Assembly: GCA_946488855.1 (NCBI GenBank)
Contig: CAMLWC010000010.1
Location: forward strand, 1-41,027
Reading direction: 5' to 3'
Length of the DNA: 41,027 bases
Source: an uncultured Mycoplasmatota bacterium
Lineage (GTDB): Bacteria > Bacillota_I > Bacilli_A > RF39 > UBA660
This document shows positions 1 to 41,027 of this stretch, piece by piece. The translations under genes and the position numbers were made by a program. Below the pieces are notes generated by a model, which did no database searches, was not told the DNA's origin, and saw nothing but the letters and a program-made list of their open reading frames with translations. Each line of letters begins with the position of its first letter. The stretch's first letter is position 1.

Positions 1-2
1 AG

Positions 3-524
3 GAATTATTCATAAGTAAACTTATAATAGGAATTTATCATAAATTTAAGACAAAAGTAACAAATAAATATTTACCAGAAGCATTAGAAATGTTAAAATT
101 AACAGAATATTATAAAGAATTAGAATTGAATGGGGAAATAGTAAATTGGGAGGATAATTTTTTGACAGATTTTTATAATTTTCTTGAAGAAAAAGGAGTT
201 TCGGAATGCATTAGTGGTATTGAATGCCGTGAGTTAATAACATCAGCAGGAGGGTCAAAATATTTATTACCAGAATGGGCAACGATAAATTTAGCAGGAA
301 CAGGAGATTATAATGCAAAATTTGGATATTGGACAAAAACTTTATGTTATAATGATACATGCACATGGGGAATTTCTCAAGATGGGTATTTAGAATCTAC
401 TTTTCCAGATTACTATGAATATCTTAGTATTCGTCCAGTTATCCATATCTCACAATCTAATGTCATAGAAAAATTAGAGGCACCAGAATATGTAAATCCA
501 GATGATGTGGTAAGAGTAAGTTAG
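3..524 (+). CDS. C-terminal part of a DUF6273-like surface/prepilin-type protein (5' end outside window)
   Basis: The reading frame is open from the left edge, so the gene starts upstream. The first internal ATG (position 90) has no ribosome binding site and is probably not the start. The visible 173 residues contain the pattern YLLPEWATI, then FGYWTKT, then SIRPVIHI near the end. This order (a 'GYWT' strand followed by 'RPV') is typical of DUF6273-like C-terminal domains on Bacillota cell-surface and prepilin-like proteins. The N-terminal part, where a signal peptide or membrane anchor would lie, is not visible. The gene ends at a bidirectional terminator shared with RNase J. The family assignment rests on motif memory, so the function is open. 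Confidence 0.5.
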   Translation, partial: ELFISKLIIGIYHKFKTKVTNKYLPEALEMLKLTEYYKELELNGEIVNWEDNFLTDFYNFLEEKGVSECISGIECRELITSAGGSKYLLPEWATINLAGTGDYNAKFGYWTKTLCYNDTCTWGISQDGYLESTFPDYYEYLSIRPVIHISQSNVIEKLEAPEYVNPDDVVRVS

Positions 525-565
525 TAGTGAAAGCTGGCGTTAAATTTAGTATTTAGTATATAAAT

Positions 566-594
566 AAAAAAAGCAATTTTTAATTGCTTTTTTT
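566..594. terminator. Bidirectional rho-independent terminator between the edge gene and RNase J
   Basis: An A-run, the stem GCAATT, a short T loop, AATTGC and a T-run form a symmetrical hairpin flanked by A7 and T7. It can therefore terminate both convergent genes. The RNase J stop codon (580-582 on the minus strand) lies inside the hairpin. Confidence 0.8.
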
Positions 595-2226
595 AATTTC
601 CATAATTACAGGTAAGATAACAGGATTTCTTCCTGTTTTTTCATAAATATAATTAGATAATTCAGAAATAATAACAGCTTTTAATTCAGAAATATTTTTA
701 TTTTGAACAATATTTTTAGTTTTATTTTCTAAATCATGTAATAATTCCATATTATCATTAACTAATACAAATCCACGAGTAGTAATATTTGGATTAACAA
801 TTAATCTATTATTTTGAATTGGTAATGTAACAATTACAATACCATCTTGACTCATAGACTTTCTTTCTTTCATAACAATGTTATTCATATCACCAATTCT
901 ATTACCATCGACATATGAATTACCCGCATCAATTTTTTCCCCTAAACTTACTTTGCCATTTTTCATATTTAATACATCACCATTACTTAGAATAAATGTA
1001 TTTTGTTTAGGAATATCACACATAATACCTACATCAGCGTGTTTTTTAAGCATCCTATATTCACCGTGAATAGGCATTAGATATCTAGGTTTAATTAATC
1101 TAATCATAAGTTTTAATTCTTCTTCATTGGCATGACCTGAAGTATGAACATCTGATAATGATGTATTGGTATATACTTTAACACCTTTTAAATATAATTT
1201 GTTGATTGTTCTAGATATACTTACCGCATTACCAGGAATTGCAGAAGAAGAAAATACTACAGTGTCATTTTCTTTTAATTTAATTTGTTTATGATTACCA
1301 TTAGCTATTCTACTTAAAGCTGCTAGTGGTTCACCTTGAGAACCAGTACATAATAAACATACTTTATGATCAGGCATACTATTAGCTTCTTCAGGTGTAA
1401 TAAAGATTTCTTTATTTTTTATATAACCGCCTTCGATAGATATTTCAATGTTATTATTCATACTTCGACCAAATACTGCAATTTTACGATTATTTCTTTT
1501 ACAAGTATCCACAATATGTTTAAGACGATAAATATTAGAAGCGAAAGTTGCTATAATAATACGACCATGATGTTTTTTAAATATATCTGATAATGCTTCA
1601 TCTACTTTAGATTCACTAATAGAAAAACCTTCATTTAAAGCATTAGTACTTTCACTTAATAATAGAGTAACACCTTTTTTACCTATTTCTGCCATTTTAT
1701 GAATATTTGCCATAGGACCAATTGGTGTTAAATCAAATTTAAAATCTCCTGTTTCAACGATTGTACCATTTGGTGTATGAATACATATACCATGACTATC
1801 AGGAATAGAATGGGTAGTCATAAAAAATTCTACCATCATATGTTTAAATTTAATTTTTGATTTTTCATTATAAACAAATAAATTTTTATATTGAATATTT
1901 CTTTCTTCTAATTTTTTTCTAATTAATCCAATTGCTTGATTCGGTGCATAAATAAATGGTATATTTACATTTTGTAATAAAAATGGAATGGCACCAATAT
2001 GATCTTCATGACCATGGGTTATAAACAAAGCTTTGATTTTTCTTTCATTTTTCTTTAAAAATGTAAAATCTGGAATTATATAATCAACTCCCATAACATC
2101 ATCTGGAAATGTTACACCAGCGTCAATTATGATTATTTCATTTTCATGCATTACACAATACATATTTTTTCCAACTTCACCTAAGCCACCTAAAGCAAAA
2201 ACTTTAGTAACACTTTCTTTAAACAT
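580..2226 (-). CDS. rnjA: Ribonuclease J (5'-3' exo/endonuclease, metallo-beta-lactamase/beta-CASP fold)
   Basis: The 548-residue product matches the usual length of RNase J1/J2, the Bacillota enzyme for mRNA decay and rRNA 5' maturation. Visible motifs are DAGVTFPDD (residues 35-43), the zinc motif HGHEDH (71-76), the later metal ligands in THSIPDSHG (His139, His145) and GDFKFD (Asp161), and the C-terminal metal motif PIHGEY of the beta-CASP region. The start is an ATG preceded by a strong AAAGGAGG site, and a consensus promoter lies just upstream on the minus strand (2260-2288). It is divergent from ftsY. Only one rnj copy is in the window, so RNase J1 versus J2 cannot be settled here. Confidence 0.95.
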   Translation of the reverse strand: MFKESVTKVFALGGLGEVGKNMYCVMHENEIIIIDAGVTFPDDVMGVDYIIPDFTFLKKNERKIKALFITHGHEDHIGAIPFLLQNVNIPFIYAPNQAIGLIRKKLEERNIQYKNLFVYNEKSKIKFKHMMVEFFMTTHSIPDSHGICIHTPNGTIVETGDFKFDLTPIGPMANIHKMAEIGKKGVTLLLSESTNALNEGFSISESKVDEALSDIFKKHHGRIIIATFASNIYRLKHIVDTCKRNNRKIAVFGRSMNNNIEISIEGGYIKNKEIFITPEEANSMPDHKVCLLCTGSQGEPLAALSRIANGNHKQIKLKENDTVVFSSSAIPGNAVSISRTINKLYLKGVKVYTNTSLSDVHTSGHANEEELKLMIRLIKPRYLMPIHGEYRMLKKHADVGIMCDIPKQNTFILSNGDVLNMKNGKVSLGEKIDAGNSYVDGNRIGDMNNIVMKERKSMSQDGIVIVTLPIQNNRLIVNPNITTRGFVLVNDNMELLHDLENKTKNIVQNKNISELKAVIISELSNYIYEKTGRNPVILPVIMEIKKSN

Positions 2227-2259
2227 TTTTTCCTCCTTTCTTTAGAATTTGACTACATA

Positions 2260-2288
2260 ATTATACATTGTTTATTCACATTTGTCAA
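2260..2288 (-). promoter_or_regulatory. Consensus sigma-A promoter of RNase J
   Basis: Read on the minus strand, TTGACA (2288-2283), a 17-base spacer and TATAAT (2265-2260) are perfect matches to the housekeeping consensus. It lies about 35 bases upstream of the RNase J start and back to back with the ftsY promoter. Confidence 0.85.
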
Positions 2289-2293
2289 AAAGT

Positions 2294-2323
2294 TAGACAT
2301 AATTATTTTTTTTATGTTATAAT
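2294..2323 (+). promoter_or_regulatory. ftsY promoter (TAGACA, 18-base spacer, extended -10 TGTTATAAT)
   Basis: TAGACA at 2294-2299 and an extended -10 TGTTATAAT at 2315-2323 precede the ATG at 2342 by only 18 bases. The mRNA leader would be little more than the ribosome binding site. Confidence 0.75.
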
Positions 2324-2341
2324 TTTATGTAGGTGATACAT

Positions 2342-3313
2342 ATGGGATTATTTGACAAGTTTAAAAATATATTTACTAATAAAAAAGAAGCGGATGCCTA
2401 TCAAGAAGGATTACAAAAGACAAGCAAAGAATTCGTTAATAAAATTAATTTATTAAGTACAAAATATAAAAAGGTAAATGAAGAATATTTTGAAGAATTA
2501 GAAGAAATATTTATTATGGCTGATATTGGTGTGGATACAGTTATGAAATTTATCGATAAATTAAAGAAAAGAGTAAAAAAAGAAAATATAGTTGATTCTA
2601 AAGATTTAATGGATATTATTATCGATGAAATGTTTATTATATATGTTAACAATGATATTATTGTTAATAAGATAAACTATGTAGAAAATGGACCAACTGT
2701 TATATTATTTGTTGGTGTAAATGGAGTAGGTAAAACTACAAGTATTGGAAAAATTGCTTACAAATTAAAAAATCAAGGTAAAAAAGTATTATTAGTAGCT
2801 GGTGATACTTTTAGAGCAGGTGCTGTTGAACAAATAATCGAGTGGGGAAATAGGACTAATTGTGATGTAGTTTATAGTGATAACAAGGATGCTTCTAGTG
2901 TTATATATGATGGATTAGAAAAAGCTAAAAATGAAAACTATGATGTAGTATTAATTGATACAGCTGGTAGATTACAAAATAAAGTTAATTTAATGAATGA
3001 GTTAGATAAAATAAATAAAGTAATCGGTAAATTAATACCAAATGCTCCTCATGAAACTTTATTAGTAATAGATGCTACAACAGGTCAAAATGGTATTAGT
3101 CAAGCTAAAAGTTTTAAAGAAATAACAAATATTACAGGAATAGTTTTAACTAAATTAGATGGTACTGCTAAAGGTGGAATTGTATTAGCAATTAAAGAAA
3201 ATGTTGGAATACCTGTTAAATTTATAGGATTAGGAGAAAAAGAAGAAGATTTAAGAGTTTTTGATATTGAAAAATATATATATGGATTATTTGGAGGTAA
3301 TGATGAAAAATAA
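2342..3313 (+). CDS. ftsY: FtsY, signal recognition particle receptor GTPase
   Basis: FtsY docks ribosome-SRP complexes at the membrane and pairs its GTPase with Ffh. The product has a helical N domain (about residues 30-105) and a G domain with GVNGVGKTT (125-133), DTFRAGA (155-161), DTAGR (206-210), TKLD (270-273) and the closing GLGEKEEDLRVFD. The acidic A domain is nearly absent, leaving a 323-residue form typical of Bacillota. The ATG at 2342 is chosen because AGGTGA (2332-2337) sits just before it; a GTG at 2333 lies inside that site. It overlaps the next gene by 11 bases and heads an operon with ylxM. Confidence 0.95.
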   Translation: MGLFDKFKNIFTNKKEADAYQEGLQKTSKEFVNKINLLSTKYKKVNEEYFEELEEIFIMADIGVDTVMKFIDKLKKRVKKENIVDSKDLMDIIIDEMFIIYVNNDIIVNKINYVENGPTVILFVGVNGVGKTTSIGKIAYKLKNQGKKVLLVAGDTFRAGAVEQIIEWGNRTNCDVVYSDNKDASSVIYDGLEKAKNENYDVVLIDTAGRLQNKVNLMNELDKINKVIGKLIPNAPHETLLVIDATTGQNGISQAKSFKEITNITGIVLTKLDGTAKGGIVLAIKENVGIPVKFIGLGEKEEDLRVFDIEKYIYGLFGGNDEK

Positions 3314-3557
3314 ATTAGAAATAAATACAGTAGAGCAAATAACAATATTGTTGCAAATATCTTTAGCAATTTTCTTAATATCATTTGGAATAGCAAGCCT
3401 TTTTGAAAGAGAATTATTTATAATATGTCAAATAATAATTGGATTATTAATGTTTGTAATTGGATATAATAATCATAAAATATATAAAAGAAAATATATG
3501 ACACCTATCTATATCGGATTAGGCATAGTAATTATTTCAGCAGCATTATTTGCATAA
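3303..3557 (+). CDS. Small three-helix membrane protein between ftsY and ylxM
   Basis: The 84-residue product has three hydrophobic segments (roughly residues 11-30, 34-51 and 68-84) with short charged loops, the second loop being Lys/Arg/His rich. I do not recognise the family. The ribosome binding site GGAGG (3293-3297) lies inside the ftsY end and favours the ATG at 3303 over the adjacent one at 3300. The gene overlaps ftsY by 11 bases and ends one base before ylxM, so it is almost certainly co-transcribed and translationally coupled. A role in membrane insertion would be a guess from position only. Confidence 0.75.
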   Translation: MKNKLEINTVEQITILLQISLAIFLISFGIASLFERELFIICQIIIGLLMFVIGYNNHKIYKRKYMTPIYIGLGIVIISAALFA

Positions 3558-3558
3558 A

Positions 3559-3849
3559 ATGGGAAATCAAGTATTATTATGTATTTTATATGATTATTAT
3601 GGAGAATTATTAACTAATAAACAACAACAATATTTTAAAGATTATTATTTTGAAAATTTATCTTTAAGTGAAATGAGTGAAAATTATGATATTAGTAGAA
3701 ATGCTATTCATAAAAATTTAAAAGAAACAGAAGAAAAATTATTTTATTATGAAGAAAAATTAAAACTATATGAAAAAAATAAAAAAATAAAAAAAATCAT
3801 CGATAAATTAGATGATGATTTAAAGAATAAAATATTAGAATTAATTTAA
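3559..3849 (+). CDS. ylxM: YlxM-type SRP-associated helix-turn-helix protein
   Basis: This 96-residue protein matches the YlxM/UPF0122 family in length and in the N-terminal pattern LYDYYGELLTNKQQQYF, followed by a helix-turn-helix with LSLSEMSENYDISRNAIHK and a charged, Lys-rich C-terminus. Family members associate with or stimulate the signal recognition particle and usually precede ffh. Here no ffh follows, because the next genes are regulators. No clear ribosome binding site is present. The ATG lies one base after the stop of the preceding gene, so initiation is probably by coupling. It overlaps the convergent XRE gene by 9 bases. Confidence 0.88.
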   Translation: MGNQVLLCILYDYYGELLTNKQQQYFKDYYFENLSLSEMSENYDISRNAIHKNLKETEEKLFYYEEKLKLYEKNKKIKKIIDKLDDDLKNKILELI

Positions 3850-4071
3850 GACTTCTATTTCATTAAATAATTCTTTAACATCAATATTTAATGCTTTAGC
3901 TATTTTACTAAAAGTATTAAATGTGATGTTTTTAAATTCTTTTCCTGCTTCTATTTGTTTTATATAGGAAACACTTAAATCAGATTTTTCAGCTAATTGT
4001 TCTTGAGTCATATTAGCTTTTAATCTAAAATATTTTATATTTTTTACTAAATTTGTATAATCATTTGACAT
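3841..4071 (-). CDS. XRE-family helix-turn-helix regulator (short)
   Basis: This 76-residue protein is essentially a single Cro/C1-type helix-turn-helix: TQEQLAEKSDLSVSYIKQIE (about residues 22-41), followed by ITFNTFSKIAKALNIDVKELF. The start is an ATG with AGAGGTGA upstream. It is divergent from a second XRE gene, and an imperfect palindrome lies between them. No ligand domain is visible, so it likely acts as a small DNA-binding switch. A phage origin is possible from the gene style, but no other phage gene is nearby. Confidence 0.85.
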   Translation of the reverse strand: MSNDYTNLVKNIKYFRLKANMTQEQLAEKSDLSVSYIKQIEAGKEFKNITFNTFSKIAKALNIDVKELFNEIEVLN

Positions 4072-4130
4072 TTAATCACCTCTTGGTAAAAATTTCCATT
4101 TATATTTTCTCATAAATTCAAACATTTTGC

Positions 4131-4149
4131 AGTACACTATTGGTGCACT
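4131..4149. promoter_or_regulatory. Imperfect palindrome, candidate XRE operator
   Basis: AGTACAC, five bases, GTGCACT matches 6 of 7 positions in each arm. It sits between the two divergent XRE genes, directly upstream of the extended -10 of the rightward gene, where a bound repressor would block polymerase. Confidence 0.45.
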
Positions 4150-4152
4150 TTA

Positions 4153-4161
4153 TGATATAAT
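4153..4161 (+). promoter_or_regulatory. Extended -10 (TGATATAAT) of the rightward XRE gene
   Basis: TGATATAAT ends 21 bases before the ATG at 4183. The -35 position overlaps the palindrome at 4131-4149 and has no good match, which fits a regulated promoter. Confidence 0.6.
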
Positions 4162-4182
4162 AAAATAATAAGGAGTTGGAGT

Positions 4183-4392
4183 ATGAATTTTAAATTAAGA
4201 CAAGCAAGAATAAAAAAAGGTTATACTACTAAATATATGGCTGAACAATTAGGAATAAGTAAACCATTTTATTCACAATTAGAAAATGATAGAAGAACTT
4301 TATCTTATAAAATGGCTATAAAAATAGCTGATGTTTTAAAAACAAAACCAGACAAATTATTTTATGATGATTTTAAAGAAAGAATGAAATAA
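4183..4392 (+). CDS. XRE-family helix-turn-helix regulator (Cro-like, 69 residues)
   Basis: The product is a minimal Cro/C1-type domain: TTKYMAEQLGISKPFYSQLEN covers the helix-turn-helix, followed by LSYKMAIKIADVLKTKPDKLFYDD. The start has a strong AAGGAG site. It is divergent from another XRE gene and is followed by a terminator overlapping its end, so it is its own unit and not part of the dnaB operon. The target is unknown; autoregulation through the palindrome at 4131-4149 is an inference. Confidence 0.85.
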   Translation: MNFKLRQARIKKGYTTKYMAEQLGISKPFYSQLENDRRTLSYKMAIKIADVLKTKPDKLFYDDFKERMK

Positions 4393-4403
4393 TTCTTTTT
4401 TTT
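4375..4403 (+). terminator. Terminator overlapping the end of the XRE gene
   Basis: AAAGAAAGAAT and ATTCTTTTTTT pair around a six-base loop and run into a T-run. The left arm is inside the coding region. The stem is AT-rich and therefore weak. Confidence 0.5.
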
Positions 4404-4415
4404 CTTTATAAAATG

Positions 4416-4424
4416 TGTTATTAT
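4416..4424 (+). promoter_or_regulatory. Extended -10 (TGTTATTAT) of the dnaB-dnaI operon
   Basis: TGTTATTAT ends 25 bases before the dnaB ATG. No clear -35 is seen; the T-rich terminator tail lies where it would be. Confidence 0.55.
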
Positions 4425-4449
4425 ATAGTTTAGAAATGGAGTTGATGAT

Positions 4450-5703
4450 ATGGTTAATTCACTATTACCTTTAGATAATTTTTATGTTATTAATAAAACT
4501 ATATTAGATGACCAAGATCGTTTAACTCTAACTCTTTTATATCAACCAATTATTGGTAGTATTGCAGTTAGTTTATATTTGACTTTATGGAGTTTTTTAG
4601 ATAAAAATAAAGTAAGTTCTACAATTAATACTCATAATGATTTAATTGTTAGTATGCAATTAAAATTAGAAGATATTAAAGAAGCTAAAGATAAATTAGA
4701 AGCAATTGGTTTAATTAAAACATACTTAAAAAAAGGTGAAGTTAATAATTATGTATATGAACTATATGGGCCATTATCTGCTTTTGAATTTATTAACAAT
4801 CCAATTTTAAATACAGCTTTATATAATAATATTAATAAAAAGGAATATAAAAGAATAATTGAATCATTTACATTACCTAAAATAGATTTAAAAGATTATA
4901 AAAATATTTCTTGTAATTTTAAAGATGTTTTTAGTTTTGTTAGTACTGATAAAATAGAAACAAAAAATATAAAAAAAGTAAATCATTTAGATTTATCTTT
5001 TGAACCTACTATTAATTTTAACGAATTATTAAGTTTAATTCCAGAAGAAATGCTTAATGTAAGAAGTATTTCTAAAAATGATAAGGAATTAATATATCAA
5101 TTATCATTTATTTATAATTTAGGCAATGATGAAATGAGTGAAATAATTAAAAATAGTATTGTTGATAGAAAAATTGATATGGAAGTTTTAAAACAAAATT
5201 GTCGTAGTTTTTATAAGTTTGAACATAAAGGAAAAATACCTAAAATAGTATTCCAAGATGATGTGTCATCTTTTAAAGAAATTAACACAAGAAAAGATAA
5301 GTTAATTAATCAATTTGAAACAACTAATCCTTATGAATTTTTAGCTTTAAAACAAGATTCTAAACCAACAATTAAAGATATGGAAATAATTGAATATTTA
5401 ATGATTGAACAAAAATTAAAACCAGGAGTAATTAATGTTTTAATTGATTATGTTTTAAAAATTAATAATAATAAATTAGTAAGAAATTTTATTGAACAAA
5501 TAGCTGTTCAATGGAAAAGAAGTAAAATAGAAACTGTATCTGATGCAATGGAATTTGCTTTAAAAGAATATGATCAAAAAAATAATAAAAAAGTAAAAGT
5601 TGTTAAAAAAGAAAAAATTCCTGATTGGTTTAATCAAGAGGCTAAAGAAGAATTATTATCTGATGAAGAATTAAGACAATTTGAAAGTGAGTTGGGTAGA
5701 TGA
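4450..5703 (+). CDS. dnaB: DnaB, replication initiation and membrane attachment protein (helicase loading)
   Basis: In Bacillota DnaB works with DnaI and DnaD to load the replicative helicase at the origin and at restart sites. It is not the helicase itself. The 417-residue product starts with LLPLDNFYVINKTILDDQDR and has the N-terminal DnaB_2-type helical region. A C-terminal DnaB/DnaD-like helical segment follows (about residues 290-370, with EYLMIEQKLKPGVINVLIDY), then a basic tail with the motif IPDWFNQEA. It is somewhat shorter than the Bacillus protein. A GGAG site precedes the ATG by eight bases. The stop TGA overlaps the dnaI start (ATGA), which shows TGA is a stop here. Confidence 0.9.
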   Translation: MVNSLLPLDNFYVINKTILDDQDRLTLTLLYQPIIGSIAVSLYLTLWSFLDKNKVSSTINTHNDLIVSMQLKLEDIKEAKDKLEAIGLIKTYLKKGEVNNYVYELYGPLSAFEFINNPILNTALYNNINKKEYKRIIESFTLPKIDLKDYKNISCNFKDVFSFVSTDKIETKNIKKVNHLDLSFEPTINFNELLSLIPEEMLNVRSISKNDKELIYQLSFIYNLGNDEMSEIIKNSIVDRKIDMEVLKQNCRSFYKFEHKGKIPKIVFQDDVSSFKEINTRKDKLINQFETTNPYEFLALKQDSKPTIKDMEIIEYLMIEQKLKPGVINVLIDYVLKINNNKLVRNFIEQIAVQWKRSKIETVSDAMEFALKEYDQKNNKKVKVVKKEKIPDWFNQEAKEELLSDEELRQFESELGR

Positions 5704-6590
5704 TAAGATTAAGTGATAATATAAAATGTGATATGGATGAGTTAAAAAAATCATATAATGAAGCGTTAAAAAATAAAGATTTTAAAGAATTTATAACTAA
5801 ATTAAAATCTAATGATAATTTGTTAATGAAATATACATCAACTTTAGAAGAATGTAGTCATGAATATAATAATTGTTTAAATTGTAGAGGATTAAAAGAA
5901 TGTCAAAATCAATTAACAGGGTATGCTTATTTACCTAAAGTAGTAGATAAAAATATAACTTTTCATTTTAAGCCTTGTAAATATAAATTAAATAATGACA
6001 AAAAATATGCTTATGCTAAAAATGTTAAATATTATAATTTACCTAAAAGCTATTTAGATGCTACATGGGATAAAGTAGATAAAAGATTAGTTAGTAGGAA
6101 AGAAACTATTATTTGGTTAAATAATTTTATAAACAATCCCACTCCTAAAGGATTATATTTAACAGGCAATTTTGGATGTGGGAAAACGTTTTTAATAGTA
6201 GCTACTTTTAATGAATTAGCTAAAAAAAACATTAAAAGTGCAATTGTGTTTTGGCCTGAATTTTTAAGAGATTTAAAATCTTCTTTTGATTCTAATTATG
6301 AAGAAAAATTAGATTATGTTATGAATGTCCCTCTATTATTAATCGATGATTTAGGTGCTGAAACAGCTACACCTTGGTCAAGAGATGAAATATTATGTCC
6401 TATATTACAACATCGTATGGATAATAATTTAGCTACTTTTATAACATCTAATCTACCAATTAATTCTTTAGAACAACATTTATCACAAACAAAAGATGGT
6501 GTAGAATTAATTAAGGCTAAAAGAATAATTGAAAGAATAAAATATTTAACTGAAGAAAAAGAAATGATTAGTAAAAATATGAGACGATAA
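5700..6590 (+). CDS. dnaI: DnaI, helicase loader AAA+ ATPase
   Basis: DnaI delivers the replicative helicase to DNA. The 296-residue product has an N-terminal zinc-binding module with Cys52, Cys59, Cys62, Cys68, His89 and Cys93. A linker follows, then an AAA+ domain with Walker A GNFGCGKT (156-163) and Walker B LLLIDD (212-217). The order and spacing match Bacillus DnaI. It is translationally coupled to dnaB by an ATGA overlap and is followed directly by a strong terminator, so dnaB-dnaI is a two-gene operon. The usual neighbours nrdR and thrS are not present. Confidence 0.93.
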   Translation: MIRLSDNIKCDMDELKKSYNEALKNKDFKEFITKLKSNDNLLMKYTSTLEECSHEYNNCLNCRGLKECQNQLTGYAYLPKVVDKNITFHFKPCKYKLNNDKKYAYAKNVKYYNLPKSYLDATWDKVDKRLVSRKETIIWLNNFINNPTPKGLYLTGNFGCGKTFLIVATFNELAKKNIKSAIVFWPEFLRDLKSSFDSNYEEKLDYVMNVPLLLIDDLGAETATPWSRDEILCPILQHRMDNNLATFITSNLPINSLEQHLSQTKDGVELIKAKRIIERIKYLTEEKEMISKNMRR

Positions 6591-6617
6591 AATCATTGAA
6601 AAAATCAATGATTTTTT
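6591..6617 (+). terminator. Terminator after dnaI
   Basis: AATCATTGA and TCAATGATT form a nine-base-pair stem around five As, followed by Ts. It begins directly after the dnaI stop codon. Confidence 0.85.
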
Positions 6618-6632
6618 AGTACAAAAACATAT

Positions 6633-6659
6633 ACAACTATTTTATTACTTCATATTATA
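6633..6659 (+). promoter_or_regulatory. Candidate mother-cell (sigma-K-like) promoter before the CotD-like gene
   Basis: AC (6633-6634), a 16-base spacer and CATATTATA (6651-6659) fit the sigma-K pattern AC-N16/17-CATANNNTA. A TATTAT hexamer is embedded, so ordinary sigma-A use is not excluded. Confidence 0.35.
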
Positions 6660-6680
6660 AATTAGGTAAGGGGGATTAAA

Positions 6681-6923
6681 ATGTTTAATAAAAGATGTTG
6701 CTGTAATAAAGGTTTTATGCCACAACCTATGCAACCAGTTTATGAACCTATGATTAATAATTGTGTTGAAAAGGATTTTTATTGTGAAGTACCACATATT
6801 TGTCCTATAAATACTCATACGATTAATAGAGTTCATTATGTTCATAGTTATACTCCAAAGTATACTTGTTCTGAGGAAACACAAATAATAAATGATGATT
6901 GTGGATGCAATATGTTTAAATAA
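6681..6923 (+). CDS. Cys/His-rich CotD-like spore coat protein candidate
   Basis: The 80-residue product is rich in Cys (10), His and Tyr. It begins MFNKRCCCN and carries the block VPHICPINTHTINRVHYVHS followed by YTPKYTCSEE, which resembles the CotD family of inner spore-coat proteins (Cys-Pro, then Thr-His and Val-His-Tyr repeats). It has no signal peptide or membrane segment. A very strong AAGGGGG site precedes the ATG, and the gene stands alone between two terminators. The upstream region fits a mother-cell type promoter better than the extended -10 seen at most other genes here. The assignment is by resemblance only; a metal-binding protein is the alternative. Confidence 0.5.
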   Translation: MFNKRCCCNKGFMPQPMQPVYEPMINNCVEKDFYCEVPHICPINTHTINRVHYVHSYTPKYTCSEETQIINDDCGCNMFK

Positions 6924-6924
6924 A

Positions 6925-6954
6925 AAAATCCAACATTTTGTTGGATTTTATTTT
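6925..6954 (+). terminator. Terminator after the CotD-like gene
   Basis: AAAATCCAAC, five bases, GTTGGATTTT, then A and TTTT. The same ten-base arm is used by the terminator on the far side of the toxin-antitoxin pair (7587-7611). Confidence 0.8.
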
Positions 6955-6961
6955 AAAACAA

Positions 6962-6990
6962 TTGACTTTTGTATAAACTTTGTATATACT
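6962..6990 (+). promoter_or_regulatory. Toxin-antitoxin promoter with tandem 11-base operator repeats
   Basis: TTGACT (6962-6967), a 17-base spacer and TATACT (6985-6990) form a good sigma-A promoter. Two head-to-tail copies of an 11-base element (TTGTATAAACT 6969-6979, TTGTATATACT 6980-6990; 10 of 11 identical) fill the spacer and -10. Their one-helical-turn phasing is a likely binding site for the antitoxin. Confidence 0.65.
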
Positions 6991-7010
6991 AATTAATGAG
7001 AGGTGGAATA

Positions 7011-7253
7011 ATGGAAGCAAAAGTACAAAGATGGGGAAATTCCTTAGGAATTAGAATCCCAAGCGCTATTTTAAAATCTTTAAATATAAAACCAAATGAC
7101 ATATTAAATATCAAACAAGATGAAGATAGAATAATCGTTAGTGTCATTAAAAAAAATAAAATTTCATTAAGTGATAGATTCAAAGAGTATAATGGTAAAA
7201 ATTTGGCCAAAGATTTTTTATGGGATGAAAATATTGGTAGAGAAATATGGTAA
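7011..7253 (+). CDS. MazE-like antitoxin (AbrB/SpoVT fold)
   Basis: The 80-residue product opens with KVQRWGNSLGIRIPSAILKS, the classic MazE/AbrB swapped-hairpin DNA-binding motif, followed by LNIKPNDILNI and a beta strand RIIVSVI. A charged C-terminal tail (ISLSDRFKEYNG to REIW) would wrap the toxin. The ATG at 7011 is chosen because AGAGGTGG lies 5-12 bases before it; an upstream ATG at 6996 precedes that site. It overlaps the toxin gene by 7 bases, the usual antitoxin-first order, and probably represses its own promoter through the tandem repeats. Confidence 0.88.
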   Translation: MEAKVQRWGNSLGIRIPSAILKSLNIKPNDILNIKQDEDRIIVSVIKKNKISLSDRFKEYNGKNLAKDFLWDENIGREIW

Positions 7254-7588
7254 AAAAATATATGCCGAAGCAAGGTGATTTAGTACTTTTAGATTTTAAT
7301 CCAACTAAGGGGCATGAACAATCTGGATTTAGACCGGCAGTAGTTATTAGTAATAATATTTTTAATAAAAATACTAGAATGGTTATTGTTTGTCCTATAA
7401 CATCTAATGAAAAATATTTTCCAACCCATTATAACTTAGAAGATACAACTAAAATTCATGGAGCTGTTTTATGTGAACATGTAAGAAGTATCGATTATGA
7501 AACAAGAAATTTGAAATTTATTGAAAAATTAAGTAACAATGATATTGTAAGTATAATAACTTTATTAAATGCATGTATTGAAGAATAA
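7247..7588 (+). CDS. mazF: MazF/PemK-like endoribonuclease toxin
   Basis: Members of this family cut mRNA at short motifs and are neutralised by the MazE-type partner. The 113-residue product has GDLVLLDFNPTKGHEQSGFR near the N-terminus, then RPAVVISN, IVCPITS, and the catalytic-region segment VRSIDYETR, all in family order. Catalytic Arg and Ser/Thr positions appear intact, so it looks active. Its ATG lies inside the antitoxin 3' end (7-base overlap); a second in-frame ATG lies at 7262. It is followed at once by a bidirectional terminator. Confidence 0.9.
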   Translation: MVKKYMPKQGDLVLLDFNPTKGHEQSGFRPAVVISNNIFNKNTRMVIVCPITSNEKYFPTHYNLEDTTKIHGAVLCEHVRSIDYETRNLKFIEKLSNNDIVSIITLLNACIEE

Positions 7589-7611
7589 AATCCAACAATT
7601 TAGTTGGATTT
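7587..7611. terminator. Bidirectional terminator between mazF and the GT-C gene
   Basis: AAAATCCAAC, six bases, GTTGGATTT. It overlaps the stop codons of both convergent genes. The arm sequence repeats that of the terminator at 6925-6949. Confidence 0.7.
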
Positions 7612-9279
7612 CGTTATTTTATAATAAGTTGATTCTACATCACTATTTAATTCTAATAATACTTCGTAATTTTTATAACCAGATTTTTCTAAAACTAAAT
7701 CTAATATTTCATCTTTGTTTAACCAATTTTTAATACATAATATAAATTCATTAGATTCATTTAATTCTTTATTATTTAATAATTCAAAGTCATGAATATT
7801 TTTATTTAAGATTAATGAAGCTTTGTAAGTATTAAATTCTGGTAATGAACTTAAGTGAGTAAAATAATTATCAAATACATAAACAAAATATTTATCACTA
7901 TTTTCTTTAGCTAATTCCATAGCCTTTTCATAATCTTCATATAAATAAACAGGTGTATTATTAAATAAACCATTAATACTTAGTAATAAACTTATTGATA
8001 ATCCAATTATAAAAATAGTTTTTTTATTATCAAATAAGAATGTTAAAATATATAAAATTGCTATAGATATAACTGGAAATAATAACATCATATATCTAGA
8101 AGTATAATTTTCTCCTAAAAAAGGTGCTATTTTAGATATGGTCATAATAAATAAAATAATAGGTAAAAATATAACAATAATATTCAATTTATTTTTTAAT
8201 ATTTCTTTTCTATTTATTTTATGTATAACTGCAATAATTAACCCAATAATTAGAAGATAGATAATATTTTGTAATCCAAATAAATCAATTAATTGATCAC
8301 CATAATATTGTAAACTTTCTAAAAAAGTTTTAGTTTTAGCTTCGCTACTACCTATACCACGATAAGAGAAAAATATATCTTCAATACAAAATGGATAAAT
8401 AACAATTCCTATTACAGCTGATATAACATGTAGTTTAAGAAATTCAAACCATTTTTTATATTTTTTTGTAAGTAACAAATAAATTGACAAAATAATAAAT
8501 ATTAAAACTATGTAAATGCAAAAATAATATTGAGTTAAAAAACCTAAAATAATAGTTAAAATAAACCAAAATTTATCTTTTATTTCAAAATCATCTTTGA
8601 TAAATTTAATTATAAAATATAAATATAAAATACTAAAGAAAGTAACCATCATATACATTCTTTGGAACATAACAGTACTAATACATCCCATACTAGCACC
8701 ATATAAAATCATAGTTGGAATAACTAACTCTTTGTGATTTAATGTTTCTACTATTTTTTTTATAATTAATAAGACACCAATAAAGAAAATTAAATTAAGG
8801 ATAAATATTATATATTTAGTAAAATTATTATAAAAAAATGTTGATGTTAAATGAACTAGATAATAAAAGAATGGTGGATGAACATCTCTTGCTTGATTTT
8901 GATAAACAGAAAAATAATTAAAAATATCTTCTTTTTGAATAGCTAAATACTCTAATGCTTCATCTTTATATTTCCAAGTAGGGATTTCTTTAGCTAATAT
9001 TTCATCTTTGTTAAATTGTTCAATATTTGTTTTATATTTAATTAAATTATTAATTCGATTACCTAAGTTACCTGTTAAAACTTGTTTATATAAAATATCT
9101 TGATTAGCTTCAGCATATCCAAACCATCTATAAACATTATCATATTTATAATTACTTGAACCATATGAAAATATTTCATCTTCATGGAATCCTTGTTTTT
9201 GATTAATAAAATAAAACATTAATCCGCATAAAATAATAATTGTCAAAATAATAAATTTATTTTTTTTTAAGTATTTCAT
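7600..9279 (-). CDS. Polytopic GT-C family glycosyltransferase (PMT/ArnT-like, family 39 type)
   Basis: The 559-residue product has about a dozen membrane helices. It starts with one helix, then a large first extracytoplasmic loop carrying FHEDEIFSYG (about residues 31-40). The acidic pair there is the usual GT-C metal/catalytic site. Further on, VHPPFFYYLVH and FQRMYMM match conserved loop and helix ends of dolichyl/undecaprenyl-phosphate sugar-dependent transferases. A soluble C-terminal domain of about 120 residues follows the last helix. It probably moves a lipid-linked sugar onto an envelope polymer or protein outside the membrane; donor and acceptor are unknown. The ATG has AGGTGG upstream. 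Confidence 0.78.
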   Translation of the reverse strand: MKYLKKNKFIILTIIILCGLMFYFINQKQGFHEDEIFSYGSSNYKYDNVYRWFGYAEANQDILYKQVLTGNLGNRINNLIKYKTNIEQFNKDEILAKEIPTWKYKDEALEYLAIQKEDIFNYFSVYQNQARDVHPPFFYYLVHLTSTFFYNNFTKYIIFILNLIFFIGVLLIIKKIVETLNHKELVIPTMILYGASMGCISTVMFQRMYMMVTFFSILYLYFIIKFIKDDFEIKDKFWFILTIILGFLTQYYFCIYIVLIFIILSIYLLLTKKYKKWFEFLKLHVISAVIGIVIYPFCIEDIFFSYRGIGSSEAKTKTFLESLQYYGDQLIDLFGLQNIIYLLIIGLIIAVIHKINRKEILKNKLNIIVIFLPIILFIMTISKIAPFLGENYTSRYMMLLFPVISIAILYILTFLFDNKKTIFIIGLSISLLLSINGLFNNTPVYLYEDYEKAMELAKENSDKYFVYVFDNYFTHLSSLPEFNTYKASLILNKNIHDFELLNNKELNESNEFILCIKNWLNKDEILDLVLEKSGYKNYEVLLELNSDVESTYYKITKSN

Positions 9280-9295
9280 AATACCACCTAGAGGT

Positions 9296-9304
9296 ATTAT
9301 ATCA
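9296..9304 (-). promoter_or_regulatory. Extended -10 (TGATATAAT) of the GT-C gene, overlapping the upstream stop codon
   Basis: On the minus strand TGATATAAT occupies 9304-9296. Its first three bases are the TGA stop codon of the VanY gene. The GT-C ATG follows 16 bases after the -10. Confidence 0.6.
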
Positions 9305-9958
9305 TATCTTTTTAAAATATTCTTCTAATGTTAAATTATTTTCATAAATATATTTGGCCACATCAATTCCAACATAACGATAATGCCAAGGTTCATATTT
9401 AAAACCAGTTATATTTTCTTTTCCTTTAGGATATCTTAAAATAAAACCATATTTATAAGAATTATCTTTCATCCAAATAAATTCTTTAGAATTTTCAAAA
9501 TTATCATAATCTTTATTAGAACCTTCAACATCTAAAGCTAATCCTGTTTGATGTTCAGAATGACCAGGCTTAGCTGAACAATCTAAAGCATATTCTAATC
9601 CTTTTTTTTTGACATAATAGTCAAACAATTCTTTTTGATAATTATAATCACGATAAGCTGAAACTGCAATTATATGATAACCTAATTTATAAGCATCCTC
9701 ACTTAATTTTTCAAAAGCAATTTTTGCCTCTTTTTTTAAATATTTATCATTATTTGCATATTTTAATGATATACTTTCTAAATTATTAGGAATATAACTA
9801 CTTAATAATTGATTATTTTTATTTACTAAAACTAATATATCATCAGGATTTTCTACTAATTTAATATTTTTATAAAATCCTTCTTCTTCTTTGTTAAAAA
9901 AAATTAAAATTAAGATACCAATAATTATATAATAAGCTTTTTTTAAATTTTTTTCCAT
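9302..9958 (-). CDS. vanY: VanY-type D-alanyl-D-alanine carboxypeptidase (M15B), membrane-anchored
   Basis: This zinc peptidase family trims the terminal D-Ala from peptidoglycan stem peptides. The 218-residue product has one N-terminal membrane helix (residues 9-21) with no clear lipobox, then the M15B domain. Visible motifs are SAYRDYNYQ (100-108), the zinc motif SEHQTGLALD (His136, Asp143), LRYPKGKE, and EPWHYRYVG (catalytic Glu189, zinc ligand His192). The ATG at 9958 is chosen because TAGGTGA precedes it; a GTG at 9967 lies within that site. It ends with TGA two bases before the GT-C promoter core. A second VanY lies at 14433-15338. Confidence 0.92.
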   Translation of the reverse strand: MEKNLKKAYYIIIGILILIFFNKEEEGFYKNIKLVENPDDILVLVNKNNQLLSSYIPNNLESISLKYANNDKYLKKEAKIAFEKLSEDAYKLGYHIIAVSAYRDYNYQKELFDYYVKKKGLEYALDCSAKPGHSEHQTGLALDVEGSNKDYDNFENSKEFIWMKDNSYKYGFILRYPKGKENITGFKYEPWHYRYVGIDVAKYIYENNLTLEEYFKKI

Positions 9959-10019
9959 GATATTCACCTAATTAATTATATGCAATTAATTAAAATAGGT
10001 ATATGATTTACTAAAACTA

Positions 10020-10028
10020 TGATATAAT
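10020..10028 (+). promoter_or_regulatory. Extended -10 (TGATATAAT) of the gtr-like operon
   Basis: TGATATAAT ends 17 bases before the ATG at 10046, so the leader is about ten bases and contains little besides the GGTGA ribosome binding site. Confidence 0.65.
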
Positions 10029-10045
10029 AAAATTGGTGAATATAA

Positions 10046-11620
10046 ATGAAAAAATACATATTAATTATTTTTGCAATCGCTTTTATAACGATGTTACCGC
10101 TTTTTACAAGTGATTATAAATCAAGCCATGACACTAAGTTTCATTTAACAAATATTGATAGTTTAACAGAACAAATAAAAAAAGATTTTTTTAATCCGAG
10201 TAAAGTAGTAGGTAATATTGGTAATAACTTTGGTTATGGAACTAATTTATTTTATCCACCTTTAAGTCATTATTCAATATCTTATATAAATACCGTTATA
10301 GATAATCCTGTGATTAGTGTAGAGATAGCTTATTTTATAAGTCTATTTCTATCAGGTATTAGTATGTTTTTATTATCTAAAACATTATCTAAAAATGATT
10401 ATATAGGATTAATATCAGCGATTATTTATATGCTTTTTCCTTATCATTTATCTGATATTTATATAAGAGATGCTATTGGCGAGAGCTTAATATTTATATT
10501 TTTACCTTTAATATTTTTAGGTTTACATGAATTATTTAATGATAATAAAAAGAAATTTTATATATTTTTTGTAATAGGATATGTTGGTGGTATATTATCA
10601 CATTTAACGATGATGACATATTTCACTGTTTTGGTTTTAATATTTTTAATTTTCAAATATAAAGAAAGTATTAAGTTTATAAAACAATTTATAATAGCAT
10701 CAATATTTATTTTAACTATTACTTCACCATTTTTAGTTTCTTTATTACAACAAAGACTATTAGGTAGTTATAACGTATTTATTGAAGGGGTTATGGTTCA
10801 AGGAACTTGGGGTAATGCGTTAAATCCACTAAAATATATTATGATTGGAGATAAATGGGGAACGGGTGAAACAAGATTTTATATTGATTTGATTGTTTTA
10901 GTTTTATTATTTTTAACATTGAAAAAATATAAACAATATAATAATAAATATTATAATTATATTTTAATATTTGGAATAATTAGTTTCATTTTATCAAGTA
11001 AATTATTTCCTTGGGATTTATTACCTAAATCGTTTAGAATAATTCAATTTCCATGGCGATTTGTTACATTTGTTTCATTAGCAATTAGTGTTTTAGCACC
11101 TCTTTGTATAAGTAAATTTAATGATAAAAAAATGTTAAGTATTGTTTTAATTATATTTATGGTATTACTTTCTCAGCCAAACTTAAAACAAGCAACTAAT
11201 GAAGTTATTGATGTTAATAATTTGGAATATTGGTATGGACTTGGTTATCAAAAAGAATATTTGCCAGCTAATACAGCCAATAATTTAGATTATTATGATA
11301 ATAGAAATTATGATATAATAGTCAAAGAAGGGAATGCTAATGTTGAAATAATTAATAATGATGTTCCATATTTAGAGTTTAAAGTAGATAATACTGTAAC
11401 TGTAGAATTACCTCGTCTTTACTATGTAGGATATACATTATTAGATGAAAATAATAATAAAATTAATTGTTATGAGAATGAATATGGTTTTATTGAAACT
11501 AAATTAGAAAGCGGTACTTATCGTTTAGATTTTACTGGAACTAAATATGATCAATTAGCTAAAATTGTTTCAATAATTAGTGTTATAGGATTTGGAGTGT
11601 TTATATGGAGAAAAAAATAA
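10046..11620 (+). CDS. Polytopic membrane protein of the PTPS-related / YfhO-like GT-C type
   Basis: The 524-residue product has about eleven membrane helices. Its first loop contains SSHDTKFHLTNI (about residues 26-37) and later GYGTNLFYPPLSHYSISY, matching membrane proteins annotated as '6-pyruvoyl-tetrahydropterin synthase related'. These are in fact GT-C-like glycosyltransferases. A C-terminal beta-rich soluble part (residues about 395-500) ends in a last helix and RKK. It overlaps the downstream GtrB-like gene by 16 bases. Together with the GtrA-like gene this looks like a three-part glycosylation set in which this protein would be the final polytopic transferase (GtrC role). That role is inferred from gene order, not homology. 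Confidence 0.72.
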   Translation: MKKYILIIFAIAFITMLPLFTSDYKSSHDTKFHLTNIDSLTEQIKKDFFNPSKVVGNIGNNFGYGTNLFYPPLSHYSISYINTVIDNPVISVEIAYFISLFLSGISMFLLSKTLSKNDYIGLISAIIYMLFPYHLSDIYIRDAIGESLIFIFLPLIFLGLHELFNDNKKKFYIFFVIGYVGGILSHLTMMTYFTVLVLIFLIFKYKESIKFIKQFIIASIFILTITSPFLVSLLQQRLLGSYNVFIEGVMVQGTWGNALNPLKYIMIGDKWGTGETRFYIDLIVLVLLFLTLKKYKQYNNKYYNYILIFGIISFILSSKLFPWDLLPKSFRIIQFPWRFVTFVSLAISVLAPLCISKFNDKKMLSIVLIIFMVLLSQPNLKQATNEVIDVNNLEYWYGLGYQKEYLPANTANNLDYYDNRNYDIIVKEGNANVEIINNDVPYLEFKVDNTVTVELPRLYYVGYTLLDENNNKINCYENEYGFIETKLESGTYRLDFTGTKYDQLAKIVSIISVIGFGVFIWRKK

Positions 11621-12546
11621 GTGTTATTGTTCCTTGTTATAATGAGGAGGAATCCTTACCAATTTTTTATGAAGAAATAAATAAAGTAATGAAAGAAATG
11701 AAAAAAGTTAAATTTGAATTAATATTTATTAATGATGGTTCTAAAGATAGAACTTTAGAAATATTAAGAGAATTAGCTAAACAAGATAAAAATGTAAGAT
11801 ATATATCTTTTTCTAGAAATTTTGGTAAAGAAGCGGGGATATTAGCTGGTTTAGAAGCATCAGTTGGTGATTATGTTTGTATGATGGATGTTGATTTGCA
11901 AGATCCACCACATTTATTAATTGAAATGTATCAAACCTTAGAAAATAGTGATTATGATTGTGTTGCTACTCGTAGTGTTTCTAGAAATGGTTATTCATTT
12001 TTTAGAAAACTATTTACCAAGTGGTATTACAAAATAATTAATAAAATATCAAAAACTCCAATAGTTGATGGAGCAAGAGATTTTAGATTAATGTCAAGAC
12101 AAATGGTCGATGCCATTTTATCATTAAAAGAATATAATCGATATTCTAAGGGAATTTTTAGTTGGGTAGGATTTAAAACTAAATGGTTAACTTTTGAAAA
12201 TATTGAACGAGTAGCTGGTACTACAAAATGGAATTTTTGGAAATTATTTGCTTATTCAATGGAAAGTATCATTGGTTTTTCCACAGTACCATTATTAATT
12301 TCTTCAATTGCAGGAATATTATTTTGTATAGTATCATTCATAATGATTTTATTTATCATTATTAAAACTTTAATATTTGGTGATCCTGTATCTGGCTGGC
12401 CAAGTACTATCTGTATTATATTTTTTGTTAGTGGCGTTCAATTATTTTGTTTAGGTATAATGGGACAATATCTATCAAAAACTTATTTAGAAGTTAAAAA
12501 TAGACCAGTATATATAATTAAGGAGACCGAAAAAGATGTTAAATAA
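11605..12546 (+). CDS. gtrB: GtrB/DPM1-like family 2 glycosyltransferase with two C-terminal membrane helices
   Basis: This enzyme type makes undecaprenyl-phosphate sugar (glucose or a related sugar) on the cytoplasmic face. The 313-residue product has a GT-A domain with ISVIVPCYNEEESLP (5-19), FINDGSKDRT, SFSRNFGKEAGILAGLEAS and the metal motif DVDLQDPP, then VDGARDFRLM, then two C-terminal helices (about 225-260 and 270-295) typical of GtrB/YkcC. The ATG lies inside the previous gene with a GGAG site, and the 3' end overlaps the GtrA-like gene by 11 bases, so the three genes are coupled. Confidence 0.92.
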   Translation: MEKKISVIVPCYNEEESLPIFYEEINKVMKEMKKVKFELIFINDGSKDRTLEILRELAKQDKNVRYISFSRNFGKEAGILAGLEASVGDYVCMMDVDLQDPPHLLIEMYQTLENSDYDCVATRSVSRNGYSFFRKLFTKWYYKIINKISKTPIVDGARDFRLMSRQMVDAILSLKEYNRYSKGIFSWVGFKTKWLTFENIERVAGTTKWNFWKLFAYSMESIIGFSTVPLLISSIAGILFCIVSFIMILFIIIKTLIFGDPVSGWPSTICIIFFVSGVQLFCLGIMGQYLSKTYLEVKNRPVYIIKETEKDVK

Positions 12547-12934
12547 TTTATATAAAAAATATAAAGAAATAATTAATTATTTAATATTTGGTGGTTTAAC
12601 TACTGTTGTTTCAATCGTTACTTATGCATTATTTGCTAAAGTATTCTATATTGATTATTTAATAAGTAATGTTTTATCGTGGATATTAGCCGTTTTATTT
12701 GCTTATATAACTAATAAAATATTTGTCTTTGAAAGTAAATCTAAAAAAAATGTAAAAGAAATAACTAGTTTTTTCTTCTTTCGAATTATTTCATTAGTAA
12801 TGGAAATGATAATATTATATATATTTGTCGATATGTTACATATTGATGATTTAATTACCAAAATAATTGCCCAAGTAATCGTAATTGTGGCTAATTATGT
12901 ATTTAGTAAAGTATTTGTCTTTAAGAAAGATTAA
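12536..12934 (+). CDS. gtrA: GtrA-like four-helix membrane protein (lipid-sugar flippase candidate)
   Basis: The 132-residue product has four membrane helices and the family signatures NYLIFGGLTTVVSIVTYALF at the N-terminus, AYITNKIFVF in the middle and NYVFSKVFVFKK at the end. GtrA proteins are thought to flip undecaprenyl-phosphate sugars made by a GtrB partner. The gene starts within the end of the GtrB-like gene and is closed by a strong terminator, so it is the last gene of the operon. Confidence 0.92.
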   Translation: MLNNLYKKYKEIINYLIFGGLTTVVSIVTYALFAKVFYIDYLISNVLSWILAVLFAYITNKIFVFESKSKKNVKEITSFFFFRIISLVMEMIILYIFVDMLHIDDLITKIIAQVIVIVANYVFSKVFVFKKD

Positions 12935-12938
12935 CTCT

Positions 12939-12967
12939 AACTATTCTTGTTTTAGAATAGTTTTTTT
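12939..12967 (+). terminator. Terminator of the gtr-like operon
   Basis: AACTATTCT, six bases, AGAATAGTT, then Ts. Its T-run leads straight into the extended -10 of the next gene (12967-12975). Confidence 0.85.
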
Positions 12968-12975
12968 GATATACT
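12967..12975 (+). promoter_or_regulatory. Extended -10 (TGATATACT) of the amidase gene
   Basis: TGATATACT ends 17 bases before the ATG at 12993. It is fused to the preceding terminator's T-run, and no -35 can be separated from the terminator stem. Confidence 0.6.
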
Positions 12976-12992
12976 TTTTATAGGTGGTTTAG

Positions 12993-14279
12993 ATGAAAAA
13001 AAATATGAAATTTAAATTGATATTATTTATAATATTATCGATTATAGTAATATGTTTATTTATCTTTTTCAATAAAAAAGAAGTAAATAATCCAAGTGAA
13101 AATCCTAATATAGATAATCCAAGTGATAATCCTAATATTGATAATCCTGACGAAGAAGATACACCTGATGAAGTAGGAACTAGTTATTTAAATGATATAA
13201 AGTATACAGTGAAAGTTGATCAAGAAGTTGAAAATGTCATAGTAGAATTTTTAAATGTTTATTATAATGCAATAAAAGAGTTAAAAGAAAACGATATGAC
13301 TTATTTATTTAAAGATAGTAGTTCTGAGCAAGCTTTAATTAATCAAACTGCTTTATCGTTATTAATTGAAACAAGAAAATTAAAACCAAATGATTTAAGT
13401 TTAGATAAAGCAAAATATGATTTAAATTTTACTGAAGTTAGTAGTAGCGGTAATACAGTAACTGTTACTGTGTTAGAAAATAATTATTTAAATTTTGAAT
13501 TTATGAAAGATATTGAATCTAAAATTTATAATATTGAAAATGAATTTACTTTAGAAAAAATAGATGGGAAATATAAAATAACTAAATATAATAAAGTTCA
13601 AGATTTCTTTGTTATGATAACAGATTTATATAATGGTGGTGGAAAAACTAAATTAAACCAAATTAAACAAGACTATTTAGATTTAATAAATGAAAAATTA
13701 GTTAAAGATAAAGAAGATTATAATAACTTTTTAAATGGAATAGGTATTACAAGAAAGACTTGTGACCACGAATATAATAGAGAAGAAGCCTTAAAACAAA
13801 CTGTTTGGGTAAATAAGAGAAATTCAGAATGGCTTAAATTTGATTCCAACTGTCAAAACTTCGCTTCTTATGTTGTACATAGTGGGGGAGTTCCTATGGA
13901 TTATTATGGTAGTGCTTCAAATTATTTACAATGGAAAGGTTATGACTATTCATATAATGAAAGTGAAACAGCCAGTGGTTTAGTTTATACTTGGACTTAT
14001 GTGCCATATTTTAGAGAATACGCAAAAAATAATACTGGTTATGGATTATGTGCTGATGTTGATGTAAACATATATTATGCTGAAGCTGGTGATGTAATTC
14101 ATGTTGGAACAACTGGTCCTACAAGACATGCTTTAGTAGTAATAGGTGATTATAAAGTTGATGGTAAAACAGTTGATATTTTAGTTAACTCTAATACTGT
14201 TGATTTAGAAAATTATCCTATTTCCGCTTATTCGTATCCTTATGTAAGTTTAATTAAAATATATGGATGGAACGAATGA
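12993..14279 (+). CDS. Membrane-anchored Amidase_6 domain protein (putative cell-wall amidase)
   Basis: The 428-residue product has an N-terminal membrane helix (residues 8-26), then an Asn/Pro/Asp-rich linker with two copies of NPNIDNP (about 32-58). A DUF-like alpha/beta region follows (about 65-215), then the Amidase_6 fold. Key features are YNREEALKQTVWVNKRNSEW, the catalytic-Cys segment DSNCQNFASYVVHSGG, AGDVIHVG, and RHALVVIGDY holding the likely catalytic His. The expected target is peptidoglycan outside the cell. The ATG has a good ATAGGTGG site. The stop TGA overlaps the start of a 39-residue gene (ATGA), so the pair is coupled. Confidence 0.8.
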   Translation: MKKNMKFKLILFIILSIIVICLFIFFNKKEVNNPSENPNIDNPSDNPNIDNPDEEDTPDEVGTSYLNDIKYTVKVDQEVENVIVEFLNVYYNAIKELKENDMTYLFKDSSSEQALINQTALSLLIETRKLKPNDLSLDKAKYDLNFTEVSSSGNTVTVTVLENNYLNFEFMKDIESKIYNIENEFTLEKIDGKYKITKYNKVQDFFVMITDLYNGGGKTKLNQIKQDYLDLINEKLVKDKEDYNNFLNGIGITRKTCDHEYNREEALKQTVWVNKRNSEWLKFDSNCQNFASYVVHSGGVPMDYYGSASNYLQWKGYDYSYNESETASGLVYTWTYVPYFREYAKNNTGYGLCADVDVNIYYAEAGDVIHVGTTGPTRHALVVIGDYKVDGKTVDILVNSNTVDLENYPISAYSYPYVSLIKIYGWNE

Positions 14280-14395
14280 AAAAAGACATAATTAAAATAA
14301 TAGCAATTATATTAATTATAATTGGATGTATTGTTATATATCATAAAATAGATACGAATAAAGAAGTCGAAATTGCAAGTTTAGAAATATTCTAA
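14276..14395 (+). CDS. 39-residue membrane peptide or small lipoprotein coupled to the amidase
   Basis: The ATG overlaps the amidase stop (ATGA). The peptide begins MKKDIIKIIAIILIIIGC, a basic start followed by a long Ile-rich helix ending at Cys18. IIGC resembles a weak lipobox, so the peptide may be lipidated with a 22-residue outside tail, or may simply span the membrane. The last codons form the left arm and loop of a strong terminator. The length is below many gene-caller limits. I do not recognise a family. Support is the coupling, the clean membrane profile and the terminator directly after. Confidence 0.6.
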   Translation: MKKDIIKIIAIILIIIGCIVIYHKIDTNKEVEIASLEIF

Positions 14396-14403
14396 ACTTT
14401 TTT
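14378..14403 (+). terminator. Terminator of the amidase-small peptide operon, inside the small gene's 3' end
   Basis: AGTTTAGAA, loop ATA, TTCTAAACT form a perfect nine-base-pair stem followed by Ts. The stop codon of the 39-residue gene lies in the right arm. Confidence 0.8.
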
Positions 14404-14410
14404 AGTGCAA

Positions 14411-14434
14411 AAAAAAGATAGAATAATCTATCTT
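14411..14434 (-). terminator. Terminator of the second VanY gene
   Basis: On the minus strand AAGATAGA, TTAT, TCTATCTT is followed by a T-run. It overlaps the VanY stop codon. Confidence 0.8.
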
Positions 14435-15338
14435 AACAAGCTTTTTTGTATTCACAATAATAGGCATAATATTCATCATATGTTAATCCACTTTCTTTTA
14501 CTTTAGTGGCTAATTCTTTTCCAACATAACGATAATGCCAAGATTCATAATTATATCCTGTAATGTGTTCTTTACCTTTTGGATATCTTAAGATAAATCC
14601 ATATAAATGAGCATTTTCTTGTAACCATTTAAATTCATCGGTGTTTTCAAATTCATTTCCAATAATATCATCAGTAACTATATCTAAAGCTAATCCTGTT
14701 TGATGTTCTGAAAAACCAGGCCTAGATGCATAATCATCATTGGACATATCATATTCTTTTTGTTGATCTTCAAAGGTTCTATAAGAAGAATTTACTAATA
14801 ATCTTAAACCTTGTTCGTTAGCTGCTTTCCACATACTTACATATTTATCGTATACTTCTTTTTTAATTGAATGCCCATCATAAGCATACCAATTACTTAT
14901 AGGAACAATATCATCTGGTAAATAATCATCTTTTAAATAATGAAATTTGTTGACTAACATTTTGATACCTTCATCAACATTGGCTTCTTTAGTGTTAGTA
15001 TACCAATCACTATCCGCACCAACATTTACGATACTTATTACATCTTTAATATTTTCATTTTTGTTAGAATAAGTTAAATATCTTTCTAAATTGTCTGGAA
15101 TATAATATTGTTCATTAATAATACTAACTAAATTTTTATTATAATCCATATTTAATATTTTATTAATATCACTTTCACTTAATTTTTCAACTATAGTATT
15201 AATCTCATCTTTTGAATATCCTTTTTTCTTCAAATCACTTTTGGTACTATCACAACCTTTAACTAACAAAATAATTGAAACTAAAATAATTACTGCAATT
15301 ACAATAATAATAATTTTTTTTATTTCTTCTTTTTTCAA
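14433..15338 (-). CDS. vanY: VanY-type D-alanyl-D-alanine carboxypeptidase (M15B), larger paralogue
   Basis: The 301-residue product has an N-terminal membrane helix (residues 9-26) ending in KGC, where Cys29 gives at best a poor lipobox because Lys precedes Gly. A helical region with GYSKDEINTIVEKLSESDI (40-58) follows, then the M15B domain. Catalytic features are SSYRTFEDQ (184-192), the zinc motif SEHQTGLALD (His212, Asp219), LRYPKGKE, and ESWHYRYVG (Glu265, His268). It likely trims peptidoglycan peptides outside the membrane. The start is TTG at 15338, decided by AAGGTGA six bases upstream; the nearby ATG is out of frame. It is a paralogue of the 9302-9958 gene. Confidence 0.92.
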   Translation of the reverse strand: MKKEEIKKIIIIVIAVIILVSIILLVKGCDSTKSDLKKKGYSKDEINTIVEKLSESDINKILNMDYNKNLVSIINEQYYIPDNLERYLTYSNKNENIKDVISIVNVGADSDWYTNTKEANVDEGIKMLVNKFHYLKDDYLPDDIVPISNWYAYDGHSIKKEVYDKYVSMWKAANEQGLRLLVNSSYRTFEDQQKEYDMSNDDYASRPGFSEHQTGLALDIVTDDIIGNEFENTDEFKWLQENAHLYGFILRYPKGKEHITGYNYESWHYRYVGKELATKVKESGLTYDEYYAYYCEYKKAC

Positions 15339-15358
15339 ATATCATCACCTTAATTAAA

Positions 15359-15387
15359 ATTATACTATATAAAATAATTAAAGTCTA
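15359..15387 (-). promoter_or_regulatory. Promoter of the second VanY gene
   Basis: On the minus strand TAGACT (15387-15382), a 17-base spacer and TATAAT (15364-15359) lie about 20 bases before the TTG start. Confidence 0.6.
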
Positions 15388-15401
15388 GAAATAAATAAAA
15401 A

Positions 15402-15429
15402 TTGACAATGTTTTCACATTTGATATAAT
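15402..15429 (+). promoter_or_regulatory. Upstream promoter P1 of the HAD-acyltransferase gene
   Basis: TTGACA (15402-15407), a 16-base spacer and an extended -10 TGATATAAT (15421-15429). It lies 112 bases before the start, so it gives a longer leader that includes a weak inverted repeat (15441-15447 with 15460-15466). Confidence 0.7.
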
Positions 15430-15485
15430 ATTTTAAACAGATAAATTATAATTCAAGCAAATTTATGGCTATTTCGTACATAAAA

Positions 15486-15514
15486 TTGACAATATTTAAA
15501 GTTTGTGTTATTAT
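15486..15514 (+). promoter_or_regulatory. Downstream promoter P2 of the HAD-acyltransferase gene
   Basis: TTGACA (15486-15491), a 17-base spacer and an extended -10 TGTTATTAT (15506-15514). The AAGGGGG ribosome binding site follows within about 15 bases. Confidence 0.75.
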
Positions 15515-15540
15515 AACGGCGAAATGAAGGGGGTTATATC

Positions 15541-17010
15541 ATGAATATAATATTTGATATAGATGATACAATAACAAAAGAAACAGAATTTATGATGAAA
15601 TATGCGCCAAAATATTTAAAAAGTAAATATAATTTAGATTTTAAAGTTATTAATCCAAATGGTTATGACGTTGCAGAAGTTTTTGGCGTTGAAAAAATTT
15701 TGAAAGACAATAATTATCCTGGTAATATTGAAGAAGAAGTAAAAAAAATAAATAGTTCTTTTTGGAATAAATATTTTTTAAAATATATGTTCTATCCATT
15801 AAAGCCAGATACAAAGAGAATAATAGATAATTTAATCAATAAAGGATACAAAATAAATTTTGTTAGTTTAAGAGGGAAAAAAACTTATGAAACAGAAAAT
15901 ATTAAGCAAAAATTTGTTAGAAAAAAAATAGTACCATTTTTAACAAAAATGCAATTAAAATTTAATGGTATAAAATATAACAAATTGTTTTTAGTTGAAA
16001 CTAATGAACACAAGAATAAATTAGCTAAAGAACTCAATGCAGAAATGATTTTTGATGACAATATTGATGTATTAGAAAACTCTAACAATATTATTCCTAT
16101 ATGTGTTGAAACACCGCATAACAAATTGGTAGAGTTTAAAAATGAAAAAGTAATAAAAATTCCTTTTACATTTAGTGAAATTAATGATTTATTAGAAAAT
16201 TGCGGAAAAAAAATAAAAACAAATAAAATAAAAAGAATTAAGTTTTATGAAAAGGCTTTTACTGAAAATACTTATGTTTTATTAAGAACTTTTAGCAAAA
16301 AGAAAATAATAAGCAAATTGAAACCATTAGTTATTGGGCAAGAAAATATACCAAGTATGAAAGGACCAAATATATATGTTAGTAATCACAGAAATATTAA
16401 AGATCCTATTATTACAATTGCTTTTTTAAAAAATCCAACACATTTTGCCGCTTTAAAGAGAATGTTTGATAATAATGAAAATATGTTTGGAAAAGTAGGA
16501 AAAAACATTGGAACATATGCCACTACAATATTTGTAAAATCAATGGGATGTTTACCTATAGCACGTCCGACTGATGAAAATTATAGGACAATTAATATAT
16601 CGACATTTGCTAAAATTAAAGAATATTTATCTATGGATTCATCTGTTGCAATATATCCTGAAGGAACTATAAATAGAAAACCTGATGAAAATGGTAATAT
16701 ATTACCTTTAAAATCTGATCAAATTTTTAAATTATCTAAAGATGGAAATGCTATAATTCGTCCTGTAGCGATTATATGGGTTCCTAAAGAAGCAAAGATT
16801 GAAAACAGAGTACTTATAGCATTTTTAAAACCTATTTATACAAAAGGGTTAACAACTGAAGAAATATCATATTTATGGAAAAATTCTGTTGACAAAGCAA
16901 TTGATGCAATGAATAAAATAATGGAAGAGTTAATTAAAATTTCAAATTTAAATGCAAAACAGGAAGACTCGCAAGAAATAAAACAATTAATAAAAAAAAT
17001 AAACGAATAA
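15541..17010 (+). CDS. Fusion of a HAD-superfamily phosphatase/nucleotidase-like domain and a PlsC-type acyltransferase
   Basis: Residues 1 to about 220 look like a HAD hydrolase: the nucleophile motif FDIDDT (Asp6, Asp8), motif II around SLRG (109-112), and the acidic FDDN (171-174). The pattern is closest to NT5C-like putative nucleotidases. Residues about 230-450 form a lysophosphatidate acyltransferase domain with the catalytic NHRNIKD (His283, Asp288, HX4D), GCLPIARP and the glycerol-phosphate-binding YPEGTINR (372-379). Both catalytic sets are present. A phosphatase joined to an acyltransferase suggests two adjacent steps in phospholipid or glycolipid synthesis, but the substrates are unknown. 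The ATG has a strong AAGGGGG site and two good promoters upstream; a terminator follows. Confidence 0.85.
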   Translation: MNIIFDIDDTITKETEFMMKYAPKYLKSKYNLDFKVINPNGYDVAEVFGVEKILKDNNYPGNIEEEVKKINSSFWNKYFLKYMFYPLKPDTKRIIDNLINKGYKINFVSLRGKKTYETENIKQKFVRKKIVPFLTKMQLKFNGIKYNKLFLVETNEHKNKLAKELNAEMIFDDNIDVLENSNNIIPICVETPHNKLVEFKNEKVIKIPFTFSEINDLLENCGKKIKTNKIKRIKFYEKAFTENTYVLLRTFSKKKIISKLKPLVIGQENIPSMKGPNIYVSNHRNIKDPIITIAFLKNPTHFAALKRMFDNNENMFGKVGKNIGTYATTIFVKSMGCLPIARPTDENYRTINISTFAKIKEYLSMDSSVAIYPEGTINRKPDENGNILPLKSDQIFKLSKDGNAIIRPVAIIWVPKEAKIENRVLIAFLKPIYTKGLTTEEISYLWKNSVDKAIDAMNKIMEELIKISNLNAKQEDSQEIKQLIKKINE

Positions 17011-17016
17011 TAGATT

Positions 17017-17060
17017 AAAGCAAGTAAAATTAATAAAAATATATATTTACTTGCTTTTTT
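17017..17060 (+). terminator. Terminator after the HAD-acyltransferase gene
   Basis: AAAGCAAGTAAA and TTTACTTGCTTT pair across a 17-base AT-rich loop and run into six Ts, which lead directly into the next promoter. Confidence 0.8.
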
Positions 17061-17061
17061 G

Positions 17062-17070
17062 TGTTATAAT
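17062..17070 (+). promoter_or_regulatory. Extended -10 (TGTTATAAT) of the hybrid kinase gene
   Basis: TGTTATAAT begins two bases after the T-run of the preceding terminator. No -35 can be separated from the terminator stem. Confidence 0.6.
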
Positions 17071-17082
17071 TGGATTAATAGT

Positions 17083-17119
17083 GGAAAGGAATTAATTATA
17101 TAATAATTAATGTTGTGTG
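17083..17119 (+). promoter_or_regulatory. Ribosome binding site separated from a GTG start by a perfect hairpin
   Basis: GGAAAGGA (17083-17090) is 26 bases from the in-frame GTG at 17117, too far for normal use. A perfect nine-base-pair AT hairpin (ATTAATTAT 17091-17099, loop, ATAATTAAT 17103-17111) lies exactly between them. If folded, it leaves a five-base spacing. This supports GTG as the start. Confidence 0.45.
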
Positions 17120-19702
17120 ATTTTTATGAATGCAAATATTTTATTAATGATATGTAGTTTATTTTATCTAATTTTAAGTTCTATTTTATATTTTTCGAAG
17201 GAAAAAGTAAGAACATTTGAAACCAAAATATATAAATATATACTAATTTTTGCTATATTTGGTGTTATTATGGATTTAATTGGAGTTTATGTTAGTTTAA
17301 ACATTGATGATACAAGTATTATAAGATGGTTTGTATTAAAATTTTATTATTCATATTTGTTAACCATTATATATTTACTAACAATATATATGTTTATTTC
17401 AAGTAAAAATGAACAATCAGATAAAAAGGAAAAATTTAAATTTAAATTATTTACAGTCATTTTTATTATAATATTATTCATAAATTTTGTTTTACCGGTT
17501 TATTATTATAAAAATGGTAATATTATATATGCTTATGGCCCAAGTACCAATTATTTATATATAGTAGCCGGAATGGTAATATTATCTTGGGTTATTTATT
17601 TATTGAAAAATATTAAACAAATAAAAAGGAAAAAAAATATTCCATTAATAATACTTATAGTTTTATCTGTACCAATTGTTTATTTACAAATGAAAAATCC
17701 TGAATTGCTTTTAGTTTCTAGTCTTATAAGTTTTATTGTTGTTGTCATGTATCATACGATAGAAAATCCAGATGTAAAAATGATGGAAGCATTAAGTATT
17801 GCTAAAAATACTGCTGAAAAAGCCAATCGGGCTAAAAGTGATTTTTTATCTAGTATGTCTCACGAAATAAGAACACCTTTAAATGCTATAGTAGGTTTTT
17901 CTGAATGTATAGCAAGTGCTAATAGTTTGGAAGAGGCTAAAGATAATGCTAAAGATGTTATAACGGCTTCTAATACATTATTAGAAATTGTAAATGGTAT
18001 ATTAGATATCTCAAAAATAGAAGCTGGTAAATTAGAACTAGTTGAAAATGATTATGATGTTAAAAAATTATTAAACGATGTAATTAAACTAATTAGAGTA
18101 AGAATAGGAGATAAACCATTAGAATTTAAGGTAAATATTGCTGAAGATATACCAAATGCATTATATGGTGATCATATCAATGTAAAAAAAATATTAATTA
18201 ATATTTTAACTAACGCCGTTAAATATACTGATCAAGGTTATATCAGTATGGATGTAAAATGTGTTAAAGTTAATGAAGAAATATGTAGATTAATCGTGTC
18301 AGTTAAAGATACGGGACGGGGTATTAAACAAGAAGATATTTCTAAATTATTTACTAAATTTCAAAGAATTGATGAAGACAGAAATACGACAATTGAAGGA
18401 ACTGGGTTAGGCTTGGCCATTACTAAACAATTAGTTAATATGATGAATGGAAATATTGTCGTTCATAGTGTATATGGTGAAGGATCTGAATTTACTGTTG
18501 CAATTGATCAAAGATTATCTTTAGCTAAAATTACTCAAGAAGAAGAAATTGTTGAAGAAACAGATTTAGATTTAACTGGCAAAAAAATATTATTAGTTGA
18601 CGATAATAAATTGAATATTAAAGTGGCCGAAAAAATATTAACTAAATATAATCCAACTATTGATTCGTGTGAAAGTGGATTTGAATGTTTAGAAAAAGTA
18701 AAATTAAATAGCTATGATTTAATTTTATTAGATGATATGATGCCTAAAATGAAAGGTAGTGAAGTTTTAGTAAAGTTAAAAGAAAATCCAAACTTCAATA
18801 CACCTGTTATAGTGTTAACTGCTAATGCAATCAATGGTATGGAAGAACAATATTTAAGTAAAGGATTTAATGGCTATTTAGCAAAACCAATTGAAAAAGA
18901 TAAATTATTTTCTATTTTAAATAAGTATTTAGGTGGAACTAAAACTATTCAACCTGTTGAAAATAAAAAAGTTGAAACAACTGATTATAGTAATAAAAAA
19001 GTATTAGTTGTAGATGATAATAAAGTAAATATAACTATAACTTGTAACTTTCTAAAACCATATAAGTTTAATATTGATTTTTGTGAAAGTGGTAAAGAGT
19101 GTCTAGAAAAAAGTAACAACAATTATGATTTAATTTTTATGGATATAATGATGCCAGAAATGGATGGTGTAGAAACATTACATAAATTAAAAGAAAATCC
19201 TAATTTTAATACTATTGTTATTGCTTTAACTGCTGATGCTGTTGAAGGAGCAGAACAAAAATATTTAAATGAAGGATTTGATGATTATATTGCTAAACCA
19301 CTAATAAAAGAAAAATTAGATAATAAAATTAAAAGAAATATTAATAAAAATAATATTAATTATTTAAAAGAAAATGGTATTAATATTGATTCTAGTTTAG
19401 AATTATTAGGTGATATTAAAACTTATAATGAAATATTAAAAGAGTATGTGAATAGTATCAATGAAAAAATAACTAATTTAACTAATTTTAAAAACAATAA
19501 TGATATGGATAATTATGCTATATTAGTTCATTCTTTAAAAAGTGAAAGTAGATATTTAGGATTTGATAAATTAGCTGATATTTGTTTACAACACGAATTA
19601 AAAAGTAAAGAAAATGATGCTACATATGTAAATAATAATTTTAATATTTTATTAACCGAATTAAATAATATATTAGAAATTGTAAAACAATATTTAAATT
19701 AA
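17117..19702 (+). CDS. Hybrid sensor histidine kinase: 7TM-like sensor, HisKA, HATPase, two REC domains, HPt
   Basis: The 861-residue product has about seven N-terminal membrane helices (residues 5 to about 213) and a short linker. HisKA follows with SHEIRTPLNAIVGF (phospho-His249), then an HATPase domain with NAVKYT, DTGRGI and GTGLGLA. Two receiver domains follow, with likely phospho-acceptors Asp539 (DDMMP) and Asp676 (DIMMPEMDG), and a C-terminal HPt domain with HSLKSESRYLG (His805). This is a complete His-Asp-His phosphorelay chain in one membrane protein, but no response regulator gene is adjacent, so the output is unknown. The start is GTG 17117 if the hairpin-bridged ribosome site is used; ATG 17126 is the alternative. 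Confidence 0.9.
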   Translation: MIFMNANILLMICSLFYLILSSILYFSKEKVRTFETKIYKYILIFAIFGVIMDLIGVYVSLNIDDTSIIRWFVLKFYYSYLLTIIYLLTIYMFISSKNEQSDKKEKFKFKLFTVIFIIILFINFVLPVYYYKNGNIIYAYGPSTNYLYIVAGMVILSWVIYLLKNIKQIKRKKNIPLIILIVLSVPIVYLQMKNPELLLVSSLISFIVVVMYHTIENPDVKMMEALSIAKNTAEKANRAKSDFLSSMSHEIRTPLNAIVGFSECIASANSLEEAKDNAKDVITASNTLLEIVNGILDISKIEAGKLELVENDYDVKKLLNDVIKLIRVRIGDKPLEFKVNIAEDIPNALYGDHINVKKILINILTNAVKYTDQGYISMDVKCVKVNEEICRLIVSVKDTGRGIKQEDISKLFTKFQRIDEDRNTTIEGTGLGLAITKQLVNMMNGNIVVHSVYGEGSEFTVAIDQRLSLAKITQEEEIVEETDLDLTGKKILLVDDNKLNIKVAEKILTKYNPTIDSCESGFECLEKVKLNSYDLILLDDMMPKMKGSEVLVKLKENPNFNTPVIVLTANAINGMEEQYLSKGFNGYLAKPIEKDKLFSILNKYLGGTKTIQPVENKKVETTDYSNKKVLVVDDNKVNITITCNFLKPYKFNIDFCESGKECLEKSNNNYDLIFMDIMMPEMDGVETLHKLKENPNFNTIVIALTADAVEGAEQKYLNEGFDDYIAKPLIKEKLDNKIKRNINKNNINYLKENGINIDSSLELLGDIKTYNEILKEYVNSINEKITNLTNFKNNNDMDNYAILVHSLKSESRYLGFDKLADICLQHELKSKENDATYVNNNFNILLTELNNILEIVKQYLN

Positions 19703-19738
19703 TAATATTGTGTAAGTTTATAAAAGGAAGAAAAAAAT

Positions 19739-20257
19739 ATGATTAATAATGGAAAATATGGTGAGTATACAGATTTATATGATGAAAACAAAAAATTAAC
19801 TGGTTAAAAGTTATTTAGAGAAAAAGGGACAAAATTAAAAGTACCAAGTAACAGATATACAATAGAAGTCTTAGCTTTTATAGAAAATTCAAATGGAGAA
19901 TTTTTATTTCAAATGACTTCTAAAAGAAAAAATAATGTTTGGGCAACGACAGGTGGTCATGTAAAATCAGGACAAACAAGCATAGAAGCTATAGTAGAAG
20001 AAATAAATGAAGAATTAGGAATAGAAATTGATTCTAGTGAAATAAAATTATTTAAAACATATAAATACGAAGATGCATTTAAAGATGTTTTCTATATAAA
20101 AAAAGATATAGATGTAAATAAACTTAAATTACAGCAAGATGAAGTAGAATATGTAAAATATCTTTCAAAAGATGAAATTATGGAATTAATAAACAATAAT
20201 GGTAATATTAGAAAAACAAATATAGATGCTTTTTTAGATTTGATTCAAGATGATTAG
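19739..20257 (+). pseudogene. Nudix hydrolase gene with a premature in-frame stop
   Basis: A strong AAAAGGAAG site precedes an ATG at 19739. The frame runs 22 codons (ending KKLTG) to a TAA at 19805-19807, then continues open in the same frame with KLFREKGTKLKVPSNRYT and a full Nudix domain to 20257. The combined 172 codons fit isopentenyl-diphosphate-isomerase-like Nudix proteins. The Nudix box GGHVKSGQTSIEAIVEEINE is degenerate: the first Glu is Gln and the Arg before the Glu pair is Glu. Translation from the internal ATG at 19913 would lose the first strands of the fold. I read it as a pseudogene, or an assembly or sequencing variant. Confidence 0.75.
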
Positions 20258-20278
20258 GATTTATTCCTAATTTTTTTT
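20253..20278 (+). terminator. Terminator after the Nudix gene
   Basis: ATTAGGA, five bases, TCCTAAT, then eight Ts. It overlaps the Nudix stop codon, and a TTGACA hexamer starts within the T-run (20277-20282) upstream of dacA. Confidence 0.8.
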
Positions 20279-20323
20279 GACATTTTTTTTAATTTAATTC
20301 ATAAGTTTAAATAGGTGAAATGT

Positions 20324-21457
20324 ATGAAAAAAATATGTGGTATTTTATTATCTTTAGTTGTATTAATTCCTTTTAATATAAGTGCTATGGAACTAGCTAC
20401 TAATGCTTCGAGCGTTATTGTAATGGAACCTACTACTGGTGAAATTATCTATGAAAGAAATTCTCACGAACGAAGACATCCGGCTAGTATGACAAAAATA
20501 ATGACTATGTTGTTAGTTATGGAGGCAATTGAAAAAGATATTATCAAATGGGATGATATGGTGACTGTATCTAGTAATGCATCTGGTATGGGGGGAAGTC
20601 AAATATTACTAGAAACAGGAGAACAGATGAGTGTTTATGATATGTTTAAAGGATTAGCTGTTGCTTCTGGTAACGATGCGGCTGTTGCTTTAGCTGAAAA
20701 GATAGCTGGTACTGAAGAAATGTTTGTTAAAATGATGAATGATAGAGCTAAAGAATTAGGGTTACAAGACACGAATTTTAAAAATTGTCACGGTTTAGAT
20801 GATGCTAATCATTATTCATCGGCTTATGATATGGCTATAATGGCTAAAGAATTAGTAAAACATACAAAAATATTTGAATTTACTTCTATTTATGAAGATT
20901 ATTTAAGAAAAGATACTGACAGATCATTTTGGTTAGTTAATACTAATAAATTAGTTAGATTTTATAAGGGTGTAGATGGATTAAAAACTGGTTATACTTC
21001 AGAAGCAGGTTTTTGTATTACTGCTACTGCTAATATAAATGACATGAGAATAATTACTGTTGTTATGGGGGAACCGGATAGTGAAACAAGAAATAAAGAT
21101 GTATCAAGTGTATTTGATTATGTTTATGCACAATATGGATTACAAAGGATAATTGATACTGAAACTATTTTAGAAGATGTTAATGTAGAAAAAGGTAAAG
21201 TAGAAAGTATTGGCATTGTTGCTAAAGAAGAAGTAACAGATTTATATAATAAAAATGATGGGACTGGTGAGTTTACTTATGAAGTTGAAGTTGATAATTT
21301 AAAAGCACCATTATCTAAAGGGGATGTGGTTGGAAAACTTACTTTAAAAGAGAATAACAATGTTATTCGTACAATAGATTTAACTATTAATGAAGATGTT
21401 AAAAAAGCTAATATATTTGAATTATATTTAAGATATTTAAAACAAATTTTTAATTAA
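20324..21457 (+). CDS. dacA: D-alanyl-D-alanine carboxypeptidase, PBP5/DacA type (serine peptidase S11)
   Basis: This penicillin-binding enzyme removes the terminal D-Ala from peptidoglycan. The 377-residue product has a signal peptide (residues 1-21, ending ISA). The catalytic motifs are SMTK (Ser55, Lys58), SGN (115-117) and KTG (221-223). A C-terminal beta domain follows, then a short amphipathic tail (NIFELYLRYLKQIFN) that would anchor it at the membrane face. The ATG at 20324 follows AGGTGA by six bases; a GTG at 20315 lies inside that site. It stands alone between terminators. It is the third D,D-carboxypeptidase in the window, beside two VanY proteins. Confidence 0.93.
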   Translation: MKKICGILLSLVVLIPFNISAMELATNASSVIVMEPTTGEIIYERNSHERRHPASMTKIMTMLLVMEAIEKDIIKWDDMVTVSSNASGMGGSQILLETGEQMSVYDMFKGLAVASGNDAAVALAEKIAGTEEMFVKMMNDRAKELGLQDTNFKNCHGLDDANHYSSAYDMAIMAKELVKHTKIFEFTSIYEDYLRKDTDRSFWLVNTNKLVRFYKGVDGLKTGYTSEAGFCITATANINDMRIITVVMGEPDSETRNKDVSSVFDYVYAQYGLQRIIDTETILEDVNVEKGKVESIGIVAKEEVTDLYNKNDGTGEFTYEVEVDNLKAPLSKGDVVGKLTLKENNNVIRTIDLTINEDVKKANIFELYLRYLKQIFN

Positions 21458-21471
21458 AATTTTTCAAAATG

Positions 21472-21506
21472 AAAAATACCAAGAATATATATTCTTGGTA
21501 TTTTTT
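21472..21506. terminator. Strong terminator after dacA, symmetrical
   Basis: AAAAATACCAAGAATAT is followed by its exact complement, giving a perfect palindrome over 34 bases, and runs into Ts. It also has A-rich flanks that could serve the minus-strand gene ending at 21522. Confidence 0.85.
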
Positions 21507-21521
21507 GTAAAATAGACATAA

Positions 21522-22310
21522 TTAATTTTTATAATTTATATCATATTTTGAAGTTTTATTAAGTAAATCATCTAGTATAGAAGAATTACCTGTAGGTAGT
21601 TCTTCATTTTTTATTGCTAATTTATATTCATTTATTTTTTTTACGACATAATTATATTTATAATCAACTTCCTTATTATTTAAAATATCATTCATAACAT
21701 CATCATCAACATTACCAAGAGGAATTATGGAATTTTCATAAGGTGCTATTATATCTAAAGAATTATTAAAATAAGAAGCACTTGCTAAAATAATATAATA
21801 TTCTCCAGTATTTAAAAATTTAAAACCATTATTTATACTAGAAAATGTGTAACTTTTTTAATCTTTATTGATGCCACCATAATGCATTAATTCAACATTA
21901 TTTACTAATTCGCTTTTTAAATTGTAAATAACATCGACATCATAAACAGTATATGGAGTATATTTGATTTTTTTAAAGAAAAATTTTTTTATTTCAGTTG
22001 GATTAAAGTAATCAGTTCTTAAAATACTATTTATTTTAGCAATAAAAACATATTTACTTACTGCTACTGCTTTATTAGGTGTACTAGTATCATAAACATA
22101 ACAACCAAATGAATAAGATACTGGTAGGCCATTATATAAATTTTTATTATCTTTTTGAGATAAAATAAAAACTGATATTATGCAAGTTAAAATAGGTAAA
22201 AGTATATATACAAAGTTAATATTTTTTTTATTTAATGTATTAATAATTTGATTATAATTATTTTCTTTATTTATCTTTTTATTAAAAATAATTGGAAATA
22301 AATTTTTCAT
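21522..22310 (-). pseudogene. Membrane protein downstream of an ECF sigma factor, interrupted by an in-frame stop
   Basis: The ATG at 22310 follows the sigma factor stop by one base, with GGAGAATAAG as ribosome site. The 150-residue intact part has a cytoplasmic N-terminus (about 32 residues), one membrane helix (about 33-50) and an outside domain containing YTPYTVYDVDVIYNLKSEL and ending HYGGINKD. After the TAA (21860-21858) the same frame stays open for 111 more residues with a convincing continuation (KSYTFSS, LNTGEYYIILASASYF) to a second TAA at 21522. The layout (sigma gene, then a single-helix membrane protein) suggests an anti-sigma factor or regulated partner. The stop removes about 40% of the outside domain but leaves the cytoplasmic part. 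Confidence 0.7.
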
Positions 22311-22311
22311 C

Positions 22312-22815
22312 TTATTCTCCTTTATAAATATTTTTTAATTCTTTTAATGTTCGATATAGGTGATTTTTTACTGTTGATTCATTAATATTTAAATGATTAG
22401 ATATTTCTTTTATAGTTAATGATTCTACATAATATAAATAAAATATTTTAAATATGATAATATTTTTATTTTTTAAATATTGCCATATTTCTTCTAGATT
22501 ATCTTTTTCAATAAGATTTTTTTCAATATTAATATTGTTTTTTAAATTATTTATTTCTGTTTTAGTAAATAAATTTCTAATTTTATAAGATAATCCATAG
22601 TATTTGTTAATTTTATTTTTTGCTATACCAATTACATAATTATTAATATTATCTATATCATTGTTTTTTAATAATTGTTTATATAGAGCGATGTATGCAT
22701 CTTGAATTATGTCATTAATATCATCTACATTATTACATTTACACACTACATATTTAACGACTATATTATATGTTTTATTGTACACTTCGTTAAATTCATT
22801 TAAATATTTGATCAT
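22312..22815 (-). CDS. ECF-type RNA polymerase sigma factor
   Basis: The 167-residue product has region 2 with DDINDIIQDAYIALYKQL (about residues 31-48) and region 4 with the helix-turn-helix segment LTIKEISNHLNINESTVKNHLYR (about residues 133-155). This is the size and order of an extracytoplasmic-function sigma factor. The ATG has an AAGGTGG site. It is followed after one base by a single-helix membrane protein, the common arrangement of sigma and anti-sigma. The signal and target promoters are unknown. Its own upstream region has an extended -10 of the housekeeping type and no obvious ECF autoregulatory motif. Confidence 0.85.
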   Translation of the reverse strand: MIKYLNEFNEVYNKTYNIVVKYVVCKCNNVDDINDIIQDAYIALYKQLLKNNDIDNINNYVIGIAKNKINKYYGLSYKIRNLFTKTEINNLKNNINIEKNLIEKDNLEEIWQYLKNKNIIIFKIFYLYYVESLTIKEISNHLNINESTVKNHLYRTLKELKNIYKGE

Positions 22816-22875
22816 TTTACCACCTTACACCATTATAGTTCTTTTTTAATTATAAAAAGTTTCAAAGTTATAATA

Positions 22876-22884
22876 ATTATATCA
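22876..22884 (-). promoter_or_regulatory. Extended -10 (TGATATAAT) pointing to the ECF sigma gene
   Basis: On the minus strand TGATATAAT occupies 22884-22876, about 60 bases before the sigma start. A second TATAAT lies closer (22837-22832). It is back to back with the rightward promoter at 22892-22900. Confidence 0.45.
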
Positions 22885-22891
22885 TTTTTTG

Positions 22892-22900
22892 TGTTATAAT
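22892..22900 (+). promoter_or_regulatory. Extended -10 (TGTTATAAT) of the histidine phosphatase gene
   Basis: TGTTATAAT ends 25 bases before the ATG at 22926. The -35 region overlaps the divergent promoter of the sigma gene. Confidence 0.6.
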
Positions 22901-22925
22901 TGTTTTATAAAGTTAGGAGATTATA

Positions 22926-23551
22926 ATGAAAACGATTGTATATTTAATTAGACATTCAGAACCATTAAAAGATATTAATAATATTATTAATAATGATAAT
23001 TTGCAGTTACAAAATGAAAAAACTTGTTTATCTATTAATGGTGAAATATTAGCAAATAAGATAAGTAAATTAGAAGAATTAAAAAAATTGATGTTTTATT
23101 TTCTTCTAATTATGTAAGAGCTATAGCAACTGCAAAATATATTGCTAATGAAAATAATTTAAAAATAAATATCATATCGGATTTGGGAGAAAGAAAATTT
23201 GGTATAAATAATTGGAATGAATTGCCTGAAAATTTTGAAATAAAACAGTTTGTTGATGAAAACTATAAAATTGGTAATGGTGAGTCACAAAAAGAAGTTA
23301 GAGAAAGAATGAATAATGTGTTAATTGATATTTTAGATAAATATAAAAATAAAAAAATAGCAATTGTAAGTCATTCGACAGCAATGTTATACTTGTTAAA
23401 AAAATATGTTGATATTGATAATGAAAGAAATTGTTTATTTAATAGAAAATGTTTCTTTAATTGTATGGAAAATTGGAAATATTGTGAAATATTTAAATTA
23501 GAATTTGAAGAAAATAAGTTAATTAATATAGAAAATATAAAGGAAAATTAA
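22926..23551 (+). pseudogene. Histidine phosphatase (phosphoglycerate mutase superfamily) with a -1 frameshift at an A7 run
   Basis: The first frame (22926-23117) begins with TIVYLIRHSEP, the phospho-His motif, and runs to a stop shortly after an A7 tract (23081-23087). A -1 shift at the tract gives IDVLFSSNYVRAIATAKYIA, the expected second family motif (SS..RA..TA). It joins the frame that continues to 23551 with IVSHSTAM, the second catalytic His. One base is therefore missing, or the ribosome must slip. The tract lies in phase as A AAA AAA, a classic slippery heptamer. The restored protein would be about 208 residues, normal for the family. It may be a true pseudogene, a phase-variable gene, a recoded gene or an assembly error. 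Confidence 0.8.
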
Positions 23552-23552
23552 A

Positions 23553-24098
23553 ATGAATAAATATGTTAAAGTAATGTTTGGCAATAAAGGTGCTAATTAT
23601 GAATATAAAATAGGGAAAGTAAATATCGCAAATAATTGGAATCCAACTGCTAAAAGTGGAAAAGAATTTGGAGGATTTAATTATACTACCGAAGAATGCT
23701 TATTAAGATGGTTACATAGAGGAGATACTTTGTATGATGTTGAAGTACCAGAAGATGCAGAAAATATAAAATTAGAAGGTGCTACTACAATTTATAGATG
23801 TAATAAAATTATATTAACTAATCCTAGAAAAGTAACTGATGAAATGGCATTAGAATTTTATAAAAAATCTAAAATACCAGAAAAATCTTATTATAAAGCG
23901 CTTGGAGCAGTATCGTTAATGAATTATAAAAAAACTGCATTAGCTATTTTAAAAGATAAAGTTAACAAAGATAATATTGATTTAGTATTAGATGAATGGA
24001 ATGATTTTATGAAAAATGGCGGTGATGGAAATAGAATTGCTTCTAACGATACAGTAATTTACATTGAGAAAGAATTAAAGAATATTTCTGAAAATTAA
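23553..24098 (+). CDS. Conserved-looking protein of unknown function (181 residues)
   Basis: The product is soluble with no signal or membrane helix. The N-terminal part (1-95) is beta-rich and holds GGFNYTTEECLLRWLHRGDT and LYDVEVPEDAENIKLEGATT, followed by YRCNKIILTNPRKV. The rest is helical (KSYYKALGAVSLMNYKKTAL, then LDEWNDFMKNGGDGNR). I have the impression of similar uncharacterised proteins in Clostridia and Bacilli but cannot name a family. The His and Arg in the LHRGDT segment could be functional. An AAAGGA site in the end of the broken phosphatase gene precedes the ATG, so the two are co-transcribed. Confidence 0.75.
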   Translation: MNKYVKVMFGNKGANYEYKIGKVNIANNWNPTAKSGKEFGGFNYTTEECLLRWLHRGDTLYDVEVPEDAENIKLEGATTIYRCNKIILTNPRKVTDEMALEFYKKSKIPEKSYYKALGAVSLMNYKKTALAILKDKVNKDNIDLVLDEWNDFMKNGGDGNRIASNDTVIYIEKELKNISEN

Positions 24099-24202
24099 AA
24101 TAAATTTTGTAAAATATTGGAAAGATGCATATAAATGTGTTAAAATAAATGGTAAATATAAATGGAATAAATTTATTAGGTAAACAAATATTATAAATTA
24201 TA

Positions 24203-24211
24203 TGATATACT
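24203..24211 (+). promoter_or_regulatory. Extended -10 (TGATATACT) of the fic-like gene
   Basis: TGATATACT ends 28 bases before the ATG at 24240; GGGGTGA is the ribosome binding site. The 140-base gap before the gene holds no other gene that I can support. Confidence 0.55.
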
Positions 24212-24239
24212 ATTAATAGATGTTCGATGGGGTGAAAGT

Positions 24240-24899
24240 ATGAAAGATAAATATCATTTAACAAAAGAACAAAATTTATTTCTAGCAAAAAAAGTTTTAG
24301 TCTCTAATATATATAATAGTGCAAGGTTAGAAGGAATTAATACTACTTATCCTGATACAAAAACTATATTAGAAGGTGTTAATGTTCCGACATTAAAACT
24401 TGATGAAATAAATTGCATATTAAATTTAAGAGATGCTTGGAATTATGTACTAACTAATATTGATAGCGAAATTAATTTAGATTTTATTTGCAAAGTAAAT
24501 TCATATGTTTCTAGAAATGAATCTTTGGAATGGGGTGTCTTAAGAAATGGTAAAGTAGGTATCAATGGTGTTGATTATATACCTGATATTCCAATTAAAG
24601 AAGATGTTATTAATAATATAAACAAAATTTTACAAGAAGAAAATATTACAAAAAAAGCAATTGATCTAATGCTTTATTTAATGCGAAGTCAAATATTTTG
24701 GGATGGTAATAAAAGAACTAGTATGATAATTGCTAATAAAATATTGATTGAAAATGGTTGTGGTGTTATAACTGTTAAAGAAGAAAAAATTAATGAATTT
24801 AATATATTACTTACTGAATATTATAATACTAATAATAAAAATAAAATTGTTGAATTTTTATATGAAAAATGCATTTTTGGATTAGAAATAAATAATTAA
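24240..24899 (+). CDS. Fic/Doc-family protein with a degenerate active-site motif
   Basis: Fic enzymes transfer AMP or related groups using the motif HxFx(D/E)GN(G/K)R. The 219-residue product has the fold-typical pattern, and the core reads SQIFWDGNKRTSM. Phe153, Asp155, Gly156, Asn157, Lys158 and Arg159 are present, but the catalytic His position is Gln151. Near the N-terminus, SARLEG (27-32) matches the inhibitory helix motif (S/T)xxxE(G/N). So the regulatory motif is kept while the base is lost; AMPylation by the classical mechanism is unlikely. The Lys-Arg form resembles Doc-type motifs. No antitoxin gene lies beside it, and it sits alone between a promoter and a terminator. Confidence 0.85.
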   Translation: MKDKYHLTKEQNLFLAKKVLVSNIYNSARLEGINTTYPDTKTILEGVNVPTLKLDEINCILNLRDAWNYVLTNIDSEINLDFICKVNSYVSRNESLEWGVLRNGKVGINGVDYIPDIPIKEDVINNINKILQEENITKKAIDLMLYLMRSQIFWDGNKRTSMIIANKILIENGCGVITVKEEKINEFNILLTEYYNTNNKNKIVEFLYEKCIFGLEINN

Positions 24900-24925
24900 A
24901 CTTTTACTTTTTAAGTAGAAGTTTT
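24898..24925 (+). terminator. Terminator after the fic-like gene
   Basis: AAACTTTTACTT pairs with AAGTAGAAGTTT (with a G-T pair) around a short T loop, followed by Ts. Confidence 0.65.
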
Positions 24926-24932
24926 ATTTGTA

Positions 24933-24941
24933 TGTTATAAT
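24933..24941 (+). promoter_or_regulatory. Extended -10 (TGTTATAAT) of the addBA operon
   Basis: TGTTATAAT ends 18 bases before the addB ATG. The leader is essentially the AAAGGAGG ribosome binding site. Confidence 0.7.
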
Positions 24942-24959
24942 ATTTAAAGGAGGTAAGTT

Positions 24960-27260
24960 ATGAACATAAAAGATAATACTTTATTAATTATACCTAATGA
25001 AATAAAGGAAGAAATGATTTTAAAAATAACTAATGAAAATAGTTTATTGGATATTAAATATATTTCATTAGAAGAATTATATAAAAAATTTTTTAATTAT
25101 GATATTAAAGCAATCTATTATTTAATGAATAAATATAAATTTAAATATGAAGTAGCTAAGGTATATTTAGATAATATGTTTTATGTTAAAGATGATTTTG
25201 ATGATGATAAATTAAAATTATTATTAAAATTAAAAGAAGAAGTAAAAGACTATATTATTACTAGTAGAATAGACATTTATAAAAATAGAAATATTGTTGT
25301 TTATGGTTATAAGTTAAGTAAATTTGATTTAGAATTATTAAAAAAAATAAGTAATAATATTGAAGTTATAAAAGATGAACCAAAATATAAACATAGTAAA
25401 ATATATCAATTTAAAACATTAGAAAAAGAAGTTGAATTTGTTTTTAATAAAATAGTTGATTTATTAAAAAATAATATAAATATAAACAATATTAAATTAA
25501 TTGTTAGTAAAGATTATTATAATACTTTAAAGAGAATGAGTAATTTTTATAATATTCCAATTGAAACACCAAGTGATACTAAATTAAGTGATACTTTAGT
25601 TGGATCTTATTTTATTAAAAACTATAATCCAAATATAATAAATGAAATTAAAGATAAGTTTAATGATGTTGAATTAATTAATAAATTAATAGATATTGTT
25701 AATAAATATGTAGAGTTTGATTTTAATGAAGTGAAAGATTTAATTATTTATGAAGTTAAGAATTGTAAGATAAAAGATATTGAATTAAAAAATAGTATTA
25801 AGTTAATAACTTTTGATAGTTTAGTAAGTGATGATGATCACGTATTTATTTTAGGTTTTAACTATGGTGTTATACCAAATATATATAAAGATGAAGATTT
25901 TTTATCTGATAAAATAAAAGGAAAAATAGGCTTATTAACATCAAAAGAAAAAAATATTTATGAAAAAGAAAAAATAATTAACAAAATAAATAATATTAAA
26001 AATTTAACAATTTCTTACAAATTAAAAAATAATAATGAAGAATATACAATATCTAATTTGAATGATATTTTAAATTTAGAAATAATTGATAATAATATTG
26101 ATAGTTTTAAATCAGATATTTATAATAAAATAAAATTAACATCTTCTTTAGATAAATTAGTTAAATATAATATTAAAGAAAATAATTTATCTAAATTATT
26201 TAGTAATTATCAAGATATTCAATATATGAAATATGATAATAAATATACTAAAATTGATAAAAATGATTTTAATAAATTTATTAATAATAAAATATTATTA
26301 TCTTATTCAAGTTTAGATAACTATTTCAAATGTGGATTTAAATATTATTTAAATAATGTTTTAAGGATATCTCCTTATAAAGAAACTTATTATACAGTTT
26401 TAGGTAATTTATTTCATTATGTTTTATCCAATGCTTTTTTAGATGATTTTGATTTAGATAAATGTTATAATGAATTTTTAAATAAACAAACATATGAATT
26501 GAATAATATGGAGAATTTTTTTATAAAAAAAGCGAAAGATGAATTAATATTTATTATCGATACAATAAAAAAGCAATATAAAGATATTAACTTAAATAAT
26601 GCTTTTTATGAAAAAAAAGTATTTGTTGATAAGAGTACTAATGTTAAAGTAACATTTATGGGCATTGTTGATAAGTTATTATATAAAGAAGAAAATGATA
26701 AAACTATTGTATGCATTGTTGATTATAAAACAGGTAATACTGATATAAATCTTGACTATGCTAAATATGGTCTTAGTTTACAACTTCCTATTTATTTATA
26801 TTTGAGTAAAAATATGGATTTAAAAAATGTTGAAGTAGCCGGTTTTTATTTACAAAAAATATTAAATAATGAAATAAAAAAAGATAATAAGCATACTTAT
26901 TTAGAATTAAAAGAAGATAATTTAAAATTAGTAGGTTATACTAATGATAATTTAGATATTTTAGAAAAATTAGATAAAAATTATGAAAATAGTAATTTTA
27001 TAAAATCATTAAAAACAACATCTAAAGGTTTTAGTAGTTATTCTAAAATGATTAATAATGAAGAAATTAATAATTTAATTAATTTAGTTGATAGTAAAAT
27101 AACTGAAGCAAGAGATGAAATATTAAATACTAATTTTGTAATTAATCCTAAAAAAATAGATAATAAAAATATTGGATGTGAATATTGTGAATTTAGAGAT
27201 ATTTGCTTTAGAAAAGAAAATGATATTGTTATATTAGAAAGTGGTGATGAAAATGCCTAA
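24960..27260 (+). CDS. addB: AddB/RexB, nuclease subunit of the AddAB helicase-nuclease (short form)
   Basis: AddB with AddA resects DNA double-strand ends for recombination. At 766 residues this is far shorter than Bacillus AddB (about 1160). No Walker A motif is visible at the N-terminus, and much of the helicase-like part is reduced. The C-terminal nuclease is intact: DYKTGN (Asp588, Lys590), and four cysteines positioned as in the iron-sulfur staple, Cys458 in FKCGFKYYL, and Cys740, Cys743 and Cys749 in GCEYCEFRDICF. The start has a perfect AAAGGAGG site. The 3' end overlaps addA. It resembles the reduced RexB-like forms rather than a broken gene. Confidence 0.88.
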   Translation: MNIKDNTLLIIPNEIKEEMILKITNENSLLDIKYISLEELYKKFFNYDIKAIYYLMNKYKFKYEVAKVYLDNMFYVKDDFDDDKLKLLLKLKEEVKDYIITSRIDIYKNRNIVVYGYKLSKFDLELLKKISNNIEVIKDEPKYKHSKIYQFKTLEKEVEFVFNKIVDLLKNNININNIKLIVSKDYYNTLKRMSNFYNIPIETPSDTKLSDTLVGSYFIKNYNPNIINEIKDKFNDVELINKLIDIVNKYVEFDFNEVKDLIIYEVKNCKIKDIELKNSIKLITFDSLVSDDDHVFILGFNYGVIPNIYKDEDFLSDKIKGKIGLLTSKEKNIYEKEKIINKINNIKNLTISYKLKNNNEEYTISNLNDILNLEIIDNNIDSFKSDIYNKIKLTSSLDKLVKYNIKENNLSKLFSNYQDIQYMKYDNKYTKIDKNDFNKFINNKILLSYSSLDNYFKCGFKYYLNNVLRISPYKETYYTVLGNLFHYVLSNAFLDDFDLDKCYNEFLNKQTYELNNMENFFIKKAKDELIFIIDTIKKQYKDINLNNAFYEKKVFVDKSTNVKVTFMGIVDKLLYKEENDKTIVCIVDYKTGNTDINLDYAKYGLSLQLPIYLYLSKNMDLKNVEVAGFYLQKILNNEIKKDNKHTYLELKEDNLKLVGYTNDNLDILEKLDKNYENSNFIKSLKTTSKGFSSYSKMINNEEINNLINLVDSKITEARDEILNTNFVINPKKIDNKNIGCEYCEFRDICFRKENDIVILESGDENA

Positions 27261-30200
27261 ATGGACTAAAGAACAAAGTGAAGCCATAAATAAAGATAAT
27301 ACTAATATAATAGTAAGTGCGGGAGCTGGATCTGGTAAAACTGCGGTATTAAGTGAAAGAGTTATAACTAAATTAAAAAATGGTATTCATATCAATGAAT
27401 TGTTATTACTAACATTTACTAAAGCGGCTGCTAAAGAAATGAAAGAAAGAATAAGAAAAAAAATAAAAGAAAACAATTTATTAGAAGAATTAGATATGAT
27501 TGATGCATCTTATATTACAACATTTGATAGTTTTGCTTTATCAATAGTAAAAAAATATCACTACTTATTAAATGTATCAAAAAATGTTAATGTAATTGAA
27601 GAAGATATCCTTAAAATAAAAAGAAAAGAAATGTTAGATGAGATAATTGAAAATAAGTATTTGAAGGATGATAAATTTATCAAATTAATTAATGATTTTT
27701 GTGTTAAAGATGATAAAGATATTAGAAATCAAATTTTAACTATCAGTTCTAAATTAGATATGTTACCTAATAAAAAAGAATATCTAGAAAATTATAATTA
27801 TTTTAATGATGATACAATTAATAAAAATATTAATAATTATACTTTATTATTAAGAAAAAAAATTGATGGTATAGGTAATTTATTAAGTGAGTTAAGTTAT
27901 TATGTAGATTCTAGTTATATAGAAAAATTAGATTTAAATAATTTATTAAATAGTTTTGATTATCAATCTATTAAAGAAAATGCTTTAATTAAATTACCAA
28001 TGTTACCACGAAATAGTTTAGAAGATGCTAAAAAAGTAAAAGAAAAACTAAAGAAAAATTTAGATGAAATAAATGAATTATGTGTTTATGAAAATGTTGA
28101 AGAGATAAAAAATACAATATTAAAAACTAAAGATTATGTTGAAGTTATAATTTCAATAATTTTAGAATTAGAGGAAAAAGTACACAAATTTAAGTTTGAA
28201 AACGATGCTTACGAATTTACAGATATTGCTTTACTTGCTATAAAAATAGTAAAAGAAAACAAAAGTGTAAGAGAAGAAATAAAGAATTCATTTAAAGAAA
28301 TTATGATTGATGAATATCAAGATACCAATGATTTACAAGAAGAATTTATTAAATATATTGCTAATAATAATGTTTATATGGTAGGGGATATTAAACAATC
28401 TATTTATAGGTTTAGAAATGCTAATCCTAATATATTTAAAAATAAATATGATTCATATAGTAAAAATATTGGTGGTATTAAAATAGATTTAAATAAAAAC
28501 TTTAGATCAAGAAAAGAAGTATTAGATAATATTAATTTAATATTTAATATCATTATGAATGATTTTATAGGTGGAGCTGACTATCAAGTATCCCATCAAA
28601 TGGTATTTGGTAATGATACTTATATAAATGAAGGAAAAACTAATCAAGATTATAATTTAGATTTAATAGATTATGAAGAAGATAAAACATATACAAAAGA
28701 AGAAATAGAATGTTTTATTATTGCTAATGATATTAAAGAAAAGATAGAAAATAAATATCAAATATTTGATAAAGACAAAAATTTATTAAGAGATGTTAAA
28801 TATAGTGATTTTGTTATTTTATTAGATAGATCTTCTAATTTTGATTTGTTTAAAAAGATATTTGAATATCAAAAAATACCTTTAAATATTTTAAAAGACG
28901 AAAAGATGAATGATGATAATGATATTTTAGTTTTAAATAATTTAATTAAATATATTTTAAAAATATATAATAGAGAATATGACAATTACTTATTTATAAG
29001 TTTAATGCGCAGTTTTTTATATAATAAAAAAGATGATGCAATATTTAAATATTTTGTTAACAAAAATTTTAAAGAAAGTATTTTATATAATGATGCTTTA
29101 AAAATAACTAAATTAATCAATAATAATTCTATTAGTGATATCATTGATGAGATATTAAATGAATTTAAATTTTATGAAAAATTAATCACAATTGGTAATA
29201 TTGATTCTAGTATAATTAAAATAGATAAGATAAAAGATATGGCTAATAATTTAAGTAAATTAGGTTATGATATATTTGATTTTTCTCTTCATTTAGATAA
29301 AATGTTAAAAGAAAAATTAGATATAAAATATAAAGTAGAAAGTAATTTTGGAGATAATGTTAAAATAATGACTATCCATAATTCAAAAGGATTAGAATAT
29401 CATATTTGTTATTTTGCAAACCTTTATAAAGAATTTAATATTAAAGATTTAAATGAAAGATTTTTATATAATGATAAATATGGAATTGTGTCACCATACT
29501 TTGATAACGGTATTGGAGACACAATTTATAAAAAGTTAGTTAAAGAAGATTATCTACAAGAAGAGATATCAGAGAAGATTAGATTATTTTATGTAGCACT
29601 TACTAGAGCTAAAGAAAAAATGATTTTAGTGTTACCTAAAAAAGAAATAAAATATACTAAAGTAGATGATTCTGTTAAAGAAAAATATCGTAGTTTTGCT
29701 GATATAATCAATTCAATTAAAGATAAATTAGAACAATATACTAAAACAATTGATTTAAATGATTTAAATTTATCTAAAGATTATAACTTAATTAAAGTTG
29801 GTAATTATCAAGATAATATTGAAATAATTAATGATAAAATTGATATAGAAAATATTAATATAGAAAATGAAAAAATAGAAAATAGTAGTTTTTCTAAAAA
29901 GATGAATGACTTAATTACTAAAGAAATAAAAGACAATTTAAATTTTGGGTTAGAAGTACACGAAATATTAGAAAATATTGATTTCAAAGAAAAATATATT
30001 AATGATAATAAATTAATAAATGACAAAATAAATAAATTCTTAAATAGTGATTTATTAAAAAATATTGATAAAGCTAAAATATATAAAGAATATGAATTTA
30101 TTTATATTAAAGATGATATAAAATATCATGGTATTATTGATTTAATGTTAGAATATAATGATCATATTGATATAATTGATTATAAATTAAAAAATATTGA

Positions 30201-30324
30201 TGATAAAAAATATATTGAACAATTAACTGGTTATAAAAATTTTATTGAATATAAAACAAATAAAAAAGTTAATTTATATTTGTATTCAATAATTGATTCT
30301 AATATGTTAAAAATAACGCATTAA
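27253..30324 (+). CDS. addA: AddA/RexA, helicase-nuclease subunit of AddAB
   Basis: This UvrD-like helicase with a C-terminal nuclease works with AddB in double-strand break repair. The 1024-residue product begins PKWTKEQSEAI. It has Walker A AGAGSGKT (23-30), TFTKAAAKEM, Walker B DEYQDTN (353-359), VGDIKQSIYRFR, IMTIHNSKGLEYH and RLFYVALTRAKEKM. The nuclease part shows GLEVHEILE, GIIDLM and DYKLKN, so the motor and nuclease residues look intact. It is somewhat shorter than Bacillus AddA (about 1230). The ATG at 27253 follows GTGGTGA; ATG 27247 is an in-frame alternative. It overlaps addB by 8 bases. Confidence 0.93.
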   Translation: MPKWTKEQSEAINKDNTNIIVSAGAGSGKTAVLSERVITKLKNGIHINELLLLTFTKAAAKEMKERIRKKIKENNLLEELDMIDASYITTFDSFALSIVKKYHYLLNVSKNVNVIEEDILKIKRKEMLDEIIENKYLKDDKFIKLINDFCVKDDKDIRNQILTISSKLDMLPNKKEYLENYNYFNDDTINKNINNYTLLLRKKIDGIGNLLSELSYYVDSSYIEKLDLNNLLNSFDYQSIKENALIKLPMLPRNSLEDAKKVKEKLKKNLDEINELCVYENVEEIKNTILKTKDYVEVIISIILELEEKVHKFKFENDAYEFTDIALLAIKIVKENKSVREEIKNSFKEIMIDEYQDTNDLQEEFIKYIANNNVYMVGDIKQSIYRFRNANPNIFKNKYDSYSKNIGGIKIDLNKNFRSRKEVLDNINLIFNIIMNDFIGGADYQVSHQMVFGNDTYINEGKTNQDYNLDLIDYEEDKTYTKEEIECFIIANDIKEKIENKYQIFDKDKNLLRDVKYSDFVILLDRSSNFDLFKKIFEYQKIPLNILKDEKMNDDNDILVLNNLIKYILKIYNREYDNYLFISLMRSFLYNKKDDAIFKYFVNKNFKESILYNDALKITKLINNNSISDIIDEILNEFKFYEKLITIGNIDSSIIKIDKIKDMANNLSKLGYDIFDFSLHLDKMLKEKLDIKYKVESNFGDNVKIMTIHNSKGLEYHICYFANLYKEFNIKDLNERFLYNDKYGIVSPYFDNGIGDTIYKKLVKEDYLQEEISEKIRLFYVALTRAKEKMILVLPKKEIKYTKVDDSVKEKYRSFADIINSIKDKLEQYTKTIDLNDLNLSKDYNLIKVGNYQDNIEIINDKIDIENINIENEKIENSSFSKKMNDLITKEIKDNLNFGLEVHEILENIDFKEKYINDNKLINDKINKFLNSDLLKNIDKAKIYKEYEFIYIKDDIKYHGIIDLMLEYNDHIDIIDYKLKNIDDKKYIEQLTGYKNFIEYKTNKKVNLYLYSIIDSNMLKITH

Positions 30325-30338
30325 TTTGTGTTTTTTTT
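30315..30338 (+). terminator. Weak terminator after addA
   Basis: AACGCA and TGTGTT pair (with one G-T) around six bases and run into eight Ts. The left arm lies in the last addA codons. Confidence 0.5.
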
Positions 30339-30373
30339 ATATTTCGACAAAATCATTTACTTTTTAAAATAAA

Positions 30374-30385
30374 AATGATATCATT
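30374..30385. promoter_or_regulatory. 12-base palindrome upstream of the arginine operon
   Basis: AATGATATCATT is a perfect palindrome in the promoter region, just before a possible -10 (TACAAT 30394-30399) of the arginine operon. It is not a clear match to the ArgR box consensus. Confidence 0.35.
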
Positions 30386-30413
30386 ATATTAGATACAATA
30401 TAGGGGAGGGATA

Positions 30414-31130
30414 ATGTTAAAGAAAGTATTGGTAGTAATTACACTTTGTTTATTAGTAGGTTGTGGTAAAAACGATAACGAATTAGTTTTAATTACCGAA
30501 GCAGGATTTGCGCCTTACGAATTTTATGAAAATGGTGAAATTGTTGGGGTGGATATTGAAATAGGTAAAGAAATAGCTAAAGAATTAGGCAAAGAATTAG
30601 TTGTTAAAGATATTGCTTTTGATTTTATTATTAATGAAATAAAATCAGGTAAAGGTGATATTGGAGCAGCAGGAATGAGTATTAATGAAGAAAGAAAAGA
30701 ACAAGTTGATTTTTCTATTGAATATGTTGTATCAAATCAAGTTGTTGTTGTTAAAAATGATAGTAATATTAAATCTATTGATGATATTAAAGACAAAACT
30801 ATATCTGTTCAATTAGGTACTACTGCTGATTTGTATTTACACGAAAATTATAAAGATGCAAAAATAATAACACAAAAGAAATATTTAGCAGCCGCTGAAG
30901 ATGTTAAAAGTGGTAAATCAGATTGTATCGTAATGGATGAATTACCTGCTAAAGAATTAGTAAAAGAAAATAAAGATTTAAAAATATTAGATGGAATTTT
31001 ATTTACTGATAAATATGGTATGGTAGTTAAAAAAGGAAATAAAGAACTTTTAGATGTAGTTAATAAAGTATTACAAAGATTAATCGATGAAAATAAGATA
31101 GAAGAATATATTATTAAGTATTCAGAATGA
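30414..31130 (+). CDS. Amino acid ABC transporter substrate-binding lipoprotein (family 3 type)
   Basis: The 238-residue product has a lipoprotein signal, TLCLLVGC with lipid-modified Cys17. The family 3 periplasmic-binding fold shows APYEFYENGEIVGVDIEIGK, DFIINEIKSGKGDIGAAGMS, and the hinge segment VQLGTTADLYL. It would capture a polar or basic amino acid outside the membrane. The downstream arginine deiminase genes make arginine the likely ligand, by inference. GGGGAGGG is a strong ribosome site. The stop TGA overlaps the start of the permease gene (ATGA). First gene of the seven-gene arginine operon. Confidence 0.92.
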   Translation: MLKKVLVVITLCLLVGCGKNDNELVLITEAGFAPYEFYENGEIVGVDIEIGKEIAKELGKELVVKDIAFDFIINEIKSGKGDIGAAGMSINEERKEQVDFSIEYVVSNQVVVVKNDSNIKSIDDIKDKTISVQLGTTADLYLHENYKDAKIITQKKYLAAAEDVKSGKSDCIVMDELPAKELVKENKDLKILDGILFTDKYGMVVKKGNKELLDVVNKVLQRLIDENKIEEYIIKYSE

Positions 31131-31825
31131 ATTTTTTTAATAATATAGGTGATTCTTTTTATAAAAGTTTTATTTATGATGATAGATATTTATATTTTTT
31201 AGAAGGTATTAAAAATACTTTAATTATTGCTTTTTTTGCAGTTTTAATTGGAATATTTTTAGGTATGATTATATCTTTAATAAAAGATTATAATAAAGAA
31301 AAAAATAAATTAAAAATACTTACTAAAATATGTGATTTTTATGTTTATGTCATAAGAGGAACACCTGTTTTATTACAATTAATGATTTTGTATTATGTTG
31401 TTTTTAAAACTGTTGATATTCCAATTGTATTAGTAGGAGTTTTAACTTTTGGGTTAAACTCCGCCGCTTATGTTTCAGAAATAATAAGGTCAGGAATTTT
31501 ATCAATTGGAAATGGACAGAAGGAAGCAGCAAAAACATTAGGTTTATCTTATTTTCAAACAATGCGATATGTTATTTTCCCACAAGTATTACAAAATATG
31601 CTACCAGCTTTAGGTAATGAATTTATAACACTTTTAAAAGATACTTCAGTAGCCGGATATATTGGAATAGTTGAGTTATTGAAAGCTTCTGATATAGTAT
31701 CAAGTAGAACATATGATTACTTTTTTCCTTTAATAGTATCAGCTTTAATTTATTTATTCTTCACATTCTTATTAGTTAGATTTATGAGAATGTTAGAAAG
31801 GAAATTAAATCATGTACGAAGTTAA
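31127..31825 (+). CDS. Amino acid ABC transporter permease (HisM/GlnP type)
   Basis: The 232-residue product has about five membrane helices and the family signatures RGTPVLLQL in an early loop and the coupling EAA motif GQKEAAKTLGLSYFQTMRYV (about residues 124-143), followed by FPQVLQNMLPALGNEFI. It would form the homodimeric channel for the neighbouring binding protein and ATPase. It overlaps the binding-protein gene by four bases and the ATPase gene by 14, so the importer genes are tightly coupled. Confidence 0.93.
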   Translation: MNFFNNIGDSFYKSFIYDDRYLYFLEGIKNTLIIAFFAVLIGIFLGMIISLIKDYNKEKNKLKILTKICDFYVYVIRGTPVLLQLMILYYVVFKTVDIPIVLVGVLTFGLNSAAYVSEIIRSGILSIGNGQKEAAKTLGLSYFQTMRYVIFPQVLQNMLPALGNEFITLLKDTSVAGYIGIVELLKASDIVSSRTYDYFFPLIVSALIYLFFTFLLVRFMRMLERKLNHVRS

Positions 31826-32513
31826 AAAATTAGTAAAAAAATTTGATAAAGTAAAAGTTTTAAAAGAAATTGATTTAGATATTAAAGAAGGAGAAAAAAT
31901 AGTTATTATAGGTCCATCTGGAAGTGGCAAAAGTACATTACTTAGATGTTTAGGTAGATTAGAAATTCCTACTAGTGGTAAGATATATTTTAACAACAAA
32001 GATATTACAAAAATAAATAATACTCATGAGATTGGTATGGTATTTCAATCATTTAATTTATTTGAAAATTTAACAGTTTTAGAAAATATTACTTTAGCTC
32101 CTATTAAAACTAAATTGTTAAGTAAACAAGAAGCTATTAAAAAAGCTAGGGAATATTTAAAACAAATTAAATTAGAAGATAAAGAAAATAATTATCCAGC
32201 TGATTTATCAGGTGGTCAAAAACAAAGGGTAGCCATTATAAGAGCGTTAATGACTAATCCTAAAGTAATTTTATTTGATGAACCAACTTCAGCTTTGGAT
32301 AGAGAAATGATTGAGGAAGTACTTAATTTGATGGAAGATGTTGCTAAAGAAGGAATGACAATGATTGTTGTAACACATGAATTAAATTTTGCTTCTAATT
32401 TTGCAACTAAAATAATTTTTATGGATGAAGGTAAAATTTTAGAAAGTGGTAGTCCTAAAGAATTATTTAATAATCCAAAAACAGAAAGATTAAAAGAATT
32501 TTTGAAAGGGTGA
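31812..32513 (+). CDS. Amino acid ABC transporter ATP-binding protein (GlnQ/HisP type)
   Basis: The 233-residue ATPase has Walker A GPSGSGKST (about residues 34-42), Q-loop VFQSFNLF, signature LSGGQKQR, Walker B VILFDEPTSALD and the switch His in VVTHELNF, all intact. It energises the upstream permease for uptake of a polar or basic amino acid. An AAAGG site inside the permease end precedes its ATG. Four bases separate it from the arginine deiminase start, so the importer and the deiminase pathway share one transcript. Confidence 0.95.
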   Translation: MYEVKKLVKKFDKVKVLKEIDLDIKEGEKIVIIGPSGSGKSTLLRCLGRLEIPTSGKIYFNNKDITKINNTHEIGMVFQSFNLFENLTVLENITLAPIKTKLLSKQEAIKKAREYLKQIKLEDKENNYPADLSGGQKQRVAIIRALMTNPKVILFDEPTSALDREMIEEVLNLMEDVAKEGMTMIVVTHELNFASNFATKIIFMDEGKILESGSPKELFNNPKTERLKEFLKG

Positions 32514-32517
32514 AATA

Positions 32518-33759
32518 GTGAGCGTTATAAAAGTTAATAGTGAAATAAAAAAATTAAAAAAAGTTTTATTACATCGTCCTGGTAAGGAATTATTAAATTT
32601 AACTCCAGATACATTAGGAGAATTATTATTTGATGATATTCCTTATTTGCCAGTGGCACAAAAAGAACATGATCAATTTGCTTCTATTTTAAAAGAAAAT
32701 GGAGTAGAAGTAGTATATTTAGAAGATTTAATGACTGAGGTTTTAATGTTTAACCCTGGGATTAAAGAAAAATTTTTAAAACAATTCATTTATGAAGCAG
32801 GCATTAAAACTCCTAAATATAAAAATTTAGTATATGAATATTTAGATAGTATAAAAGATACTAAGGAATTAGTTTTAAAAACTATGGAAGGAATTCAAAT
32901 TGGTGAATTAGATAGAGAAAAAAGAGAAGTTGAAAAATCATTAGTTGATTTAGTTAGTGAAGAATCAGATTTTCTAGCAAAACCAATGCCTAACTTATAT
33001 TTTACAAGAGATCCATTTGCAAGTATTGGTAATGGAGTATCTTTAAATAAAATGTATTCTGTAACTAGAAATAGAGAAACTATTTATGCAGAATATATAT
33101 TTGAATATCATCCAGAATTTAAAGGTCAATTATCTTTATATTATGATAGATATTTACCTCATCATATTGAAGGTGGTGACGTTTTAAATTTAAATGATCA
33201 TATTTTAGCTGTTGGTTATTCACAAAGAACATGTCCAGAAGCAATCGACCAATTAGCTAAAAATTTATTTAAAGACAAAGATTGTAAAATTGATACAGTT
33301 TTAGCATTTAATATTCCAAATAGTCGTGCATTTATGCATTTGGATACAGTATTTACACAAATTGATTATGATAAATTTACATATCATCCAGGTATAATGG
33401 ATACATTACAAGTATTTGAAATTACAGAAGGAGATATTCCTGATAGTGATGAAGATTTAAATGTTAAAGAAATTAATGATTCATTAGAAAATATTTTATC
33501 ACATTATTTAGGAAGACATATAACTTTAATTCCATGTGCAGGAGGAGATAAAATAGCTTCTGAAAGAGAACAATGGAATGATGGATCTAATACATTATGT
33601 ATAGCTCCTGGTGTGGTTATTGTCTATGATAGAAATGAAGAAACTAATGAAGTATTAAGGCGTCATGGCATAAGAGTACTAGAAATGAATAGTGCAGAAT
33701 TATCAAGAGGACGTGGAGGTCCAAGATGTATGAGTATGCCATTAGAAAGGGAGATGTAA
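32518..33759 (+). CDS. arcA: Arginine deiminase
   Basis: The enzyme converts L-arginine to citrulline and ammonia, the first step of the ATP-yielding deiminase pathway. The 413-residue product has [10 protein letters not shown] (Asp165), HIEGGDVL (Glu218, Asp221), [11 protein letters not shown] (His274) and the catalytic Cys404 in [15 protein letters not shown], so all active-site residues are present. The start is GTG at 32518, decided by AAAGGGTGA nearby; no ATG fits. One base separates it from arcB. Confidence 0.97.
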
Positions 33760-33760
33760 T

Positions 33761-34750
33761 ATGAATTTTTATGGAAGAGATTTTTTAAAGCTAATTGATT
33801 ATACTCCAGAAGAAATAGATTATTTAATTAAATTAGCAATTCTTTTTAAAAAAAAGAAACAAGAAGGTAAAAATCATGCTTATTTAAGAGGAAAAAATGT
33901 AGTTTTATTATTTGAAAAAGATTCAACTAGAACAAGATGTGCATTTGAAGTAGGTGCTATGGATTTAGGTATGGGAGTAACATATTTAGGTCCAACTGGT
34001 TCGCAAATGGGTAAAAAAGAAAGTATTGAAGATACAGCTAGAGTATTATCTAGAATGTATGATGGTATTGAATATCGTGGGTTTGATCAAGAAATTGTTG
34101 AAGAACTTGCTAAATATTCTAGAGTTCCAGTATGGAATGGTTTAACTAATGAATTTCATCCAACACAAATGTTAGCAGATGTTATGACAATAAAAGAACA
34201 TTTTGGTGAAATTCGCGGTAAAAAATTAGTATTTTTAGGTGATGGTCGTAATAATGTTGCCAATTCATTAATGGTTGTTTGTTCTAAGTTAGGAATCAAT
34301 TTTGTTTGTTGTTCACCAAATAAATTATTTCCAAGTAAAGATTTAATAAATCAATGTAAAGAATTTGCTAAAAAATATAATTCTACGGTTGAATTTATTG
34401 AAGATCCTAAAGAAGCTGTTAAAAATGCTGATGTATTATATACTGATGTTTGGGTTTCAATGGGTGAAGATGCTAGTATTTGGGAAGAAAGAATTAAATT
34501 ATTAAAACCTTATCAAGTAAATAAAGAATTAATGAATTTAGCTAATAGTGATGCTATATTCTTACATTGTTTACCATCATTCCATGATTTAAAAACAACA
34601 ATAGGAAAAGAAATACATGAGAAGTTTGGTTTGACAGAAATGGAAGTAACTAATGAAGTTTTTGAATCAAAACAATCTAAAGTTTTTGACGAAGCTGAAA
34701 ATAGATTACATACAATCAAAGCTATCATGTTTGCAACTTTATACAAATGA
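33761..34750 (+). CDS. arcB: Ornithine carbamoyltransferase (catabolic)
   Basis: In this operon the enzyme phosphorolyses citrulline to ornithine and carbamoyl phosphate. The 329-residue product has the carbamoyl-phosphate motif STRTR (about residues 55-59), HPTQ, the ornithine-binding region around VWVSMGE and the HCLP motif near the C-terminus. Placement between arcA and arcC argues for the catabolic role; no arginine biosynthesis genes are nearby. The AAAGGGAG site lies in the arcA end. The stop TGA overlaps the arcC start (ATGA). Confidence 0.96.
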
Positions 34751-35688
34751 GAAGAAAAGTAGTTATAGCACTAGGTGGTAATGCATTAGGAAATACTCCT
34801 AGTGAACAATTAGAATTAATTAAAAAAACTGCAAAAAATATTGTTGACGTTATTGAAGATGGATATGATGTAGTTATAACTCATGGTAATGGTCCACAAG
34901 TTGGAATGATTAATTTAGCAATGGAAGTATCTCATGAAGAAGCAAATACTCCTGATATGCCATTTGCTGAATGTGGTGCTATGAGTCAAGGTTATATTGG
35001 TTATCATTTACAACAATCAATTCAAAAAGAATTGTTAAAGAGAAATATGCGTAAAAATTGTATAACTGTTATAACTCAAGTATTAGTTGATGATAAGGAT
35101 GAAGCATTTAAAAATCCAACTAAACCAATCGGTAGTTTCTACACAAAAGAAGAAGCAGATCAAATTACTAAAGAAAAAGGTTATGTATTTAAAGAGGATG
35201 CCGGTCGCGGTTATAGAAGAGTAGTAGCCAGTCCAAATCCAGTTAAAATAATCGAAAATAAAGTAATTAAAGATTTAGTTGATAAAAGAAACATTGTAAT
35301 TGCTGCTGGTGGTGGTGGAATTCCAATTGTTAAAAAAAGAAATGGATATCAAGGAGTAGATGCTGTTATAGACAAAGACAAAACAAGCGCTAAACTTGCT
35401 ATAGATTTAAATGCTGATATATTCTTAATTTTAACTGCAGTAGAAAAGGTTTCAATTAATTTTGGTAAAGAAAACGAACAAAAATTAGATTTATTAACAG
35501 TAAAACAAGCAAAAGATTATATGAAAAGTGATGAGTTTAAGAAAGGTAGTATGCTCCCTAAAATTGAAGCATGTATTGATTATGTAACTCATAAAAAAGA
35601 TGGACAAGCAATTATTACATCATTAAGTAAGTTAAAAGATGCATTGTTAGGAAGAACAGGCACAATTATTGTAAGAAAGGGAGAATAA
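34747..35688 (+). CDS. arcC: Carbamate kinase
   Basis: The enzyme transfers phosphate from carbamoyl phosphate to ADP, giving the ATP of the arginine deiminase pathway. The 313-residue product has the amino-acid kinase start [20 protein letters not shown], the family-specific [14 protein letters not shown], and [10 protein letters not shown] with [14 protein letters not shown]. Length and motifs are standard. It overlaps arcB by four bases and is followed after one base by the antiporter gene. Confidence 0.96.
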
Positions 35689-35689
35689 T

Positions 35690-37147
35690 ATGGCTAAAAA
35701 GAAAAGAAAAGAGTTTTTAACTGCTTTTTCGATTATATTCATATTAATATTCGCTTTAGGAATTGTTTCACATTTTCTACCTAAAGCAGAATTTGTAACT
35801 AACGCTGAAGGAGTTGAAGAAATTGTAAATGGTAGTGGTGTTGTAGGAGCTACACTTCCAGATGTATTATTATCTCCTATATTAGGATTTGAAAATGCAA
35901 TTGATGTTTGTATATTTGTTTTAATATTAGGTGGTTTCTTAGCTACTATTGCAAGAACAGAAGCATTAGAAACAGGTATTAAAGTTTTAGTAAAAAAACT
36001 AAAAGGTAAAGAATTAGTTTTAATTCCAATTTTAATGTTTATATTCTCAATTGCTGGTACAACTTATGGTATGCTTGAAGAAACTGTAGGTTTCTATGCA
36101 TTATTATCTGCTACAATGGTTATGGCTGGAATGGATACATTAGTAGCTTCAGCTGTTGTATTATTAGGAGCAGGTTCTGGTGTTTTAGGTTCAACTGTAA
36201 ACCCATTTGCAGTAGGAGCTGCAGTATCTGCTTTACCAGAAGGTGTTGTAGTTAATCAAGGTTTAATTATTGGTATTGGTGTAGCTTTATGGCTTACAAC
36301 ATTATTAATTTCAATTATCTTTGTTATGGCTTATGCTAAAAGAGTAATTAAGAAAAAAGGTTCTACATTCTTATCTTTAAGAGAAAGAAAGAATATGGAA
36401 GAAGAATATGGGGCACATGCTAATACTGATTTAGATAATGTTAGATTATCAGGAAAACAAAAAGTTACTTTATGGTTATTTGCTTTAACATTCTTAGTTA
36501 TGATTGTAGGATTTATTCCTTGGGAATCATTTGGTATTGATATTTTCACTAAATTTACAGGCTGGTTAACAGGTATGCCATTAGGACAATGGTATTTCTA
36601 TGAATCAGCATTATGGTTCTTAATTATGTCAGTTATCATTGGTTTAGTTAATAGAACTGGTGAAAAACAATTTGTTGATACATTTATTGATGGTGCTGAC
36701 GATATGGTAGGAGTTATCTTAATAATTGCTATAGCACGTGGTGCTTCAGTATTAATGCAAAGCACATATTTAGATAATTATATTATATATAATGCTGCAG
36801 AACTACTTAAAAATGTTCCAGTAATTATATTTGCTCCATTTAACTATGTAGTTCATATTTTATTATCAGTTTTGGTTCCATCAAGTTCAGGATTAGCAAC
36901 TTTATCAGCACCAATTATTGGTCCAGTTGCAGATCAATTAGGATATAGTGTTGAAGGTACTATTATGACATTAGTAGCTGCAAATGGATTAGTTAATTTA
37001 ATTACTCCAACTTGTGGTGCTATCATGGGCGGACTTGCTTTAGCTAAAGTTGAATATGCAACTTGGGTTAAATTTGCCTTAAAAATCGTATTTACTATTG
37101 CAATAGTTAATATCATTATTTTAACAACAGTTATGATGTTTGTATAG
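35690..37147 (+). CDS. YfcC-family membrane antiporter, likely arginine/ornithine exchange
   Basis: The 485-residue product has about eleven to twelve membrane helices and the YfcC/ArcD2-type features: an N-terminal basic tail, GATLPDVLLSPILGFENAID, the repeated re-entrant loops TTYGMLEETVGF and GAGSGVLGSTVNPFAVGAA, and the second copy LVPSSSGLATLSAPIIGPVA with LITPTCGAIMGG. As last gene of the arginine operon it probably swaps ornithine for arginine. YfcC proteins also include carriers of other substrates, so the substrate is from context. A strong terminator follows. Confidence 0.85.
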   Translation: MAKKKRKEFLTAFSIIFILIFALGIVSHFLPKAEFVTNAEGVEEIVNGSGVVGATLPDVLLSPILGFENAIDVCIFVLILGGFLATIARTEALETGIKVLVKKLKGKELVLIPILMFIFSIAGTTYGMLEETVGFYALLSATMVMAGMDTLVASAVVLLGAGSGVLGSTVNPFAVGAAVSALPEGVVVNQGLIIGIGVALWLTTLLISIIFVMAYAKRVIKKKGSTFLSLRERKNMEEEYGAHANTDLDNVRLSGKQKVTLWLFALTFLVMIVGFIPWESFGIDIFTKFTGWLTGMPLGQWYFYESALWFLIMSVIIGLVNRTGEKQFVDTFIDGADDMVGVILIIAIARGASVLMQSTYLDNYIIYNAAELLKNVPVIIFAPFNYVVHILLSVLVPSSSGLATLSAPIIGPVADQLGYSVEGTIMTLVAANGLVNLITPTCGAIMGGLALAKVEYATWVKFALKIVFTIAIVNIIILTTVMMFV

Positions 37148-37169
37148 AGATGGAAACATCTCTTTTTTT
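37146..37169 (+). terminator. Terminator of the arginine operon
   Basis: AGAGATG, loop GAAA, CATCTCT, then Ts. The last two Ts begin the TTGACA of the next promoter. Confidence 0.9.
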
Positions 37170-37195
37170 GACAAATTAAATAATTATGGTATAAT
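37168..37195 (+). promoter_or_regulatory. Promoter of the 112-residue gene
   Basis: TTGACA (37168-37173), a 16-base spacer and extended -10 TGGTATAAT (37187-37195). The -35 overlaps the T-run of the arginine operon terminator. Confidence 0.75.
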
Positions 37196-37216
37196 ATTCC
37201 ACTTTGGAGGGATTTT

Positions 37217-37555
37217 ATGAAACATGAAATAGAATTAGAAAAATTGAAAATTTGTTTTGATAATGTGTGTAAAAAAATTTCTAAGAAAAATTTGAGAATT
37301 ACAGAATTTGAGGGATATTATATTATTTTTAAAGAGGCATTATATAGCGGATTATTTTCAACCGATTATTTAAAAAATATGGCAAATTTATTATTAAAAG
37401 CTAAAGTTAATATTCATAATAAAAAAGATAAAAATAAATTAGAATATTATTATCTTGAATTAAAGAAAATAATTATATTTATTGAAAATAGTTCCAAATC
37501 AATAGTTGAACAAGTTGATGGAATAGTGGTAAAAAAAGTATATAAAAAATTCTAA
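37217..37555 (+). CDS. Small protein of unknown function (112 residues)
   Basis: The product is soluble, mostly helical and Lys-rich: IELEKLKICFDNVCKKISKK at the start, FEGYYIIFKEALYSGLFSTD in the middle, then Lys-rich helices and a basic end (VVKKVYKKF). There is no signal peptide or membrane helix. I do not recognise a family. A near-consensus promoter and a TTGGAGGG ribosome site support that it is real and well expressed. It is a single-gene unit convergent with the FkbM gene. Confidence 0.75.
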   Translation: MKHEIELEKLKICFDNVCKKISKKNLRITEFEGYYIIFKEALYSGLFSTDYLKNMANLLLKAKVNIHNKKDKNKLEYYYLELKKIIIFIENSSKSIVEQVDGIVVKKVYKKF

Positions 37556-37559
37556 TAGA

Positions 37560-37583
37560 AGAAGATAAGTTTTATCTTCTTTT
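37560..37583. terminator. Bidirectional terminator between the small gene and the FkbM gene
   Basis: AGAAGATAA, three bases, TTATCTTCT, with Ts after it. It overlaps the stop of the minus-strand FkbM gene. Confidence 0.75.
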
Positions 37584-38508
37584 ATTTTGGTATACATATT
37601 AAAACTATTTCAGTAGGGAAAATATTATTACCATAATTTCTTAAATAAAAATTATAATTATTATTATATTCATAAATTAATTTTGGTAATTTCCATAAAT
37701 CTTCATTATTGTGGTATACTGATATTAACAAAATAGGATTATCATTTATAATATGATTTTTAGCACCTAATATAGCATTATATTCTTCACCTTCGATATC
37801 CATTTTAATTATATCAATTTTTTCTAAGATATCATTATCTAAGCTAACTGTTTCTATTTCTATATCACCATTGTCATCAATTTGATTAGCAGAAGAATTT
37901 ACCAAACTATTTTTTAAATACATAATAGAATTGTCATTAGAAACAGCTTTGTTTTTATAAATAATATTTTCATATCTACTTAAATTATTTTTTAATGTAG
38001 CCATTGTATAATTAGTTATTTCATAACAATATATTTTTTTATAATTATTATAAGTTTCTATATAATCTAAAGTTGTATCTCCAATATAAGAACCAATATC
38101 TACAAATACTTGATTGATACATTCTGGAATTATATCTAAATCAAAATAATGTTTAAAAGTGTTATTCATACAATCTTTTAAATTTTTAAAATCGTATTGA
38201 TACCAATTATTTAATATTGCGAACAATAATTTTTTAGAAGTATAGTCATTTAAAATATTATATAACCAAACATAATCATCAATATGTTCATAAAATGATT
38301 TTGCTTTTTCATATATTTCGTTATAATCATTTTTTTCTATGTCTAATGTTCCCCAATATTTAAAATCATTCAAAAATTTTTGAATTGACTTTTGAGTATC
38401 AGGATGAACTTTATTAAAACTATTTTTGATATTAATAAATATTTCATCTAAAGTCATACTTTTAATTTTTATAACTAAATCATTAAAATTTTTATCAACT
38501 ATATTCAA
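37582..38508 (-). CDS. FkbM-family SAM-dependent methyltransferase
   Basis: FkbM enzymes O-methylate sugars or lipids. The 308-residue product has an N-terminal helical part of about 135 residues and then the methyltransferase fold with FVDIGSYIGDTTLDYIE (SAM-binding loop), YCYEITNYTM (acidic residue after the second strand) and the FkbM signature IDIIKMDIEGEEYNAILGA, ending in LLISVYHNNEDLWKLP. The acceptor is unknown; an envelope glycan would fit the rest of the window. The start is TTG at 38508, decided by TAGGTGA five bases upstream; a GTG at 38517 falls inside that site. Confidence 0.88.
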   Translation of the reverse strand: MNIVDKNFNDLVIKIKSMTLDEIFINIKNSFNKVHPDTQKSIQKFLNDFKYWGTLDIEKNDYNEIYEKAKSFYEHIDDYVWLYNILNDYTSKKLLFAILNNWYQYDFKNLKDCMNNTFKHYFDLDIIPECINQVFVDIGSYIGDTTLDYIETYNNYKKIYCYEITNYTMATLKNNLSRYENIIYKNKAVSNDNSIMYLKNSLVNSSANQIDDNGDIEIETVSLDNDILEKIDIIKMDIEGEEYNAILGAKNHIINDNPILLISVYHNNEDLWKLPKLIYEYNNNYNFYLRNYGNNIFPTEIVLICIPK

Positions 38509-38584
38509 ATTAATCACCTATAAAAAAAGTATGCAATAAAATGATTATTTTTACAATAAATTTATTTAATTATGTCAAAATATT

Positions 38585-38593
38585 TGATATAAT
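38585..38593 (+). promoter_or_regulatory. Extended -10 (TGATATAAT) of the yqeG-yqeH operon
   Basis: TGATATAAT ends 21 bases before the yqeG ATG; AGGAG follows as ribosome site. Confidence 0.65.
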
Positions 38594-38614
38594 TGTATTT
38601 AGGAGTTGTTAGAT

Positions 38615-39136
38615 ATGGAAAAATATATACCTGATATTTATCAAAAAAGTATTTACACAATAAATTATGATGCTTTATATAATAGAGGAATAAGATGTTT
38701 GTTGATAGATTTGGATAACACAATAGTTCCAATTACTATGAAGAAACCTAATAAAAAAGTTAAAGAATTATTTGATGATTTAAAAACTAAAGGATTTAAG
38801 ATTATAATTTTTTCTAATAGCCCTAAAGCAAGAGTAAAACCATTTAAAGATGAGTTAGATGTTGATTGTTGTGCAAGTGCTTTCAAACCATTTAAATTTA
38901 AATACAATAAAGTTTTAGATGAATATAAATTAAATGTTTCGACAGTTGCTTGTATAGGAGATCAATTATTAACTGATATAAAAGGTGGCAATAACATAGG
39001 AATCACAACAATTTTAGTAAATTCAATTGGAACAAAAGAAAGATTAACAACTAGAATCAATCGTTATTTTGAAAGAAAAATATTAAAAAAATTAAGAGAT
39101 AATGATTTGTTTACCAAAGGAAAGTATTATGAATAA
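38615..39136 (+). CDS. yqeG: YqeG-family HAD phosphatase
   Basis: YqeG is a HAD superfamily III phosphatase related to phosphatidylglycerophosphate phosphatase. The 173-residue product begins with YIPDIYQKSIYTINYDALYN and has LLIDLDNTIVP (motif I), IIFSNSP (motif II), KPFKFKY (conserved Lys) and CIGDQLLTDIKGG (motif IV), all in family order. The ATG at 38615 lies nine bases after AGGAG; a TTG at 38606 abuts that site and is rejected. It overlaps yqeH by 8 bases, the conserved Bacillota pair. Confidence 0.92.
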   Translation: MEKYIPDIYQKSIYTINYDALYNRGIRCLLIDLDNTIVPITMKKPNKKVKELFDDLKTKGFKIIIFSNSPKARVKPFKDELDVDCCASAFKPFKFKYNKVLDEYKLNVSTVACIGDQLLTDIKGGNNIGITTILVNSIGTKERLTTRINRYFERKILKKLRDNDLFTKGKYYE

Positions 39137-40055
39137 ATGTAAAGGTTGCGGAGATATAATTGAAAATAACGATTTATGTGAAAGATGTTTTAGAATAAAA
39201 CATTATAATGATTATAAAATTGTATCTAAAACTAATAAAGACTTTATTCCTATTTTAGAAAATATTAATAAAACAAATGATTTAGTTGTATTAGTTGTTG
39301 ATTTATTTAATATTGGTGATTTATCAATTATAAGAAAATATTTGAAAAATGATATTTTATTAGTATTAACAAAAAGAGATATATTACCTAAAAGTGTTTC
39401 TTTTGATAAATTATATAATTATGATTATAAAATTGATTTTATAGATAAAATAATTATTAGTAGTAATAAAAATTATAACTTTGATGAATTATTAGATAAA
39501 ATAAATAAATATAAAAAATCCAATAATGTTTATGTTGTAGGATATACAAATGCTGGTAAATCAACAATGATTAATAAATTAATATATAATTATTCTGATA
39601 ATAAAACAGAAATAACTACTAGTCCTCTTCCAAGTACAACTTTAAATACTATTGAAATAAAATTAAATGATATTACTTTAATTGATACACCAGGACTATT
39701 AGATGAAGGTGATATAGTAAATTATGTAAATGGTAGTGAATTAAAAAAAATAATACCTAAAAAAGAGATAAAACCAGTAACATATCAGGTAAAGGGTACA
39801 CAAACTATTACAGTAGAACCATATTTACAAATCGAAGCCAGTGATATTGATTTAACTTTTTATATATCAAATAGTTTAGAAATAAAAAGATATTATAAAA
39901 GCATATCAAACAATTTAAAAAAACATGTTGTTGAAGTTAATAAAAATGATGTTGTAATAAAAGGATTATGTTTTATTAAAACAAATAAAAAAAGTGTATT
40001 AAATATTTACACTTTAGATAATGTTTCAGTATTTACTCGTGATAGTATAATTTAG
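39129..40055 (+). CDS. yqeH: YqeH, circularly permuted GTPase for 30S ribosome assembly
   Basis: The 308-residue product has an N-terminal zinc finger (Cys4, Cys7, Cys17, Cys20), then G motifs in permuted order: G4 TKRD (81-84) comes first, then G1 GYTNAGKST (138-146) and G3 DTPG (186-189). A C-terminal RNA-binding region follows; it is shorter than in Bacillus (366 residues in total). AAAGGAAAG before the ATG at 39129 fixes the start. The 3' end overlaps the convergent amidotransferase-like gene by 23 bases, with no terminator between them. Confidence 0.93.
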   Translation: MNKCKGCGDIIENNDLCERCFRIKHYNDYKIVSKTNKDFIPILENINKTNDLVVLVVDLFNIGDLSIIRKYLKNDILLVLTKRDILPKSVSFDKLYNYDYKIDFIDKIIISSNKNYNFDELLDKINKYKKSNNVYVVGYTNAGKSTMINKLIYNYSDNKTEITTSPLPSTTLNTIEIKLNDITLIDTPGLLDEGDIVNYVNGSELKKIIPKKEIKPVTYQVKGTQTITVEPYLQIEASDIDLTFYISNSLEIKRYYKSISNNLKKHVVEVNKNDVVIKGLCFIKTNKKSVLNIYTLDNVSVFTRDSII

Positions 40056-40722
40056 CAGCTTCAATAAAGTTAGTGAATATTTTTTTACTATTTAAATCTT
40101 TATCGTAATTTTTTTCTGGATGCCATTGTAGACCAATATTAAAAAGGTCTTCTTTTTTTTCTATTGCTTCGATCACATCATCACAAGTTCCAACTATATC
40201 GTAATCGCCACTATTACACACTTTATAATCATGAAAGCTATTTACTAATATTTTATCTTCTTTTAAAATATTATATAATTTAGAATCTTTTTCAATATTC
40301 ACCAAATGTTTATAATCTTTTTTACTATTATGAAATTTATTTTCAATGACTATGTTTTGATTATTGTTGTCATAATTACACATAGTCTGCATTCCCATAC
40401 AAATACCTAATAAAGGTATTTTCTTTTTATTACAATAATCACATATAAAAATATGATGTTCAAATCTTTTAGATCCTCCTGGTATTATTATTCCATTACA
40501 TAAATTGATTTGTCTAATCAATATTTCTTTATCTTCATTATTAAATTTATTAGTGTCTTTTGGTCTAGTTTTATAGTAATCAATTAATAAAGGAGGTAAT
40601 ATAACAATAGGAATACCTCCATATTTGATAATAGCTTTTCTATAATTATCAAAAACGCAAATTGTACTTTTTTGTTTTATCGAATAATCATCTATTCCAA
40701 CAATACCAATAATAGGTTTCAT
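40033..40722 (-). CDS. Class I glutamine amidotransferase-like peptidase (C26, gamma-glutamyl-GABA hydrolase type)
   Basis: The 229-residue product has the C26 layout: PIIGIVGI at the start, YGGIPIVILPP, GIIIPGGSKRFE, the nucleophile elbow LLGICMGMQ (catalytic Cys), VNSFHDY and the His-Glu pair in QWHPEKN near the end. PuuD-type enzymes hydrolyse gamma-glutamyl bonds, for example gamma-glutamyl-GABA; some family members act on cell-wall peptides. The substrate is unknown and no polyamine genes are nearby. The ATG has a GGTGAT site. It is convergent with yqeH with a 23-base overlap. Confidence 0.88.
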   Translation of the reverse strand: MKPIIGIVGIDDYSIKQKSTICVFDNYRKAIIKYGGIPIVILPPLLIDYYKTRPKDTNKFNNEDKEILIRQINLCNGIIIPGGSKRFEHHIFICDYCNKKKIPLLGICMGMQTMCNYDNNNQNIVIENKFHNSKKDYKHLVNIEKDSKLYNILKEDKILVNSFHDYKVCNSGDYDIVGTCDDVIEAIEKKEDLFNIGLQWHPEKNYDKDLNSKKIFTNFIEAAKLYYHE

Positions 40723-40765
40723 AATATCACCATTTTTATTATGAAATTATTTTAAAATAATATAC

Positions 40766-40790
40766 AAAAAAAGCCTTTTTGGCTTTTTTT
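40766..40790. terminator. Terminator of the collagen-like gene
   Basis: A7-GCC, five Ts, GGC-T7 is a symmetrical hairpin directly after the collagen-like gene's stop on the minus strand. Confidence 0.8.
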
Positions 40791-40791
40791 A

Positions 40792-41025
40792 TTAAGGACC
40801 AGTAGGTCCTGTTGGTCCAGTAGGTCCGGTAGCACCTTCAGGTCCAGTAGGTCCAGTAGCACCTTCAGGTCCAGTAGGTCCAGTAGCGCCTTCAGGTCCA
40901 GTAGCTCCAGTAGCACCTTCAGGTCCAGTAGGTCCAGTAGCACCTTCAGGTCCAGTAGCTCCAGTAGCACCATCAGGTCCAGTAGGTCCAGTAGCACCTT
41001 CAGGTCCAGTAGGTCCAGTAGCGCC
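40792..41025 (-). CDS. 3' end of a collagen-like Gly-X-Y repeat protein (5' part outside window)
   Basis: On the minus strand the frame is open from the window edge to a TAA at 40794-40792. It reads as pure Gly-X-Y triplets: repeats of GATGPTGPE with the variants GATGATGPE and GATGPTGPD, ending [11 protein letters not shown]. The 77 visible residues contain no other sequence. Such proteins form triple helices on cell or spore surfaces (for example BclA-like exosporium hairs) in Bacillota; which type applies here depends on the missing N-terminus. Base composition is far richer in G+C than the rest because of Gly, Pro and Ala codons. Another frame that gives a Leu/Asp-rich peptide is a by-product of the repeat. 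Confidence 0.9.
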
Positions 41026-41027
41026 TT
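40832..41027. repeat. 27-base tandem repeat array (seven full units plus a partial one)
   Basis: Each unit reads GCACCTTCA, GGTCCAGTA, then GGTCCAGTA or GCTCCAGTA on the plus strand. Units start at 40832 and repeat every 27 bases to the window edge, with few single-base differences. It encodes the nine-residue collagen-like repeat on the minus strand. Confidence 0.92.

Follow-up and report, generated by a model that had tools for sequence, protein, structure and literature searches.

A histidine phosphatase gene at positions 22926-23551 on the plus strand of the window (the whole stretch of DNA analysed, 41,027 nt long, which is contig C10 of a metagenome bin of an AT-rich, Mollicutes-like bacterium) is demonstrably broken into two reading frames, and we consider it probable that the break is a real, recent and disabling frameshift, private to this genome, in an accessory gene. 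The bin amounts to 1.23 Mb in 76 contigs and is 71% complete, with a GC content of 24% in its sampled part.

Two fragments of one phosphatase gene

The 5′ fragment, ORF1 (22926-23117, plus strand), runs from an ATG at 22926 to a TAA at 23115-23117, encodes 63 aa beginning MKTIVYLIRHSEP..., and represents the N-terminal part of a branch 1 histidine phosphatase with its catalytic motif LIRHSEP. Beyond approximately codon 54, this ORF is an out-of-frame reading that continues to the TAA. The 3′ fragment (23081-23551, plus strand) reads KKIDVLFSSNYVRAIATAKY... from 23081 in the second frame to its end at 23551, and carries the motifs SSNYVRA...TA, ERKFG and VSHST. It matched the Pfam profile His_Phos_1 (PF00300) at 1.4e-18 with 67.7 bits, which passes the gathering score of 21.7, and the 5′ fragment alone gave no match to this profile. 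The first-pass annotation had described a histidine phosphatase split into two frames whose halves join by a -1 step at 23081-23087 with the SS..RA..TA motif restored; its coordinates and letters proved correct, the motif is present in the second frame, and the family is borne out by the profile match of the 3′ part. Taken across both pieces, LIRHSEP, the second Arg in SSNYVRA, ERKFG and VSHST are those of branch 1 of the histidine phosphatase superfamily (PF00300), from which the window gene differs in being split by the frame break. The best NCBIfam match was alpha-ribazole phosphatase, far under its cut-off, and the NCBIfam equivalog cut-offs were not reached. An intact relative of 214 aa (72% DNA identity, His_Phos_1 at 85.7 bits) is present on the small contig C56 of the same bin, near the contig end.

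The break divides the catalytic histidines, the first lying in one frame and the second in the other. Because neither fragment has both, the gene has most likely lost its activity and is a putative young pseudogene. Reinitiation producing the 3′ half was also considered, and was rejected because no in-frame ATG is present upstream of the catalytic part of this fragment and because the N-terminal histidine would be absent from the product.

The A7 run and the orthologues of close relatives

The frame break lies at a run of seven As (23081-23087, plus strand) read as TTA AAA AAA TTG. As the first-pass annotation had claimed, the run forms an in-phase heptamer A AAA AAA of the type X XXY YYZ, and it is flanked by 11-base inverted arms, AATTAGAAGAA (23068-23078) and TTCTTCTAATT (23101-23111), that are perfect complements. 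A repeat finder lengthens these arms to 21 nt at 81%. Both features are common in this genome: among the 328 ORFs of at least 150 aa in 430 kb of the bin, which was taken piecewise (376 kb for the G012 sample), 184 contain an in-phase A AAA AAA, at 313 sites, and the same ORFs hold 434 A7, 165 A8 and 9 A9 runs. Perfect inverted repeats with arms of at least 11 and a loop of 3-22 number 64 in the 430 kb and 9 in the window. Moreover, the RNA fold around the A7 run was no better than shuffles (z = -0.83), and, among folds free of pseudoknots, no stable one was found in the 100 bases after the run (z = +0.63). Because the counts in the bin are high and the folds are unexceptional, the heptamer and the hairpin are background features of the bin genome, and the inverted repeat (23068-23111, plus strand) can be regarded as a chance one.

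The three orthologues found in congeners (L009, L010 and L011) are 85-89% identical to the window gene in DNA sequence, and each is a demonstrably intact ORF of 208 aa without such a run. At the break site they have one base more than the window, with four As as their longest run, and their left inverted arm has two mismatches, so that the 11-base repeat is not kept. Because these three relatives have neither the A7 run nor the frame break, both are private to the window genome. The first-pass annotation had left a choice between -1 recoding, transcript slippage, a phase-variable switch and a plain one-base deletion; the comparison favours the plain deletion and speaks against recoding, the A run, the frame break and the full inverted arms all being missing from the relatives. 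In another genome of the set, two tandem histidine-phosphatase paralogues are present at L017 668-1963 (G006 contig C79), which suggests an expansion of the family in the genus.

Programmed -1 ribosomal frameshifting that has evolved at this site would explain why an X XXY YYZ heptamer stands in phase at the junction, but we hold it to be extremely improbable, because such a site should be conserved and this one is not: neither the site nor the frame organisation is shared by the three orthologues, which are intact in one frame. The downstream structure is lacking, as noted, and no Shine-Dalgarno-like stimulator (GGAG, AGGA or GAGG) was found 6-17 nt upstream of the A7 run. The A_AAA_AAN site of dnaX, where -1 frameshifting occurs, is alike in heptamer type and phase, but the window site differs from it in having no stimulator, no conservation and no expected second product. 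The -1 sites of this kind in IS elements (PMC4066793) resemble the window site in heptamer type and phase, and differ from it in the same three respects. For -1 sites in general, the literature emphasises a slippery motif aided by stimulators (PMC4066793), a description that suits the window site poorly. A phase-variable switch through changes in run length is likewise very improbable; the homopolymer does lie inside the coding region of an accessory gene, but the run is missing in all three close relatives and a length of seven is ordinary in the bin.

The gene slot and its neighbours

The downstream neighbour (23553-24098, plus strand) encodes 181 aa without a Pfam family, and is a conserved partner of the slot in G007, G012, G014, G013, G003 and G001. 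In G007 the order is a gene which we take from its sequence to encode tryptophanyl-tRNA synthetase, then the phosphatase, the 181-aa protein and a Fic protein, the Fic domain having been established on the window copy. In G013 (L090 3181-3412), a syntenic phosphatase remnant precedes the 181-aa and Fic genes; ∼118 codons are lost, residues ∼35 to 153 being gone, and the remaining tail is in another frame. Such a decayed copy had been named beforehand as the sign of a simple pseudogene, and it was seen in this one species. The place of the phosphatase is taken in G003 and G001 by a zinc-dependent phospholipase C-like gene (PF00882), with no phosphatase remnant detected in the slot, and the 181-aa gene of these two genomes is closer to that of the window (87% and 81%, respectively). 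The slot is thus demonstrably dispensable, and the remnant in G013 together with the unrelated gene in G003 and G001 indicates that the phosphatase is an accessory gene that comes, goes and decays.

The Fic gene beside the slot in G003 (L105 756-1447, contig C10 of that genome) is itself split into two frames, at an A9 run, whereas it is intact in G001 and in the window. This split belongs to the same class of lesion as the phosphatase break and lies in the same neighbourhood. A further interrupted gene was observed in G001, where an HExxH peptidase-like gene (L106 1273-1785, contig C11) has a TAG at the position at which G003 has TGG.

Origin and consequence of the frame break

When G012 proteins were compared with the bin, 128 genes (42,411 aa) were comparable, and the only clean one-base frameshift among them was that of the phosphatase; a short case of doubtful status was also found, as were nonsense codons in four alignments. 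The reciprocal test on G012 gave a similar number of lesions. Since one clean frameshift occurred in 128 genes despite hundreds of A7-A9 runs, homopolymer errors are not general in the bin, and the rarity of frameshifts favours a real change in the phosphatase.

Other lesions were also observed among these genomes. A NUDIX-like gene in the window (19739-20257, reading MINNGKYGEYTDLYDENKKLTG, stop, KLFREKGTKL...), assigned to its family from sequence, shares 93% identity with a G012 ORF that is intact and carries, itself, a single TAA, at 19805, where G012 has Glu. A PBP/transpeptidase-like gene, at L056 8904-7816 in G000 (contig C2) and at L079 18719-19825, by minus-strand count, in G012 (contig C3), ends after NSCNLGGYTGT in both genomes and is followed by unrelated sequence, with a change of W to TAG just before the cut-off in G000; the pattern suggests either a truncated copy or an insertion, common to two species.

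The 3′ fragment carries 20 private residue changes, of which only 4 fall at columns conserved to at least 0.6, whereas 12.1 would be expected (no permutation out of 20,000 gave so low a number), and none falls at columns conserved to at least 0.8; the calculation assumes independent sites and draws on only three close relatives. Moreover, when the 40 private base changes were placed at random, a stop-free frame resulted in 3.7% of trials. The 3′ fragment thus looks to be still under constraint, and therefore the break is recent compared with the branch, most of the divergence being older, or it is false, or it is leaky and some full-length protein is made.

A false break would mean that the gene of the species is intact and that an assembly or consensus error has given the contig the wrong run length. 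Such an error would fit the selection signal, the fragmented and incomplete state of the bin, and the nonsense codons in other high-identity genes (W to TAG in the PBP-like gene and E to TAA in the NUDIX-like gene), but we judge it unlikely, because of the single clean frameshift among so many runs and the similar lesion count in the reciprocal test.

If the break were leaky, the frameshift would be genuine, but RNA polymerase slippage, or an incidental -1 slip on A AAA AAA, would restore the frame in part and some full-length enzyme would be made; the A7 run has a suitable phase and connects the two frames, and constraint on the 3′ fragment fits rescue. Blochmannia and Buchnera have poly-A frameshifts for which such rescue has been proposed (PMC3017870, PMC1088944). 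However, in many genomes it is at about nine As that selection against transcription slippage shows itself (PMC1088944), compared with seven here, and the A run is absent from relatives, no stimulator is present and the slot is dispensable. Hence rescue of this kind seems decidedly unlikely, and it is very doubtful that the run yields enough full-length phosphatase to keep the 3′ half selected; if it did, the gene would be leaky yet tolerated, in an AT-rich bacterium outside the known insect endosymbionts.

We therefore return to a recent private frameshift as the preferred explanation, and infer both that the organism itself carries the change and that the gene is disabled by it. The A run arose in the window lineage, because the codons of the relatives at this site have no run of more than four As; runs of this kind are prone to replication slippage, and a one-base change in its length would have shifted the frame of the accessory histidine-phosphatase gene. 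On this view the break is an ordinary one-base slip, and poly-A frameshifts are familiar from AT-rich genomes (PMC3017870). The poly-A/T tracts of Blochmannia and Buchnera (PMC3017870) resemble the present case in the single A-run indel, the otherwise open frame and the AT-rich genome, but the window run has only seven As, its gene is accessory rather than core, and there is no sign that its frameshift is conserved. By itself the break is of little importance, and its use is as a warning: in a genome of 24% GC, neither an in-phase A AAA AAA nor an 11-bp inverted repeat stands out from the background, so that where a frame breaks at such a site an indel should be assumed until relatives are found to share the arrangement.
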